IMG/VR virus record: IMGVR_UViG_3300017971_000076
Coordinates: 1-51,528 of that record
From: a virus
Length of the DNA: 51,528 nt
Strand: one strand, 5' to 3'
Numbering within the stretch: position 1 is the stretch's first letter; every line of letters starts with the position of its first letter. The notes under the pieces were generated by a model, which saw only the letters and a list, made by a program, of their open reading frames with translations, ran no database searches and was not told where the DNA came from. A program made the translations under genes and the position numbers. This document shows positions 1 to 51,528 of the stretch, in pieces.

Positions 1-123
1 CTCCAGTATGTCTACTGGTCGGATGATGACGGCGCGCACGTCATGCTGCAGATTCACGGGGGCTGTGACGTGCGCGGGGGCTACACAATGCCGGCCGCGT
101 TCGACGTGACTGACTGCGACGGA
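1..123. repeat. Terminal direct repeat, left copy
   Basis: The first 123 bases are identical to the last 123 bases of the window. An exact overlap of this kind is what an assembler leaves at the ends of a circular or circularly permuted molecule; a genuine short terminal repeat is the alternative. The genome length without the duplicate is 51,405 bp. Genes at 51210-51431 and 43-438 meet inside this repeat. Confidence 0.95.
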
Positions 124-438
124 ACTGCGATCTTCGACAACGCCCGGGCGACCATCTACTGCGATAATTGCGGGAAGTATTGGGACACGGACAACGGGTG
201 TCATTGGCTCCCGGATGGGTGTAGTGGGCAGGGGCACACGGAGTTACAAGACTACCCGGCAACCGACGAAAAGCCAGACTACCCTGCGCCGATTGTGCCC
301 GACCAGCTACGCCCACCCATGGAATTGCCTAAACGGCCGGAGCCTTGCGTGGGGGTTGTGTGGGTCGACGAAGACCGCAACGGCCATTGCCCCTATTGCG
401 GTGGGCTGTTGCACGTCGCCCCTTGGCCAGCAAGTTGA
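43..438 (+). CDS. Conserved phage protein with QIHGGCDVRGGY motif and zinc-ribbon-like cysteines
   Basis: A 131-residue acidic protein starting MLQIHGGCDVRGGYT. The motif is one I recognise from many environmental phage proteins of unknown function. Two Cys pairs (CDNC near residue 41 and CPYC near residue 118) could form a zinc ribbon. The start is doubtful: the same frame stays open upstream through the circle junction to 51391 (just after a TGA) and reads like protein (LQYVYWSDDDGAHV), but has no ATG, GTG or TTG there and no clear ribosome binding site before ATG 43. The N-terminus may be truncated, start at CTG 51391, or be damaged at the contig join. It is the seventh gene of the rightward small-protein operon. 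Confidence 0.75.
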   Translation: MLQIHGGCDVRGGYTMPAAFDVTDCDGTAIFDNARATIYCDNCGKYWDTDNGCHWLPDGCSGQGHTELQDYPATDEKPDYPAPIVPDQLRPPMELPKRPEPCVGVVWVDEDRNGHCPYCGGLLHVAPWPAS

Positions 439-505
439 ACGGCATGGGGTGAGAGTAACGCACCGACAGACAGAGCGTACCTCAACGAAAAGGGAGGTGG
501 ACACC

Positions 506-520
506 ATGACGCGCGGTTAA
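506..520 (+). promoter_or_regulatory. Four-codon mini-ORF with a strong Shine-Dalgarno
   Basis: AGGGAGGTGG at 491-500 lies five bases before ATG-ACG-CGC-GGT-TAA (MTRG). A short dyad GCGGT/ACCGC (513-517/523-527) overlaps the stop codon. The same 15 bases, CGAAAAGGGAGGTGG, recur exactly 400 bp later (886-900) before the GTG start at 908. The 176-bp gap 439-614 has no other convincing gene, so this may be a leader mini-ORF or the relic of a lost gene. Confidence 0.35.
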
Positions 521-614
521 ACACCGCAAGCCCCGAAACGCGTAACCCGGGGGTCGCAGCCGGGCGGGGCGCTTGTTTCCATGTTTCCGTTTCACACCTT
601 TGGAGAATGCACCG

Positions 615-908
615 ATGGCACATTTCTATGGGTCCTGCGAAGGCAAAGCCAAGACTCAGGCGACCCGGCTAGGGTCGCGCGCTTCCGGCATGGTGACGCA
701 ATGCGCCTCATGGTCGGGCGCGGTTCGATGCACGGCCCACGTCGACGAAAATGACGTGGATTGCGTTACGGTTGAGCTAATTCCGTGGCATGGCAATGGG
801 GTCGCGCGGCTTCTCTACTACGGCCCAATGAGTGGAGCGCAGCCGGTCACGGAAGACGAATTGCCAACCGATCCGATCAGCAGAGCGAAAAGGGAGGTGG
901 CGGCCTAG
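615..908 (+). CDS. Conserved phage hypothetical protein (MAHFYG family)
   Basis: A 97-residue protein starting MAHFYGSCEGKAKTQATRLG and containing VELIPWHGNG. This start, an RLGSRASGM-like segment and the IPWHG motif mark a small family found in phages of very different hosts; no function is known to me. The ATG at 615 follows TGGAGAA with good spacing, and is preferred over the longer frame beginning at 573. The stop (TAG 906-908) overlaps the GTG start of the next gene by one base, suggesting coupled translation. Confidence 0.85.
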   Translation: MAHFYGSCEGKAKTQATRLGSRASGMVTQCASWSGAVRCTAHVDENDVDCVTVELIPWHGNGVARLLYYGPMSGAQPVTEDELPTDPISRAKREVAA

Positions 909-1093
909 TGTCGGGAGTTGAACAGCGCAAAGACGGCTGGTGGGTGGTCGGCTTGCAGGGCGTGGAGCCTTGCGGGCCGTACTACACCCGGGCCGAAGCG
1001 GAATTAGACCGGCGCGGAATGGAGCGCACGTTCAAGCACGAGCACCGCGCCGGGTTTATCACCTGCGAATCACTGAGAAAAGGCAAGCTATGA
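908..1093 (+). CDS. Small conserved phage protein (WWVVGLQG family)
   Basis: A 61-residue protein beginning at GTG 908, directly on the preceding TAG stop and 10 bases after GGGAGGTGG. The sequence has WWVVGL, CGPYYTRAEAELDRRG and a basic C-terminus. The CGPYxTRAEAExDRRG segment is shared by short proteins in many phages; the role is unknown. A longer frame from GTG 785 would run antiparallel to the operon's spacing logic by overlapping the previous gene by 120 bases, so it was rejected. It overlaps the next start by four bases (ATGA). Confidence 0.8.
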   Translation: MSGVEQRKDGWWVVGLQGVEPCGPYYTRAEAELDRRGMERTFKHEHRAGFITCESLRKGKL

Positions 1094-1509
1094 CTGAGGC
1101 AGAATACAAGGCAATCCGCGCTCGAATCGACCGCCTGTATAAATGGCTGAATTCGATTCAAGACAAGCGTACCGGCTGGGTGAGTTATCGTCCCAGCGAC
1201 AAGCCGGCCAGTGTGCCGGACGTGACGAACGAAGAACAGAGCGCAGTGGAAGTGTACGAGTTCCTGCGCGACAAGCCCGACCGATACTTTCTCTACATCA
1301 ACGAGAAGAAGGCAAAGGCAACCACCTGGAGTGGCGAGAAGCTTGGCAAGGTGGTTTTCGGTCGCGAGTATCGCGATAACTTCGGCGGTGTTCGCGTGCC
1401 GATCGACGTGTACGCAATCAACGGGCTGCGCTATTACGGCACCTATTACAAATCGTCGGGCGACTACGCCAGAATCAAGCGCTGCAAACATCAGCAGGGG
1501 GCCGCATGA
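1090..1509 (+). CDS. Conserved phage hypothetical protein
   Basis: A 139-residue protein starting MTEAEYKAIRARIDRLYKWL. The second half (TTWSGEKLGKVVFGREYRDN, then YAINGLRYYGTYYKSSGDY) resembles a compact domain seen in environmental phage hypothetical proteins. No catalytic motif is evident. The ATG overlaps the previous stop by four bases and the end overlaps the next start by four, so it is an internal member of a tightly coupled operon. Confidence 0.8.
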   Translation: MTEAEYKAIRARIDRLYKWLNSIQDKRTGWVSYRPSDKPASVPDVTNEEQSAVEVYEFLRDKPDRYFLYINEKKAKATTWSGEKLGKVVFGREYRDNFGGVRVPIDVYAINGLRYYGTYYKSSGDYARIKRCKHQQGAA

Positions 1510-1733
1510 AAATCCCAACAAACTCGCTCCCGGACCGCAAGCCGAAGCGACCGCGCGGCAATCCCGCGGCGCAGAGATACAACCGCTACAAAAAGCGGCT
1601 GGAGGCCATCGACTTCACGCCAATGACGGCGCACACCTTAGCCGGAATCCTGCTCTACTTGGCCGACGGAACAGCAGAGCGCAGGGAAATTGTACTGAGA
1701 ACCTTCGGAGAACTGGCTAATGGTGACGCATAA
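1506..1733 (+). CDS. Small basic hypothetical protein
   Basis: A 75-residue protein with a lysine/arginine/proline-rich N-terminus (DRKPKRPRGNPAAQRYNRYK) and a predicted helical C-terminal half. I do not recognise it. It starts at an ATGA overlap with the preceding stop and its end overlaps the next gene by 14 bases. The basic head could bind nucleic acid, but nothing in the sequence proves that. Confidence 0.65.
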   Translation: MKIPTNSLPDRKPKRPRGNPAAQRYNRYKKRLEAIDFTPMTAHTLAGILLYLADGTAERREIVLRTFGELANGDA

Positions 1734-2148
1734 AGCCTGCACTCGTTGCGGGCACACTAAGCCACTGGGGGACTTCGCCCTCAAAGGCCCGGCTAGGCCC
1801 GGTGGCGCCCAGAGAGTGGCGGCAGTGTGTAAACGCTGTTTCAATACCCAACAACAGGAGAGGCGGGCCGCGGAACGGCGGGAAAGGCTTCGCAGGCTTT
1901 GTCCAATGTGCGGCAACACTCAATTGCCAACCCATACCCGCGGGCCGCTGCTGTACGAGCTTAGAGCGCAGCGGGAAAGCAAGAGGTTGCTGTCCGTTGC
2001 GATTGAATTACACGATTTGTATCTGCTCGGCGTAATCGACCATCCGCTATTTCGCGACCTAGCGAAGCGGAACAAGCGGAACCTCGTGTCGGTGTGTGGC
2101 CGGCGGTGGATTAACAGACGACGTGACGCATTAGAGAAAGGTAAGTGA
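1720..2148 (+). CDS. Zinc-ribbon protein with three CxxC pairs
   Basis: A 142-residue protein with CxxC pairs at residues 7/10, 37/40 and 61/64. The first two resemble the CTRCGxTKPLxxF...CKRC zinc ribbon that often precedes HNH or endonuclease VII domains, but no DHxH or HNH motif follows; the C-terminal half is a basic helical region. It is probably a DNA- or RNA-binding accessory protein. Its TGA overlaps the next ATG (TGATG). Confidence 0.75.
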   Translation: MVTHKACTRCGHTKPLGDFALKGPARPGGAQRVAAVCKRCFNTQQQERRAAERRERLRRLCPMCGNTQLPTHTRGPLLYELRAQRESKRLLSVAIELHDLYLLGVIDHPLFRDLAKRNKRNLVSVCGRRWINRRRDALEKGK

Positions 2149-2723
2149 TGAACAGAGAGCGATGGCTGACGGAGTGCGTTAGCGCGCTTCGTCCAATGTT
2201 CCGCGAAGCTGGACAGCCGATCCCCAAGAAGATCCGGGTCTCGTGCTCGTGGCCGTCCAGAGGGGCGCGGAAGTTAGACGGAGAGGCGTGGAGTAACGAG
2301 CACAGCCAGGATGGCTGTTTTGAGATTTTCATCTCGCCACTCTTGGACGATCCGATTGAAGTGTCGGCCGTGCTCGTTCACGAGCTAGTACACTGTGCGG
2401 TCGGATTTAAGGAAAAGCACGGCAAGCGCTTCGGCGCCCTGGCGCGGGCCGTTGGGCTTGAGGGAAAGACGGCCACTTCGGTGGCCGGTAGCGAGCTGAA
2501 AGCCGGGCTGAAGGAAATCGCCAAAGGGATCGGCCGGTATCCACACGCCCGGCTTGCGTATGCCGAGGACGATGGAAAGAAGCAATCAACTCGCATGAAG
2601 AAGCTGTCATGCCAGGACTGCGGGTATACAGTGCGCACGACGCAGAAGTGGATTGAAGTCGGGCTCCCGGTGTGCCCGTGTGGCTCCACCTTGTCTCCGG
2701 AGGACTTAGAGGAGGGGGAATAG
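2148..2723 (+). CDS. SprT-like zinc metalloprotein
   Basis: A 191-residue protein with HELVHCAVGFKEKHGKRF: the HExxH zinc site at 78-82 and a third likely ligand at H91. This is the SprT/DUF45 pattern. A C-terminal zinc ribbon has Cys 155, 158, 176 and 178. SprT-like proteins (Spartan family) cleave DNA-protein crosslinks; phage relatives are mostly uncharacterised. The ATG at 2148 is coupled to the previous stop and preceded by GAGAAAGG; GTG 2145 is an alternative adding one residue. It is the last gene of the rightward operon and is followed by a terminator. Confidence 0.8.
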   Translation: MNRERWLTECVSALRPMFREAGQPIPKKIRVSCSWPSRGARKLDGEAWSNEHSQDGCFEIFISPLLDDPIEVSAVLVHELVHCAVGFKEKHGKRFGALARAVGLEGKTATSVAGSELKAGLKEIAKGIGRYPHARLAYAEDDGKKQSTRMKKLSCQDCGYTVRTTQKWIEVGLPVCPCGSTLSPEDLEEGE

Positions 2724-2912
2724 CTTCCCGCACTTCCCAGCCCAGTCCGCGTTAGGACAAACGTAGAACTGCCCGACGCGGACCATCAGGCAGCCGCATT
2801 CCTTGCACGCCCTAGGGGTCTCTCGATCTCTAGGGCGTGTTCTTTTGCTATCTCGGAACAGTAGGCGCTGCACCTCTCGATCAGGGTGCATGGTCGGCTG
2901 ATTCTTTTGCAT
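2706..2912 (-). CDS. Small zinc-ribbon protein overlapping the methyltransferase 3' end
   Basis: A 68-residue frame whose C-terminal half looks real: ACKECGCLMVRVGQFYVCPN followed by WAGKCGKLF, with four spaced cysteines forming a zinc-ribbon pattern. Its start is unclear, because ATG 2912 or 2891 would make it overlap the methyltransferase gene by over 100 bases, while ATG 2785 (TGATG overlap with that gene's stop) would lose the first Cys pair. It also overlaps the convergent SprT gene by 18 bases. It could be the last gene of the leftward replication operon. Confidence 0.45.
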   Translation of the reverse strand: MQKNQPTMHPDREVQRLLFRDSKRTRPRDRETPRACKECGCLMVRVGQFYVCPNADWAGKCGKLFPLL

Positions 2913-3547
2913 ACACGTAGAGTAGTTCCGGACCCCGCGAAAGGATCAATAACAGCGTTCTCTCGTAGATCGGCTGTCGAAAAACGGATACACCGCTCGA
3001 CAAGACCCTCGTGTAATTGCGTAGGGCACCAGGAGCGACGTTGCTTTGAGTTTCCAACCACTCTCGGGAAATCAAATACATCCCCCGGAACACGTCCTCT
3101 TGGATCGGCTCGTTTGTCGCCACATTTCTGTCTCCAGGACTGGACTCGGATTTGATCGGGATAGAACTTTGCATGTTCATCGTGCAGCAGAAGCAGTGGC
3201 CGGTAGTTGTTGCCGAGTTGCTTCTGTTGATGCTGGCCAAAGGTGAAGGTCTGCACACACTGCCGGACCCGGAGCCAACGGAAGAGGTCGAGTAGCCGGT
3301 TGACGACCGCGCCAACCTGCGCGAACCATCGTGCATTGTAGCTTACCCACACAATGTCTGCCGAGTGGATGAACCGCCTCAACCAAGACTCGAATAGGTT
3401 AATGTATTCCCAGTCGGGCAGCTTGTCGTTCCCCTCTGTATACTTCAGGCCGATGTTGTCCGGCGGGTCCGCGAACAGGCAGGTGGCGTGCGGGAGGGTC
3501 GGCAGAACCTCCAGGCAGTCGCCGTGAATTAGGCGGTTGTTCGTCAA
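2786..3547 (-). CDS. DNA adenine/cytosine-N4 methyltransferase, beta class
   Basis: A 253-residue S-adenosylmethionine-dependent DNA methyltransferase. The catalytic motif IV comes first (ADPPDN, residues 26-31) and the cofactor motif last (DPFAGSGTT, 201-209), the order of beta-class N6-adenine or N4-cytosine enzymes. The usual DPPY is DPPD here. The segment LHEGLVERCIRFST (motif X-like) precedes DPFAGSGTT, as expected. The only possible start is TTG 3547, seven bases after GGAG and overlapping the MazG stop (TTGA). There is no restriction endonuclease nearby, so it is an orphan phage enzyme that may protect phage DNA. Confidence 0.88.
   Translation of the reverse strand: MTNNRLIHGDCLEVLPTLPHATCLFADPPDNIGLKYTEGNDKLPDWEYINLFESWLRRFIHSADIVWVSYNARWFAQVGAVVNRLLDLFRWLRVRQCVQTFTFGQHQQKQLGNNYRPLLLLHDEHAKFYPDQIRVQSWRQKCGDKRADPRGRVPGDVFDFPRVVGNSKQRRSWCPTQLHEGLVERCIRFSTADLRENAVIDPFAGSGTTLRVCKRISRPCTLIERCSAYCSEIAKEHALEIERPLGRARNAAA
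2806..2846 (+). terminator. Rho-independent terminator of the rightward operon
   Basis: Perfect 10-bp arms CACGCCCTAG (2806-2815) and CTAGGGCGTG (2830-2839) enclose a 14-nt loop, followed by TTCTTTT. It lies 83 bp after the last rightward gene and inside the 3' end of the convergent methyltransferase gene. Confidence 0.75.
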
Positions 3548-3879
3548 CGATCATCTCCGTCGCCATGTAGTACATTACGTTGCTTGCGATCAATGAGCAT
3601 GTTTATGTTACCCACAGCCACGTCTCTCATCTTGAGACCGAGGTCTGAACATAGGGCCGCCACGTACCAAAGCACGTCCCCAAGCTCTTTCTTTATTTGG
3701 GCCCGCCGGTCGTCCGTCACCAGTCCGCCGTCGTCGCGGTAGATTTTCTTTACCTTGTTGGCCACTTCGCCGGCCTCCCCTGCGAGAGCAAGTGCCGAAT
3801 AAATTACAGGCAAGTTGTCCGGGTAATTGGCTACAGTGCGAGCTTCGGTTTGGTAAGTATCAAATGTGCAAAATGTCAT
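3544..3879 (-). CDS. MazG-like nucleotide pyrophosphohydrolase
   Basis: A 111-residue all-alpha NTP pyrophosphohydrolase. The metal-binding signature is complete: EAGE (Glu35, Glu38) and ELGDVLWY (Glu65, Asp68). Enzymes of this family convert (d)NTPs to (d)NMPs and pyrophosphate, and in phages are thought to tune nucleotide pools or ppGpp-related signalling. The ATG at 3879 follows GGAGGAAG. It overlaps the SPFH gene upstream and the methyltransferase downstream by four bases each. Confidence 0.9.
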   Translation of the reverse strand: MTFCTFDTYQTEARTVANYPDNLPVIYSALALAGEAGEVANKVKKIYRDDGGLVTDDRRAQIKKELGDVLWYVAALCSDLGLKMRDVAVGNINMLIDRKQRNVLHGDGDDR

Positions 3880-4445
3880 TCTTCCTCCTCTCCATAATTG
3901 ATCCCCGGCTGGTAGCCGGTATGGTTCAAATTAACACATTGTCCCAGGTCGGCTAGCTGTGCCCGGAGCACGCGGACTCCGTACTGGGCAAGTTGAGTTC
4001 CGATCCGGCCTGTCAGCGAGCGGTTGATAGCCGTGCGGTCTTCCATCAGTTCCGCGAAGGTCTTACTGGTCACGAGGGCGCAGAGCACGGCGCACACTTC
4101 ATCGGCCAGCGAATCCTCAACGCTGTCGGTCTCGATCAGGGCCCGGGTGACGGACTCAACGTCTCTCGCGAACTCGTATCGGACCATGCAGCCCGCCACG
4201 ACGGACTTCCCGTCCGCCGTAGTGAGCGTCTTGGTCGGTGGGATTGCGGTCTGCACATTCCCTGGCCGGCTGTAGTAGCTTGTCCAGAACGGCCAGAGGA
4301 CCACTAACCCGGGGCTCCGCACGCGAACCACAGAGCCCCGGGTAATCGTCACGGCAATGTCCGTACACTCCAGGTGCTTTACCTGGGGAATCCATTGCCC
4401 GATCCATTCGGCCAGCCGGCCGATCCAAGCGAAAGCTCCCGTCAT
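3876..4445 (-). CDS. SPFH/band 7 (stomatin-like) protein
   Basis: A 189-residue protein with a short amphipathic/hydrophobic N-terminus (FAWIGRLAEWIGQWI) followed by an SPFH-type domain: an early beta strand (SPGLVVLWPF, 44-53), the turn where PPTKTLTTADGKSVV and MVRYEF lie (69-92), then helices to about residue 145 and the YGVRVLRAQLADL strand typical of prohibitin/stomatin/HflK domains. Such proteins form membrane-associated rings that scaffold proteases or signalling enzymes. It is shorter than cellular relatives and lacks the long C-terminal coiled coil. It sits between a HAD nucleotidase and MazG with four-base overlaps, which is unexpected for a membrane scaffold. Confidence 0.7.
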   Translation of the reverse strand: MTGAFAWIGRLAEWIGQWIPQVKHLECTDIAVTITRGSVVRVRSPGLVVLWPFWTSYYSRPGNVQTAIPPTKTLTTADGKSVVAGCMVRYEFARDVESVTRALIETDSVEDSLADEVCAVLCALVTSKTFAELMEDRTAINRSLTGRIGTQLAQYGVRVLRAQLADLGQCVNLNHTGYQPGINYGEEEE

Positions 4446-5086
4446 GCTTTCGCCGGTGGCCGGAGTTGAGCGCCGGTACGGTCATGTGCCCTCACAATGC
4501 GCGTTACGTCCGAAAATACCGTACCTAGCGGGTCTCGCCAGAGTTCGTGTCGAGAGTTCCACGGCCTCGGGAAGAGAGAGGCGTAGCCTCCGGCTGTACG
4601 GAAAGCATTCACGTTCTCATCGCTGTCGTCGATTAACAGCGCGACTTCGCTGGCAAGTAGATGCTTCTGAGGTCCGATCAGGAATTGTCGGTGCATCCAT
4701 TTCGGCATGTGCCTGTGAATCCATTCCATTTTGCCAGTCACGCAACCGGGATCGCGCACGGGGCTGGTAAGCAGGCAGATGTTCCGCCTCGCAACCGCCC
4801 GGCAAAATGCCAGAAGCGGCCGGAATTCCGGAGACTCCGGTGCGTCTCGCCATACCTCCGGCCCCGTAAGTTTGTCCCAAAATGCCTCCGCAGACTCGAA
4901 AGCGAGGTCGCTCCCGGTGATTGGGGTGAGGAGTGAATTTGCTGCCTTTACGATATCGAAGCCCCATTTAGGATCGTACTTTTCGAGTTCATTCGGCTCC
5001 ACTTTGCAGCCAACTCGCGACAGCGCGTGCATCGTGAATATGTTGCACACGTCGTCCAGGTCAAGAAAGATGTGAGTAATCAGCAT
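4442..5086 (-). CDS. HAD-family phosphatase, 5'(3')-deoxyribonucleotidase-like
   Basis: A 214-residue HAD hydrolase. Motif I is DLDDV (Asp9, Asp11), motif II LLTSP (Thr107), a lysine follows at 119 or 141, and motif IV is LLIDDSDENV (Asp153, Asp154). The layout fits 5'(3')-deoxyribonucleotidases, which dephosphorylate dNMPs. ATG 5086 was chosen because the longer frame begins at TTG 5119 inside the upstream gene; the ribosome binding site is weak (AAGAAAG). With MazG and the diphosphohydrolase nearby it would complete a route from dNTP to nucleoside. Confidence 0.8.
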   Translation of the reverse strand: MLITHIFLDLDDVCNIFTMHALSRVGCKVEPNELEKYDPKWGFDIVKAANSLLTPITGSDLAFESAEAFWDKLTGPEVWRDAPESPEFRPLLAFCRAVARRNICLLTSPVRDPGCVTGKMEWIHRHMPKWMHRQFLIGPQKHLLASEVALLIDDSDENVNAFRTAGGYASLFPRPWNSRHELWRDPLGTVFSDVTRIVRAHDRTGAQLRPPAKA

Positions 5087-5097
5087 AGGGGTCTTTC

Positions 5098-5520
5098 TTA
5101 TGCGGCTTTCTTGGTGCAATTAACGCAATCACAGGTATCAGGTCGTTCAACCGCGGCGTGCGCGGCTTCTGGCGGCCGACCACTAACAAGCAACTCGTGC
5201 AGGTAGCCGAATGCATTGAAGATCAATGCGCAGACAGCCTCTTCCGTGAAAATTTCGTGGCCGTCTTTCCTGTCGTGTACGTTGTATCCACGGTGCGCCA
5301 TCCACCAGTCCATGAAGTGCCGGAAGGCCGATTTGATGTACACATCGAAGCCGATTCCCTTTTGCCAGTTATCGGAGGCCCGCATCTTGCCATCAGCCTG
5401 TTTGCGGTGCTTGTGCAGATACTCGGCATACGCCCCCATGGCCACCGGCGAGAAGAATCCTTCATAGTCCAGCTTGTTCGTGTCGTCGTCACGGGTGGCT
5501 CCGGTGTCGAAAGTTCTCAT
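5098..5520 (-). CDS. dATP/dGTP diphosphohydrolase N-terminal-type protein (formerly DUF5664)
   Basis: A 140-residue protein starting MRTFDTGATRDDDTNKLDYE, with YAEYLHKHRKQADGKMRASD, NWQKG, RHFMDWWMAHRGY and a C-terminal helical segment ALIFNAFGYLHELL. These blocks are diagnostic of the very common phage family now labelled dATP/dGTP diphosphohydrolase N-terminal domain. The name comes from association with nucleotide-hydrolysing enzymes; activity of this protein is inferred. The C-terminus has a CDCVNC cluster that could bind a metal. Its ATG follows GAGGAGAAAGG. Confidence 0.85.
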   Translation of the reverse strand: MRTFDTGATRDDDTNKLDYEGFFSPVAMGAYAEYLHKHRKQADGKMRASDNWQKGIGFDVYIKSAFRHFMDWWMAHRGYNVHDRKDGHEIFTEEAVCALIFNAFGYLHELLVSGRPPEAAHAAVERPDTCDCVNCTKKAA

Positions 5521-5708
5521 TGGGTGCCTTTCTCCTCTGGGTGTAAACGGTAAAAGCTATAGTAGTCCGCGTAGTCTCCGCCTTCCTTAATGTGCTTTAG
5601 CCATAGTTCTGGTTCTGCGAAGCTAAAGATAAGTGCATGTCGAAATTCGTTCTCAGTAAGAATCGCCATACGCCTTCTTGTTTTTACGTCGAATCTGTCG
5701 ATCTTCAT
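5517..5708 (-). CDS. Small hypothetical protein
   Basis: A 63-residue protein beginning MKIDRFDVKTRRRMAILTEN and ending in an aromatic stretch (DYADYYSFYRLHPEE). I do not recognise a family. ATG 5708 follows GAGGAAGG, and both ends overlap neighbours by four bases (ATGA), which supports expression between the phosphoesterase and diphosphohydrolase genes. Confidence 0.65.
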   Translation of the reverse strand: MKIDRFDVKTRRRMAILTENEFRHALIFSFAEPELWLKHIKEGGDYADYYSFYRLHPEEKGTQ

Positions 5709-6799
5709 GCCGCCTTCCTCCTGTATTTCTTTGCTGCGTAGTTCACGCCTGAACGAGTCACGAAAATCGGAAGGGCAGCCGTCAGTCCATAGCGCCGATC
5801 AATCACGATCCAGGTCTGTGTCGGATGCTGAAAATCGGCCTTAATCTCCACGGAATACTCGCTATACCCCATCAGCGACCCGCATGAAATCCAAGTCGGA
5901 TAGTTCACGAGATGAGTGTGCCAATGGCCGAAGATATCGAAATCGACTTCCCCAGCTTTGTTCCACTGGGCAATCGCTTTATTTACTGGGATCGTAATTC
6001 CGCCTACACCACCTTGGTATCGCAGGCCGTCGCCGTGATGGAATCGCACCTTGCGGCCCATGATGGTCTGGGTGTTGTGATAGCCTTTCCCGACATCGAA
6101 ATGGACGCGGGGATTACTGGCGTAAAACCTAGCCAGTGTCATATAGAGCAGCCACTCAAAGCTGTTTTTGTAGCTGGTCTTGATTCGCTTGCGTGGAGTA
6201 GTGCGCCCGTGGTTGCCCACACACGTCGGAATGAAGATCGGCAACTTAGTTTCGCGCAATAGCAGATCAATTCCGGAGCACAGCATCTCTTGAAGGAACA
6301 CACAAGCCTCGGTAGGGCTCAGCGCATTCGATTCCTCAAGCTCCTCTAAAATGTATCCGGAAAAGAGGTCGCCAAGCAGTGGATGCCAAAGCTCCGTCAC
6401 TGGAGCCAGGGTGTTTTGCCAGTCCAGTAATCGCAGAATCTTGGCATAGAAGCGCTTGATCTTCTCTTCCGCGAGAGTAAGGTTGTGAGCGTTCTTGAAG
6501 TTCACTTGATCCGGTTCGATTCGTTCCTCAACGTGCCAATCCGTGGCCGGCACTACAGCAGCCACGCCGAGCGACTTGCCTTTCTGTTGTTTCTGGCGCT
6601 CAAAATTCTGAACCACTGGTTCTGGTTCGATTGCAAGTAACATCTGAACCTGCGCTTCAAAGTTCCTCGCGGCAGCGAGAGCGTCCGCGTACTTGCGCCG
6701 CCACTTTCGCGCTTCAGCGATGGCATTATTGCGCTTAAGCTCCAGGTCAGACCTTTCAGCTATATCCAGTAGCTTTTCTGCGTCACGCGGTCGTTTCAT
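5705..6799 (-). CDS. Calcineurin-like metallophosphoesterase
   Basis: A 364-residue protein with an N-terminal helical region (residues 1-75) and a two-metal phosphoesterase core: DWH (87-89), GDLFSG (143-148), GNHGR (195-199), HHGD (254-257) and GHWHTH (291-296). These are the five metal-binding blocks in the right order. Phage members of this family are likely nucleases or phosphodiesterases related to SbcD/Mre11, but no SbcC partner is present. Start ATG 6799 or GTG 6802 are both compatible with GGAG upstream. It is coupled to the small helical gene at 6783-7043. Confidence 0.85.
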   Translation of the reverse strand: MKRPRDAEKLLDIAERSDLELKRNNAIAEARKWRRKYADALAAARNFEAQVQMLLAIEPEPVVQNFERQKQQKGKSLGVAAVVPATDWHVEERIEPDQVNFKNAHNLTLAEEKIKRFYAKILRLLDWQNTLAPVTELWHPLLGDLFSGYILEELEESNALSPTEACVFLQEMLCSGIDLLLRETKLPIFIPTCVGNHGRTTPRKRIKTSYKNSFEWLLYMTLARFYASNPRVHFDVGKGYHNTQTIMGRKVRFHHGDGLRYQGGVGGITIPVNKAIAQWNKAGEVDFDIFGHWHTHLVNYPTWISCGSLMGYSEYSVEIKADFQHPTQTWIVIDRRYGLTAALPIFVTRSGVNYAAKKYRRKAA

Positions 6800-7043
6800 C
6801 ACTAATTAGCTCCTTAAGTTTTTCAATTACCGTCTTCACGCCACGATCAATCTGAAGGTCATAGATTAACTGCTTTGCAATCGGCTGCAACGCAACCCCG
6901 GGGTGACGGATAATCGCTTGTACAACCTCTCGGACGTACTGCCGATCCTCTTCCGGGAGGTTGTCGTACCACGATACTTTCGATGATTTGGAATGAATGC
7001 TAGCCACAAGTTCTGAAGCCGGCTTCCGTCTTTGTTTCGCCAT
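6783..7043 (-). CDS. Small helical protein paired with the phosphoesterase
   Basis: An 86-residue protein with SWYDNLPEEDRQYVREVVQA and later helices ending EKLKELISDE. The pattern suggests a compact helix-turn-helix-like fold, but I cannot name a family with certainty. It overlaps the metallophosphoesterase start by 17 bases and is preceded by AAAGGAC. The pairing suggests a common function, perhaps DNA binding for the phosphoesterase. Confidence 0.65.
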   Translation of the reverse strand: MAKQRRKPASELVASIHSKSSKVSWYDNLPEEDRQYVREVVQAIIRHPGVALQPIAKQLIYDLQIDRGVKTVIEKLKELISDETTA

Positions 7044-7059
7044 ATTGTCCCTTTGTCCT

Positions 7060-7440
7060 TTACTGAAGTCTCGTTACGAGTAACTCCACCCTAGGGTGGT
7101 CACGGTCGATCTCGAATACAGGCCGCTCGCGCTGCATGTGTTCGTAGTCGTCGTCGGGCAGCAGTCCAGCGTCCACGAGCCCGTCATAGGCCGCCTTCAG
7201 GCTCGCGATGGCGTTGTCAGTGTCTCGTCGCCTCTGATTCGGCCAGTAGAAGGTTGCGGCTACAGAGGCTCGTTCCCAGCCGACCAGGCATTCATCCTGG
7301 ACGGCTTCGCGTGCTATCCGTCGGTAGCGCTTCGTTGCCGCGGCCTTCGCGAATCGCCCGCCAGGCGTAGCAACCGCGCAATTCGGGCTGAGTACCCGCG
7401 CAGGGAGCGGTAGTACGATCGTTACGGTTTCTGTATCCAT
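7060..7440 (-). CDS. rusA: RusA-like Holliday junction resolvase
   Basis: A 126-residue protein with the RusA hallmark RRDTDNAIASLKAAYDGLVD (71-90), giving catalytic Asp73 and Asp75, a conserved Lys82, and a second acidic cluster LLPDDD (93-98). RusA dimers cut four-way DNA junctions and are common in phage replication modules. The length is normal. It overlaps the 3' end of the primase-polymerase gene by 19 bases. Confidence 0.9.
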   Translation of the reverse strand: MDTETVTIVLPLPARVLSPNCAVATPGGRFAKAAATKRYRRIAREAVQDECLVGWERASVAATFYWPNQRRRDTDNAIASLKAAYDGLVDAGLLPDDDYEHMQRERPVFEIDRDHPRVELLVTRLQ

Positions 7441-9680
7441 GGGTAGTGTTCTGCTGTCCAGTAGCGGAATGTCCGGCCGTCCGGCTCGCGCACAATCCTG
7501 CCCGCCTCAATCATGTCCGCGATCAGGGCGTCTCGGCTCTTCCTGTTGAGGTATTGTGTGTTCTGGGTAATTGTCCGGTGGCGGCAGCCCTTCCTGCCGT
7601 GCTTTTTGATGATTTTGCAAATCTTCTGCTTATCCACTTCGATCTGGCTACACACAATCTCCGGGGCCGTTTGTTTCGTGAACTGCAATAGCAAGTGTCG
7701 CACGAGCCGGCAGGCATACTCTGCAATCGGCTCAGTGATTTCCGGTGCGTCATAGTTCACGCCAGCAGCAATGATTAGCGCCACTTTCCGTGCGTTCTCC
7801 TCGGCTTTACGCCAAAGTGCAGCCACGCTGGAAGCCTTGATCGCAGGGTCGTGCGCTTCATCATCCAGTGCCACAAACAGGCGATCCGCTCCCTCAGTGC
7901 GCGGCACGACAATCTGTGTTGGCGGAAGGTCGGTTGCTTGCGTGAGAATCGGATCGAACCGCGCGAACTCGCTGATGCTATGCCCGTCCGTGGCTTGTGG
8001 CTGTCGGGCGTACCATTTTGCCACTTGCTCGCAGAGTCCCCGGGGGGGCTGGTCGCCACTTTTGCCTCGCGCCCGTGTCTTGCGCGGTATCTGGTCGTCG
8101 ACCCGGAACAGCAGGCACCTAGCAAGCCATCCGTCATCCAACTCTCCGGCGGAAATGCCCTCTAAGAATCGGATCGGTGTCGACGTGCCGTACAGGCAGC
8201 AGCAAGGCTGAATGATCTTCCGCTTTTTGTCTTCGTCGGAATATTCTCGGCCCGTGAATGTAGAATCAGACGCGGAATAAAGCCGCATCAGTAGCGATAC
8301 GATAGATGCGTGATACTGATTCTGTCCGCGCTTGATTGAGCGGAGTAGAAATCCAATCTCATCCCATAAGAATAAAGTGGCCGGATGCTTCGCTACGCGC
8401 TCCTCCAGGGCTGAGTCAGATGCCGTGGACTCCCCGCCCAGTAAGTCTAGGCAACCTGAATACGTGCAGAGATTACGAATCCGGGAGGGTGCCGAGGCTT
8501 TCCCGGCGGACGAATCGGCGATCCCCATGCAATACAGGTTAGTGCGTGTCCCGATCTCATCTTTGATTTTCCTGCCGAACAAAGCTCCACCGAACGTGAG
8601 CGCGCAGGCCAAGGTCAAGAGCGGCTGCTTGATTAACGATGTGGTATCAATCCATTCGCATATTTCGCCAATTAGCCCCGGTGGGTGGCTTAATGTGAAG
8701 GCCGGCACTGTGCTTACGCAGGGCTGCTTTGTTGGAGCTTGCTTGGCGAAATGGTTCGCCATCATCGTTCTGGCCCAACCATACGCCTCTTGCGGCACAT
8801 CCTCGCGGAGATGTGCGTACATGGGGTCATTCCATATCCACAAGTGCGGCAGGTCGTTCGGCGGATTATCTCTGGCCTGGCTTACCTTTCGGCGGAAATC
8901 CTTCTCGTCCTTCGGGACACTCAGGTCCCACGGCGGCTGGCAATGCGGGTTGTAGAGCCGGGCCAGAACGTCGTAGGCTTCGGCCTCGGAGAGCCCGATT
9001 CCGTTGATCGCGCATTGGGCTGCCCAGAAGAGGTCGTTGTGCCCGGCCTGCCCTTGGACGGCTATATCACACGTCGGGATGTACGCCTCGGCGACACGCA
9101 TCCTCGCGGCACTGTCGCCTGTTGGGGCGTGGGGCGGGAGCGGTGTGACCGGCTTAACGAGTAATGGGCGGGTCGGCGGGCGCATGAAGTCCGGGTATTC
9201 GGCGATCGCGATCTCGCCTGGGGCGCAACCGTCGGCCCAGGCATACTGTCCACCGTTTGGGTGGATGGACGGCGCTACTACGACATAGAAGTCCGTGCTA
9301 CGAATGTCGATCCCGTGACGGAAGCCGTTCTTATTGGCCGGTGGGTTGTCGGTGCGGTAGAAGGCGTGGAACCCGCCGCGCGGGGTCTTTTGCACTACTG
9401 TGGCGGGGAGTTCTGGGAATTCCTTCAGCGATTCGTAGCCGTTCACGTCCCCGGCTTTGGTTACATCTACATCCACCACATAGACGCCACTCTCTGCGCC
9501 GCATGCAACGGCCATGTTCGCGTTCGGCCATACCGTCCACCACGTCCGAATCTGATTGGCATCTCGCGTGGCGTCTTTGACGCCGTGCTTTGTGATGGGA
9601 ATCTTCTGCCCTGGCCGGCACGGAAAGACGTGCCAACCGAACTCGGCGTACTTCAGGGCTGCTTCAAGGAAGGGGTTCAT
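7422..9680 (-). CDS. Bifunctional primase-polymerase fused to a DUF3987-type ATPase
   Basis: A 752-residue replication protein. The N-terminus is an archaeo-eukaryotic-type primase/polymerase domain: GWHVFPCRPGQK (15-26), a catalytic VDVDV block (69-73), TPRGGFH (99-105), GIDIR (123-127) and APSIHPNG (136-143). After a linker comes an ATPase with a degenerate P-loop (SSAGKAS, 390-396, no Ser/Thr directly after GK) and Walker B LWDEIG (438-443), as in phage DUF3987 helicase-like proteins. A winged-helix-like C-terminus follows (680-752). It probably primes and unwinds at the phage origin. No family A, B or C DNA polymerase is encoded, so host polymerase is presumably recruited. Confidence 0.85.
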   Translation of the reverse strand: MNPFLEAALKYAEFGWHVFPCRPGQKIPITKHGVKDATRDANQIRTWWTVWPNANMAVACGAESGVYVVDVDVTKAGDVNGYESLKEFPELPATVVQKTPRGGFHAFYRTDNPPANKNGFRHGIDIRSTDFYVVVAPSIHPNGGQYAWADGCAPGEIAIAEYPDFMRPPTRPLLVKPVTPLPPHAPTGDSAARMRVAEAYIPTCDIAVQGQAGHNDLFWAAQCAINGIGLSEAEAYDVLARLYNPHCQPPWDLSVPKDEKDFRRKVSQARDNPPNDLPHLWIWNDPMYAHLREDVPQEAYGWARTMMANHFAKQAPTKQPCVSTVPAFTLSHPPGLIGEICEWIDTTSLIKQPLLTLACALTFGGALFGRKIKDEIGTRTNLYCMGIADSSAGKASAPSRIRNLCTYSGCLDLLGGESTASDSALEERVAKHPATLFLWDEIGFLLRSIKRGQNQYHASIVSLLMRLYSASDSTFTGREYSDEDKKRKIIQPCCCLYGTSTPIRFLEGISAGELDDGWLARCLLFRVDDQIPRKTRARGKSGDQPPRGLCEQVAKWYARQPQATDGHSISEFARFDPILTQATDLPPTQIVVPRTEGADRLFVALDDEAHDPAIKASSVAALWRKAEENARKVALIIAAGVNYDAPEITEPIAEYACRLVRHLLLQFTKQTAPEIVCSQIEVDKQKICKIIKKHGRKGCRHRTITQNTQYLNRKSRDALIADMIEAGRIVREPDGRTFRYWTAEHYPWIQKP

Positions 9681-9832
9681 TGATATTCCGATTCGATAAA
9701 CACTGTTTCTGCTGCGAAGTGCTCAGGGCTGCTGTATGTTTGTGTGACCGGACCACCTTCGTAACCAGCAACAGCAACTGGCAAATCTTCGTCATATCCC
9801 TGTAGTTCTTCGATCAGTTCACGAATAGTCAT
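9677..9832 (-). CDS. Small conserved phage protein (MTIRELIEELQ family)
   Basis: A 51-residue protein, MTIRELIEELQGYDEDLPV, then GYEGGP. The pattern 'RELIEELxxYDxDLPV...GYEGG' is a frequent small acidic phage and bacterial family of unknown function. ATG 9832 was chosen over an upstream in-frame start at 9877 because it forms an ATGA overlap with the helicase stop and matches the family's usual start. Its stop overlaps the primase-polymerase ATG. Confidence 0.8.
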   Translation of the reverse strand: MTIRELIEELQGYDEDLPVAVAGYEGGPVTQTYSSPEHFAAETVFIESEYQ

Positions 9833-11442
9833 AGTGCGGTATCCTGAAGGGGTTGATTGTACGCAACGATCTCCCAAAACTTACCGTTCTTCCGAACGGT
9901 TATCGTCTTTGTGTGTTCCATAATCCCTTGTGAAAGGAAGAGATTTTCGAGCGCATCGCTAACACTGACCTTGCCGCTTTTCGGCCTCCCGAATCGCTCA
10001 GCCCACCATTGCTGCGCCTTCTGGCCAGCATATCCTGGATGATCCAAACAGACCCATTCCCGGTACATCGACAGCCCACAACGGTATTGCACCCGTATCG
10101 AATCCGGCGAGCCGAGCTTCTTGTGTCGGTTGACATGCACGGCGTCCACCTGGCAGATGCGCGGCTGTGTTGACAGGATCGACCTGTCGGATGCTTTCCG
10201 ATCGTGTAAACGTCGCTCTCGCTCTTCGCCTTCCAGGCGGTCGATCTCCTGCCTCGGAATCTCCCAACCACACTGCGGACAGACACGCACGGCGCGGCTA
10301 AACGACTCGCGACAGTTGCCGCACGTCGCCATCACAACTGCCTCGCCACCCAATAAGTCGATCGGCCCATGTTGCTCGATACAGCCGCCGAAATCCAACA
10401 CTAGACAATCCTTCTTGTCCTCGTGGATTCGGAGCCCTCGGCCGACCATCTGTGAGTAAAGCCCGGCTGAGAGCGTGGGGCGCAGAAGCACAATGCAGTC
10501 GACGTGTCGGGCGTCGAATCCCTCCGTGTAAACATTCACGTTGCAGAGGGCGTTGATCTTCCGTGCTTTGAAGTCCCGGACGATCTTGTCGCGGTCTCGC
10601 TGCTTTGTCTTGCTCGTTACGATCGGCGCGTGAATCCCGTGTTTCTGAAGCTCAAAATTCACTCGCTGGCAGTGCTCAATGTCGACGCAGAAGAAAATCA
10701 CGGCCTTACGGCCCTCGGCCTTAAGAAGGCGCACAGCCTCCGATACGGCGTCCGTCACGATCTGGTCGCGGTTTGTGATTTTGGCCAGGCTCTTAATCGT
10801 ATAGTCTCCGCCAACCTTCTTGGCACTCGCCAGGTCTGGTTGCGTCTCGGCGACCTTGGACCGCAAGTTACAGAGGAAGCCCTGCTTGATGAGGTCCGTC
10901 ACCTTGACTTCATAGCAAATCTCGTTCAGGATATGGTCACGGTGACAGATGGGCCCGCCGTCCAGGCGGAAGGGGGTCGCGGTCCAACCGATAACACGGA
11001 GTTGATCGTTCCACTTACGGCTTTCATGGATGAACCGCCGATATTTCCCTTCGCCTTTCAGCGGTATCCTATGTGCCTCATCTACCATAATCACGTCCCA
11101 AGGCGTAAAATCGCCGGCCCGCCAAAAAATCGAATCAATGGAGGCGTATAATACTGAAGCCTCCCAATCTCGGCGTTTTAGCGCCGCCGAGAAAGCACCC
11201 ACCTTAAGTCCGGGAGCGATTGCCTCCAGCGCCGCGGCGTTCTGCTCGATTAGTTCCTTTCGATGCGCGAGAATCACGCAACGGAACCACGGTGCGTCTT
11301 GCTTCCATTTCTGGATCGCCCACGCAATGCATGGCGACTTACCGGAGCCCGTCGGCATCACGACGCACGGGTTCGTCGCCAGCATGCAGATGTGATTATG
11401 CAGCGCTGTGAGGCAATCGTTCTGGTATGGGCGTGGGGTCAT
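9829..11442 (-). CDS. Superfamily 2 DEAH-box helicase with zinc ribbon
   Basis: A 537-residue helicase. Domain 1 has the Q-motif-like start, PTGSGKS (30-36), DEAH (121-124) and TATPF (154-158); domain 2 has TEGFD (306-310) and QMVGRGLR (331-338). A zinc ribbon (Cys374, 377, 388, 391) follows, then a C-terminal domain typical of phage RAD25/UvsW-like helicases. It probably remodels replication forks or recombination intermediates alongside the Cas4-like nuclease upstream. The ATG at 11442 has no strong Shine-Dalgarno, and 48 bp separate it from the upstream gene. Confidence 0.9.
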   Translation of the reverse strand: MTPRPYQNDCLTALHNHICMLATNPCVVMPTGSGKSPCIAWAIQKWKQDAPWFRCVILAHRKELIEQNAAALEAIAPGLKVGAFSAALKRRDWEASVLYASIDSIFWRAGDFTPWDVIMVDEAHRIPLKGEGKYRRFIHESRKWNDQLRVIGWTATPFRLDGGPICHRDHILNEICYEVKVTDLIKQGFLCNLRSKVAETQPDLASAKKVGGDYTIKSLAKITNRDQIVTDAVSEAVRLLKAEGRKAVIFFCVDIEHCQRVNFELQKHGIHAPIVTSKTKQRDRDKIVRDFKARKINALCNVNVYTEGFDARHVDCIVLLRPTLSAGLYSQMVGRGLRIHEDKKDCLVLDFGGCIEQHGPIDLLGGEAVVMATCGNCRESFSRAVRVCPQCGWEIPRQEIDRLEGEERERRLHDRKASDRSILSTQPRICQVDAVHVNRHKKLGSPDSIRVQYRCGLSMYREWVCLDHPGYAGQKAQQWWAERFGRPKSGKVSVSDALENLFLSQGIMEHTKTITVRKNGKFWEIVAYNQPLQDTAL

Positions 11443-11490
11443 TAGGCGGCTTCTACTTATCCATGACCCCTTGGTACTCAGTAAACTGCA

Positions 11491-12801
11491 TCACTCAACC
11501 CCCTCTCTAATTTCAGCCCACTTGCCACCTTCCCAAAGGATCGCCACTCGCCCGCCCTCGTGCTCGCATACGGTGGCTTCAGCCAGATCGCACCGCGCGA
11601 TCGGCTTCAGTTCCGAGAACTCCTCACCGTAAATCCCCTTCCATGCGTGCACAAACCCGCCAGGCTTCCCTTTCCAGACAATCCGTGAGTCCTCTTCGGG
11701 GTAGCGAGCCAGAATGTCGTCTGGGATGTAGCCGGTGATGCGAGCGCCGAACAGGTCTCCGGCCGCGCCTATCGTCTCGTTCCCCGTCAGGCTGGCCGGC
11801 ATTCCCATAAGAGCATGGCTCGTGATGCAGCCCGGGGCGCTGCCGTGCTTCCAGGCCGCTCCGTCTTCGTTGCGGAATTCGACCGACTGGTGGCCGGCAT
11901 CGTCCGCGTTATAGGTACCCGGCTCCGCGAATGGTAGCAGGCCAGGCAAGGTGATGTGGTCGCGACACGGGCTATCCGTATCGATTTGCACGTTGTATCG
12001 CTCGCACTCCCATTGCCCGCCGTCGCCCGTAGTGATTGGCACAGCATGGCAACAGTGCCGACAGGAGAGCAATGGAACGGGTAGAGCTACCTCGCCGGTG
12101 CCGTGGCAAATTGCGTGCGCGTCGCACCAACGGCATTTGTAGTAGTCTGGGCGGCCGGAGAGCCGAGGAGGCGGAAATGGCGATTCGATAATCCTCTTCG
12201 CCTTATCTACCAGTGCTTTAGCCTCGGCTTCGCCGTAATAAATCCGCTCCACATAGATCGCGTCATTATCCTTACACACCGCGAAGTAAAGGGCCCGTTT
12301 CATGCCGGTTTTGTGCATGTAGATCACGCACTGTGCGTAGTGTATCGGCTTCGATTTCTTTACGCCCTGTTTACACAGGTCGCGAAAAGATTTGGCGCTG
12401 TGCGTCTTTCCCTCCAGGACATGCCAGGTTTTTGGGGCTTCGGGGAGCCCGAGGACGCAGCCGTCCAGATAACCTTTCAGGTGCCCGCCGAAGTCGGTCA
12501 CGAGGAATTGCCGGCCGGTCTGCGGGTCCACGGCGTGAACCTCGCAACCGATCGCGCGAAGGTTCTCGACGATCCGGTCTTCCTCCCGCTGGCCAGTCTC
12601 GAATAAGCGGTACATCCGGCCGTCGAAACTCGGCCTACAGCATTGCCGGTAGCAATACCACAGATATCGCTCGCACGGGTGGCCGATTTGCGAGGCGGAG
12701 ACCGTCCGGCTCAGGTAGCCGTTGTCGCCCCGAGCCTTATAGTGGTCGTAGATCGCCTTGACGGTCTGCGACTCAGCTTGCATGTCTGCGATGTTACCCA
12801 C
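11491..12801 (-). CDS. PD-(D/E)XK exonuclease, Cas4/RecB-like with likely Fe-S cysteines
   Basis: A 436-residue nuclease. The active site is Asp113 (GYLDG), Glu130 and Lys132 (LEGKT), and Gln157 (YAQCVIYM). One cysteine near the N-terminus (Cys43 in HPCERYLWYC) and three after the nuclease core (CRWCDAHAIC: 223, 226, 232) match the Cas4/AddB-type [4Fe-4S] arrangement. The 200-residue C-terminal part is of unknown function. GTG 12801 is chosen because AGGAGG ends seven bases before it; the ATG at 12825 would place that Shine-Dalgarno inside the gene. It likely resects DNA ends for the Sak4-like annealing system. Confidence 0.85.
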   Translation of the reverse strand: MGNIADMQAESQTVKAIYDHYKARGDNGYLSRTVSASQIGHPCERYLWYCYRQCCRPSFDGRMYRLFETGQREEDRIVENLRAIGCEVHAVDPQTGRQFLVTDFGGHLKGYLDGCVLGLPEAPKTWHVLEGKTHSAKSFRDLCKQGVKKSKPIHYAQCVIYMHKTGMKRALYFAVCKDNDAIYVERIYYGEAEAKALVDKAKRIIESPFPPPRLSGRPDYYKCRWCDAHAICHGTGEVALPVPLLSCRHCCHAVPITTGDGGQWECERYNVQIDTDSPCRDHITLPGLLPFAEPGTYNADDAGHQSVEFRNEDGAAWKHGSAPGCITSHALMGMPASLTGNETIGAAGDLFGARITGYIPDDILARYPEEDSRIVWKGKPGGFVHAWKGIYGEEFSELKPIARCDLAEATVCEHEGGRVAILWEGGKWAEIREGVE

Positions 12802-12907
12802 GGGATCGCCTCCTAAGACAGACAAGGCATACTGCTATGCCGCACACAAAGCCGGCAACACCGATTAAGGCAGCAGCAACGATAGCCTCTTCAATGATCG
12901 GGCTTAT
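12794..12907 (-). CDS. Putative 37-aa membrane mini-protein with non-standard start (ATA)
   Basis: The frame reads SPIIEEAIVAAALIGVAGFV, then CGIAVCLVCLRRRSRG: one strong hydrophobic span followed by a basic tail, a classic N-out/C-in mini membrane protein. There is no ATG, GTG or TTG in frame. The codon at 12907-12905 is ATA within ATAA, which overlaps the TAA stop of the preceding mini-gene exactly where neighbouring genes have ATGA. A single G-to-A change of ATGA would create this. The TAA end overlaps the GTG start of the nuclease gene. It may be an inactive or sequencing-altered gene. Confidence 0.45.
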   Translation of the reverse strand: MSPIIEEAIVAAALIGVAGFVCGIAVCLVCLRRRSRG

Positions 12908-13008
12908 GGCTTGAACAGGCTCCTATAGCAAGCGCCACAGACGAAGCCAAGCGCGAACTCGACAACAGCAAACGCAACCATGGTTGTGAGAAGGTCATCA
13001 ACGGTCAC
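12904..13008 (-). CDS. 34-aa single-span membrane mini-protein
   Basis: GTG 13008 overlaps the preceding TGA (GTGA) and follows AGGA by nine bases. The product is VTVDDLLTTMVAFAVVEFAL followed by GFVCGACYRSLFKP: a central hydrophobic span and a basic end. It is coupled at both ends with its neighbours. Function is unknown; holin, anti-holin or small regulator of a membrane complex are possible. It lies in the replication operon rather than near the lysis genes. Confidence 0.6.
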   Translation of the reverse strand: MTVDDLLTTMVAFAVVEFALGFVCGACYRSLFKP

Positions 13009-13181
13009 GATACGGGTTCCTTTCTGATCTTCTCTGCCAGTTCTTTCGGGGCCCAGATGCTTGCGATTCCGACCCGACAGAGACTCTTCGGTCCCCGCGG
13101 AACTTTCACAGACGTGCCTGGAAAGGCACGGATGATTTTCTCGGCATCTTTCAGCCAGACGTTAGACAGCCACACTTTCAT
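13005..13181 (-). CDS. Small hypothetical protein
   Basis: A 58-residue protein beginning MKVWLSNVWLKDAEKIIRAF and rich in Lys, Arg and Trp. I do not recognise it. The second of two adjacent ATGs (13181) is preferred because GAGGAG then lies six bases upstream and the preceding stop forms a TGATG overlap; ATG 13184 adds one Met. Confidence 0.6.
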   Translation of the reverse strand: MKVWLSNVWLKDAEKIIRAFPGTSVKVPRGPKSLCRVGIASIWAPKELAEKIRKEPVS

Positions 13182-13363
13182 CATTTGCTCCTCGCGGTTG
13201 CGCCCCACACATCAGCCAGGGCTTGTAGCCCCACGCAGGTTGGAAGTCGCGAAGCAGAGGGCTCGCGCTTCACGTCGAGTCCAGGCCGCCCTTTGCGCTG
13301 CCTGTGTCTTTCCGCGTAGGCACGCATACGCGCCTCTTTGGTCGGTAATCGTTTCAGGTTCAT
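13181..13363 (-). CDS. Small basic hypothetical protein
   Basis: A 60-residue, arginine/lysine-rich protein beginning MNLKRLPTKEARMRAYAERH. The start at 13363 overlaps the upstream stop (TAATG) and the end overlaps the next start. The longer in-frame extension to 13459 is a shadow of the upstream gene. It could bind nucleic acid, but no domain is recognisable. Confidence 0.55.
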   Translation of the reverse strand: MNLKRLPTKEARMRAYAERHRQRKGRPGLDVKREPSASRLPTCVGLQALADVWGATARSK

Positions 13364-13785
13364 TACTTCTCTTTCAGGGTCACGGCGACTTTTCTGGGGG
13401 TGACTACGACGTGTTCGGCGATCGCCTTCCAAACCTCCGGCGATTCTTTGCGATACCATTTATAGCCGGCAACGTCTAACTCTTGCCGTGTGGTGGTTTT
13501 GATGGGCGGGTGATACTTGTTGCCGTCCCGGAGCCCGAGTCGATTGAGCGTGCGGGCGATTTCCTCCGTGTCCGCCCTGTAGGCCAGGCTGCGCTTCACG
13601 GTCAACTTCACACCATCGCCAACCGGGACCGTCTTCTGGCCCTCTTCGTCGGTCGGTACCAACTCGGCAATCTGTGTCTCGATTCCGGTGCGAACCTCAC
13701 GTGCCAGGGCTTCTGCGTCCCTTGCGTCCCGCAGTTTCCCTACCAGCGTTCTTATGGTTTTGGCTTGCTCTTGTTCGTCAGTCAT
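13363..13785 (-). CDS. Conserved phage hypothetical protein of the recombination module
   Basis: A 140-residue protein with an N-terminal heptad-rich helix (residues 1-45), then VGDGVKLTVKRSLAYRADTE and PPIKTTTRQELDVAGYKWYR. It resembles phage proteins that sit beside single-strand annealing and DUF669 genes and have no assigned function. ATG 13785 follows GGGGAAA, and it overlaps both neighbours. Confidence 0.65.
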   Translation of the reverse strand: MTDEQEQAKTIRTLVGKLRDARDAEALAREVRTGIETQIAELVPTDEEGQKTVPVGDGVKLTVKRSLAYRADTEEIARTLNRLGLRDGNKYHPPIKTTTRQELDVAGYKWYRKESPEVWKAIAEHVVVTPRKVAVTLKEK

Positions 13786-13990
13786 ATTTTCCCCATTTCA
13801 GGAAGTTCCTGAGCGCGATACTGGCCAGCACGCACTCGATAAAGATCAGGTCAGGTTTCACAATCCGAACGCCCTCAACGATCCAGCAGCAGCCCCCGGC
13901 GATCCCGAGTAAAAACCCTACCCGGGATCGCGCGCCGAGCCTCCAGTGGCCGGCGATAATCAGGGCGTTTCCGAGCCAGCCGAATGGCAT
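13778..13990 (-). CDS. Small integral membrane protein
   Basis: A 70-residue protein, MPFGWLGNALIIAGHWRLGA, with three hydrophobic spans (about residues 4-15, 25-38 and 45-58). The pattern G-N-A-L-I-I-A-G-x-W-x-x-G...GFLxGIxG is reminiscent of small PnuC/YgjV-like membrane proteins found in phages and planctomycetes, but it lacks enough length to be a transporter alone. ATG 13990 follows AGAGGA. The longer frame to 14074 was rejected as it would run into the DUF669 gene. Confidence 0.65.
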   Translation of the reverse strand: MPFGWLGNALIIAGHWRLGARSRVGFLLGIAGGCCWIVEGVRIVKPDLIFIECVLASIALRNFLKWGKYD

Positions 13991-14052
13991 TAGTCCTCTT
14001 TCGTAAGGAAGCAGAAGGGTGGCCCTCCGTGGCCACCTGACCAACATCTGTC

Positions 14053-14730
14053 TTAAGCGGCCTTTCTCTCCCACGGGGCCTGTTGCGGGGGCTGTTGCTG
14101 CGCTGGAGCCGCCACAGGGGCCGCCGGCCCTGCCGGGGCAGGAGCGGGGCCGGCGGCGTGCGGCGCGACAGCGGCGGGCTGTGTGGGCGGACCCGGAGGC
14201 GGTGCGTGGGCCGGTTGCGGTAGGCCAGCATCGCCGGTCTGCGGCTGCGCCTCACCAGGGGGCAGGTATTTCTGGACTTCGTTCTGCGCGCCATACTTCT
14301 TATCTGTCGTGACACGCACCCGAACAGCCACGACCTGATTCAATAGCTGAGACGTGTCCGTAAGTTCAGCGGCCCCGATCGCACGGCCGATGGCCCCGAA
14401 CGCTTTCATTCCGATCGCCAAGCACTCGGCGTTCGGGTGCTGAATCATAATGCGATCAAAGAGTTTCCGGCCCTTCTGCTGGCCGTCCAGCACGCCCATG
14501 GCGAGATTGATGTAGTGGCCGTCGCCCTTCTTGGTCTGTTTGATCTCGGCGGACTCAATCAGCACGGGATACGTGCCGGGCGGGATGGCCGAAAAATCAT
14601 CCTGCGGCGCGATCATATTCGGGTCGATCGGCTGGCCGAAGATTGCCGTCAGGTTTCCGTGTTGCTCCATCGCCATTGGCGCTGGGGCCGGCATCGACGG
14701 CGGGACTGGCATGGACGGGGGTGGTTGCAT
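14053..14730 (-). CDS. DUF669 family, probable single-stranded DNA-binding accessory protein
   Basis: A 225-residue protein. After a Pro/Met-rich N-terminus, residues 45-155 form the DUF669 core (AIPPGTYPVLIESAEIKQTK, GHYINLAMGVL, GRKLFDRIM, QVVAVRVRV). The C-terminal third is a low-complexity Pro/Ala/Gln tail ending APWERKAA. DUF669 genes sit beside recombinases and are thought to be OB-fold ssDNA-binding proteins. The tail recalls the flexible tail of SSB but lacks the acidic tip. ATG 14730 follows GGAG by seven bases. It overlaps the zinc-ribbon gene by 134 bases. Confidence 0.75.
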   Translation of the reverse strand: MQPPPSMPVPPSMPAPAPMAMEQHGNLTAIFGQPIDPNMIAPQDDFSAIPPGTYPVLIESAEIKQTKKGDGHYINLAMGVLDGQQKGRKLFDRIMIQHPNAECLAIGMKAFGAIGRAIGAAELTDTSQLLNQVVAVRVRVTTDKKYGAQNEVQKYLPPGEAQPQTGDAGLPQPAHAPPPGPPTQPAAVAPHAAGPAPAPAGPAAPVAAPAQQQPPQQAPWERKAA

Positions 14731-15028
14731 TTGGATTCTCCAGGGGTTCAACAAGACCGTTCAGGTAACATACGTAACACGGCACAATCAGGCACTCCGA
14801 CAGGTAGATCGGCCGTACTTCACCGCCACAATATGGACAGCGTTTATACTCAGCAATGTCCCAACTTGTTTGGATTGCATACCGCCGTTTGGCTCTTTCA
14901 TTCCTGCACGCCTTGCACGGGTTGCGTCGCTTTGGTTCACCATCTGCATCCGGCGCTCGTTCATGGCGAAGGTAGAACTCACTCACTGGCTTTCGTTTTC
15001 CACAGCGACTACAAGTCTTGAACTTCAT
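14597..15028 (-). CDS. Zinc-ribbon protein overlapping DUF669
   Basis: A 143-residue protein starting MKFKTCSRCGKRKPVSEFYL. Paired cysteines at 6/9, 38/41, 64/67 and 84/87 suggest two zinc ribbons. The first half resembles the zinc-finger part of phage endonuclease VII-type proteins without the catalytic DHDH. The last 45 residues are translated from sequence that also encodes the start of DUF669 in another frame, so either both are used or the C-terminus is a read-out with no function. It lies directly downstream of a structured spacer. Confidence 0.65.
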   Translation of the reverse strand: MKFKTCSRCGKRKPVSEFYLRHERAPDADGEPKRRNPCKACRNERAKRRYAIQTSWDIAEYKRCPYCGGEVRPIYLSECLIVPCYVCYLNGLVEPLENPNATTPVHASPAVDAGPSANGDGATRKPDGNLRPADRPEYDRAAG

Positions 15029-15039
15029 GCTGTTTCCGG

Positions 15040-15105
15040 GCGGCCCGTGTGCTCCGGTAGTCCGACCTATCGGTTCGCAAGGAAAAAAGTTCGCACACGG
15101 GCCGC
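15040..15105 (-). ncRNA. Candidate structured intercistronic RNA element
   Basis: A perfect 13-bp inverted repeat, GCGGCCCGTGTGC (15040-15052) and GCACACGGGCCGC (15093-15105), encloses a 40-nt interior with a second, 7-bp stem (CCGGTAG/CTATCGG, one mismatch) and, on the transcribed strand, a run of six T. It fills the 82-bp gap between the Sak4-like gene and the zinc-ribbon gene and ends 11 bases before the latter's start codon. It may be a translation control element or attenuator. No T-tract follows the outer stem, so it is not a standard terminator. Confidence 0.55.
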
Positions 15106-15110
15106 GTATT

Positions 15111-15899
15111 TCATTGGGCGGACATTGCCGCCGCGACGGCATTCTGGAACGCCGCCCACGACAGCGGCAACTCATACGGCAGGTGGCCGTAGACTCCGCG
15201 ACCTCCGCCTGGATGCGCAGGTCGTTTTTGCGTATAGAGCCAGCGGGAGCCGGGGTTAATTTCGATCCCACGCTTTTTGACGTTCTCTTTATGGAAGCCC
15301 AGCTTTTCCTCCCTGACAGCCACTTTGTTGTTACAGAAGAGAATGCTGTCGGCCCAACGAAAAAGCAGGTTGGAGACCTTTTCGTGCGTATCCAACTGAT
15401 ACTGGTCGTATGAGTCACCCTCGGGATCATCGAATCGCCGAATCTTGACATGGCCAACTAAAATGGAAGTCATGTTGAGATCGCGCCGAAGTGCGTCTAG
15501 CCAGGCCGTGATTTTCTGCCAGACACCTACGGCCTCATCGGTCCCTTTTCCGAATCCACCGCCAACGTCATTGATCGACGCGACCTTACCCTTTGCGCAG
15601 ATTTCCGCATGTATCATCAGCGCGAGCGTACTCACGGAGTCGATTACGGCTGTCTGGAATTCATGCTGGCTCTCATGCAGGAATTGCAACCAGCCAAATA
15701 TGTCTTGAACGGACTGGCAGACCGGAACCTTATCCACGTCCAATTCGTCAATCCCTTCTTCGCCTGCGATCGGGAGGAATACGGGATTGTTTGCTTCAGC
15801 GGCAAAGGTTGATTTACCGATCTTCTCCACGCCCAAAAGAATGATGCGCGGTGCCCGGATGCATTTCCCGGATGTGATTTGACTCAGATCGTAGGCCAT
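15111..15899 (-). CDS. Sak4-like RecA-fold single-strand annealing ATPase
   Basis: A 262-residue P-loop ATPase of the phage nucleotide-binding (AAA_24) type. Walker A is GVEKIGKST (23-31) and Walker B TAVIDSVS (83-90); a GHVKIRRFDDP segment follows as in family members. Such proteins, typified by Sak4, stimulate single-strand annealing with an SSB partner; DUF669 nearby would fit that partner. ATG 15899 overlaps the preceding TAA. Length is typical. Confidence 0.85.
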   Translation of the reverse strand: MAYDLSQITSGKCIRAPRIILLGVEKIGKSTFAAEANNPVFLPIAGEEGIDELDVDKVPVCQSVQDIFGWLQFLHESQHEFQTAVIDSVSTLALMIHAEICAKGKVASINDVGGGFGKGTDEAVGVWQKITAWLDALRRDLNMTSILVGHVKIRRFDDPEGDSYDQYQLDTHEKVSNLLFRWADSILFCNNKVAVREEKLGFHKENVKKRGIEINPGSRWLYTQKRPAHPGGGRGVYGHLPYELPLSWAAFQNAVAAAMSAQ

Positions 15900-16024
15900 T
15901 ACTCTGGCTCCTTATGTTCCCAAATTGTCAACCCGTCGCTGTCTTCAGTGCCGTAGTCGTCCGCCAGCAATCGCCATCCGTCCTCCAGTCGTTGATTCCA
16001 ATCGACCATCTCATCCTCCGTCAT
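15899..16024 (-). CDS. 41-aa acidic hypothetical protein
   Basis: MTEDEMVDWNQRLEDGWRLL followed by an acidic tail ending EHKEPE. It begins at ATG 16024 (overlapping the excisionase stop, preceded by GAAGGG) and ends on the Sak4 start (TAATG). The upstream extension to 16165 has no support. The tight coupling on both sides suggests it is real; no family recognised. Confidence 0.55.
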   Translation of the reverse strand: MTEDEMVDWNQRLEDGWRLLADDYGTEDSDGLTIWEHKEPE

Positions 16025-16254
16025 GGGATTGCCCTTCGTTGCCGCCGGCGTTGAAGGCGCTCTTGGCGAGGCTCTTCTCGGTGGGCAAAAGAGAAAGCTG
16101 CCAGATCCTCTTCCCGGATGCGTCGTCGCGGTCGTCGAGTGCCGGACGGCGAGACGTTTACACACGCCAAATCCCCGCGTTCAACGAGGCGTCTGACGGT
16201 GCGCACCGAGCAAGAGAGTTGCCTGGCAGCTTCTTTGAAGGTCAAAAGTCGCAT
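16021..16254 (-). CDS. Excisionase-like helix-turn-helix DNA-binding protein
   Basis: A 77-residue protein starting MRLLTFKEAARQLSCSVRTV: the winged HTH_17/MerR-type fold used by excisionases and other small DNA binders (LTxxEAAxxLxxSxRTVRRLVERGDL...V). The C-terminus is extremely Arg-rich. It is the first gene after the operator-rich gap 16255-16366, so it likely acts early, as recombination directionality factor or transcription regulator. Confidence 0.75.
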   Translation of the reverse strand: MRLLTFKEAARQLSCSVRTVRRLVERGDLACVNVSPSGTRRPRRRIREEDLAAFSFAHREEPRQERLQRRRQRRAIP

Positions 16255-16283
16255 GATTGCCGTGTCAAACAGGGTTGAAGCTC

Positions 16284-16364
16284 AGTGTCGACACTTCAAT
16301 CTTATCCAGCCGGCTTGTCACAACTGTGACAGGTTTCTGTCACAAATCGCGACTTTTGGTCACA
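16284..16364. promoter_or_regulatory. Operator array in the promoter gap of the replication operon
   Basis: Within the 112-bp spacer: a perfect 12-bp palindrome AGTGTCGACACT (16284-16295); a 16-bp dyad TGTCACA-AC-TGTGACA (16316-16331); and two further half-sites TGTCACA (16338-16344) and GGTCACA (16358-16364). The half-site starts are 22 and 20 bp apart, about two helical turns, so a regulator could bind one face. The neighbouring winged-helix or XRE regulators are natural candidates. Confidence 0.7.
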
Positions 16365-16366
16365 AA

Positions 16367-16765
16367 TCAGACCGAGACTTCTTCTAGAAGGATACTGCCA
16401 TGCCGCGTGATGATCGCGAACAGAATATCCGCATCAAGAAGTCGCTCAGAGAGGCGAGAACAGGCTTTGCGAATCGCGTTATCGCTCACAGGCTTCCCCC
16501 ACACAGCATCTTGAACGACCTCAAAGGTCGCCTGACTGTGTTCGTGGAGATAACGTAAGAGAGAGAAGTCAATCTTAGATAGCCGGAGACTCTGCTGCCC
16601 GTACTGAACCGTGCGTGTCTTAGGGTCGAATCGCAGATGCGGCCTGTCGATCCGCACGCCGGCCAGCCTGGTGTCCGGGATGTCGATCAGAAGCATTCCG
16701 TCTGTGCGCCGTATCGCCGTCCGCATAAGATCGACGGCTTCAGTATCAGAAAGCAGAAATTGCAT
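16367..16765 (-). CDS. Winged-helix DNA-binding protein (OmpR C-terminal type)
   Basis: A 132-residue protein. Residues 50-130 fit a Trans_reg_C winged helix: strand-rich LRFDPKTRTVQYGQQSLRLS, recognition region VSDNAIRKACSRLSERL and the final wing ITRHGSILL. There is no receiver domain, so it is a stand-alone DNA binder. ATG 16765 is preferred; GTG 16780 adds five residues but lies within a GCGGTG/CACCGC hairpin (16771-16787). It sits immediately upstream of the operator array and may regulate the replication operon. Confidence 0.7.
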   Translation of the reverse strand: MQFLLSDTEAVDLMRTAIRRTDGMLLIDIPDTRLAGVRIDRPHLRFDPKTRTVQYGQQSLRLSKIDFSLLRYLHEHSQATFEVVQDAVWGKPVSDNAIRKACSRLSERLLDADILFAIITRHGSILLEEVSV

Positions 16766-16838
16766 AAGAGGCGGTGGCACGCACCGCTAGCGCAGAGGAC
16801 GAAACTGGGAAAGCGGGGCAGAGCGCAAAGAGGTCGTG

Positions 16839-17093
16839 CTAGTCGCGCGGCTCTTCACGCAACTCACGGAAGTGAATATGAAGTTCGCAGTCGAGAGCGC
16901 GAGCAATAGATTCGAGCGTGGAGAGCTTCACGTCGCACGGCTTATTGCCGAGCACGAGAGAGATAGTGCTGCCGGCTAGGCCAGTGCGTTCTGCCAGTTC
17001 ACGCTGAGAGATATTGGCCTCAAAGAGGGCCCGCCGCATCTGTCGTTTTAGTTTCGGGTCGATAGGCATTTTGATTCCTGCCGTAATCACCAT
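16839..17093 (-). CDS. XRE/Cro-CI-type repressor candidate
   Basis: An 84-residue HTH_3 protein: ISQRELAERTGLAGSTISLV (28-47) is the helix-turn-helix, followed by LSTLESIARALDCELHIHF. The family controls phage lysis-lysogeny switches and antitoxins. ATG 17093 is well supported by AGGAGGG six bases upstream and by a sigma70-type promoter just beyond. Position between integrase and excisionase-like gene fits a lysogeny regulator; there is no peptidase or dimerisation domain, so regulation is not by RecA-mediated cleavage. Confidence 0.75.
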   Translation of the reverse strand: MVITAGIKMPIDPKLKRQMRRALFEANISQRELAERTGLAGSTISLVLGNKPCDVKLSTLESIARALDCELHIHFRELREEPRD

Positions 17094-17118
17094 TCCGTGC
17101 CCTCCTGTATCTCAATGT

Positions 17119-17147
17119 AGTCTAATCCGGGTGAAACATCCTGTCAA
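17119..17147 (-). promoter_or_regulatory. Sigma70-type promoter for the XRE regulator
   Basis: On the minus strand TTGACA (17147-17142) is separated by exactly 17 bp from TAGACT (17124-17119). The -35 is a perfect consensus and the -10 matches four of six. The predicted start lies just before AGGAGGG and the ATG at 17093. Confidence 0.7.
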
Positions 17148-17149
17148 GG

Positions 17150-18307
17150 CTAATCCTGCACCGATCCATCAAATAACCACTCGCGTACAGTATTCGCTAT
17201 TTTCTGTAGCCTCCCTAGTTCATTGAGATTGAGTTGCGAGTAGACCCGCTTCTGAAGCGATCTTGGGGCGTGCCCCATCGTAAGGTCGATCATGGCTTGA
17301 TCGGGCACGAGGTCCACGACAGTGGCGTAGGTGTGGCGGAGAGAGCCGATTCCGGCACCAGGGAGATGCTTGTCTGCCAGCAGCTTACACCACGCCCGCT
17401 CTAGGGCTTCCCGCCCGCTGTGTGCGCGTCGCCGCCTGGTCAGCAGAAGTCGCCGCTCCGTCTGGTCGACCGGCTTACGATGGTTGTCTCGGTAATCCAG
17501 GATCGCCGTAACAGTCTCGGGCCAAAGGGCCGCCATGCGACGGCGCTTCGTCTTGACTCGCCGGAAATCATGGTAGGGAATCTCGCCGTCCAGGTGGAGC
17601 CGGTCGAGCGTCACGGCGACCGTATCACTCTGATAGAAGCCGCAGTTGATCCCTAGCAGGATCGCAACCCGCATACTGGGCTCTGCGACCCGAAGTGCCG
17701 CCAGAATTACCTCCCGGTCCAGAAAGCGAGATACACCGCGCTCCTCTCGCTCGTACTCGATTGCGTGGATTCCAGGTGCCTTGAATCTCGGGCCATAGCG
17801 AACCTCTCGGTCGTACAGCCCCATCTCACGACCCCAGCGGAAGACAGTCCGGACGGCCGTGATGCGATTTCGCATCGTCGATGGGCCCCAGCCCCGGCGC
17901 TCCATGGCGCTCTGGACCGCTGTGAAGTGCTCTGGCCCGAGAGACGCGATCGGCACCCCGGCGAGCCGGGTATCCTCCAGGAGTTGACTGGCGGCCTGAT
18001 AGTCGTGGCGAGTCCTGGGTGAAAGCTGGCCAGTGACGATCCGGTCGTCTACGTCCATGAGATGCCTGGCGACCAGTTCCCCGACCGTCATGCTGCCGTT
18101 CTGAGTCGGCGGGATTAGCCCGGCCAGCAGGTGGTCGCGCTCCTGGAGCCAGAGTCGCAGCGCCCGGTCGGGATCGGTCAGCGGGCCGAAGTAGTGGACA
18201 CGCCCCCTGACCTTTTTACTCCACTGGCCGCTCGGATGGACCGTCAGAGGCCAGTCGGGGCGGGCTAGCTTCCACTCTCGGTACTCAGCGACTTCGGGGC
18301 GCACCAT
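17150..18307 (-). CDS. int: Tyrosine-type site-specific integrase, planctomycete type
   Basis: A 385-residue phage integrase. The N-terminus has HPSGQWSKKVRGRVHYFG (24-41), a hallmark of integrases from planctomycetes. A SAM-like core-binding domain spans about 75-165. Catalytic residues visible: Lys252/254 (VKTKRRR), LRHTY (Arg324), MGH (His346) and nucleophile Tyr356 (KRVYSQL). The first Arg is absent: the GxR box reads GFYQSD, as in relatives. ATG 18307 is chosen because GGAGGG lies eight bases before it; the frame to 18349 is longer but unsupported. A possible -10 TATACT precedes the RBS. It integrates the phage at attP, presumably in the neighbouring spacer. Confidence 0.88.
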   Translation of the reverse strand: MVRPEVAEYREWKLARPDWPLTVHPSGQWSKKVRGRVHYFGPLTDPDRALRLWLQERDHLLAGLIPPTQNGSMTVGELVARHLMDVDDRIVTGQLSPRTRHDYQAASQLLEDTRLAGVPIASLGPEHFTAVQSAMERRGWGPSTMRNRITAVRTVFRWGREMGLYDREVRYGPRFKAPGIHAIEYEREERGVSRFLDREVILAALRVAEPSMRVAILLGINCGFYQSDTVAVTLDRLHLDGEIPYHDFRRVKTKRRRMAALWPETVTAILDYRDNHRKPVDQTERRLLLTRRRRAHSGREALERAWCKLLADKHLPGAGIGSLRHTYATVVDLVPDQAMIDLTMGHAPRSLQKRVYSQLNLNELGRLQKIANTVREWLFDGSVQD

Positions 18308-18581
18308 GTCAACCGCCCTCCAAGGAAGTATACTACATTTCCGAACCAATTCACACTAATTTAGCATAACTAGGAAGTCTCCGGGTGTAAAGAGGGTGTT
18401 ATTGGATTTCCGCCGGGCGTGGCGGTTGCCCTGCAAGTCGTCGCCAGGAAAGGACTTAGGGTAACACCCCGGAAACTAGGCGGCCTGGTAGTGGGTCATT
18501 TGCGGGGAAAATGGCATGTGTCATATCCTACTTACTGGCCGTAGGTTACGTCAATCCCGACTCTTGTTGTCTTGGTCAATT

Positions 18582-18608
18582 GGGGACAATAGGGGACACT
18601 GGGGGACA
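18582..18608 (+). repeat. Three GGGGACA boxes with 10-bp period
   Basis: GGGGACA starts at 18582, 18592 and 18602, exactly one helical turn apart, inside the integrase-adjacent spacer. Such phasing suggests cooperative binding of one protein face, for example an excisionase or accessory factor. Confidence 0.7.
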
Positions 18609-18634
18609 GATTCGGGTGTAGTTACACCCGCGCA

Positions 18635-18666
18635 GAAAAAGAGCCGGCCATGGACGTGGCCGGCTC
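18635..18666 (-). terminator. Rho-independent terminator of the structural operon
   Basis: Arms GAGCCGGCCA (18641-18650) and TGGCCGGCTC (18657-18666) form a perfect 10-bp stem with a 6-nt loop, and on the minus strand TTTTT follows directly. It lies 25 bp after the last structural/lysis gene. Confidence 0.85.
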
Positions 18667-18690
18667 AGTCCCGCCCCACCCGCAATACGC

Positions 18691-18957
18691 TCAGTCTGGC
18701 CTCCTGAGCGCCGCAAGCAGTTCTCGAATCTCCTTCCGCTCAGCAGCCAAAGCCTCCAGGAAGGCATCTCGCTGCTCTGTCAGGGCCTTCGTGTGGGCCG
18801 GGCCGACTCTCGACAGCACATAGTATATTGTCCAGCCGAGGACCGCCAGGGCCCCGCCCTGAAGCATCTCCGGGGCGATTTGCGGAATCCCCGGGGCCCC
18901 CTCGGTCGCCAAGAGCACAGCCATTCCCCATATCGGCCCACACGCAAGCCATCTCAT
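18691..18957 (-). CDS. Small membrane protein, holin candidate
   Basis: An 88-residue protein with two hydrophobic segments (GPIWGMAVLLA, 7-17, and GGALAVLGWTIYYVL, 34-48) and a charged helical C-terminus (ALTEQRDAFLEALAAERKEI). Two spans, size and last position in the late operon fit a holin, but sequence alone cannot distinguish it from another small membrane protein. ATG 18957 follows GGGAGGG. It lies one base after the preceding protease gene. Confidence 0.6.
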   Translation of the reverse strand: MRWLACGPIWGMAVLLATEGAPGIPQIAPEMLQGGALAVLGWTIYYVLSRVGPAHTKALTEQRDAFLEALAAERKEIRELLAALRRPD

Positions 18958-18958
18958 C

Positions 18959-19951
18959 CTATTCCCTCCCGTAGAATTCGCGCAGCCGGTCGATCGGCTG
19001 TACCCCAGAAAGCGTCTCGCCCAGCCGGTTCACGTAGGCCGGCAGGCCACCGATCTCGTACATCTCGGCGAACGTCGTATTCTCGTCATAGTCAATCACT
19101 TGGATGTCGACCCCCTCCTGGACCAACTGAACTACAATCTCGTTCATCTGCGGACAGAATCGGCACCAGTCGGCCCTGAAAAAGAAATTACCGGAACCCT
19201 CCTGGCTGCCAATCGCACTCAGGGCCCCCTTGCGAAAATCCTCGCAGCGCACGGCGTAGCCGATCCCGCCATCGGAACCCCACAAGATTCCGACAATCTT
19301 GCCGTCCTGGAAGATCGCGGAGCCAGACCGGCCACCTTTAGGCGGCGGGACGAACGTGAAGCTTGTCCGGCCGCCGTTGTACTTTGGGCTCATGTTCGCG
19401 CCCCCCTTGACATGCCCCTCCCATAGCGATTGCCATGAGAGCCCTGGGCAGCCGATCGAAATAATCGCGGTATCCTCTTCCGGGGACGCCTCGCCGATAG
19501 GAATTGCGTTCGGTAACTCGCCCTCCTTGAACGCACTCACCGGAATCTTAAGGATCGCCGCATCAACTTTCAGGGCCTTCACGACCGTCGCCTTGTACTC
19601 GCCAGTGATATGGCCGTCCAACCAGAACTCGACAATGAATGTCTTCGTTCGCCCGACGACGTGCCGGCAAGTGAGTACGTAGACGTACTTGTCGTCAATC
19701 GCAAAACAGCACCCACTCCCGCCGGAACCTCCGCCGCGTACACGGCAGGTCGCTTTCAGGTATTCGTAAAGCTGATCGAACGGCTCCGGCTCTGGATCGA
19801 CGATCGGGTCGCCGGGCTCTGGGATCGGCAATTCCTGCGACGGACAGCCGCCCTTCGGGCACTTATCACAATCATCATCCGGGCATGCGCCGTCCGACAT
19901 GGGCACACAACCCGGCAACGCTAACAGCAGAATCAAGAGCAGTCGTCTCAC
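18959..19951 (-). CDS. Lipoprotein: trypsin-like serine protease fused to a thioredoxin-like domain
   Basis: A 330-residue protein starting at GTG 19951, five bases after AAGGAGG. MRRLLLILLLALPGC is a lipoprotein signal with Cys15 as lipidated residue. A Cys/Pro-rich linker (20-58) leads to a chymotrypsin-fold protease: His97 (TCRHVVG), Asp130 (KVDAAIL), Ser209 (GGRSGSAIF). The C-terminal ~85 residues are thioredoxin-like with W262-C-R-F-C266. It would be exported to the outer surface of a membrane, where it could cleave proteins and handle disulfides. Neither domain is standard in phage lysis modules; such architectures are known to me from planctomycetes. Confidence 0.85.
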   Translation of the reverse strand: MRRLLLILLLALPGCVPMSDGACPDDDCDKCPKGGCPSQELPIPEPGDPIVDPEPEPFDQLYEYLKATCRVRGGGSGGSGCCFAIDDKYVYVLTCRHVVGRTKTFIVEFWLDGHITGEYKATVVKALKVDAAILKIPVSAFKEGELPNAIPIGEASPEEDTAIISIGCPGLSWQSLWEGHVKGGANMSPKYNGGRTSFTFVPPPKGGRSGSAIFQDGKIVGILWGSDGGIGYAVRCEDFRKGALSAIGSQEGSGNFFFRADWCRFCPQMNEIVVQLVQEGVDIQVIDYDENTTFAEMYEIGGLPAYVNRLGETLSGVQPIDRLREFYGRE

Positions 19952-19961
19952 AGGTACCTCC

Positions 19962-20387
19962 TTACACAGCAAATGAAATCTGACGTTGCTGACGGGCCTC
20001 GCGCAGCGCCTTCAGGATCTTGATACCAGCCTGGACGGCCTGGATGATCGCGAAAATCATCATGGGGTTGAATGCACACTCAGTAACCTCTTGAAGCTCC
20101 TGCGAACATTGGAGGCTCTGCTCGGCCGTGAATCGCCCCTCAATAACCGCCAGGACGACGCCGTGAATCAGCGCCCACGCCTCATCTCTGGCAACCAAAT
20201 CGGCAGCGAAATCAAGAATCGTATCGTCGATCTCGATTACGGTACGTTCGGCGAGCACAACGCCCGTCTCGATAGCCGCCATAGTCCAGCGGCGCACGTC
20301 CTCGCTGTCACTCAGGTCGTCTGGGAAGTTAATCAGATCGCGGACGGGCACACGTCTCAACAACGAAAGCAATTGCAACAATCTCAT
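19962..20387 (-). CDS. Hypothetical protein at the end of the virion gene cluster
   Basis: A 141-residue protein starting MRLLQLLSLLRRVPVRDLIN. It has an acidic helical middle and a hydrophobic C-terminal helix (PMMIFAIIQAVQAGIKILKA, about 107-126) followed by a basic tail. No family recognised. ATG 20387 follows GAGGAG by seven bases. It could be a small virion or lysis protein. Confidence 0.65.
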   Translation of the reverse strand: MRLLQLLSLLRRVPVRDLINFPDDLSDSEDVRRWTMAAIETGVVLAERTVIEIDDTILDFAADLVARDEAWALIHGVVLAVIEGRFTAEQSLQCSQELQEVTECAFNPMMIFAIIQAVQAGIKILKALREARQQRQISFAV

Positions 20388-20391
20388 AGTG

Positions 20392-23300
20392 CTACTCCTC
20401 AGAAAGAAACAGGTTTGCCACCTCAACGTAATACTTAGCCAACTCTTGGTCTATCGTTCTCGCGTTATTGCGCTTTGCCGCAATGATCGGCCAAAGTTGC
20501 TTGCGCTCTTCGGCTGTCCCTTGCAGGAAAACGTCCAACGATTCGCGCAGCGATAGTCTCTTGACTGACGCCTGGAGCGGTGTCAGCCTCGATTCCGCCA
20601 GAATCCCTTTTCGCTCTGTGCCGGCGAACCCTTCCAGTCCTTCTGGCGTAACTTCCTCGTCGGCCCGAAATCGCCGAACTAGCCCCTTGCGCCTCTTGCT
20701 TCTCTCAGCTTTCTCTCGCGTCCTGGAGCCAGTCGGGATTTTGTTCGCGAGGTACTGCATCGCCAACTTCTGTGCGTTGCTTCTCGTGATGTACGCAGGG
20801 GCAGACGTGATTCCGAGACCGCTCGTAACAGCCGCCTGGACAGCCGGTTCCTTCGCTTCGCGCATCCGCATATAGTTCTTGACACTGAACGGTATATACG
20901 CTTCGCCGACATGCTGCACGCTGTCAATTAGCTGGGCCATCAACGGGTCATCTGCGTTCCGAATTTCCGTTCCGTAATAGTCCTCATTGCTCCACATATC
21001 CAGGAAAGTACCCCACATCGGATGCACCTTGTGATGCGCTGTTCGCATCGGATCATGCGTCCACGAATACACGTCACGAGAGTAGGTCGGCAGGCCAATT
21101 CGCTCAACGCTTCCATCGGGGTTCCGATTGCCGGTGGGCGGGAAAAAGTAATCCCGCAACTCCCTGGGGGCCTCTCCCGTAAGCAGGTAGGTCAATATAG
21201 CTCCGAGGGTCGCATACGAAATTGCCGCCCCAATCACGTAAGCCTGCTTGCCGCTAATCAGTTCCCCGCCGAGTGCCTTCCGTTCCTTAGTGGTAAAGAT
21301 GTCCGTAACTGCGCCGCCGTACTCACGGATACTACCGAGGTTCCAGCCTACTGACCGCACGGCCAACATGGACACATCTTTGACGTACTGGTTCCAAAAC
21401 AGATTGTCGTAGGCTAGCTGGCCAAGGCGGTTATCGACTGAATCCCACGCCTGCGTCAGTTGCTCCGCAACTTGCTCCTCGGAAAGCGTTCCCCATCTGC
21501 TGTACACGTCGCGTGCCAAGTAATGGAACGTTCCTAGCTTTAGTCGCGGCACCATGTACTGCATGATAGGCGCTGCCGTCGCCTCTAGCGTCGCGAAAAT
21601 GCTCTGTACCGGGAGCTTGACGGCAGAGGACGCCTTTTCCATTGGGGCCCCGTACCGTAAGTTGTAAAGCGTATCCCTGATTGATTTGATCGACCTGTTG
21701 TAGTATCTGGGGTCCATGCTGGCCCGGCCGCCTGCCCCGATGATATTTTCAATCAAGTACGCCAGTTCGTCGTTCTTAATCTTGTCAAGATCGTTGCGCA
21801 TCGCCTTGATTAGCTTATCGCCCTGCCACAGCGACTTGAAGCCGGCAAAGGGGGCCGTGACCAACTCTTTGGCTCCCTGCGACACGTTACCGCGGAGCAT
21901 CTTGAGAATCGACACGCCAGTCTGCGTGGCGATCGCGTCAGTCATAACATTGAGTGCATGGAACCCGGACAGCGACAGGCTAGCTTGATTCATTGCGTTA
22001 CCGAACGCTCGCGCGGTGTTGTACAGCGTGCGAACAGCGACGTTCGGGTTGGCCCTCAACCCAGGAGATAACTGGTTATCAATCATGCCAGCGACCTCAT
22101 TCGGCATCGCCCACCGCCCCAATACCCTCACGCCCTGTTGTGTAATCGTCTGCTCCTGCGTCCCAAGCACGAGCGAGCGGTCCAGCATTAGCAGCGGGCT
22201 CAGCGGCTCGTTGGCAGCCAGGAAGTCTTGCCACATCCCAGTTACCTCCGGCGCAACTTCCCGCATTTTCTCCGGCGCTGCAAGCCACGCCTCCAAGATA
22301 ACAGCCTCCTGCTCCTCTGGCGTCTTGGAGTATTCGACGAACCCTTCCGTCTCTGGTATCGATCTCTCGACGCGGAGTGACGACAGCGCGTCCAACTCCC
22401 GCCGCACCGCCTTACCGCCATTCTCGACCATGTAATCGTACAGGCCGTAGATTTCGCCAATATTATGCCCGATCTCGTGTGCGAGTGTCGCTACGGGGGT
22501 CCCCGTCCGCGTCTTGATGATCCGCCGCCCCTTCTTTGTCGTGACGGTCTCACCGAAAGACTCCAGCTTCGTTACCCGTCTTGTCGCTACTCCCAGAGAG
22601 TTTGCGACTGACGTGAGTTGATCAACGAGTAGTTTGTCGAACACTTCGGTGACTGTCACGTCTCCGGACGTTTGCACTAAAAACGACGGATCATCGACAA
22701 ACCTGAACCCACTCGGCAGATAATCTTTCTCCAGGCTGGCCGGCACGAACACAGCTAGGCCGTGTTGCTTCAGCAGCCCCATTGCCTCCGTCTTCGCCGC
22801 ATATTCGTTCATGTGGTGAATCCGCATGAACGCCAACTCAGCCGGGTTGTCAGTCACTAGTTCAAGGCCAGCCTCACGACCTTCCTTTACAGTCGGGATA
22901 ACCCGCTTACGGAGGAAGCCAGACTTCCGATAGGTCTCCCGGAAAATCTGACCGAGCACCGTGTCCGCTTCTGGGCTGGATTTCCACAGGTGAGGGAAGT
23001 AGTCTTCGTTGAATTTCGACAGCTTCCCGACCTTTTGGACACGCTCCCGCGCCGCGTCCAACTCACCTCGGATTACCTTTGCGACGGCGTTCAACTCACC
23101 CGGCTGCTCTGTCCCAGACTCCATGCGGTCGATGAATTCAAGTCGCTCATCGGGTGACATCTTGTAGAACGACCGCTCAATCTTATCGAGCGAATGCTTA
23201 GACGCCTCATCCCACTGGGCCGCACGAGCCATCTGGCCACGCAGGATATGCCCCGCTCGCCTGGCCCGCCGCCCACCGGCTGCGACCGGGGACGCTATCG

Positions 23301-24933
23301 ACACAAGGTCTTCGGCCGCCGCCCGTGCTTTCGAGGCTACGGGCGACTTCTTCCTCTCCCCTGGCTTGGCGGCCGTTTCTGGCGCGTGAATGCCGTCCGC
23401 CGGAAGCGGAGCACCTGACTCCAGGGCCTCCGTCGTTAGGTTGCCGGCGATCCCGATGGCCCTCTGCTGGAGGACCCTGGCCGGCTCAGCGGCTACAGGC
23501 GGGTTCTGACTGACTGCCGTGCCGTACCTCCGGCTGATTGCCGGCTCGATCTCGGCGTGAGTCTTATCAGCTATCCAGAGGTATACGTTACCCTCGGAGT
23601 CTGTCGTACTTCTCGTCCTTGGCTCGCCCTTCGGGGCGCTGGGATACTTCCCTCTGAACTCTGCCGATATTTCTTGCCTGTCCTGAATCGTGGGGTTCTT
23701 TACTACGGTCGTCTTCCCCACCTTAAATACTTCCCATGCCTTTTGCGGCTCGACGGCCGGCGATTCCTGGGCCGCTACCGCCCTGTCAGCGTCCGTCTGC
23801 GGCTCGCTCACGGCCTCCTGGGCCTTGGCCGGCTCCTGGGCCGTCTCGGCCCCTCGGGCCTCTGGAGCGGCCGTAAACGCCTTACTTACTTCCTCCGTGA
23901 ACGCCCTCCGCTGCTTGCGAGACTCGCCGTACTCGGGAGCCAGGCCCCATTTCTTCCAGGTTTTCCGCGATGGGACCCGCCCCTCTTTGGCGTAGGCCAC
24001 GATCTCGCCAGTCACCCGAGCCACCTTTTCGCGACTCATCTGCCGCACGATCCCCGGGGACCCGGCAAATGCCAACGCAATCACCGTCTGAACTGTCGTT
24101 TCATTGACTATCTGCCTGAGGCTGTCTTTCGTGAGGGCCTCGGGGTCCACGTCGGCCACCTTCGCGGCCACGCCGTGGCTGATCTCAGTCACGAGTTCTT
24201 CCGGGACTTCCTGGGCGATTGCCATCCCGAGCCGCTTTAGTCCCTCGCGGACCCCGCCAGCCACGGCCTGCTTCCCTGCAACCATGGTTTCGACGCCCCC
24301 CAGGCCCATTTTCTGCATGACCGCGGCCGGGGCTCCCTCGATAACGCCCTGGCTAACTGCATAGCCGGCCAGTTTGGTGCCCTTCAGCCCGGCGTCCCGC
24401 CCCTCAGTAATGGCCCGGTTCGCCTCCTGGCCGGAGGCCGCGAGAATCGCCGCGGCGGGGCCGCCTGCCATCCCGGCGGCACCCATTGTCGTGAGGGATC
24501 GTCCAGCCCCGCGGACGCCGCTCTGAATAACGTCAGGGACGATCCCGCCACGCTCGCGCTTTCGCTGGACCTGCTCGACCGCATCCGCGAAGCGATTCAT
24601 CCGATCGGCATACTCATCGTGGCCGGTCAATCTGGCAATCGGCGAGACAATATCCGCCCCAGCCTCAATTGCATACGCCTTAACGCCCGGCCAGTTTGAC
24701 TCACCAAGCTCTTTGCTGGCCTGCGCCAGCAGCCGCTCGCGCTCGATAATCTGCTCAGACTGGCGGCGCTCCGCCTCCGTTAACTCCTGACGCTTCGGCG
24801 GCTGCTGCGCATAATAATCCCTGAGATTGCGGCCAACCTCCAGGACATCTTGATTGACGCCCTTTTCGCGCACTTCCAGCGCCCCTTCCCTGAATTGCCG
24901 GCCGAAGTTCAGTACATCGCGATCAATCGGCAT
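20392..24933 (-). CDS. Very large virion (ejection-type) protein with HEIGH metalloprotease motif
   Basis: A 1513-residue protein. It is helical overall, with Gly/Ala-rich segments near residues 150-175, an Ala/Glu/Pro-rich linker near 350-400, and LATLAHEIGHNIGEIYGLYD-like zinc motif HEIGH at about residues 819-823. A membrane-like segment lies near 1235-1260 (YVIGAAISYATLGAILTYLL). Position and size match internal virion proteins that are ejected to form a DNA channel in short-tailed phages; the HExxH suggests a metal-dependent peptidase, perhaps acting on the cell wall. It overlaps the upstream gene by 11 bases. Confidence 0.75.
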   Translation of the reverse strand: MPIDRDVLNFGRQFREGALEVREKGVNQDVLEVGRNLRDYYAQQPPKRQELTEAERRQSEQIIERERLLAQASKELGESNWPGVKAYAIEAGADIVSPIARLTGHDEYADRMNRFADAVEQVQRKRERGGIVPDVIQSGVRGAGRSLTTMGAAGMAGGPAAAILAASGQEANRAITEGRDAGLKGTKLAGYAVSQGVIEGAPAAVMQKMGLGGVETMVAGKQAVAGGVREGLKRLGMAIAQEVPEELVTEISHGVAAKVADVDPEALTKDSLRQIVNETTVQTVIALAFAGSPGIVRQMSREKVARVTGEIVAYAKEGRVPSRKTWKKWGLAPEYGESRKQRRAFTEEVSKAFTAAPEARGAETAQEPAKAQEAVSEPQTDADRAVAAQESPAVEPQKAWEVFKVGKTTVVKNPTIQDRQEISAEFRGKYPSAPKGEPRTRSTTDSEGNVYLWIADKTHAEIEPAISRRYGTAVSQNPPVAAEPARVLQQRAIGIAGNLTTEALESGAPLPADGIHAPETAAKPGERKKSPVASKARAAAEDLVSIASPVAAGGRRARRAGHILRGQMARAAQWDEASKHSLDKIERSFYKMSPDERLEFIDRMESGTEQPGELNAVAKVIRGELDAARERVQKVGKLSKFNEDYFPHLWKSSPEADTVLGQIFRETYRKSGFLRKRVIPTVKEGREAGLELVTDNPAELAFMRIHHMNEYAAKTEAMGLLKQHGLAVFVPASLEKDYLPSGFRFVDDPSFLVQTSGDVTVTEVFDKLLVDQLTSVANSLGVATRRVTKLESFGETVTTKKGRRIIKTRTGTPVATLAHEIGHNIGEIYGLYDYMVENGGKAVRRELDALSSLRVERSIPETEGFVEYSKTPEEQEAVILEAWLAAPEKMREVAPEVTGMWQDFLAANEPLSPLLMLDRSLVLGTQEQTITQQGVRVLGRWAMPNEVAGMIDNQLSPGLRANPNVAVRTLYNTARAFGNAMNQASLSLSGFHALNVMTDAIATQTGVSILKMLRGNVSQGAKELVTAPFAGFKSLWQGDKLIKAMRNDLDKIKNDELAYLIENIIGAGGRASMDPRYYNRSIKSIRDTLYNLRYGAPMEKASSAVKLPVQSIFATLEATAAPIMQYMVPRLKLGTFHYLARDVYSRWGTLSEEQVAEQLTQAWDSVDNRLGQLAYDNLFWNQYVKDVSMLAVRSVGWNLGSIREYGGAVTDIFTTKERKALGGELISGKQAYVIGAAISYATLGAILTYLLTGEAPRELRDYFFPPTGNRNPDGSVERIGLPTYSRDVYSWTHDPMRTAHHKVHPMWGTFLDMWSNEDYYGTEIRNADDPLMAQLIDSVQHVGEAYIPFSVKNYMRMREAKEPAVQAAVTSGLGITSAPAYITRSNAQKLAMQYLANKIPTGSRTREKAERSKRRKGLVRRFRADEEVTPEGLEGFAGTERKGILAESRLTPLQASVKRLSLRESLDVFLQGTAEERKQLWPIIAAKRNNARTIDQELAKYYVEVANLFLSEE

Positions 24934-25996
24934 TCTTCGCGTCCCACCACTCCAGTACCGCAGTCGCCTGGTTCACAGCGTCCGCCATTTGCGCCGGAGG
25001 TTCGACACCAGCAGCAGCACGCTGGCCAACCTCCCGCAAAAACGCCTGGGCAATCTGCACTTCACGCGGCATACCTTTTTCTTCCTCCGTTGCCTTCACG
25101 CCGAGGTTGCGGGCCCATCCAATGTACTCGCGTTTCTTCGGCTTTTTCGGCACAGCTTCCTTTTTCTTCGCGGCAATGCGCTTGCGTAATTCAGACTCCA
25201 AGTCCTCGCGATACACCCCACCTTCCGGTGCTTCGCCAAGAATAATCGCCATCGCTTGGTCCACTTCCTCTGGTGTGCGATAACGCTCTGACTCCATACC
25301 GAGCTTATCTTTCGTCTTAATCTTGTCTGCAATCAACTTGTGTCGAATATCGAGAATCTTCTCCTCTCGCCTCCTTGCAGCCTGCTGCTCAATGTATTCT
25401 TTTGTTTGATCGTAGCGCAACATGAGCTTCTTATTGCCGTCCTGGTCGATCGTGTACCACGAGCCATCCGGCTCCTGGAACGTATCCCCGGGCCCACGAC
25501 CTTCCGGGTACTGCGGGGCACTTGGATCGCGGGGAATACCAGTCGGCTTGATTGTATCAATTTGCGTGTCAATCTCCTGCGCAAGCAGCGCCTTTTCCTG
25601 TTCGGAATATCGCTTGTTCTGTGTGAGTTGCTGCTTGGCATTTTGAAGCCTTGCAATCTCAGCCCGCTGCTTTGGCGTATACTTGAAGTCAACCGGAATC
25701 GCCCGCTTTTGAGCTTCCTCCTGCTCGATCAACTTCCGCTGATACTCCATCTCTCGCGTTTTCGCCTCGGCGGCTAGCTCGCGATCAGACGGGTAGTGCA
25801 GCCGGCCATAGTCGGCCATCATTGGGCCGCGGCTAGTCCGCGTTCGGCCGCCGCCACCACCGCCGCCGCCTCGCGGGGCCCCTTGGGGATCGACTCGCGG
25901 TGCCTGCGGTGTCCTGGCCTCAGTAGCGCCGGCCAAGGCGGCAAGTTGCGCCAGGGCCGTAATGTCGCCCTCTCCGTGCTTGACTCGAATCCCCAT
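24923..25996 (-). CDS. Putative internal virion protein
   Basis: A 357-residue protein: N-terminal Ala-rich region, a run of eight glycines near residue 43-50, then strongly charged helices with coiled-coil character (residues 70-150 and 210-300) and Lys-rich stretches. No domain recognised. Its place between the smaller helical protein and the giant HEIGH protein suggests a co-ejected partner. ATG 25996 overlaps the upstream stop. Confidence 0.65.
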   Translation of the reverse strand: MGIRVKHGEGDITALAQLAALAGATEARTPQAPRVDPQGAPRGGGGGGGGRTRTSRGPMMADYGRLHYPSDRELAAEAKTREMEYQRKLIEQEEAQKRAIPVDFKYTPKQRAEIARLQNAKQQLTQNKRYSEQEKALLAQEIDTQIDTIKPTGIPRDPSAPQYPEGRGPGDTFQEPDGSWYTIDQDGNKKLMLRYDQTKEYIEQQAARRREEKILDIRHKLIADKIKTKDKLGMESERYRTPEEVDQAMAIILGEAPEGGVYREDLESELRKRIAAKKKEAVPKKPKKREYIGWARNLGVKATEEEKGMPREVQIAQAFLREVGQRAAAGVEPPAQMADAVNQATAVLEWWDAKNAD

Positions 25997-26595
25997 TATG
26001 CGATCCTCATGTTCCCGAGAGCGTTGTAGGCTTGCGAACCACTTTGCCCGCCGCTACCGGACCCGAGCTGATTGATGAGTGAGACAATCATGTCGGATTC
26101 CGGATACTCGTCCTCGCGGCGCTCGATCCACCCCAACTTGGTGCCTTGGAGGCTGTCGGCCAGGCGGTTCAGTGCGGACTGCTTTTCGCGCTCAATACCC
26201 AGGCCGAGTGTCGGAGAAATAGTTGTATTCCCCATACCAGTCCTGGCAAGCTGCTGCATTATGTCCGACCGCTGCCCGGCGTAATCGCTCCGGATATCGG
26301 CCTCGCGCTGGCCAGTGGTCTGGTCGATAATCCCGAGCCCCTGCTGGTAACGTGCCTCGTTCGCAGCCTTCGCTTCTGCCCAGCCTTGGTTGTACTGGTT
26401 AATGAGTTTGCTGAGACTGGCCCCCGCCGCCTTGGACTGCTTAAGTTCGTTTTGATATTTTCGCTTCTCGAATTCCCATTGCTCTTCCGCGAGTCGCTGC
26501 TGCGCGTCTGCACCAGGATCAAAGCTCGACATAACGAGCCCCCAGGGACCGACAGTCATTGAAGTGCCGAACCCAGTGTCCATAATCGCCATCAT
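25996..26595 (-). CDS. Putative internal virion protein
   Basis: A 199-residue helical protein, rich in Gln and Glu (QQRLAEEQWEFEKRKYQNEL), with a Gly/Ser-rich segment near the C-terminus. This style is common in small ejection proteins of short-tailed phages. The start could be either of two adjacent ATGs (26595, 26592); AGGGG lies just upstream. Confidence 0.6.
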   Translation of the reverse strand: MMAIMDTGFGTSMTVGPWGLVMSSFDPGADAQQRLAEEQWEFEKRKYQNELKQSKAAGASLSKLINQYNQGWAEAKAANEARYQQGLGIIDQTTGQREADIRSDYAGQRSDIMQQLARTGMGNTTISPTLGLGIEREKQSALNRLADSLQGTKLGWIERREDEYPESDMIVSLINQLGSGSGGQSGSQAYNALGNMRIA

Positions 26596-26622
26596 CTACC
26601 CCTTATTTAATTTGCCCCAGCT

Positions 26623-27573
26623 TTAACCCCAGCCGGAAAAGCTAACATCTCGACTGTCTACATTGACATACACATACGCCGCTTCATTACTACCGTATGG
26701 CTCGATAGTGAAGCTCTGCTCTGCCTCCTCCTTACTTCCATCATCTCTCGTAATTGTTGCGCTGAAGGTGACACTTACCGTCGCATTCCCACCCTCATTT
26801 GCGTCCAACGTAATCCAGTACACCTTCCCTTCTACTGGAGAATTGCAGGTTGCAGTGATTGTTGTGTAAGTAGCTGTGCATGTGAACTCGCTAATGTCGT
26901 CATACGTACTGTCGTCCGACCACCAAGACGGGTCGGCGTCACCATACTTCACGGCACCAAATTGCGGCCAATCAACTTGCTCTGGAGACGGTGTACGTGA
27001 GACCTTAATACGGAACTTTGGGTTCGATGGCTTGCCGATTGAGTGGCCCGTCAATTCGAGCGCGACAACAATCGAACTTATCGGCGACAAGGCAACTTCA
27101 GCCGCTATCGGAATCTCTCCTTCAGTCTCGACGGCATTTCCGAATACATCCCCGTCTGACACAAGCAACACGACGCTATCGCCAACATGCTCCACGCCGA
27201 TATTGAAATAAAACGATGGCTCATTACCCCAGAAGTCGTCGCCAAGGTCAGAGTAATCCTTCGTTACTGAATCCGCATACTCGCCGGCAGGCTCCTCCTT
27301 TAATTGCACGGTCGCTCCAGTACTCTTTAGAGTTGCCGACCATACCTGGCTGCCAGTAGGCTCTATTGTTCCGTAATCTTCATGGTCAGTAAGCTTCCCA
27401 GTAATGCCTGTCACTTGAGTCCCGGGCACAACATACTGCGGTACAGTAAGGGCTATACCGTAATCTGGCGTATACCCCGGCGGATTCGGCCCAGGAAACG
27501 ACCAATCTCCCCAGCCCGGCGGCACGTCGAGCGACGACTCATCAGCGACTTTGGCGACGTATGCTCCAGCCAT
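26623..27573 (-). CDS. Beta-rich structural protein, likely tail-associated
   Basis: A 316-residue acidic, beta-rich protein with Ig-like features in the second half (AEVALSPISSIVVALELTGH, TYTTITATCNSPVEGKVYWI, ATVSVTFSATITRDD). Base composition is visibly lower in GC than the flanking fibre gene, suggesting separate acquisition. ATG 27573 overlaps the fibre stop by one base (TGATG). Probably an adhesin or fibre partner; not recognised. Confidence 0.6.
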   Translation of the reverse strand: MAGAYVAKVADESSLDVPPGWGDWSFPGPNPPGYTPDYGIALTVPQYVVPGTQVTGITGKLTDHEDYGTIEPTGSQVWSATLKSTGATVQLKEEPAGEYADSVTKDYSDLGDDFWGNEPSFYFNIGVEHVGDSVVLLVSDGDVFGNAVETEGEIPIAAEVALSPISSIVVALELTGHSIGKPSNPKFRIKVSRTPSPEQVDWPQFGAVKYGDADPSWWSDDSTYDDISEFTCTATYTTITATCNSPVEGKVYWITLDANEGGNATVSVTFSATITRDDGSKEEAEQSFTIEPYGSNEAAYVYVNVDSRDVSFSGWG

Positions 27574-30500
27574 CAGTTCTGAATGTGCGCCTCCACGTTA
27601 CCTGTGCTATTGGCGGTCGGGTTAAAGTTCGTCCCGTTGTTCGATACGGTCGCAGAGTTGGCCTGCACGATCGACCCGATACTCGCGTAGATTCCGGTGC
27701 CCGTGTTGTACGTTACTTTCGTGTCCGCCGTCTTCGCTTCCACGGCCGACAATAAGCGGAAGATCATCCCGTACCCGGTGTTCCCGCTGCACACGCAAGC
27801 CTTGGCGATTACGTTACCCTGCGTGGCGTCGATTCCGTTACCGGGCGACCCCGAGAAGACCGCCCACGGCACCCGCGCGCTACCGTAGTACACCCGCAAG
27901 TTGTAAGTCGCTGCACCACAAGCCTTTACGTAGTCGCCGTACAGGTTGCCGTCCGGATTGACGTTGATCCCGATATCAAAGCCAACCACGCCGAACGCCG
28001 ATCCGAGCCCAGCATGCGCCCGTTCAGTAACGTCCAGGCCGGTTGTGCTCGCAGTACTGTCACCGACCAGAACCATCTTATTCAATGAGCCGATCGAATA
28101 GCCTTGACTCACGGTCATGCCGTCGTAGCCGGAATAGTCCAGGATCGTCTTGACGATCGTGACAGTTCCGGCGACCGCCCCACTCGGCGCAGACGTGTGC
28201 TTGTGTGTCGTGAGGACCGTGATTCGCGTGTTGACCGCATCGACATTCGTGATTTTCCAAACCCCGGCAAGCGTCTCCGGTCGCGTTCCGCCAGACACAT
28301 CGTACGGCACCAGTAAGTAATCATTGACCGCCGCGTTCGACACGTCAGACACATTCAAAACCACCGACCACGCGCCGGCCGCACCGGCCGAACTCTGAAT
28401 CGAAGACAACGTAATGTCGTATGTGTTCTCGCCAGTAATTGTGATGTTATCGCCCATTACATGGTCGAACGAAGCTGTTCCGGCCGTGAGCGTATAGGTG
28501 CCGTCACCCAATTGAATCGTAACCGTCGCACCCACAATCATCGAACTGGAAATCTCACTCATCGCCTTGTCGATCGTCGCCCAGGGGTCGCCGGACGAGC
28601 CGTCTCCGGTCGTATCGTTGCCGCTCGTGGAGATGTAATAAGTCGTGTTCGTTGTGATAGCACCCTGGCATCCGAGGGCCGTGTGGGTAGCGAGCGTATG
28701 GTCCGTGAGTACGTTCGCGATCGTGTTCGGCAATGACAGGTGTTCAGCCGCTACGTAATCCGAGAACCCGTCGTGGTGTGCTCCACCATCCATTGCGGCC
28801 CCGGCCGCCGTCACATTCGTCGTGTCCGTCACATCAGCCGAGGCTTCAATAGTGTCTAGCTTCGCGCCGTCGACCGAAAGGTCGCGCCCGTCGATCGTGA
28901 CCAGCGCGTCGACCGTCAGATTGCCGGTCAGGTTCCGCGTTCCATCCGCCAGCAGATAGATCGTGTGGTCGTCGTCCCCGACCCCGTTAAGCGAACCGTG
29001 GTCGATCTCGCTATCGTTCGTGGTGAGCGTGATATAGTCGCCACCATCCGTGTACGTAAGCCCGGTGCCCGTCCGTAGTACGCCATCATTCGAGGCGGCC
29101 CCCAGGTAGTCGGCCGTTGCACTCGAATCGACTGCCGCCTTTCCGATCGCATCGTATGCCGCGTCCCAATTCGCCGGAGTCACCGATGTGGTAGAGTACC
29201 CCGTGGACCGCAAAATCTTCCCGTTATCGCGCGTCCCAATGACCGAGATGTCATTTTCAAGGTAGGCCGCGCTCAGGATACCGGCCGCACTACCTTGCTG
29301 CCCAAGATTCGTCCAAGTCATCCCGTCGTCCGTCGACACATGGACGCGCCCGGAGTCATTGAAGCCGGCAATCAACACGGTTCCCGTGTAGGTAAAATAG
29401 CCAAACTTCGTCTCCGATCCGACCTGTCCCTCGTCGGTCCACGTCGCACCCCAGTCCGTTGATTTAAGGAGCTTCCCGCCGTTGCCGGTCCCAGCCAACA
29501 CCGTACCGCTCCCGAGATACACGAAGCACCGAACACCAGCCACGCCATGCTGCTGTCCAAGGTCGGACCACGTTGCACCATAATCAGTCGATCGAAAGAC
29601 CTTGCCAGTAATCGTTGTCCCGGCGAGAGCAATCCCGCTCCCAAGGTAGATTATCGAGTACACCTGAGTAGATGTACCGGAGTCCGGCGAACCAAGGTCG
29701 CTCCATGTGGCCCCAGAGTCAGTGGACCGCAGAATCTTACCGCTGGCCGACGTGCCCGCAATCACGATCCCACTGCCGCAATCCGCGATACAGTAAATCC
29801 AGGAGCAACTGTGCTGCTGCCCCAGGTCGCTCCAAGTCGCGCCTGAGTCTGTCGACCGTACGATATGGCCGTTCGAGCCTGTCCCACCTACAACAATCTC
29901 GCCCCCAAGGTTGCATAGACTACGAACTGAAGTCTCGCCCGTGGCTTGTTGTCCGAGATTAGACCACGTTGCCCCGTAATCAGTAGACCGGAGTACGTAA
30001 CCGCCAGCATACGTCCCGGCTAACGCGACTCCGCTGCCGACATATTCCAGGCACCAAACCTTGGTCTGGCTATACATCGTGCCAAGGTCGGTCCACGCTG
30101 TTCCCGTGTCACTTGACCAAAGATACGGTTCTGCTCCATGGTCGCCCCAGCCGTATGCCTCATCTAGCAGTAGACCATCGGCGGAGATGTCCCGGCCGTC
30201 GATTGTGATTCCGGCGTCCACGGACAGGTCGCCCGTCAGATTGCGGGAGCCGTCCGCGAGTAGGTACTGTGTATGATCGTCGTCCGTCAGTCCACCGATC
30301 GAACCGTGGTCGATACCGGATTGATCGAGGCTAAGCGTATCGTCCGTCAGGACGATTGGAGCCGTAACCACAAGGTTCGTGTGTGTCGAAATGTCGATCG
30401 TATCAAGACTAAGTGTATCGTCCGTCAGGATAATCGGAGCCGTAACCGCGAGATTCGTATCGTCAGAGATGTCGATCCCGCTCAAGCTCGCACCGGTGTG

Positions 30501-30815
30501 CGTGTGCCCTGGGTCCGCTCCGCTCGTGACGTTTACACCGCTGATTATCCCGGTCGTCGACAGGTTGTCGTCACCGAAACTGATCGCCCCGGTATCGCTC
30601 GTTATAGCCGCGCCGTTGATCGTGATGTTATCGACCGTCAGCAGCGTTAAGGCAGTCAACTCCGTGCCCCAGGCCGGAGTCGAACCGACGCCCGCGCCGA
30701 CAAGTACCTCGCCCGACGCACCATCCGTCAGGATGCTCGTGTCCTCAGCGGCGCGCTGGAACGCCTGGCGAACCTCGGTCGGCACGTTCGGATGTGGGAT
30801 GCGACGGCGCACCAT
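27573..30815 (-). CDS. Tail fibre with BNR/Asp-box propeller and right-handed beta-helix
   Basis: A 1080-residue fibre. Residues 1-250 contain attachment-type beta repeats; the block DDDHTQYLLADGSRNLTG near 175 recurs as DDDHTIYLLADGTRNLTG near 615. Between about 277 and 493 are six Asp boxes (STDxGATW-type) at roughly 43-residue intervals, plus a degenerate one before, forming a sialidase-like propeller. From about 728 (YYISTSGNDTTGDGSSGDPW) a pectate-lyase-type beta-helix runs to the end. The fold suggests polysaccharide binding or depolymerisation at the host surface. Catalytic residues cannot be assigned. Confidence 0.85.
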   Translation of the reverse strand: MVRRRIPHPNVPTEVRQAFQRAAEDTSILTDGASGEVLVGAGVGSTPAWGTELTALTLLTVDNITINGAAITSDTGAISFGDDNLSTTGIISGVNVTSGADPGHTHTGASLSGIDISDDTNLAVTAPIILTDDTLSLDTIDISTHTNLVVTAPIVLTDDTLSLDQSGIDHGSIGGLTDDDHTQYLLADGSRNLTGDLSVDAGITIDGRDISADGLLLDEAYGWGDHGAEPYLWSSDTGTAWTDLGTMYSQTKVWCLEYVGSGVALAGTYAGGYVLRSTDYGATWSNLGQQATGETSVRSLCNLGGEIVVGGTGSNGHIVRSTDSGATWSDLGQQHSCSWIYCIADCGSGIVIAGTSASGKILRSTDSGATWSDLGSPDSGTSTQVYSIIYLGSGIALAGTTITGKVFRSTDYGATWSDLGQQHGVAGVRCFVYLGSGTVLAGTGNGGKLLKSTDWGATWTDEGQVGSETKFGYFTYTGTVLIAGFNDSGRVHVSTDDGMTWTNLGQQGSAAGILSAAYLENDISVIGTRDNGKILRSTGYSTTSVTPANWDAAYDAIGKAAVDSSATADYLGAASNDGVLRTGTGLTYTDGGDYITLTTNDSEIDHGSLNGVGDDDHTIYLLADGTRNLTGNLTVDALVTIDGRDLSVDGAKLDTIEASADVTDTTNVTAAGAAMDGGAHHDGFSDYVAAEHLSLPNTIANVLTDHTLATHTALGCQGAITTNTTYYISTSGNDTTGDGSSGDPWATIDKAMSEISSSMIVGATVTIQLGDGTYTLTAGTASFDHVMGDNITITGENTYDITLSSIQSSAGAAGAWSVVLNVSDVSNAAVNDYLLVPYDVSGGTRPETLAGVWKITNVDAVNTRITVLTTHKHTSAPSGAVAGTVTIVKTILDYSGYDGMTVSQGYSIGSLNKMVLVGDSTASTTGLDVTERAHAGLGSAFGVVGFDIGINVNPDGNLYGDYVKACGAATYNLRVYYGSARVPWAVFSGSPGNGIDATQGNVIAKACVCSGNTGYGMIFRLLSAVEAKTADTKVTYNTGTGIYASIGSIVQANSATVSNNGTNFNPTANSTGNVEAHIQN

Positions 30816-33154
30816 CAGGCAACCCTCCGCCGGCCAGAGTTAATCACATCCATTGTGGACTGCTCGTATGCCCAGGCCCGGCCCGAGGTCCCCGTGATTC
30901 TCAAGATCGCGGCCTGACCGCGCCCTAGCCGACGAACCGAACTATTAAGCCCACCGCTCCAAGTCCCCGAGGCTACCGACGAGGCCGAGGTCGCCCCCTC
31001 GAAAGTCGTCGCCGGACGAATCGACCACGTTACGTCAGCACTATCGGCGGCAAGCACACCATCCAGGGAAAGAATCGTCCCGAAAGTCCCATCTGCCGCC
31101 AGTGGAATCGGGCCGATCTCAACGTATGACGCAAAGGCCGTCCCGCAATCGTTTTCGGCGAGCCCAGAAAACCTCCGGAGATAACCGTCGCGGCCGCCCA
31201 ATATAACCGCCGAATCTTCAACATTCGTGCCCTGGAGCGCGCAGGCCGCTAAGGGCTCGTGGCTCGACGAATGTGTAATGGGCCAGAACGTCTTGTTCGT
31301 CCAATCGAACCAGTAGTGCGTCCTAGCATTCGATGAATCCGGCGACAGAAAGATATGGACGCCATGGTTCTCTGTGTCGAATTCCAGGAGTACGGTAGTC
31401 GTCTCCGGTTGCAGGTTCTTAAACTCCTCCGGCAGCACTTCCCGTGATAACGGAATCGGCTCCGAATTCCCGCCGGGCGGCAAGGCGTATAAGCCGTCCA
31501 AAGTCAGGAAGATCAACTCTCCGGCCGGGCCGATACACCGAGCCTCCGGGCCGATGATCCCGACTGTGTGACTGACCGAATCCAGGTCCGGCGCGTACAC
31601 CGGGTCGCCGCGCATCATCCAGACTTCAGTGCGACAGCCCAGAATCAGGTAGTCGTCGCTGTGCGCGATCAGCGAGGTCAGCGGGTCGCCCGGCGTCCCG
31701 GCTTCGGAAGCCGTACCGGCCACGGCCCGCTGACTGTCGGTCTGCGAATAGTCCCAATCGTCCTCATCACTCTGCCGGGCCGCATACCAGACGTGTGGGG
31801 CCGTGTCCGCGCCACCGAGGATAATCCGGTCCAAGAACCTGGTAATCAGCGGACAGCCGGTCGGCACCTGTAATGTCGGGGCACCCTCTGCCGTAAGAAT
31901 CGACAGCGTTCCGGCACTCGGGTCATAGACCTTCGGAGCGCGCTCTACCCTGTACGTACAAGTCCCGTCACCTGGGGCCGAGGTCAGTGTGAGTGCCCCG
32001 GCCGCGATCGACGAAATTTTGTATGTCCCCGCCACTGTCGCACCACCGACGTTCGACACGACCACTACGTCGTCATACGCGCTGATGGAGTGGGCCGTCC
32101 AATCGGACACGCTTGCCGCGTCCAGATCGCTGCCGCTCACCGTCCCGTCCGTGCCCGTCACCCGGAGCCCGTAGTCCGCGATATACAATTTCTGCCCGGA
32201 CTGTACGCATTGCAGGCCCACGTCACTCCGGAGCGTCAGATTCGTGGACAACTCCGTCATAGTGCCATAGGTGTCCTCGTAATACAGCTTCCCGCCCGCC
32301 GAGCCCACGAGCATCGTGCGTGAGCCGCTGAGTGTGCTGGTCGAGAAATACTGGACCCGGAACGTGTTGACCAGACAGATGCCGCCGCTCTCTGTACACT
32401 CCATCCCGAACCCGACGCGGGCGCCCGTATGGGCGTCGACCGTCCCGGAAAGGATTTTCGTGCCGTGCCAATACACATCCACGTCATTGCCGCTCACGAC
32501 CGCCGAGAGCCACCCCGGGGCCGGTGTCGTAATTGTGCCCGTATCCGAGTCAGTAGTCGTCGCGACCGAGCCGGTATAGGACTTCAGCGTCCCGGACCAC
32601 GAGCCGTCCGAGCCAGTCATGGTCAGTTCGATTTGCACGCCGTCCGTTGCGTAGGCCGGCGTCGTATTATCGAGCCGCAGATAGAGCCGATACTTCCCGT
32701 GGAATGCGTTACTGTACGGCGCGATGAACATCTCGACCGTGTACGCGCTGGTCGTGTCGATCGACAGGGCGTCCCGAACCACTTCGCCCTCGCTCGTGGC
32801 ATAGCTGATTGACGCCATTGCGGACGGCAGGATGTCCGGCGTGTCCGACGCCCACGACGCCTGGGCCCAGGCCGCCGCCAATGAGGAGCCCGCGAAGTTG
32901 TCGCTCCATGCCGTGAAGTTGTCCCCCAGCGCGAGCGTCATGGGGTAGAGCATCCGCACGTCCGACCCGAGGTCCGTGATGTGCGACTTAATGAGCCCTG
33001 GCCGGCTGCCGCCGCGCATCCGCTCCTCAAACGTACCGATCGGCCAGACATTCGACATGTCCGGCGAGGTATAGGGCTTTTGCTGCCTAAAGGCAGCCCG
33101 ACGGTTCAAACCGGCCAGCGGGAACGGAATTCGGAGACGCCGCTTTTTAGCCAT
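30815..33154 (-). CDS. Tail nozzle / T7 gp12-like protein with inserted LamG-like domain
   Basis: A 779-residue protein. It begins MAKKRRLRIPFPLAGLNRRA, then QQKPYTSPDMSNVWP and FEERMRGGSRPGL, the start of P22 gp10/T7 gp12-type nozzle proteins, and ends in their propeller-like region (GTASEAGTPGDPLTSLIAHS, VGIIGPEARCIGPAGELIFL). Residues about 80-275 look like an inserted concanavalin/LamG-type beta sandwich. It forms the short-tail tube that the adaptor joins to the portal. Stop overlaps the fibre start (TGATG). Confidence 0.8.
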   Translation of the reverse strand: MAKKRRLRIPFPLAGLNRRAAFRQQKPYTSPDMSNVWPIGTFEERMRGGSRPGLIKSHITDLGSDVRMLYPMTLALGDNFTAWSDNFAGSSLAAAWAQASWASDTPDILPSAMASISYATSEGEVVRDALSIDTTSAYTVEMFIAPYSNAFHGKYRLYLRLDNTTPAYATDGVQIELTMTGSDGSWSGTLKSYTGSVATTTDSDTGTITTPAPGWLSAVVSGNDVDVYWHGTKILSGTVDAHTGARVGFGMECTESGGICLVNTFRVQYFSTSTLSGSRTMLVGSAGGKLYYEDTYGTMTELSTNLTLRSDVGLQCVQSGQKLYIADYGLRVTGTDGTVSGSDLDAASVSDWTAHSISAYDDVVVVSNVGGATVAGTYKISSIAAGALTLTSAPGDGTCTYRVERAPKVYDPSAGTLSILTAEGAPTLQVPTGCPLITRFLDRIILGGADTAPHVWYAARQSDEDDWDYSQTDSQRAVAGTASEAGTPGDPLTSLIAHSDDYLILGCRTEVWMMRGDPVYAPDLDSVSHTVGIIGPEARCIGPAGELIFLTLDGLYALPPGGNSEPIPLSREVLPEEFKNLQPETTTVLLEFDTENHGVHIFLSPDSSNARTHYWFDWTNKTFWPITHSSSHEPLAACALQGTNVEDSAVILGGRDGYLRRFSGLAENDCGTAFASYVEIGPIPLAADGTFGTILSLDGVLAADSADVTWSIRPATTFEGATSASSVASGTWSGGLNSSVRRLGRGQAAILRITGTSGRAWAYEQSTMDVINSGRRRVA

Positions 33155-33692
33155 CGCTAACTACTTCCGCCTTCTTTAAGTAGGCCAAGAGTCTTTCCAC
33201 CAATTCAGGGCCATCACCAAGAAGCCCGACTGCCTTATTGCACTTCCCGCACAACCAACCACGAAACTCGCCCGTCTCGTGGTCGTGGTCCATATTCAAT
33301 TTCTGAGTACATTCCTCTTCTGGTACTCCGCAAACGAAACACTTACCAGTAAATGAAGCCAGCAATTCATCTACTGTAGCTATGCATGGTGTATGCCCAT
33401 CTTTACGGGCAGCCCCAATGGACCTATAGAGCTTCGCCTTCATGCGCGCTACGGGATCGTGTCTTCTGGCGGCATCCCTTTTCTTTTGATACTTCCTTTT
33501 TGCTCTGTTGCGTACTTCAGGATTAGCAAGGAAATACTCTCTTGATTTCTTAGTGCGACAGCTACGACGTGCACTCAAAAGACCGAAGCTCCCGTCTTTT
33601 CTTTTCGTTGCCTTGCCAAATTCACACGCATCCTTAACTACCCCGCACATTGTGCATTTCTTGGGCTGCGTTTCGTCAATTCTCCTTGCCAT
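33147..33692 (-). CDS. Recombination endonuclease VII-like HNH nuclease
   Basis: A 181-residue protein. C-terminal endonuclease VII domain: Cys118/Cys121, DHDHETG (135-141), WLCGKCNKAVG (Cys148/Cys151) and DGPELVERLLAYL. The N-terminal zinc ribbon (Cys13, Cys16) has partner residues later (RRSCR). Such enzymes resolve branched DNA, but free-standing copies inserted in structural modules often behave as homing endonucleases. ATG 33692 preferred over TTG 33728. Lower GC than neighbours; overlaps the nozzle start by 8 bases. Confidence 0.85.
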   Translation of the reverse strand: MARRIDETQPKKCTMCGVVKDACEFGKATKRKDGSFGLLSARRSCRTKKSREYFLANPEVRNRAKRKYQKKRDAARRHDPVARMKAKLYRSIGAARKDGHTPCIATVDELLASFTGKCFVCGVPEEECTQKLNMDHDHETGEFRGWLCGKCNKAVGLLGDGPELVERLLAYLKKAEVVSDG

Positions 33693-33764
33693 ATATCTAC
33701 CCAAAAGAAACCCGACGGCCCCGCACAACGCTGGACCGCCGGGGTGTCATTCTTAGCCAGCGCG

Positions 33765-34217
33765 TCAGTCGATCACTTCCTTCGGCGCGCCATCCTCATT
33801 CCGTAAAAACTCTTCGTCGTTCTCGATCTCGCCTTCCGGCAGGAAGAACATATCCAGCGCGAGAAGGTCCTGGGGCGTGAGCGCAGTCGCATCCGATTCG
33901 ATCAGGCTGTCCAGAACCTCGGCCAGTCGCATCGGAGCCAGGGCCACGTCACACTCCGTCACCATGATCTCGGCATTCTGCCGCTGGAACTCGGCGTACA
34001 TCTCCGTGCCTTCCTCGATTCTGGCCGGCTCGCCGGGCTTGGTGCCTGTGAGGTCACGGATCAGCGCATCACGCTGCTGCGTCACTAGATCGCACTCCTC
34101 GCCGATCATTTTCGCGTACTTCGCTACCTCATACGCAGCCTTTGGCTTCATCCGCAATGCAACCAGCCGACGCCAGGCGCCCAAAGAATTCAGCAGCAAA
34201 CCGAAAGTCGTCTTCAT
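33765..34217 (-). CDS. Conserved hypothetical protein of the head-tail region
   Basis: A 150-residue helical, acidic protein (KYAKMIGEECDLVTQQRDAL, EGTEMYAEFQRQNAEIMVTE). It resembles small proteins in podovirus structural modules, with no known function. ATG 34217 follows GAGGAGA. A strong terminator lies just upstream of it, so its mRNA may start separately or by read-through. Confidence 0.65.
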   Translation of the reverse strand: MKTTFGLLLNSLGAWRRLVALRMKPKAAYEVAKYAKMIGEECDLVTQQRDALIRDLTGTKPGEPARIEEGTEMYAEFQRQNAEIMVTECDVALAPMRLAEVLDSLIESDATALTPQDLLALDMFFLPEGEIENDEEFLRNEDGAPKEVID

Positions 34218-34237
34218 ACGTCTCTCCTCGAAACAGG

Positions 34238-34280
34238 AAAAAGGGGGCCCGGTGCCTCGCGCTCAACACGAGGCACCGGG
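34238..34280 (-). terminator. Rho-independent terminator inside the structural operon
   Basis: Perfect 12-bp arms CCCGGTGCCTCG (34248-34259) and CGAGGCACCGGG (34269-34280) with a 9-nt loop; on the minus strand CCCCCTTTTT follows. It lies right after the triplicated head-fibre gene and would reduce or stop transcription into the tail genes. Confidence 0.85.
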
Positions 34281-34293
34281 TACAGAACCTTAA

Positions 34294-36348
34294 TTACGTA
34301 CCAAGTCCCTCAGCGGCGTAAACCGGAATGTACCCCGGCGTACCGTTGATATCCACACGAATTACATGAGACACGTTGCCAGTCGGCGTGACTGCATTTG
34401 CCTTAATGCCATTCGTATAACCGGAATCTGCCGCGGCAAATCCAAGGACATTATCGGCCCCGTCAACATACAATGCCGAACCCCAAAGGTCACCGCGCTG
34501 ATCGGTAGCCGTAGCAACGAACGCCGCCAGTACGCCGGTCTGCGTAACCGTATAGGCGCCAGTGGTATTCAACTCGGCGTACACACCAGCCAAGTAACCT
34601 TGAGCGATAGTCAGATCGCCGCCAACTTCCGTGCGAGCACGGACAGCACAGGCCGCGTGTCGAGCGTCATTCAGTCCGAGGTCATTTGCGCCGGCCATCT
34701 CCAGATAGGCATACATGCCCGCAAGATAGTCGCCGTCGAAATCAACGTCGCCGACAAGTTTCGTCTGAGCGCACATACTTGCCAGCGACAATGCGCCGGT
34801 GTGCTCGGCGATAACCGCCAGCCTAGACAGTACGCCGCGCCGGTTCCCAGTCAGAGCCGAACCGCCATCGTCACTATGGAAACGATTCGCAGCCGTAGCT
34901 CCACCAAGTGAAATACCGCTACCGGCCGTATTAGCATGCTTGCCAACGTAGATGCCGGTCGTACAACCAGCCGCGTCAGCCCAAAATGCCTTCGGCCACT
35001 TAGTCGTACCGCCAGAGATATTTGCCATAAAGGCCGCCATCTCGCCGGTCTCGGTGTACGTCCGTGTTGAATTCAAGGTTGCCTCAAACCCAGAATAATA
35101 CGAACTCGCCGAAATGGTTGTCGTGCCGGACGCCCCCTCCTCGATAGCAGCCCGGATGCCAGCCACATGCCCCGCAAGAGTTCTCGCGCCAGTACCGGCA
35201 AGCTCAAGGTAGCCCGTAATAGGCGACGATACTGAGCTAGTATTCGAGATGTCAATCCCGTCGTTCGCCTTCAACTGACCACGCAAAGCGTTGATCGTGA
35301 TGGCGTTCGACTGGTCAATTGTCAGGCACACACGGGAAAGAGTGGCCCGATAATCAGCAGCATCTAACGCAGCACCAGCATCGTCAAACAAGAAACTGAC
35401 TGGTCGATTGTTTCCGCTAGCGAGCGTGACACCTTTACTGGCCGAACTAGAATAGGTGCCAGTTTGTACCACCTTTCCGGTGAACGCATCACAAGAACCG
35501 AGAATCACATCAGCGCCACTCAGGCCGACGTAAAGGCCGTACTGCCAACTGGAAGTCCCGCTGGAAATGTCCGCCAAAAACGCAGCAGTAATACCACTGC
35601 CCCCATACGTCCTTGTCGAATTCAGCGTAGCCTCAAAGCCAGCAAGATACGTCCCGACGGTCGTAGTACCGGACGCCCCTTCCTCAAGGGCGGCACGAAC
35701 ACAAGCCACATGGCCGTTAAGCGTTCTGGCTCCAGTGCCGGCCAGTTCGAGGTAGCCAGTGAACGGCGAAACTACTGAACTCGCGCTAGACACGTCAATG
35801 CCATCAAGCCCCTTGATCTGCGCTCGCATAGCGTTCAAGGTAATGGCATTGCTTTGGTCTTTCGTTAGCAGCACGCGAGACAGCGCGGCACGATAATCAG
35901 CAGCCCCCAGCGCGGCCCCAGCATCATCGAACAAGAAACTAACAGGCCGATTGTTGGTACTCAGTAAAGTGACGCCGTTACTTGCAGTGCTCGAATACGT
36001 TCCAGTCTCAATCACCTTTCGCGTACAGGCAGCCACCACTTCCTCGTAGCTATCGCCGTCCGCAGTAAGAAGTGTCCCGGCCGCATACGCAACAGAACCA
36101 ACGTCGCCAAGATCCGATAACTCCATTGAACCAGGCGGAATCACGGCGTTGAAATCACAACTCGTAACCGACCCCTCATTCACATAGAGGGCCGTTTCCG
36201 CACCGCCGTCCGTATGCTGGAAGATACACCCTGTCTGATAGCCGTCCGTCCCGTCCGTAGGAACAGTAGCTCCAGAACTAAACAACATCCCACGATTATC
36301 AACAATCGGAGGATTCATACGCAGCAGACTACAAACACGATCAATCAT
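34294..36348 (-). CDS. Head-fibre/decoration-like protein with three internal repeats
   Basis: A 684-residue protein. The N-terminal ~105 residues (GYQTGCIFQHTDGG, LYVNEGSVTSCDF) match the anchor domain of phage head-fibre-like proteins. Three tandem modules follow: about 112-275, 293-458 and 478-630, sharing NRPVSFLFDDAGAAL, ADYRA(A/T)LSRV, GYLELAGTGARTL, EEGASGTTT, FEATLNSTRTY. The first two are nearly identical, the third diverged. Modules are beta-rich and likely form a trimeric fibre. There are no catalytic motifs. Copy number could change by recombination. Confidence 0.75.
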   Translation of the reverse strand: MIDRVCSLLRMNPPIVDNRGMLFSSGATVPTDGTDGYQTGCIFQHTDGGAETALYVNEGSVTSCDFNAVIPPGSMELSDLGDVGSVAYAAGTLLTADGDSYEEVVAACTRKVIETGTYSSTASNGVTLLSTNNRPVSFLFDDAGAALGAADYRAALSRVLLTKDQSNAITLNAMRAQIKGLDGIDVSSASSVVSPFTGYLELAGTGARTLNGHVACVRAALEEGASGTTTVGTYLAGFEATLNSTRTYGGSGITAAFLADISSGTSSWQYGLYVGLSGADVILGSCDAFTGKVVQTGTYSSSASKGVTLASGNNRPVSFLFDDAGAALDAADYRATLSRVCLTIDQSNAITINALRGQLKANDGIDISNTSSVSSPITGYLELAGTGARTLAGHVAGIRAAIEEGASGTTTISASSYYSGFEATLNSTRTYTETGEMAAFMANISGGTTKWPKAFWADAAGCTTGIYVGKHANTAGSGISLGGATAANRFHSDDGGSALTGNRRGVLSRLAVIAEHTGALSLASMCAQTKLVGDVDFDGDYLAGMYAYLEMAGANDLGLNDARHAACAVRARTEVGGDLTIAQGYLAGVYAELNTTGAYTVTQTGVLAAFVATATDQRGDLWGSALYVDGADNVLGFAAADSGYTNGIKANAVTPTGNVSHVIRVDINGTPGYIPVYAAEGLGT
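34459..36015 (-). repeat. Triplicated ~500-bp coding repeat
   Basis: Module 1 is about 35524-36015, module 2 about 34975-35472, module 3 about 34459-34917. Modules 1 and 2 are highly similar at both protein and DNA level over most of their length, including the shared FDDAGAAL and EEGASGTTT encoding segments. Confidence 0.75.
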
Positions 36349-36420
36349 TACTCACTGCCCCTTAAACGGAAACCAAAGAACATCCAGCTACCACGCTGCC
36401 CCTTGCGCCCCTCCATGCCG

Positions 36421-36732
36421 TTACGACGTAGGCCACGGACCTGCAAACTGGCCCGGACCACACTCAATCTCTTCCATTGTCTCGTACCCGACAACTGCGT
36501 TGCCGGACGAGATAGCGTTGATCGCCCCGCGGGCCTTCGGGCCCTTCACCTTCACCCAAGCCCCAGGTTCCAGCAGTCCAATGCCGGTCGCGTCCGCGGC
36601 ATCCTCGCCGAACCCGAGGTATACGTCATGGTTGCTCTGAACCTGAATCAGGATATGGTCGCGATTTGCGTCGGCTGCAACTAACTGCTCACTGCCGCCG
36701 CCGCCCGTCAACGTCTTCGTGCCCGCTGCCAT
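36421..36732 (-). CDS. Small decoration-like structural protein
   Basis: A 103-residue beta-rich protein starting MAAGTKTLTGGGGSEQLVAA, with the ILIQVQSNHDVYLGFGEDAA pattern of small phage surface proteins that sit next to head fibres. Function inferred from context. ATG 36732 overlaps the upstream TAA. Confidence 0.65.
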   Translation of the reverse strand: MAAGTKTLTGGGGSEQLVAADANRDHILIQVQSNHDVYLGFGEDAADATGIGLLEPGAWVKVKGPKARGAINAISSGNAVVGYETMEEIECGPGQFAGPWPTS

Positions 36733-37037
36733 TATCGCCTCTTTTTCTTCTTCGGTTTTTTTGATTGCGTCAATGCTTCAGTCAGCTTATCCAGGCCGGT
36801 TTTCGGCATTAGTCGTCCACGACGCGATTCTGCCGCCTTGCTTCGCTTCTGTGCCGGGGTCAACGGTTTCGGCTTCTGACTCGATTTACGAGCTTTCCTA
36901 ATGGCCCTCATCGACTGCGACATCTCTTGATTGACCCGCACACGATCCTCGATACGTTTCTGTTCCTCTGGCGTCCTGCGCATGATCGTCGCAGCATTGA
37001 TTGTCTGCTCGCTGTATTTCTTCTTTTTTTTAGCCAC
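36732..37037 (-). CDS. Small, strongly basic protein
   Basis: A 101-residue protein with Lys/Arg runs at both ends (MAKKKKKYSEQ, KKPKKKKRR) and a helical middle rich in Gln, Arg and Lys. It likely binds DNA or is a packaged internal protein; no family recognised. Start is GTG 37037 overlapping the upstream TAG (TAGTG), with GAGGAAA upstream. Confidence 0.6.
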   Translation of the reverse strand: MAKKKKKYSEQTINAATIMRRTPEEQKRIEDRVRVNQEMSQSMRAIRKARKSSQKPKPLTPAQKRSKAAESRRGRLMPKTGLDKLTEALTQSKKPKKKKRR

Positions 37038-37822
37038 TAAATCGTTTCCTCTTTGTACGTGATTGGATACGTCCCGCCCGTATCGCCGTGCCTCACGCGC
37101 CCATCCCCATCGAATTCACGGTGGCCCATGTGCCCAAATGAGGCTGCGCCACGTTTTCGGTCGTCCATGATTGCGTTCAATAACATCCGCTCGTACATCG
37201 CCGTATGAATGGACGCCTCGTCATTCATTTGCTGCTCAGCGACGGCCAGGCAACTCTCAATCAGCAACTCACTGATCGCCATCCCGCCGAGGGCATACGG
37301 GTACGAATCAGACAGCGCACCGGAGTACGCCTCGTACTTGTAGGACAGCACGTAATCGCTATCCGGCTCAGGCCAGAACAGCGCCTCCCACCGTTGCCCC
37401 GCCGTCCGATCCTCCGCCTTTCGGCGAACCGCCACGTACTGCGGCGGCCCAGTACGATCGTAGATGGACCGCATCTCCAGTAGGTCGTCAAGGCTGACGC
37501 TCTTGACTGGAGCATAGTGCGTATCCGCTGCGAAGTTCATCTTGCCGATCAGGCGATGAAAATCGTCCGGCAGATCGTAATCGTAATCATCATCCGCGAG
37601 AGTCAGTGTCGTAGACGGCCGCACCCATGACCACTCATACCCGAGCACCCTTGGATCGCTGCTCACCGGGAAATAGACGCGCCGAACGCCGGACTGCACG
37701 ATATCTTCGACTTCAGTAGCCTGATCGCTTGTCCAGTCACCGATCGTTCGACCATACCCAAGGAAGAAGCCAGTACGCTGCTTCAGTTCCGTCCAGCCAA
37801 CACTTAAACCCGACTCTGCCAC
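37037..37822 (-). CDS. Head-to-tail adaptor / T7 gp11-P22 gp4-like protein
   Basis: A 261-residue protein. Helical, with TSDQATEVEDIVQSGVRRVY, DYDYDLPDDFHRLIGKMNFA, and GMAISELLIESCLAVAEQQM. This fits tail tubular protein A/adaptor families of short-tailed phages, which ring the portal. It starts at GTG 37822, three bases after the 3' end of a tRNA gene whose GGGGG acceptor strand is the only Shine-Dalgarno-like sequence. Confidence 0.75.
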   Translation of the reverse strand: MAESGLSVGWTELKQRTGFFLGYGRTIGDWTSDQATEVEDIVQSGVRRVYFPVSSDPRVLGYEWSWVRPSTTLTLADDDYDYDLPDDFHRLIGKMNFAADTHYAPVKSVSLDDLLEMRSIYDRTGPPQYVAVRRKAEDRTAGQRWEALFWPEPDSDYVLSYKYEAYSGALSDSYPYALGGMAISELLIESCLAVAEQQMNDEASIHTAMYERMLLNAIMDDRKRGAASFGHMGHREFDGDGRVRHGDTGGTYPITYKEETI

Positions 37823-37825
37823 AAA

Positions 37826-37898
37826 ATCCCCCGCGAGGACTCGAACCTCAAACCTAGTAGTTACAAACCACTTGCTCTGCCTGTTGAGCTACAGGGGA
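37826..37898 (-). tRNA. tRNA-Thr (anticodon TGT)
   Basis: A 73-nt cloverleaf on the minus strand: acceptor TCCCCTG/CGGGGGA (one G-T), D arm GCTC..GAGC, anticodon stem AGTGG/CTACT around TTTGTAA (anticodon TGT), 5-nt variable region, T arm TGAGG TTCGAGT CCTCG, and discriminator T. No CCA encoded. It would read ACA (Thr) codons. It lies inside the structural operon between a capsid-associated gene and the adaptor gene. Confidence 0.93.
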
Positions 37899-37904
37899 CC
37901 ACCA

Positions 37905-37941
37905 GGGCCCTCCGGGCGAAGAGAGAAAACCCGGAGGGCCC
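37905..37941 (-). promoter_or_regulatory. 12-bp hairpin upstream of the tRNA
   Basis: GGGCCCTCCGGG (37905-37916) and CCCGGAGGGCCC (37930-37941) form a perfect stem with a 13-nt loop, with no T-tract after it. It sits between the capsid-associated gene and the tRNA, six bases from the latter. Possible roles are mRNA 3' end stabilisation after tRNA processing, or partial termination. Confidence 0.7.
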
Positions 37942-37960
37942 GACCCCGATCCTGCCCCAC

Positions 37961-38767
37961 CTACGAAACCAGAACCACTCCATTCGCACCGCGAATGTTC
38001 CAACTACCGGCAACCCATTCCAAGACGCACTGGTCGCCCACGCCGCCAAGTTCAAGGCCATCCAGGTCTTGAGTGCCGTCCGCCGGCTCGTTGCCGTCGT
38101 CGTTCTCGATATCGATACGAGCCTCGTTACTCGTCACAGCCGTGGTGATAATCTCGACCTTCTTACGAAGACCCTCGATCGTGCCGTCCACGATCTCCTC
38201 AGCCGGCGAGGCGGTCGAACAGGCCGCACCGATCAGGAGCGACGTACCACCGACCATCATCACGAACGCCGTGTTGTCGACCAGTTGGACGACTTCAACG
38301 CCACCGGACGGAGGACCCACCTGGAGCTTCGCGTAAACCAGCCCGGCGTCTGTCGAACGATCGACCGTCTGCATGGGCTGCGCAGAACCCTCGCCGTCCA
38401 GACCTTCGTACCGGAAGTAGCCCTGATACGAAGTGGTCACGTCGAACGTCAGGAGCCCCGTGCCGAGCGTGCAACTCGCCTTCGCGTAGATATTGCACAC
38501 GCTACCCGGTAGGTAGATTTCGATGAGTTGACCGCCAGTCACGGCGGCGTACTTGCGAGCCGCCACGCCAGCGAAATACTGCGCGTTAGTCGTACTCGGA
38601 AGCTCGACACGGTTGAACCGTCGACCGTCTTTAGCCGACGCCGTTCCGTAGTCGTAGTTATAACAAACGGCCTGACCCTCTTCCAGAGCGGTCGAACCAC
38701 CAAACCACACCCAAGCAGAGAACGTAGGACTCTGCTTTTCGTGGCCGTTAATCGCGTGAGAAACCAT
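37961..38767 (-). CDS. Capsid-associated structural protein
   Basis: A 268-residue beta-rich protein (starting MVSHAINGHEKQSPTFSAWV) with TSYQGYFRYEG, FVMMVGGTSLLIGAACS and a Lys/Glu helix. It follows the major capsid gene, which suggests a decoration or capsid-lining role; family not recognised. ATG 38767 is preferred over GTG 38770. Confidence 0.65.
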   Translation of the reverse strand: MVSHAINGHEKQSPTFSAWVWFGGSTALEEGQAVCYNYDYGTASAKDGRRFNRVELPSTTNAQYFAGVAARKYAAVTGGQLIEIYLPGSVCNIYAKASCTLGTGLLTFDVTTSYQGYFRYEGLDGEGSAQPMQTVDRSTDAGLVYAKLQVGPPSGGVEVVQLVDNTAFVMMVGGTSLLIGAACSTASPAEEIVDGTIEGLRKKVEIITTAVTSNEARIDIENDDGNEPADGTQDLDGLELGGVGDQCVLEWVAGSWNIRGANGVVLVS

Positions 38768-38819
38768 CACTTTACCTCATGGGTTGAATTCGCAAACTTA
38801 AAACGCACAGACCGTCAAA

Positions 38820-39854
38820 CTACGCCTTGTAGAAGACCGCCTGCTTCCGAAGGTCGGTGCAGACCATTTGCAACGTGGCGTCCAGGTCGACTCGGCGAAC
38901 CAAGTGCTTATTCGAGACCATATACGGCTTCGTCAGTTGATTCTGCCATCCGGCCATCACGCCAATCGCCAACGTCTTCCAATCCAGCATGTAAACCGGA
39001 TCGCCGGTATCGCTGTCCAGATACGGTGCGTAAGTTACCGGCGTCGACTTGAACGTCACCCGGCCGTCCTTACTAGCCAGATCGTTCCCGAGGTTCATGT
39101 TCTGCTTTTCCAGCAATTCCTCCATGATCCCGAGCACGTCGTCATTCGTGTAAATGCCGTTGCCCATGTTGGACAAATTCGGCACGGCGTGCGACACCGG
39201 AGAGCGGAAGCGCGTCTTGCGATGCCCCCTTCGCATGGAGCGAATAAGGTCCTCTTTCGCAATCGCAGTGTAGTCGTTCGACCAGTTCGCCCAGCGGGTA
39301 TAGGTGGTCGAGTCGATGTTGCCACGGCCATCCGAAAAGCCACTCGGGTTCTCAGCGTTGAAGCCCTCGGTCGCATTCCGAACGATCCAGTATTCCAGTC
39401 CATACGGCGTCCGCTCGTCCGTCGAGTCGTCCGGCTTACCCCATAGGAACTCTTCCAACTTCTCGTAAAACGAAACCATCATCCCGACGTAGCGGGTTTT
39501 GATCAAATTAACGATCGCGTGTCCGCCACGCTGGAACGCCTTCTCTCGCTGGTCGTAGATATAGTGTGCATTGACGTGACGCGGGGGAACGGTCCCCTGC
39601 TTCATCGTGTCCGTGAGCGAAGAGCCGTCCGTCTCGAACAACTGGACAGCCCGCGCACTATGGTTGTGATCCATCTGCGCGTCCCAACGCCAGTCGTCAC
39701 CACCATCAAACGTCTTGACATGCTTTTTCCACAACTCCCGAACCGCAACGTGGTCTTGCAGATCCGTCTGCATGTCCACGAAAGCGCCCTTTTTGATGAG
39801 GTTCTCTTGCGTCAAGAGAACCGCATCGTCGATATCCGAATACGGAATCCCCAT
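38820..39854 (-). CDS. Major capsid protein
   Basis: A 344-residue protein between scaffold and capsid-associated genes. Features expected of an HK97-fold capsid of short-tailed phages: N-terminal helix, QRGGHAIVNLIKTRYVGMMV, long helix near 120-140 (SFYEKLEEFLWG), VNAHYIYD, and DWKTLAIGVMAGWQNQL near the C-terminus. ATG 39854 follows AAGGGGCA. Confidence 0.8.
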   Translation of the reverse strand: MGIPYSDIDDAVLLTQENLIKKGAFVDMQTDLQDHVAVRELWKKHVKTFDGGDDWRWDAQMDHNHSARAVQLFETDGSSLTDTMKQGTVPPRHVNAHYIYDQREKAFQRGGHAIVNLIKTRYVGMMVSFYEKLEEFLWGKPDDSTDERTPYGLEYWIVRNATEGFNAENPSGFSDGRGNIDSTTYTRWANWSNDYTAIAKEDLIRSMRRGHRKTRFRSPVSHAVPNLSNMGNGIYTNDDVLGIMEELLEKQNMNLGNDLASKDGRVTFKSTPVTYAPYLDSDTGDPVYMLDWKTLAIGVMAGWQNQLTKPYMVSNKHLVRRVDLDATLQMVCTDLRKQAVFYKA

Positions 39855-39884
39855 TTTCTGCCCCTTAGTTTACTGCGAAGAGCG

Positions 39885-40898
39885 TCAGCCGAATCGCTCG
39901 TCGAGCATCGCGGCCGTCTCTTCTTCGACGGACTGTTTCGGCTTGGCTTTCGAGCGATTCACGCGCTGGAGGTGTGCCCCCTTGCGTCTCGCCAGATCGC
40001 CAGCCAGACGTTTCTCGTGCAACTCTTGATATTTGTCCGCCAGAACGGACCTTGCCGCCGTCTCAAACAATTCTTCACGCGGCGGCGCTTGTTGCCCCTG
40101 GGCCTGATAGCCGGCCAGGAGAACGCTCATGTGTTCCGCAATCTGTTCGCGTTTTACGAACTGCGGACTTCCCCGGTCTAGCGAATTATGTCCGCCAGTG
40201 CCGAGGGTATCGACGAAATCCTCGCCGAGGGATTCGACCTGCTTGTCAAACCACTGCTCGACTTCCCGCGCAGCCGCCATCTGGCTCGACTGCGCGATTT
40301 GCTCTTGCTGTTGCTTAAAGCCCTCGATTTGCTGCTGCTGGCCCTGAAGTACCTCGCGCATCTTGTCGAACATCTCGACCACTTCGGGCTCATACCGCTC
40401 CGGGTCAAGCTTCAGCGCAGCAAATGGGTCAACATCATCCTGTTTGGCTTCCTTGCTGTCAGCTTGCGCAATAGCCTGCTCTGCCGTCGACACGACCCGA
40501 TCCAGGGCCGCCTCGTCGGGGAATGACAGCGCCTTACCAAGCGATAACCCAACATTGATTGCACGAGATAGAACTTCGTCGCTAAAGTTCGGGACAGGGC
40601 TTGGCTCCAATTGCTCGCTGCCCTGCTCCTCGCTCTCGCCGTCCGCTTCACCATCCTGTATGTCGTCGACATCCCCGTCGTCCGGCTCGGATTCAGAAGT
40701 GATACCGCTCTCTCCTGAATCTTCCTCGCCGGTATCGTCCGACACCTGGTCTTCTTGTGTGTCGCCGGTCTTGGTATCAGTCTCGCCGCCCTGCTCGTCA
40801 CCCTGCTCATCGCGCAGTTCCTTCAGTTCCTCTTCGTGCTCAGCCGCAACCTGCTCGGCCGCCTCTTCGATCTCGCGGGCCAGTTCTTCGCTTGGCAT
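39885..40898 (-). CDS. Scaffolding protein
   Basis: A 337-residue protein with an extremely acidic N-terminal 95 residues (runs of Glu/Asp), a helical Gln-rich coiled-coil middle (residues 175-215), and a basic C-terminus (KRLAGDLARRKGAHLQRVNR). This charge layout and position next to the capsid gene are typical of scaffolding proteins. Confidence 0.8.
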   Translation of the reverse strand: MPSEELAREIEEAAEQVAAEHEEELKELRDEQGDEQGGETDTKTGDTQEDQVSDDTGEEDSGESGITSESEPDDGDVDDIQDGEADGESEEQGSEQLEPSPVPNFSDEVLSRAINVGLSLGKALSFPDEAALDRVVSTAEQAIAQADSKEAKQDDVDPFAALKLDPERYEPEVVEMFDKMREVLQGQQQQIEGFKQQQEQIAQSSQMAAAREVEQWFDKQVESLGEDFVDTLGTGGHNSLDRGSPQFVKREQIAEHMSVLLAGYQAQGQQAPPREELFETAARSVLADKYQELHEKRLAGDLARRKGAHLQRVNRSKAKPKQSVEEETAAMLDERFG

Positions 40899-40907
40899 AT
40901 CTCTCTC

Positions 40908-41123
40908 CTAGTTCTCGACTGCAAAATGGTCAATTTGCGTAATATCGGTTCCGGAAAGCCACTGGAAAGCACCGAAACGATCCGTGATTCCCTGGCGCAC
41001 ACCAACCATGCCTTCCTTGAGATACAACGCGAAACCAAACAAGATTTCCATGACACACCTATCAGGGCAGGCTTCCGAATAGAACCTAATCCCATCCGGC
41101 GTAACGCAATTTACATGCGTCAT
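40908..41123 (-). CDS. Small hypothetical protein
   Basis: A 71-residue protein starting MTHVNCVTPDGIRFYSEACP. It contains mixed polar and aromatic sequence with two Cys early (CPDRC). ATG 41123 follows AGAGAGG by eight bases. Family unknown. Confidence 0.6.
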   Translation of the reverse strand: MTHVNCVTPDGIRFYSEACPDRCVMEILFGFALYLKEGMVGVRQGITDRFGAFQWLSGTDITQIDHFAVEN

Positions 41124-41127
41124 TTCG

Positions 41128-41502
41128 TTAGCCTCTCTTGTTGTACATCCCGCGCACCTTCAGGGCCTTCCGCTCGTGCGCTGCGGACGTGTAAACGGGA
41201 TCTCCGTCAGCCGTGACTTCCGTAGGGCAGCCGCGATCGCGGAGATGCTTCCGAAGCTCGCCGGCTTGACTGGCGTTCACACCGGAGGCGTAACACACCC
41301 GCGGCCATGCCTTTGACGGACGAACGCTGCCGCCGCGGACCGAAATCACGGCCCCGACCAACTCAGCCCGGTAGTCACGTTCCAGGATCTTGAGACGACG
41401 GCCTTCTCTAAGCTCAATCTCCCGCGGGGTTTCCCCCATCGGAAAGACATACTCGTAGACCGTTCCGTCTCCGCCTCTCTCACTGTAGCAATACGTCGGC
41501 AT
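41128..41502 (-). CDS. Hypothetical protein before the scaffold gene
   Basis: A 124-residue protein starting MPTYCYSERGGDGTVYEYVF. A basic C-terminal half (KHLRDRGCPTEVTADGDPVY). The MPTYxY...G start recalls small head-module proteins; no function known. ATG 41502 follows AAGGGAGA and lies 24 bp beyond the 37-bp bipartite element. Confidence 0.65.
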   Translation of the reverse strand: MPTYCYSERGGDGTVYEYVFPMGETPREIELREGRRLKILERDYRAELVGAVISVRGGSVRPSKAWPRVCYASGVNASQAGELRKHLRDRGCPTEVTADGDPVYTSAAHERKALKVRGMYNKRG

Positions 41503-41526
41503 ATCTCTCCCTTGGCAATCTCCACC

Positions 41527-41563
41527 CTAACAAGGAACGGGCAAAAGTTATCGCTGCCCCACC
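41527..41563 (-). promoter_or_regulatory. 37-bp bipartite element, copy 2
   Basis: On the minus strand GGTGGGGCAGCGAT is followed after exactly 11 bp by GTTCCTTGTTAG. Both blocks and the spacing are identical to the copy at 47683-47719, while the 11-bp spacer differs. It lies between the portal stop and the next operon part, 24 bp before the ATG at 41502. A promoter or activator/antiterminator site is likely. Confidence 0.75.
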
Positions 41564-41577
41564 TGCAAGAACTAGTT

Positions 41578-43317
41578 TCACCCGGTTTGCCGCCCCAGGG
41601 CCGCGACTTCACTCTCCTGGGGCCGTCCACCGAGGAGGGCTTGCTGGAGGATTTGGCTCTTGCCGCCGTCCGTGGCTCCCGGCCGGTTGACCCGCTCATA
41701 GGTCCGGGTCGTGTTGGCCGGCATCCCGGGCTTCTCGCCGCCACTCATCACCTGGTCGACCCAGATAATCAGCCGGTTCAGTTCCTCGAAATCGGCGTAC
41801 TTCGCGATCAGGGCGAAAAGTTCTTGGATATCGAGTTGGCCGCCCGACATCTCGATTGCCGGCATGAAGGGCACCACAAACTCGGCGAGGATCAGCCGGA
41901 GCTTCTGTAGCTTCGTGGCCGGAGAGTCGTCCTGGAATGAGGACACGTCGATATCCAGGTCATAGATACCGAACGAACCGAGCCGAGAAGAACGGTCCCA
42001 CGGGACGACGATGGAGATGTTTGTTCCCGGGACGGCCTTACGCAGCTTCCGCCGCCTAATCGGGTCGTGCCATTCGTAGTAGGCCAACGACCGGAATACG
42101 TCTTTCGAGAGGTCGACCACCTGGCCAGCCATGTCGCGAAGCTGCGCGTTTGATGCCTCGGCAATCAGCTTGTCCTGCCCCAGCGTTTCGGCCTGCGGCG
42201 CGAGTCCACCAAGTGAATCCAGGTTACTAGAGAAGTAACTGAAAAGGTCGCGACATTGCAGGAAGAACGCTAGCGTCGGCTGCTCCACACCGCCAACCTT
42301 CATTGACAGGGGAGGCGGGCCGTTATACGTAATCCCCTCGCCGTCATTGGCGTCACGAAACCGCGTTGCCGCCTCATTATCACCCTGGAAGCCCACTACG
42401 GTTTTCTGCGCGTCAGCTTGGTCGCCTAACTTGCGATAAAGGACGTTCGCCAGTTCATGGAGGTCGCGCCAGGATGCGATCGGAGGCAGAGGCAATAGGT
42501 TCCCCGGGACATCATCGAACCCGAGACCGAGGTATGGTCCAATCTCCGGACCAGTCCACTCCCTGACGTTCAGTCGACGATTCTTCTTCGGCGCGTACGT
42601 GACTATCAGCCCTTCTTTCGGAAGCCAAACGTCCCGGAGGAAGATTTTCTTATGGAACAGATCGGGAGTCGAGTCCTGGGATATGCTCTCAGCACGCTCG
42701 TCGCCGGTGTCGCCGATCGTCGTGTACTCGTCGTGCTTCAGGTCCCGCTTCCATTTCTTCGGAAAGAAATCGCTCTCCATCACGTCTTCCAGGTCGAGCC
42801 AGTAGTCGTTGCCGATGTACTGGATTTGCGACATCTGCTTCGCAGCCATGTCAATCACCAGGTCGTCCAGCGTCACCAGGTCGACGAACGACTCGCCATA
42901 GTCGTGCCCGAGGACTTCCCCGACCTTATGCAGTCCAATCTTAAGCCAACCGGACGAGAAAAGCGCTTCGGTAACCAGTCGGCGCATCGTCTGCTGTAGC
43001 TTAATCTCCGCCGGTATCTGATTGACGGCCAGTTCCAGATTCGCGGCCACCGGCTCGTACCCGGCCTCGGTCGTGCTAATCATGGCGCGAGGGGCACGGG
43101 CCGCCAACATTCGGACAAAGATCGTCACCGCCAGCTTCAGGAACGGGGCCGGCACACGCTTAGAGGCACCTCCCTTGAAATAGTGCGACCCGACGAACTG
43201 CTTGATCGCCTCAACCCGCTTCCTCCGCGGGAACTCCAGTTGCCGAACCGACCAGTCGATGCTCTCGCGCAACCGCTTGAACTGCACCATATCCAGCGGG
43301 TTACTCATCTTTGCCAT
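41578..43317 (-). CDS. Portal protein
   Basis: A 579-residue protein downstream of the terminase. It is helical with mixed basic/acidic clusters and with LRLILAEFVVPFMPAIEMSG, GGLAPQAETLGQDKLIAEAS and a C-terminal helix, typical of portal proteins of short-tailed phages (dodecameric ring, DNA gateway). ATG 43317 follows GGGGG; TTG 43329 is the longer frame and overlaps the terminase stop. Confidence 0.8.
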   Translation of the reverse strand: MAKMSNPLDMVQFKRLRESIDWSVRQLEFPRRKRVEAIKQFVGSHYFKGGASKRVPAPFLKLAVTIFVRMLAARAPRAMISTTEAGYEPVAANLELAVNQIPAEIKLQQTMRRLVTEALFSSGWLKIGLHKVGEVLGHDYGESFVDLVTLDDLVIDMAAKQMSQIQYIGNDYWLDLEDVMESDFFPKKWKRDLKHDEYTTIGDTGDERAESISQDSTPDLFHKKIFLRDVWLPKEGLIVTYAPKKNRRLNVREWTGPEIGPYLGLGFDDVPGNLLPLPPIASWRDLHELANVLYRKLGDQADAQKTVVGFQGDNEAATRFRDANDGEGITYNGPPPLSMKVGGVEQPTLAFFLQCRDLFSYFSSNLDSLGGLAPQAETLGQDKLIAEASNAQLRDMAGQVVDLSKDVFRSLAYYEWHDPIRRRKLRKAVPGTNISIVVPWDRSSRLGSFGIYDLDIDVSSFQDDSPATKLQKLRLILAEFVVPFMPAIEMSGGQLDIQELFALIAKYADFEELNRLIIWVDQVMSGGEKPGMPANTTRTYERVNRPGATDGGKSQILQQALLGGRPQESEVAALGRQTG

Positions 43318-43319
43318 CG

Positions 43320-45137
43320 CTACCCCCAACCCTCAGAACTTAATAGCTCCCTACCGCGAGGTCGCTGCTCCTTTTCCCGTTGCTTCATGCGCCACGCCAG
43401 AGAGCCATACGGCGGCTCCGGGTTTTCCTGTTTCTTTGGTTTTTCTCTGCGCTCCGCCATACCATGGCAGGCCAATGCGTCGGCCATCACCCGGTCGCCG
43501 TGGTTCTTTTTCGCGCCGGTCGGGTCGACCTTATCGTTTGCCCGCGAATGCTCCACGCCGCCCTTGTTATCGAAGATGTATTCGAGCGTTTCCTCCAGCG
43601 CGATCTTCGATCGGTTAACGAGCGAGAATTTCTCTACGCCGGCGCGATAGTTCCCCATCAAAACGAGTTTCGTCTCGTTCGTGCTGGCCCAGCCGGGCAC
43701 GTCCGAAACTTTCTTACTGATCGCCTCTTCGCGCCGGCGGTAGTGGATGTTGCCGTAGCCCAGTTCCATGACGCGGGAGCCGAACTGCCGCCCAACGCCG
43801 TTGTTCTCCCAGATCAGATACGCCTTATTCAGCCACGTCGCCAGTGCCACGGCCTGGCGGGCAAACTCCTCCGGGCGGATGTACGGGTTCGCGTACTCGG
43901 CGACCTTCTCGTTCGTCACCGCGTCGTAGGCGCAGAGACAGGAGTTGCTACTGCCCGTCCCGGCCGATACGTCGCCGCCAAGCACGATCTTGTGGTCGAG
44001 CGTAATCTTGCCGGACTTGTTCAGTAGACACCAGAGATGCAACCGGCCTTCGGGGTTCTCACGAAAACGGATCGGCTCCGCCGTCACGGAGTCGTACTCC
44101 AGGTCGCCCACCAGGATCGGCGGACAGGCGAACCGACGAATCGCCTCCTGGATGGTTGCCGCCGAGAAATACTGATAGCCGGAGCCGAGGTAGTCGATAT
44201 CCAGTTCGGTCGCGATTTCGCGAGCCGACGCCGCCCGGTCGCACTCCCGGTCATACCACGGCGAGCGGAGCTTGCCGTCCAAGGTCGAGCGATAGCGTTT
44301 CGGGAAACCCTCTACATCAATCACCTTCAGGGTGCCGTCCTTGGTCGTCGTGTAGAGCCCCCTGTTCTTGAGCGGATGTTCCGACCAGTGGAAACGGAGC
44401 CTCTTGATCCCGGTCTGCCGCACGTCGTAATAGGCGTTGCCGGTCCCGTTGGGCGTCGAGTTGAAGACCCGGCAGTTCGTGGCGTCCCGGGTCGCGTTCA
44501 GGACTCGGTGTCCCTGGTCGACGGCCGCGAACTCGTCCAGCAGGATCGCCGTTCTCCGGTCGCCCCTGGCAAAGTTCTCAGTAGTCGACTCCCCGTCAAT
44601 CACCGAGCCGGTATACGGGTTCAACATGTGCAGCTTGCTGCGATACGCACGACCGTACCCGGGCGGCATCAACCACCGCGGCATATTACGATGCAGGAAG
44701 TCGATCTTCCAGAAGAGCGCCTTCGGGTTATCGGACTTATCGACGTAATCCTCGACCCGGGAGCCCATAAGGAATGAGAGGTCGTCATGGAAGTGCCACG
44801 CCCATTCAAATGCAAGGATACATAGCCACGAGGCCCCCATGTCTCGCGACTTCTCGACAAAGATGTCGTGCTCGTTGATCGCGCGGATGATCGTCGACAA
44901 GCCATCTCGCTGAAACGGATAGAGGATCATCGGGACCTTGGCGAACGGCTGTCGGCGCGGGTCGTAGGTCCAGACGAAACCGTTCACGTAAAAGATCGGG
45001 TCGCGCTTACAGGCATCCCAGACTACCTCGGCGTACTGCGGGTCGTCCATGACGCGGCGGTGGACCGACTGTCGCCAGCGCATACTCTCCACGAGGTCCG
45101 CGGGGACATGCTTCGCGAAGTCGGTACAGAATTTCAT
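43320..45137 (-). CDS. terL: Terminase large subunit
   Basis: A 605-residue packaging ATPase-nuclease. ATPase: EKSRDMGASW (Walker A-like, 95-104), AILLDEF (Walker B, 197-203), NSTPNGTGN (226-234, motif III). Nuclease: GGDVSAG (Asp389), WENNG (Glu444) and HGDRVMADAL (Asp548). Complete and of normal length. ATG 45137 lies eight bases after GAGAAG and overlaps the preceding 38-aa gene (ATGA). Confidence 0.9.
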   Translation of the reverse strand: MKFCTDFAKHVPADLVESMRWRQSVHRRVMDDPQYAEVVWDACKRDPIFYVNGFVWTYDPRRQPFAKVPMILYPFQRDGLSTIIRAINEHDIFVEKSRDMGASWLCILAFEWAWHFHDDLSFLMGSRVEDYVDKSDNPKALFWKIDFLHRNMPRWLMPPGYGRAYRSKLHMLNPYTGSVIDGESTTENFARGDRRTAILLDEFAAVDQGHRVLNATRDATNCRVFNSTPNGTGNAYYDVRQTGIKRLRFHWSEHPLKNRGLYTTTKDGTLKVIDVEGFPKRYRSTLDGKLRSPWYDRECDRAASAREIATELDIDYLGSGYQYFSAATIQEAIRRFACPPILVGDLEYDSVTAEPIRFRENPEGRLHLWCLLNKSGKITLDHKIVLGGDVSAGTGSSNSCLCAYDAVTNEKVAEYANPYIRPEEFARQAVALATWLNKAYLIWENNGVGRQFGSRVMELGYGNIHYRRREEAISKKVSDVPGWASTNETKLVLMGNYRAGVEKFSLVNRSKIALEETLEYIFDNKGGVEHSRANDKVDPTGAKKNHGDRVMADALACHGMAERREKPKKQENPEPPYGSLAWRMKQREKEQRPRGRELLSSEGWG

Positions 45138-45250
45138 AGAATAAACTTCTCGGCGTACCAAACGGCCGCCTCAACGATAAGTAGACACCATGCTGCATAC
45201 ACAGCCAAAAAGACAGCAAGACCCAAGCATCCGAATAGGATCGCTTTCAT
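45134..45250 (-). CDS. 38-aa single-span membrane protein between terminase genes
   Basis: ATG 45250 overlaps the small-subunit stop (ATGA), and its own TGA overlaps the large-subunit ATG (ATGA). MKAILFGCLGLAVFLAVYAA followed by WCLLIVEAAVWYAEKFIL is almost wholly hydrophobic, with one or two spans. Double coupling strongly suggests real translation. Possible roles: small holin, anchor or terminase modulator. Confidence 0.65.
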   Translation of the reverse strand: MKAILFGCLGLAVFLAVYAAWCLLIVEAAVWYAEKFIL

Positions 45251-45858
45251 TCGCTGCTCTCTTCTAGTTCCGTCAGCATCGCGTCAATCTCCTCTACACT
45301 CCGCTGACTGGCTCGTTTTGATAACCGTTGTTCCTCCTCTTCCGTATCACCCTTGGCCTCCACCTGCCCAAGGCGCTGCATGAACTCTTTAGGTTGCTCT
45401 TTGGCCTGGATGTACAGGAAAAAGGCCCGGTCGTTCGGGCAGGTCGTCGGCTCGACCCCGACGCGAAGGAACTTACCGGCCGCACTCATCGCCCAAGCCA
45501 ACTGCTCACGGTACGAGAGCGACTTGTCTTCGCACTTGACCGCCTTCGGCCGCTTGTCGGGCTTCGGCGTGTCGGCGTGCGACTCAGGATGCGGGTCGTA
45601 GTCGGCGACATCATACGAGCGAAAGAGCGGCTTGAGGCACTGAAAATCCTTCGCGGCCTCGACGGTGGCCTGGTCGAGCGTCATGCCACCGTCTTTTTGG
45701 AACTCGGCCACGAGCCGCTTGAAGCGGTCGTAGGTAATCTTATCCTTCTTCCCGCCGGCCTCTTGTCGCCAGAGAATTGAATGGCAGCGCTTACGGAACT
45801 CTCGCATCGCGATCGGAGGCGAGAGTCCCGCACCTGCCCCGGTGCGCGCCTTACCCAT
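45247..45858 (-). CDS. Probable terminase small subunit
   Basis: A 203-residue helical protein adjacent to terL. N-terminus is basic (REFRKRCHSILWRQEAGGKK), the middle may have a helix-turn-helix, and the C-terminus is acidic (EEIDAMLTELEESSE). No motif proves the function; position and size support it. AAGGAGG lies 11 bases before ATG 45858. Confidence 0.6.
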   Translation of the reverse strand: MGKARTGAGAGLSPPIAMREFRKRCHSILWRQEAGGKKDKITYDRFKRLVAEFQKDGGMTLDQATVEAAKDFQCLKPLFRSYDVADYDPHPESHADTPKPDKRPKAVKCEDKSLSYREQLAWAMSAAGKFLRVGVEPTTCPNDRAFFLYIQAKEQPKEFMQRLGQVEAKGDTEEEEQRLSKRASQRSVEEIDAMLTELEESSE

Positions 45859-47643
45859 CTACGCCGCGTCCTCCTTCGGAATCACGTCATCCACTTCGCG
45901 AATGATGTTCGCAAGCTGCATGGTGACACTACACGGAATATTACTTACCAGTTGCGCAAGCGTGGCGTAGTGCCGGCAGTTATCGAGGGCGGTCAATATG
46001 CGCTTGCTTCCGAGGACCTTGCCGTCCTTATTCACAGCAATCCAATACGACACACCGCCGTAAGTCTTGCGCTGATCCCAGTACAGACCAAAAGCGGACT
46101 CGCGTGTTTCGATCGTCCCAACGGACTTCAGAGTCCCCAGTATCGCGACGACCTTCTTCAGACGATCGACAGGCCTGATATACGGCCCGCTCTGCTTGCA
46201 AGGTCGCTTGATCCCCAGGAGGTCTTCCATCGGCTTGATCTCGTCTTCGATCTTGCAGACGTACTTCAATGCGTCGTCCCGCTGTTGGATGGCGATCTCA
46301 ACCTCTTTCGAGTGCAGCTCGTCTTTCTCGGCGAGCTTCTTTTCTAGTTTCTCATACTCACCAACCAGCAGATTATGCTGAACTATCGTTCGACCACATT
46401 TCTCGGCGTAACGGTCGCACTCAGTCTTTGCAATTTTAGCCTCCTCCTCAAGCTGCCCGATGATTGTGAGATGCTCGTCATTCCGTGTGTTAGCTTCCCT
46501 GTTGTACGCTTCAAGGGCTTCACAGCGCTTGATGAGTGCTTCATACTCTTTAGCAGCGAAACCAGATGAACCTACGGCCTGTCGTTTTAACTCCTCGCAC
46601 TTCTCTTTAGCACCCTTCAATTCGCTAAGGAGGACCTTAGAATTGGCACACATCACATCGTATTGGCGCTTCCAATACTCGCGACTGTCAGTCATTGTGG
46701 CGAGTTCATTTCTCTCGACCTGAAGTTCATCCTTCGCGGCCTGAAGCTCCTCCTGCCCCTTGTCCCGCAACTTGCGGCTCTCGGAAAGCCTGTTGGCCTG
46801 GGCCACCCGCACACGAGTACAGGCCTCAACTTCCCGCGTCATATCGCGAAGCTCATCTGCAAGCTTGACGCGCTGCTTGATTTCCTCCTGGAGGCTCTGG
46901 CTTTTCTCGACAAGCCTTCGTTCAAGGTCCCTGCACTCACTGCGGCAGTTCTCCAGTTTCCCGCGTGTGGTCGTGAGCTTTTTGGCCAGTTGATCTACCG
47001 TGGTAGAACGACGCGCAGCACAATTCGCCTTGACCGCATTTAGCTCATGGAAGAGTTCATCAGCCCTCTTATTGGCGTCGGCAAGTTCGATCACAGCTTT
47101 TCTGCGAGATTCCTCACAGAGATTCAGGTCCTTCTGAAGGTCCTGGCTTTTCTCGTTGAGCTTCCGGTTGACTTCATTACGGGAACTCAGGTCCTTACTG
47201 GCGTCAGCTAACTGATCCTTGATTCGACGGAAATCCGTCTCGGCGCGAGTGTAGGCATTCCTGTAGTTATCGAGTTGGTGCGTGACACGGACAAGTTCCT
47301 TCTTGGCTTCATCACGTTCCTTCTCTAACTCTTCGATCCTCGTGTGAAGCTTGTCGGAAATCATGATGGCCTCAATGACGGCCTGTCGCTCATTCCACAA
47401 CTCCTCTGTCGCATGGGCCAACTCGCCCCGCAACCTCCTAACCCTAGGGAGGCAGCCGACCAAGAAGCGGATCGGCGCGACGGCGAGCCAGAGAAACCGA
47501 CGGATCGGCCGGAACTGGCGACGTTCCCATTCCGGCCATGCGCTCCATTCATACTCAAACCAGACTTCCTTGACTTTCTCTGAACCATTGGCAGTCAACG
47601 GAATGGCGGCATGATCCGGGGCAGAAACACGGTCTTTACTCAT
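45859..47643 (-). CDS. Long coiled-coil protein with N-terminal membrane-like segment
   Basis: A 594-residue protein. Residues 47-66 contain RRFLWLAVAPIRFLVGCLPR, a short hydrophobic segment flanked by Arg. Residues about 72-470 are continuous heptad-rich coiled coil (LHTRIEELEKERDEAKKELV and so on). The C-terminal ~115 residues (GGVSYWIAVNKDGKVLGSKR) look like a separate globular domain. Not a recognised phage family. First large gene after the regulatory element. Confidence 0.7.
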   Translation of the reverse strand: MSKDRVSAPDHAAIPLTANGSEKVKEVWFEYEWSAWPEWERRQFRPIRRFLWLAVAPIRFLVGCLPRVRRLRGELAHATEELWNERQAVIEAIMISDKLHTRIEELEKERDEAKKELVRVTHQLDNYRNAYTRAETDFRRIKDQLADASKDLSSRNEVNRKLNEKSQDLQKDLNLCEESRRKAVIELADANKRADELFHELNAVKANCAARRSTTVDQLAKKLTTTRGKLENCRSECRDLERRLVEKSQSLQEEIKQRVKLADELRDMTREVEACTRVRVAQANRLSESRKLRDKGQEELQAAKDELQVERNELATMTDSREYWKRQYDVMCANSKVLLSELKGAKEKCEELKRQAVGSSGFAAKEYEALIKRCEALEAYNREANTRNDEHLTIIGQLEEEAKIAKTECDRYAEKCGRTIVQHNLLVGEYEKLEKKLAEKDELHSKEVEIAIQQRDDALKYVCKIEDEIKPMEDLLGIKRPCKQSGPYIRPVDRLKKVVAILGTLKSVGTIETRESAFGLYWDQRKTYGGVSYWIAVNKDGKVLGSKRILTALDNCRHYATLAQLVSNIPCSVTMQLANIIREVDDVIPKEDAA

Positions 47644-47682
47644 ACGGGTCTCCCTTCTGAAACAGAATTGTCACTCTCTACG

Positions 47683-47719
47683 CTAACAAGGAACTTACTG
47701 AACCCATCGCTGCCCCACC
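47683..47719 (-). promoter_or_regulatory. 37-bp bipartite element, copy 1
   Basis: Minus strand: GGTGGGGCAGCGAT, 11 bp, GTTCCTTGTTAG. It lies between a terminator and the coiled-coil gene at the head of the structural operon, 40 bp before ATG 47643. It is identical in both blocks to 41527-41563. Confidence 0.75.
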
Positions 47720-47752
47720 CAAGAAAGGGGGGAAGCCCGCCGGAGCGGGCTC
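47720..47752 (-). terminator. Hairpin terminator after the HTH gene
   Basis: AGCCCGC (47734-47740), CGGA loop, GCGGGCT (47745-47751). On the minus strand it is followed by TTCCCCCCTTTCTT. It would separate the HTH gene from the structural operon, whose candidate promoter element begins immediately after. Confidence 0.6.
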
Positions 47753-47774
47753 CGGGGGGCAGCCCAAAGGCGAA

Positions 47775-48149
47775 TCAGGCCGCGGCTTGCTCGACCAGCG
47801 GGGCGACCAACTCTTCCGCGGACATGCCGAGGGCGCCGGCAATGCGAGTCATCCTCGCATGAGCTTCCCGGAACTTCCTCTGAATGCCATCGGACGGAAT
47901 TCCGCCGCCCCGAGTGTAGCTCAGTACCTTTTCCCGGTACTTCAGGTACTTCTTCGACGGATCGAATTCCTCATACTCGATATTGCACCACGACGACACC
48001 GAGTACTCGGATTTACGCGCACACTCCTCCTGCGTCAGTTCGGCCGCCCGGCGGATGGCTCGAACACGTCTGCCGAAGGTCTTCGGGCACTTGTCTGAAT
48101 TGGCAACAACCTCAGCAAGCATTTGGGCATCCGACTTTTCATCGCTCAT
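47775..48149 (-). CDS. XRE-type HTH regulator
   Basis: A 124-residue protein with TFGRRVRAIRRAAELTQEEC, ARKSEYSVSSWCNIEYEEFD: an XRE-like helix-turn-helix, followed by a second helical region (REAHARMTRIAGALGMSAEE). ATG 48149 follows GAGGAGA; the frame to 48263 was rejected. It is a good candidate late-gene regulator acting on the divergent region or on the bipartite elements. Confidence 0.7.
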   Translation of the reverse strand: MSDEKSDAQMLAEVVANSDKCPKTFGRRVRAIRRAAELTQEECARKSEYSVSSWCNIEYEEFDPSKKYLKYREKVLSYTRGGGIPSDGIQRKFREAHARMTRIAGALGMSAEELVAPLVEQAAA

Positions 48150-48753
48150 ACGGTCTCTCCTCTGGGAAGTGGAAGTGAAACATGAACTCATCATCCATTC
48201 CACGTTAGTTGGGTCCCTCGCTTTTCCGTCGTGCCCCACTCCGGGAATCCAGATTTTTTTCAATCTTCTTTTCTGGATGGCCCCATAACCGGAACCCGAC
48301 CGATCGCCCTTCTCCGGGGTTCTCCATGGAATAGGACGGCTGGTCGAAACGGGACGGCCGACCGGCCGTTATTTCCGATGATCCCGAAACAGATTTCGGG
48401 ACCATCGTCCTCCTCCTCCATGGAGGCTCCCTGGAGCATGGAGACTCCTTGGAGCCATGTGCGCCTGCGTGAGGACGAAGCAGTCCAAGGCAAGGGCGTC
48501 CGGCCGAGAATCCTCGAATTTACCCCCCCCGGTTGGTTTTGGCACTGAATTCTAGTTGATCTGGGGTAAACATTAGCACCTAAATGAAGTATTACACTTA
48601 ACTTAACACCAAAATTCTCGTTAAGTTCTTTTGCTGCAATGACTTAGATCATGCCCCCCAGATGGACCGATTGGGCGCGGCGGTAACCAGAAAAGCGGGG
48701 ACGTGAACTCTGGAGTGGCTTCGGATTTTTATAGAATGACGAATGGGTGCTTG

Positions 48754-49550
48754 ACACATTGACAGTTCGGCGAGGAGGGAGCGAGTAAGTACGGAGTACT
48801 TACTACTAACTACTTAATATTACTTATCTTAGCTCTCTTCTCTCTCCTATTCCCGGGCGTATAAACGGCAAATTATGTGTCATTTGACACCGGACTGACA
48901 TTAGACAGTTAAAATTAGGACTTATGGAGGGTGTGATTCGTAAGGAACAACGGGTCCCTCTGGGGGCCCCATGTCGTTGAGGATTGAATTTTAGTGTGTC
49001 GGGAGAGGGGAGCTAAGTCTATGCGGAGAAGTGAGTCGGATGGGGGGGATGGTAAGGATTTTGACGATTGTGGGGCCCCTCCCGGGAACATTCCGACTGT
49101 GCTGATGTGTGAGCACCATACACATGATGTGGCCTAAGCCTAGACGTAGCAAGAGCTTACACATCATAGCGTTGTGACGTGGTGGTGTAGTGATGTGGGG
49201 GCATCGCCCACATTGGACGGCTAGGCTTGCATTGGCCATGGGTATGTGTTACATTGGCGGGCGCAGTGTAACGCTAGCGTACACTCCGCGCCATCACAAT
49301 GACAACAGCCCGGAGTTAACTGCGCTCTCATCTCGACCACACATCACCCCAAACGCTCCCACGTCCACTCTCAGGCCATTCTCTCGAATCCGACCCAGAA
49401 TACCTTCCCGGGCCTAACATCGCCTGAGACGGAACGTCAGAACCTCACCACACCGGCCCGGGCGTTGCCCAGTCTGCCCAGTTTGCCCTAATCGGCCATC
49501 ATCATCGGCCTTCTCATCACAATCATCACAATCCACACATTTCGATGTGT
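48754..49550. repeat. Nine ATGTGT/ACACAT sites
   Basis: ATGTGT at 48875, 49105, 49244 and 49545, and inverted at 48754, 49120, 49159, 49339 and 49535. Two pairs form inverted repeats: 49105-49125 and the hairpin ACACAT-TTCG-ATGTGT at 49535-49550. Several have the wider core GATGTGT. By chance fewer than one would be expected in this length. Confidence 0.7.
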
Positions 49551-49587
49551 CGGATGAAAATCCGGGCCGATCGGTCTGTTTTTTTAT

Positions 49588-49616
49588 TTGACACGCGAAA
49601 TCAGCGCGTTTATACT
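49588..49616 (+). promoter_or_regulatory. Strong sigma70-type promoter of the rightward operon
   Basis: TTGACA (49588-49593), 17-bp spacer, TATACT (49611-49616). The T-run upstream (49579-49589) resembles an UP element. The spacer contains CGCG repeats (CGCGAAATCAGCGCG) that could be an operator. Predicted start near 49623, 50 bp before ATG 49674. Confidence 0.85.
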
Positions 49617-49673
49617 TCAATCAGCCCGATGAATCGGGGCACGCACCACACCACACGAGATGAGGGAAACACG

Positions 49674-50291
49674 ATGAACCGCGGAATCGACTACGGCACA
49701 GGGGAGACGAACATTGATGGCGAATCCGGGATTCGCTACGGCGTTATTCCAAGCAATGACGTGTTACAAGCTTGGGCGGACAGCGCAGAATCCAGCTACG
49801 GCCCGCCATCCTGCCCGAAATGCGGGAATGTTGCGACCGCAATTGACGACCCGACAATTCCCGATCTTAGTGTCCTCATTCCGGACGGTTGGGAGGACAA
49901 TGGGCGCGAATACGCCTGCCTGAATTGCGAATACTCATTCGATTCCGATGAAGCATACGGCGAAGAACCGCTATCGTGGTACGTCGACGATGGCGAGTAT
50001 CTGGCCGAACAAAGCGCGGATGATTGCAACGTATTCGTAGTTAAGTCGCCCTACTACACCCGCGCTCAATTCTGCTCGCCCTGCGCTCCCGGCGCGTGCT
50101 ACCTTCGCAACCCCTGCCCGGATGGCGATAAAGCTTATTGCTTCGCGCCAGACTGGTTTGACTGGTTTGCGGAGTGTGGCGAAGAACCGGCCGGAGAGTA
50201 CAACGGCGAGAAAACCTCTTGCCCGTATCCTGTCTATCGGGTGGAAGACGACGAGTGTGTCTACAGACCATACGGCCATGAGGGGGAATGA
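49674..50291 (+). CDS. Conserved zinc-ribbon phage protein (GIRYGVI family)
   Basis: A 205-residue protein. The start MNRGIDYGTGETNIDGESGI and RYGVIPSNDV form a signature present in many phages of unrelated hosts. CPKC (residues 48-51) and CLNC (80-83) likely bind zinc; further Cys-rich segments (CSPCAPGACYLRNPCPDG) follow. Function unknown. ATG 49674 follows GAGGGAAA; the frame to 49545 lies before the promoter start and was rejected. Confidence 0.85.
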   Translation: MNRGIDYGTGETNIDGESGIRYGVIPSNDVLQAWADSAESSYGPPSCPKCGNVATAIDDPTIPDLSVLIPDGWEDNGREYACLNCEYSFDSDEAYGEEPLSWYVDDGEYLAEQSADDCNVFVVKSPYYTRAQFCSPCAPGACYLRNPCPDGDKAYCFAPDWFDWFAECGEEPAGEYNGEKTSCPYPVYRVEDDECVYRPYGHEGE

Positions 50292-50293
50292 CA

Positions 50294-50476
50294 ATGAACC
50301 TAGCTCACACTGTGATACTCGAATCAATCGAAATCAACGGGCAGACTGAGACTCGCAATTTACCCGAACCGCAGAGCATTGACGAACTGTATCGGCATTT
50401 TGCTACGGATAAGGGTCGGCCGATTGTCTACCTTCGCACGGACGGGGTTGCGTTCATCTCGTATTTGGGAGGCTAA
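50294..50476 (+). CDS. Small hypothetical protein
   Basis: A 60-residue protein starting MNLAHTVILESIEINGQTET. GAGGGGG lies about eight bases upstream. ATG 50288 (adding MT) overlaps the previous stop and is a possible alternative. Family unknown. Confidence 0.65.
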   Translation: MNLAHTVILESIEINGQTETRNLPEPQSIDELYRHFATDKGRPIVYLRTDGVAFISYLGG

Positions 50477-50480
50477 TTCA

Positions 50481-50732
50481 ATGAGGTTCCACCGTTCACA
50501 CCTTCTCACCCATGGCTCCGGCGCGTTGCGTTCGTGGTCGATTGAGTGGCGCGGCCGGAAGGGGCGGGTACGTTGTATCCGCCTGTCAATCGGCGGGTAT
50601 GGCAATATCCGCCCGCCCGCCGGACTCTGGCGATGGTATCCAAGCGTGACGTACTATCGGCGCGTTGCGTTACATCTTAACTGGCTGCAATTCGGGATTT
50701 CCTTTCTGCCGAACCGATACGGGGGTGGATGA
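50481..50732 (+). CDS. Small basic hypothetical protein
   Basis: An 83-residue basic protein starting MRFHRSHLLTHGSGALRSWS. The C-terminal half has several Trp/Tyr and a hydrophobic end. ATG 50481 follows GGAGG. No family recognised. Confidence 0.65.
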   Translation: MRFHRSHLLTHGSGALRSWSIEWRGRKGRVRCIRLSIGGYGNIRPPAGLWRWYPSVTYYRRVALHLNWLQFGISFLPNRYGGG

Positions 50733-51064
50733 TGAGCGAGTACACCGATTCCGTTGAGCGCTACACTGAGGGGCTGGAGTTTATTTCAACCGGCCCTTGC
50801 CCGGGCTGCGACGTATGCCGAAGCGATTACGGGTATGACACCCAAGAGGCGTTCGATGAGGCATACGAGAATGGCGATATCTGCGCGGAACCTCATTTCT
50901 CGTGGGGTGGCTGCGACTTGTGTGGTTCGCGGTTGGGGGGCGATTTCGAGGAGTGGCACGCCCGGGACAAGGAAAGCGGAGAGTTGATCCACGGCCCTCG
51001 CGCTTGCGTCGATTGCGTGGCCTATCTGGCCAATGGGGACGAACCCGAGTTATGGGGGGAATGA
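50732..51064 (+). CDS. Cysteine-rich zinc-ribbon phage protein
   Basis: A 110-residue acidic protein starting MSEYTDSVERYTEGLEFIST. Cysteine clusters CPGCDVC (near 22-28), CDLCGSRLGG (near 59-68) and CVDC (near 92-95). The LCGSxLGGxxExWHA pattern recurs in small phage proteins of unknown function. ATG 50732 follows GGTGG; ATG 50729 (one Met more) is an alternative. Confidence 0.75.
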   Translation: MSEYTDSVERYTEGLEFISTGPCPGCDVCRSDYGYDTQEAFDEAYENGDICAEPHFSWGGCDLCGSRLGGDFEEWHARDKESGELIHGPRACVDCVAYLANGDEPELWGE

Positions 51065-51068
51065 CGCG

Positions 51069-51197
51069 ATGAGAAAGCTACTTCGTAGACTTCGTAGGGT
51101 GCTTGTCTTGGACAGCCAAGCACGAGAACAAGCGCGACGGAAGCGTATCATCTGGCGGGCCATGCAACGGCCCGACTACCGCCCTTGCGGGTACTGA
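51069..51197 (+). CDS. 42-aa basic hypothetical protein
   Basis: Starts at ATG 51069, about eight bases after GGGGG. MRKLLRRLRRVLVLDSQARE continues as QARRKRIIWRAMQRPDYRPCGY. Arg-rich with an amphipathic helix. It fits the gap between two genes in the same operon. Function unknown. Confidence 0.55.
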   Translation: MRKLLRRLRRVLVLDSQAREQARRKRIIWRAMQRPDYRPCGY

Positions 51198-51209
51198 GAA
51201 GGGAGCACC

Positions 51210-51431
51210 ATGCGCTACTCACTTAAGATCAAATGCGACAACGACGCTTTCGCAGGCGGTAATATGGGAGCGGAAATCGCCCGGATTCTCCGTCAACAAG
51301 CCTACCTGATTGATGGGGTCCAGGTTCCGCTGATTGGCGTGACTGTGATTCGTGACTTGAACGGCCAGAGAGTAGGCCATGCAACCATGACTGACGTCGC
51401 AAACTCTCCAGTATGTCTACTGGTCGGATGA
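51210..51431 (+). CDS. Conserved small phage protein (AEIARILR family)
   Basis: A 73-residue protein starting MRYSLKIKCDNDAFAGGNMG, with GAEIARILRQQA and VIRDLNGQRVGHATMTD. This is a widespread small phage family, mostly of unknown function. AAGGGAG lies upstream. The gene ends in the terminal repeat (26 in the circle). The last dozen residues go beyond the family's usual end. Confidence 0.8.
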   Translation: MRYSLKIKCDNDAFAGGNMGAEIARILRQQAYLIDGVQVPLIGVTVIRDLNGQRVGHATMTDVANSPVCLLVG

Positions 51432-51528
51432 TGACGGCGCGCACGTCATGCTGCAGATTCACGGGGGCTGTGACGTGCGCGGGGGCTACACAATGCCGGC
51501 CGCGTTCGACGTGACTGACTGCGACGGA
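51406..51528. repeat. Terminal direct repeat, right copy
   Basis: Exact copy of 1-123. Evidence for circularity. Confidence 0.95.

Follow-up and report, generated by a model that had tools for sequence, protein, structure and literature searches.

Can the acceptor stem of a phage tRNA provide the Shine-Dalgarno (SD) sequence of the gene that follows it, and what would this do to the expression of that gene? A tailed phage needs hundreds of copies of its capsid protein but about a dozen of its adaptor, and the two are encoded by neighbouring genes. In the virus record analysed here (the window, 51,528 bases in full), a tRNA gene lies at this junction. The minus-strand order is a scaffold-like gene, a putative major capsid protein, a head/decoration-like gene, a hairpin, tRNA-Thr(UGU), the trinucleotide UUU and an SU10-type adaptor gene. 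A sequence-only reading of this locus had proposed that the tRNA acceptor holds the SD sequence of the adaptor gene, and that production of the tRNA and translation of the adaptor are mutually exclusive on one transcript. The features of the junction are as follows.

38820 to 39854, minus strand: putative major capsid protein (weak match to PHROG 9953 major head protein, 1e-4; gene order conserved)
37961 to 38770, minus strand: head/decoration-like gene directly upstream, co-oriented with the adaptor gene, named by position and conserved in relatives
37905 to 37941, minus strand: 13-bp hairpin with loop TTTCTCTCTTC (-30.8 kcal/mol, z = -4.6), ending 6 nt upstream of the tRNA
37826 to 37898, minus strand: tRNA-Thr(UGU), canonical cloverleaf (ARAGORN, anticodon TGT; Rfam RF00005, 58.6 bits)
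37827 to 37832, minus strand: GGGGGA, 3' strand of the acceptor stem and SD-like sequence of the adaptor gene (anti-SD duplex -8.6 kcal/mol)
37037 to 37822, minus strand: adaptor gene, 261 aa, GTG at 37822 (Pfam PF24175 SU10_adaptor, 1.2e-12; start conserved in 54 relatives)

The scaffold-like gene, like the decoration-like gene, is named from position only, and the capsid protein is identified by a weak profile match. No family match was found for the decoration-like gene. Searches by tblastn against annotated phage records returned no matches. A separate contig (L001) with 99.985% identical DNA has the same layout. The tRNA of the window sits directly between co-oriented coding genes, as in tRNA punctuation.

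The tRNA itself is fully canonical. Its acceptor strands pair as UCCCCUG/CGGGGGA, an anticodon stem read from the sequence as AGUGG/CUACU closes the loop UUUGUAA, and it reaches the RF00005 family score with a 7-nt anticodon loop and U33. CCA is not encoded. Both ARAGORN and Rfam (37898-37826) place its end at 37826, as the sequence-only reading had done. This base is the discriminator U73, and it is followed by UUU (37825-37823) and then GTG (37822-37820). Therefore, the tRNA and the start codon do not overlap but are separated by 3 nt. ACG is the commonest Thr codon of this phage, and the tRNA may simply decode ACG/ACA.

The identity and the start of the downstream gene are well supported. 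The protein matches PF24175 with 49.1 bits (cutoff 27), as expected for an SU10-type adaptor. A set of 54 relatives was collected by way of the capsid protein; opposite the GTG at 37822 they have ATG, GTG or TTG in the alignment, and nearly all continue with (A/S)ES. The start codon proposed earlier is therefore upheld, and the relatives offer no other, which was one of two findings named in advance as fatal to the idea. The second was a separate promoter after the tRNA; a scan for consensus sequences found no promoter-like site between the hairpin and the adaptor gene. Many of the 54 relatives have an SD-like GGAG or GAGG 5-10 nt upstream of the adaptor start. In the window, the best anti-SD duplex within 20 nt upstream is formed by GGGGG (37832-37828), 5 nt before GTG, at -8.6 kcal/mol. 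This is the only strong anti-SD match upstream of the start, in agreement with the claim that CGGGGGA is the sole SD-like sequence. Such strong pairing is uncommon: among 765 other phage tRNAs, about 5% have an acceptor end at -8 or lower.

Because this SD lies in a helix, it is predicted to be poorly accessible. The mean unpaired probability of the SD region in the acceptor helix of the window is 0.11, and its predicted pairing in a stable stem is that of an RBS-sequestering structure. The predicted cost of opening the initiation region is 15.3 kcal/mol for the window, 13.0 for its relative L034 and 13.2 for the endonuclease start of a second relative, L002 (both discussed below), against a median of 9.7 kcal/mol in 52 relatives. 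The value for L034 is only moderately above that of relatives, and several tRNA-less relatives equal or exceed it. With the SD in the acceptor helix, the uncut transcript would also be a poor template. The idea of mutual exclusion therefore survives in part: the acceptor does hold the SD, but the site is predicted to be buried before any processing takes place. In this model the choice for the adaptor would be between 'folded and hidden' and 'cut and lost', rather than simply between cut and translated. Since the uncut transcript would be weakly translated and the cut one would lose the site, the reading we favour is that translation of the low-copy adaptor would be tuned down in relation to the capsid proteins, rather than controlled by an either/or switch.

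Comparison with related phages, which the sequence-only reading had suggested, shows that the same arrangement recurs, before the adaptor gene in L034 and before an inserted gene in L002/L019. In L034 (capsid 74% identical), an element called as tRNA-Tyr occupies the position of the window's tRNA, and its GGGGG is followed after 5 nt by the adaptor ATG. In L002/L019 (capsid 91%), a degenerate tRNA just under the gathering score (28.5 bits) directly precedes an inserted endonuclease VII-family gene (PF02945, 8.7e-23). In L002 this gene (2508-3008) lies downstream of the tRNA-like element and upstream of the adaptor gene, whose TTG start it overlaps by 8 nt. Its own start, ATGGCGGAA (MAE), resembles the MAE start of the adaptor, which suggests that the endonuclease gene took over an existing tRNA-SD-start junction.

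Neither of these elements is a tRNA gene by the features used here, and both are classed as tRNA-like only. The L034 element scores 35.8 bits, but it lacks U33, and its non-decoding anticodon arm consists of a bulged 6-bp stem and a predicted GUA triloop; when this element is folded in isolation, the structure of lowest energy differs from a cloverleaf. The L002/L019 element has a 6-nt anticodon loop and an A-A first acceptor pair, and in L019 a 5-nt D loop as well. Decay has affected the anticodon arm in both lineages, but the acceptor and T helices are retained. Across the window, L034 and L002/L019, compensatory changes preserve the pairing of these two stems, and the gap between discriminator and start is 3, 4 and 3 nt, respectively.

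The window, L034 and L002/L019 form one clade (support 99/94), whose sister, L052, is tRNA-less (97/95). A single gain is thus the simplest history, and by parsimony the tRNA was probably acquired once in this clade. The tRNA-bearing sample consists of three genomes from this one clade, and scans with the upstream gene, a hairpin-plus-T-arm pattern and the adaptor found no further tRNA-bearing members.

The hairpin upstream of the tRNA is ancestral and is terminator-like in many tRNA-less relatives. It had been described earlier as a 12-bp hairpin; it is real and just upstream (37941-37905), but its stem is one pair longer. A strong hairpin lies at most 90 nt upstream of the adaptor gene in 24 of 51 tRNA-less relatives, compared to 2 of 1020 shuffles. 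The loop is conserved and the stem compensated in relatives; among those lacking the tRNA, TTTCTCTCTTC or TTTCTCTTC is largely kept while stem sequences vary freely. A U-tract follows the hairpin in many tRNA-less relatives (L036, L062, L338-L340), and in L338-L340 the hairpin has the plain form of a terminator. The window hairpin does not have the immediate U-tract of an intrinsic terminator (its tail is TGGTGGTCCCCT), and the U-tract is absent from all three tRNA-bearing phages (2-3 T in 8). With such small numbers, the contrast between tRNA-bearing (0/3) and tRNA-less phages is suggestive only. Hairpins with loop TTTCTCTCTTC or TTTCTCTTC were seen after capsid-side genes in L021, L036, L046, L062, L088, L093, L338-L340 and others. 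Pairing of this pyrimidine loop with the GGAG-type SD of the adaptor gene is conceivable. Loci matched by the loop pattern only (L006-L012, L014, L016-L018) were ruled out as relatives on the basis of protein matching.

Capsid relatives sit in genome records of Verrucomicrobiota, Lentisphaerae and Kiritimatiellae (L115; MAGs L116-L119), which suggests PVC-group hosts for this group of phages. Cerasicoccus frondis (L115, NBRC 105381) carries a related prophage and is the sole cultured host-side proxy, not a known host of the window phage. In this bacterium, 30 of 32 sampled tRNAs encode CCA, a CCA-adding-type enzyme family is present, and no RNase Z was detected at the curated cutoff. Since the window tRNA has no encoded CCA, the proxy's tRNAs mostly encode it and no RNase Z reaches the cutoff there, 3' release of the window tRNA could be slow. 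The same genome has a dense array of tRNA genes, several of them low-scoring, over 2.6 kb (contig C3:105386-107980), which may belong to a mobile element.

The best explanation overall, which we hold at a little under even confidence, is a captured tRNA whose acceptor SD steps adaptor expression down. In this scheme, a single capture would have placed a tRNA gene in the short space that separates the terminator-like hairpin from the adaptor start, and the acceptor strand of this tRNA would have become the adaptor's SD sequence. Within the polycistronic transcript, folding of the tRNA would bury the SD in the acceptor helix, giving weak adaptor translation. Excision of the tRNA, presumably with cutting by RNase P, would leave a downstream mRNA that lacks the SD and begins about 3 nt before GTG, as well as a capsid mRNA that ends just past a stable hairpin. 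Cut or uncut, the junction would bring expression down from the high level of the capsid proteins to the low level of the adaptor, possibly serving stoichiometry. In tRNA-less relatives, the same step-down role could fall to the hairpin plus U-tract. A point against the scheme is that these two might suffice to set expression. A bolder version, which we regard as doubtful, is that a phage structural operon has adopted the tRNA for the control of translation. Its acceptor stem would then be under selection as SD, SD lock and processing site, with decoding lost in the sister lineages and the step-down role of the terminator-like hairpin replaced.

The arrangement could also be neutral, with a tRNA that decodes (or once did) inserted by chance before the adaptor gene, a G-rich acceptor that is SD-like by chance and is tolerated in a compact genome, and no regulatory meaning. 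An ORF of at least 60 aa begins within 0-7 nt after 33 of 765 sampled phage tRNAs, and these gene-abutting tRNAs show no enrichment for SD-like acceptors (-6 or lower in 2 of 33, compared to about 13% overall). The overlap could therefore be a coincidence that came with the captured tRNA, as would also suit the canonical structure of the window tRNA and its match to the commonest Thr codon. However, a purely decoding tRNA is not expected to retain the acceptor/T half alone, and L034 and L002/L019 keep acceptor, T stem and start spacing despite a degenerate anticodon arm. Because SD-like acceptors are not enriched before phage genes, this account keeps substantial weight, although we judge it to fall well short of likely.

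We consider two further accounts improbable. In the processing switch of the sequence-only reading, cuts by RNase P and at the 3' end would yield either tRNA or adaptor mRNA from each transcript; the 5' hairpin would then stabilise the end of the capsid mRNA. The complete RNase P-type acceptor/T stack and the 13-bp hairpin that ends 6 nt upstream of the tRNA are consistent with such a switch, and E. coli RNase P is cited as cutting polycistronic mRNAs (Alifano 1994; Li and Altman 2003, in PMC4919922). This account does not sit well with the lack of an encoded CCA in a phage whose proxy host mostly encodes it and has no RNase Z above the curated cutoff, nor with an SD predicted to be hidden before cutting. 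Alternatively, the element could be mainly transcriptional, with the hairpin a leaky terminator between the capsid genes and the adaptor and the tRNA a passenger. The hairpins with U-tracts in many tRNA-less relatives would fit, but a U-less hairpin, as in the three tRNA-bearing phages (2-3 T in 8), is a poor intrinsic terminator, and we think it unlikely that transcription is the main target.

A captured tRNA that steps adaptor expression down would share features with several known systems. T4 provides established cases of an SD sequestered on a polycistronic phage mRNA, with homing endonuclease genes and soc among them (PMC2988022). As in those cases (I-TevI, segB, mobE of Aeh1, soc), in which translation is lowered, the SD here is predicted to be buried in a stable fold of an mRNA that spans several phage genes, and homing endonucleases are frequent clients there while L002 has an endonuclease gene at this site. 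In contrast, the structure here is a tRNA acceptor stem, and so an RNase substrate, and no late promoter freeing the SD was found. tRNA punctuation of polycistronic transcripts is known, in the sources consulted, from mitochondria, where coding genes are likewise directly separated by tRNAs whose removal would set the ends of the mRNAs; here excision is putative, and the ribosome-binding site of the next gene is itself part of the tRNA. RNase P acts on bacterial operon mRNAs (his and others; Alifano 1994 and Li and Altman 2003, as cited in PMC4919922), and cutting between genes could set relative expression in both situations; unlike those mRNAs, the junction here contains a real tRNA gene. 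Compared to the intrinsic terminators formed by hairpin and U-tract in L036, L062 and L338-L340, the window, L034 and L002 have a tRNA in place of the U-tract. A limited literature search turned up no account of an acceptor stem that acts as an SD, which is weak evidence of novelty. If true, a tRNA acceptor stem that doubles as a ribosome-binding site would be a compact means of setting the capsid/adaptor ratio, and some phage tRNAs and pseudo-tRNAs would have a reason to exist other than decoding.

tRNAs abutting phage genes are common, and overlap with an SD is not generally enriched. Since less selected tRNAs show no enrichment for SD-like acceptors, we claim no general class. In a GGAGG-acceptor-ATG pattern scan, which by design selects for ATG, 65 of 80 fetched loci among the matches listed were true tRNAs, 15 of them with an ORF of at least 60 aa. 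Other viruses thus have GGAGG acceptors just before ORFs, among the listed matches of this ATG-selected scan. Permissive ARAGORN searches over all intergenic regions were too noisy to use. Viral tRNAs with a GGAGG acceptor directly before an ORF include those of L142, L166, L178, L193, L205 and L212, as well as those of L146, L151, L201-L204, L210 and L214. Among the GGAGG-acceptor viral tRNAs, a family of ORFs of about 52 aa (e.g. MNLENEIKDILFEIGKEIKVHKLID) recurs after tRNA-Thr(UGU).

Follow-up and report, generated by a model that had tools for sequence, protein, structure and literature searches.

An element that stands three times on the minus strand of a viral DNA stretch of 51,528 nucleotides (the window) is, with a probability of about 0.7, an activator-dependent sigma70-type phage promoter, placed before an HTH gene, before the first structural block and before the block that follows the portal gene. 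In this model, the primary sigma factor of the host would bring its RNA polymerase into contact with the -10, and the contact would be extended (TGn) at the two copies termed A and B, while a phage-encoded DNA-binding protein would bind the upstream block of the element (block 1, the box), at about -46 to -33, and would recruit or stabilise the polymerase. The likeliest block 1 binder would be the HTH protein listed in Table 1, whose own gene has the same promoter, an arrangement that would result in positive autoregulation, and the three promoters would switch on the structural genes. From one phage lineage to the next, the box seems to change in step with its reader. Three sites, a fixed geometry, a -10 conserved in relatives, a concerted change of the box and an HTH gene within the set can all be read from the sequence. 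The preliminary description had suggested a phage-specific activator site; the extended -10, the box in the -35 slot, the concerted change at three sites and the HTH gene behind the third copy add to this suggestion, in which activation itself is what we infer.

The exact repeat on the minus strand from which this proposal started was borne out. The 37-bp pattern GGTGGGGCAGCGAT-N11-GTTCCTTGTTAG occurs exactly twice in the window, at 41527-41563 (-) (copy B) and 47683-47719 (-) (copy A), and in 0 of 100 dinucleotide shuffles of the window; chance is excluded as the origin of the two exact copies. As had been described, the blocks are conserved and the spacer between them is variable, in sequence, its length being 11 in both copies, and each copy lies just before the first gene of a block, with 24 bp from copy B to the next start codon (ATG at 41502) and 39 bp from copy A (ATG at 47643), within the claimed 24-40 bp. 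The likeness of the two copies is wider than these blocks: block 1 is preceded in each, at a distance of 0-2 nt, by TTCTTG, and a common GnGTrGAGA overlaps the end of block 2 and continues past it. Elsewhere in the window, loose matches to block 1 or 2 are at or near chance level, and no further copy was found on either strand besides copies A and B and the third copy at 48239-48202 (-). The window has a virus record to itself and is probably a complete genome, because its gene order is circularly permuted relative to that of the relative L005/G003. At the place of the hairpin that precedes copy A (Table 1), G003 has a clearer terminator, likewise read from the sequence.

Table 1. Positions of the promoter copies, neighbouring genes and hairpins in the window.
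Feature	Position	Strand	Remarks
Copy A box (block 1) GGTGGGGCAGCGAT	47706..47719	-	About -46 to -33 relative to the inferred start; TTCTTG before it at 47720-47725
Copy A extended -10 GTTCCTTGTTAGCGT	47680..47694	-	TG 47688-47687, -10 TAGCGT 47685-47680
Copy B box (block 1) GGTGGGGCAGCGAT	41550..41563	-	TTCTTG before it at 41566-41571
Copy B extended -10 GTTCCTTGTTAGGGT	41524..41538	-	TG 41532-41531, -10 TAGGGT 41529-41524; portal/next-gene junction, where relatives have TGGTATAAT
Third copy	48202..48239	-	GTGGGGCACGAC box and TAACGT -10, again 20 nt apart and without TGn; precedes the HTH gene; missed in the preliminary description
HTH_31 (Cro/CI-type) predicted DNA-binding protein, 124 aa	47775..48149	-	Candidate box reader; under its own box promoter
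Coiled-coil protein gene	45859..47643	-	First behind copy A; then small and large terminase, portal
124-aa protein gene	41128..41502	-	First behind copy B; then scaffold-like and major capsid genes
Hairpin with T-rich tail	47733..47752	-	Ends the HTH unit just before copy A; read from the sequence
Covarying hairpin, conserved loop TTCTCTCTTC	37905..37941	-	After the capsid-adjacent gene; its 5' flank is the partial match

An extended -10 of the form TGnTAnnnT (TGTTAGCGT in copy A, TGTTAGGGT in copy B) forms the end of block 2 (GTTCCTTGTTAG), a reading that follows from the -10 boxes that relatives carry in the same junction slot. The portal gene and the following 124-aa gene stay neighbours across a large phage group, and copy B sits in the gap that separates the two. 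The gap of distant relatives contains plain -10 boxes, such as TTGACT-17-TATAAT in L019, and TGGTATAAT is found at the junction in L034, L037 and others; in closer relatives, the slot is occupied by TGTTAGCGT (G003), TGGTAGTGT (G004) or TGTTAGGGT (L031). Per-genome tests on single sequences were too weak in power, and the decisive test combined 45 non-redundant relatives: at the junction, [TG]G?TATAAT was present in 18-19 of the 45 (shuffle mean 0.6-0.9, maximum 4) and TGnTAnnnT in 23 of them (shuffle mean 4.8, maximum 11). Block 2 is thus best read as an extended -10 element that is recognisable in distant relatives. Because the start codon follows the -10 by only 5-7 nt in many relatives, their messages at this junction would be leaderless; the window copies have a leader with a ribosome site. 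TAnnGT is present in all three window copies, together with TGn in A and B, as in sigma70-type -10 elements. Against the promoter model count the hexamers themselves, TAGCGT, TAGGGT and TAACGT, which are weak matches to TATAAT, and the copies before the HTH genes, which have no TGn.

Block 1 appears to replace the -35 element. Its last base lies 20 nt upstream of the -10, so that, for a transcription start 7 nt behind the -10, the block would span about -46 to -33, and its end occupies the -35 slot, where no TTGACA-like hexamer is found. A consensus sigma70 scan of the window listed neither 37-bp copy, as neither contains a TTGACA -35 with a 16-18 nt spacer. Canonical promoters are present in the same window at 49588-49616 (+) (TTGACA-17-TATACT), 18391-18363 (-) (TTTACA-17-TATGCT) and 17147-17119 (-) (TTGACA-17-TAGACT); G003 has conserved the first two, at the corresponding places. 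The missing -35 is therefore special to the set of box promoters, since the early promoters of the same phage are canonical.

This architecture resembles that of the middle promoters of T4, where the -35 gives way to a MotA box beside a host -10, often with TGn (PMC2988021); the MotA box has 10 bp, lies 12 +/- 1 bp from the -10 and serves nearly 60 T4 promoters (PMC2988021). Common to both are a phage box in the place of the -35, a host -10 that is frequently extended by TGn, and the lack of a phage RNA polymerase; a shared box takes the place of the -35 at 3 window and 3 G003 sites, always at 20 nt. Unlike the MotA box, the window box is 12-14 bp long, lies 20 bp from the -10 and serves 3 promoters, and the candidate factor is of the Cro/CI type. 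Neither the sequence and distance of the MotA box nor its protein was found here, and neither MotA nor AsiA was present among the proteins scanned with Pfam. The likeness would be one of architecture without homology, and the element is not a member of that class.

A search for the motif in the whole genome and in relatives, which the preliminary description had proposed, yielded the third copy in the window and, in G003, a box of its own at three places. The G003 portal is 83% identical to that of the window, and both structural sites are present in G003 with a different box (GTACCGAG and GTACTGAG; consensus GTAC[CT]GAG), at orthologous places and at the same 20-nt distance to the -10; its third copy, before the HTH gene, reads GTACCGAG-20-TAACGT. 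The window box followed by 20 nt and TA[AG][CG]GT occurs exactly 3 times in the window, and the G003 box followed by 20 nt and TA[AG]CGT exactly 3 times in G003, with no cross-occurrence between the genomes and 0 occurrences in shuffles. Another G003 match, at 48727 (CTTGGTAGTGTCGAGA, 2 mismatches), was set aside as the box is absent there. A viral_contigs search for TTCNCTTGTTAGNGTNGAGA returned, beyond G003, only three matches, all from a single unrelated sequence whose proteins are not similar to those of the window. The preliminary description had treated absence of the motif from close relatives as a refutation, which proved too simple: the sequence is indeed absent, but what turns over is the box, whose place and architecture are kept.

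The same paired design, with unrelated sequences, was found in five more phages, namely G004 (TTTTCACG), L026 (TGCGGAAC), L031 (TGATAG[GT]TTTTCC, three copies), L032 and L019, whose repeated promoter has an ordinary TTGACTT -35. In self-comparisons of each of these five, the observed identity was reached by 0 of 40 shuffled queries, and the promoter copy of L023 was borderline (2 of 40). No significant second copy was detected by the ungapped test in about 26 of the 33 relatives tested, which counts against the proposed model. The box thus seems to be lineage-specific and to change in concert at three sites between related phages. Because it changes at all three places together, a common trans-acting reader is the best explanation, and one phage factor probably reads all three sites; gene conversion alone is unlikely, because the spacer between box and -10 differs between copies.

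The best candidate for this reader is probably the HTH protein. Its sequence matches PF13560 (27.2 bits, cut-off 27), in agreement with an HTH_3/HTH_31 domain, and its structure model is confident (pLDDT 86.5); the structural neighbours are weak and of the Cro/CI type (DdrO, P22 c2 and controller proteins including C.AhdI; best E 0.016), none of them at an E-value below 0.001. The gene stands behind the box promoter in the window, G003 and L026 (directly behind in L026), and a profile search for relatives beyond the window returned only these two genomes, with weaker HTH matches in L060 and L023 among the relatives' loci. The turn and recognition helix form the least conserved segment between window and G003 (4 of 12 residues versus 69 of 124 overall), which, in this one comparison, is suggestive of an HTH that changes with the box. 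On genetic context and co-variation, the protein is a candidate activator of the box promoters. In G004, whose box is unrelated, the HTH was not found, and no specific regulator was obvious among the G004 genes absent from the window; some other factor must act there, because the promoter pair is present with no recognisable HTH. The box has no strong dyad (a weak one, TTCTTG...CGAgAA, has a variable spacer), and this also counts against an HTH reader, since Cro/CI-type proteins usually bind as dimers. The C proteins of restriction-modification systems, which occur among the structural neighbours, are likewise small Cro/CI-type HTH proteins with a site of their own at their own promoter, but C boxes are clear palindromes, whereas the window box lacks a strong dyad and serves structural operons. 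The earlier statement that no RNA polymerase is encoded held: a scan of about 40 window proteins revealed no RNA polymerase, including none of the single-subunit T7 kind, and no sigma factor.

In many other relatives, the corresponding position (0.5-2 kb upstream of the gene for the small terminase) is taken by a small Cys-rich protein with the pattern CLxxxC...RGLCxxCY...TWxxLxxxGLA. These putative zinc-finger proteins have no Pfam match and weak PHROGs matches to HNH endonucleases, and in L031, L032 and L023 the gene is the first behind the genome's own box promoter. The promoter set also recalls the late promoters of P2, where Ogr/Delta, small phage DNA-binding proteins, act on a common phage site at a few structural operons (PMC3931495), the late site being TGT-N12-ACA and Ogr having CX2CX22CX4C (PMC3931495). 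The relatives share with P2 a small 4-Cys protein, here near the terminase genes; its arrangement differs, however (Cx4C...CxxC, no Pfam match), the window candidate is an HTH protein, and no TGT-N12-ACA site was seen in the window promoters.

The boxes might instead be repressor operators, with the HTH protein on block 1 silencing the HTH gene as well as the structural promoters, which would otherwise need only their -10. Cro/CI-type proteins are more often repressors, which counts against an activator role; the closest folds, albeit none at an E-value below 0.001, are repressors and controllers (DdrO, P22 c2, C.AhdI), the PHROGs matches are named repressors or regulators, and the HTH gene is autoregulated by position. 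We nevertheless consider repression unlikely: the boxes occupy the -35 slot, upstream of the -10, where there is no consensus -35 to block, weak -10s with no -35 should need help, and a full -35 is kept in the early promoters of the same phage.

It is quite improbable that block 1 serves to load an antiterminator like lambda Q, with which polymerase from these promoters would pass later terminators. Hairpins or terminators do lie between the blocks (34248-34280; 37905-37941), and Q sites are also promoter-embedded and lineage-specific and serve late genes, as at lambda pR'. Yet no terminator is seen right behind either promoter, the first genes are 24-39 nt away, the HTH gene has a copy of its own and no Q-like protein occurs among those scanned.

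Recent duplication or gene conversion with no common function is very improbable. It would fit a box that is common to the copies within one genome and absent from the orthologous copies in the other, but only the box and the -10 are alike, the 11-nt spacer and the flanks differ while spacing is kept to the base, and the same pattern, with unrelated boxes, recurs at equivalent places in seven genomes. An RNA-level signal (leader, ribosome site or mini-ORF) is hardly credible, even though GGGGCAG in block 1 is like the ribosome-binding stretch of the capsid gene (AAGGGGCAG before the capsid start codon in the window, G003 and others) and copy A could encode MGSVSSLLA: this mini-ORF was rejected, being absent from copy B and G003, the G003 boxes have no GGGGCAG while the G003 capsid leader retains it, and block 1 would lie upstream of the start.

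We would file the element, as a promoter with an activator box, among the activator-box phage promoters, within which its concerted box turnover seems unusually clear. Capsid relatives occur in a Cerasicoccus frondis (Verrucomicrobiota) genome (71% identity), in a Verrucomicrobia metagenome-assembled genome and on a short Balneolia contig, and a portal relative occurs in 2 of 387 genomes of the Cerasicoccus phylum; because of these relatives within the phylum, Verrucomicrobiota is the likely host group of the phage family, though not a proven host of the window phage. A targeted literature search returned nothing specific on transcription control in this phage group, which appears undescribed so far. 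As a tentative generalisation, which we hold to be rather doubtful, the late-gene switch of these probably Verrucomicrobia-infecting phages, one small DNA-binding regulator plus two or three promoter boxes, may change as a unit between close relatives while position and -10 stay fixed, the regulator being perhaps a Cro/CI-type HTH or a member of an undescribed RGLC zinc-finger family; if so, the RGLC proteins would form a phage late activator family that is new. The proposed regulon is small and concrete, with one regulator gene and three sites, and its natural variants, window and G003, differ in the box and the HTH recognition helix within the same layout, so that regulator/box co-evolution is directly testable. 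Position and -10 could also find late promoters in related metagenomic phages where a search by box sequence would fail.

The preliminary description had also noted a partial match to block 1 near 37947-37960. The sequence is present (GGTGGGGCAGGAT at 37961-37949 (-), between the capsid-adjacent gene and the hairpin at 37941-37905), but the second block is missing, and we rejected it as a copy because G003 retains GGTGGGGCAGGATCGGGG unchanged there although all three of its real boxes differ. The adjoining hairpin has the loop TTTCTCTCTTC in the window and has no family match in Rfam, where only tRNA passes. In 20 phages with the loop NNCTCTCTTC, 89% of the positions of the 12-bp stem are paired, and the pair types are many and varied; with permuted arms, the figure is 46% (maximum 60%). 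Each of the three genomes checked contains the hairpin once, and a run of at least 4 T follows within 25 nt in 12 of the 20 phages, as in terminators.

The hairpin behind the capsid-adjacent gene shows strong covariation and has equivalents at the matching position in about 20-25 relatives. Its loop, NNCUCUCUUC, is almost invariant across the window and these relatives, T-runs frequently lie 3' of it, and the three genomes checked each contain a single copy; a comparison with Rfam matched no family. Speculatively, the loop may show partial complementarity to these phages' GGAGAGAG ribosome sites. A tRNA-like sequence also lies behind the hairpin of the related phage G004. Stretches resembling AAGGGGCAG were found 5' of the capsid gene in G003, a close relative, and in G004, L020 and L028.

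At the portal/next-gene junction, the -10 box lies 5-7 nt upstream of an ATG in L043, L063, L073, L088, L094 and other related loci, a spacing which implies that messages from this junction would be leaderless in many phages of this group. Presumed early genes in the window are served by three canonical sigma70 promoters, two of which are kept at equivalent positions in G003.

Small Cys-rich proteins with the pattern CLxxxC...RGLCxxCY...TWxxLxxxGLA form a family in L031, L032, L023, L019 and about 15 further relatives, without a Pfam match; their genes are placed immediately 5' of the small terminase gene, and the proteins are possible late regulators. G003 also encodes two HTH paralogues in tandem, which share 57% and 35% identity with the HTH protein of the window and are possibly a duplicated regulator.

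Positions of features in the window and related loci
Feature	Locus	Position	Strand	Context
Hairpin	window	37905-37941	-	3' of capsid-adjacent gene
tRNA-Thr (TGT)	window	37825-37899	-	immediately behind hairpin
AAGGGGCAG	window	upstream of 39854	-	abuts capsid gene start codon
AAGGGGCAG	window	upstream of 36348	-	abuts start codon of 684-aa gene
Sigma70 promoter	window	49588-49616	+	presumed early gene
Sigma70 promoter	window	18391-18363	-	presumed early gene
Sigma70 promoter	window	17147-17119	-	5' of Cro-like HTH_26 gene (16839-17093)
Cys-rich protein	L031	2689-3255		
Cys-rich protein	L032	1101-1319		
Cys-rich protein	L023	2042-2341		
Cys-rich protein	L019	2493-2717		
HTH paralogue pair	L005 (G003)	27365-28150
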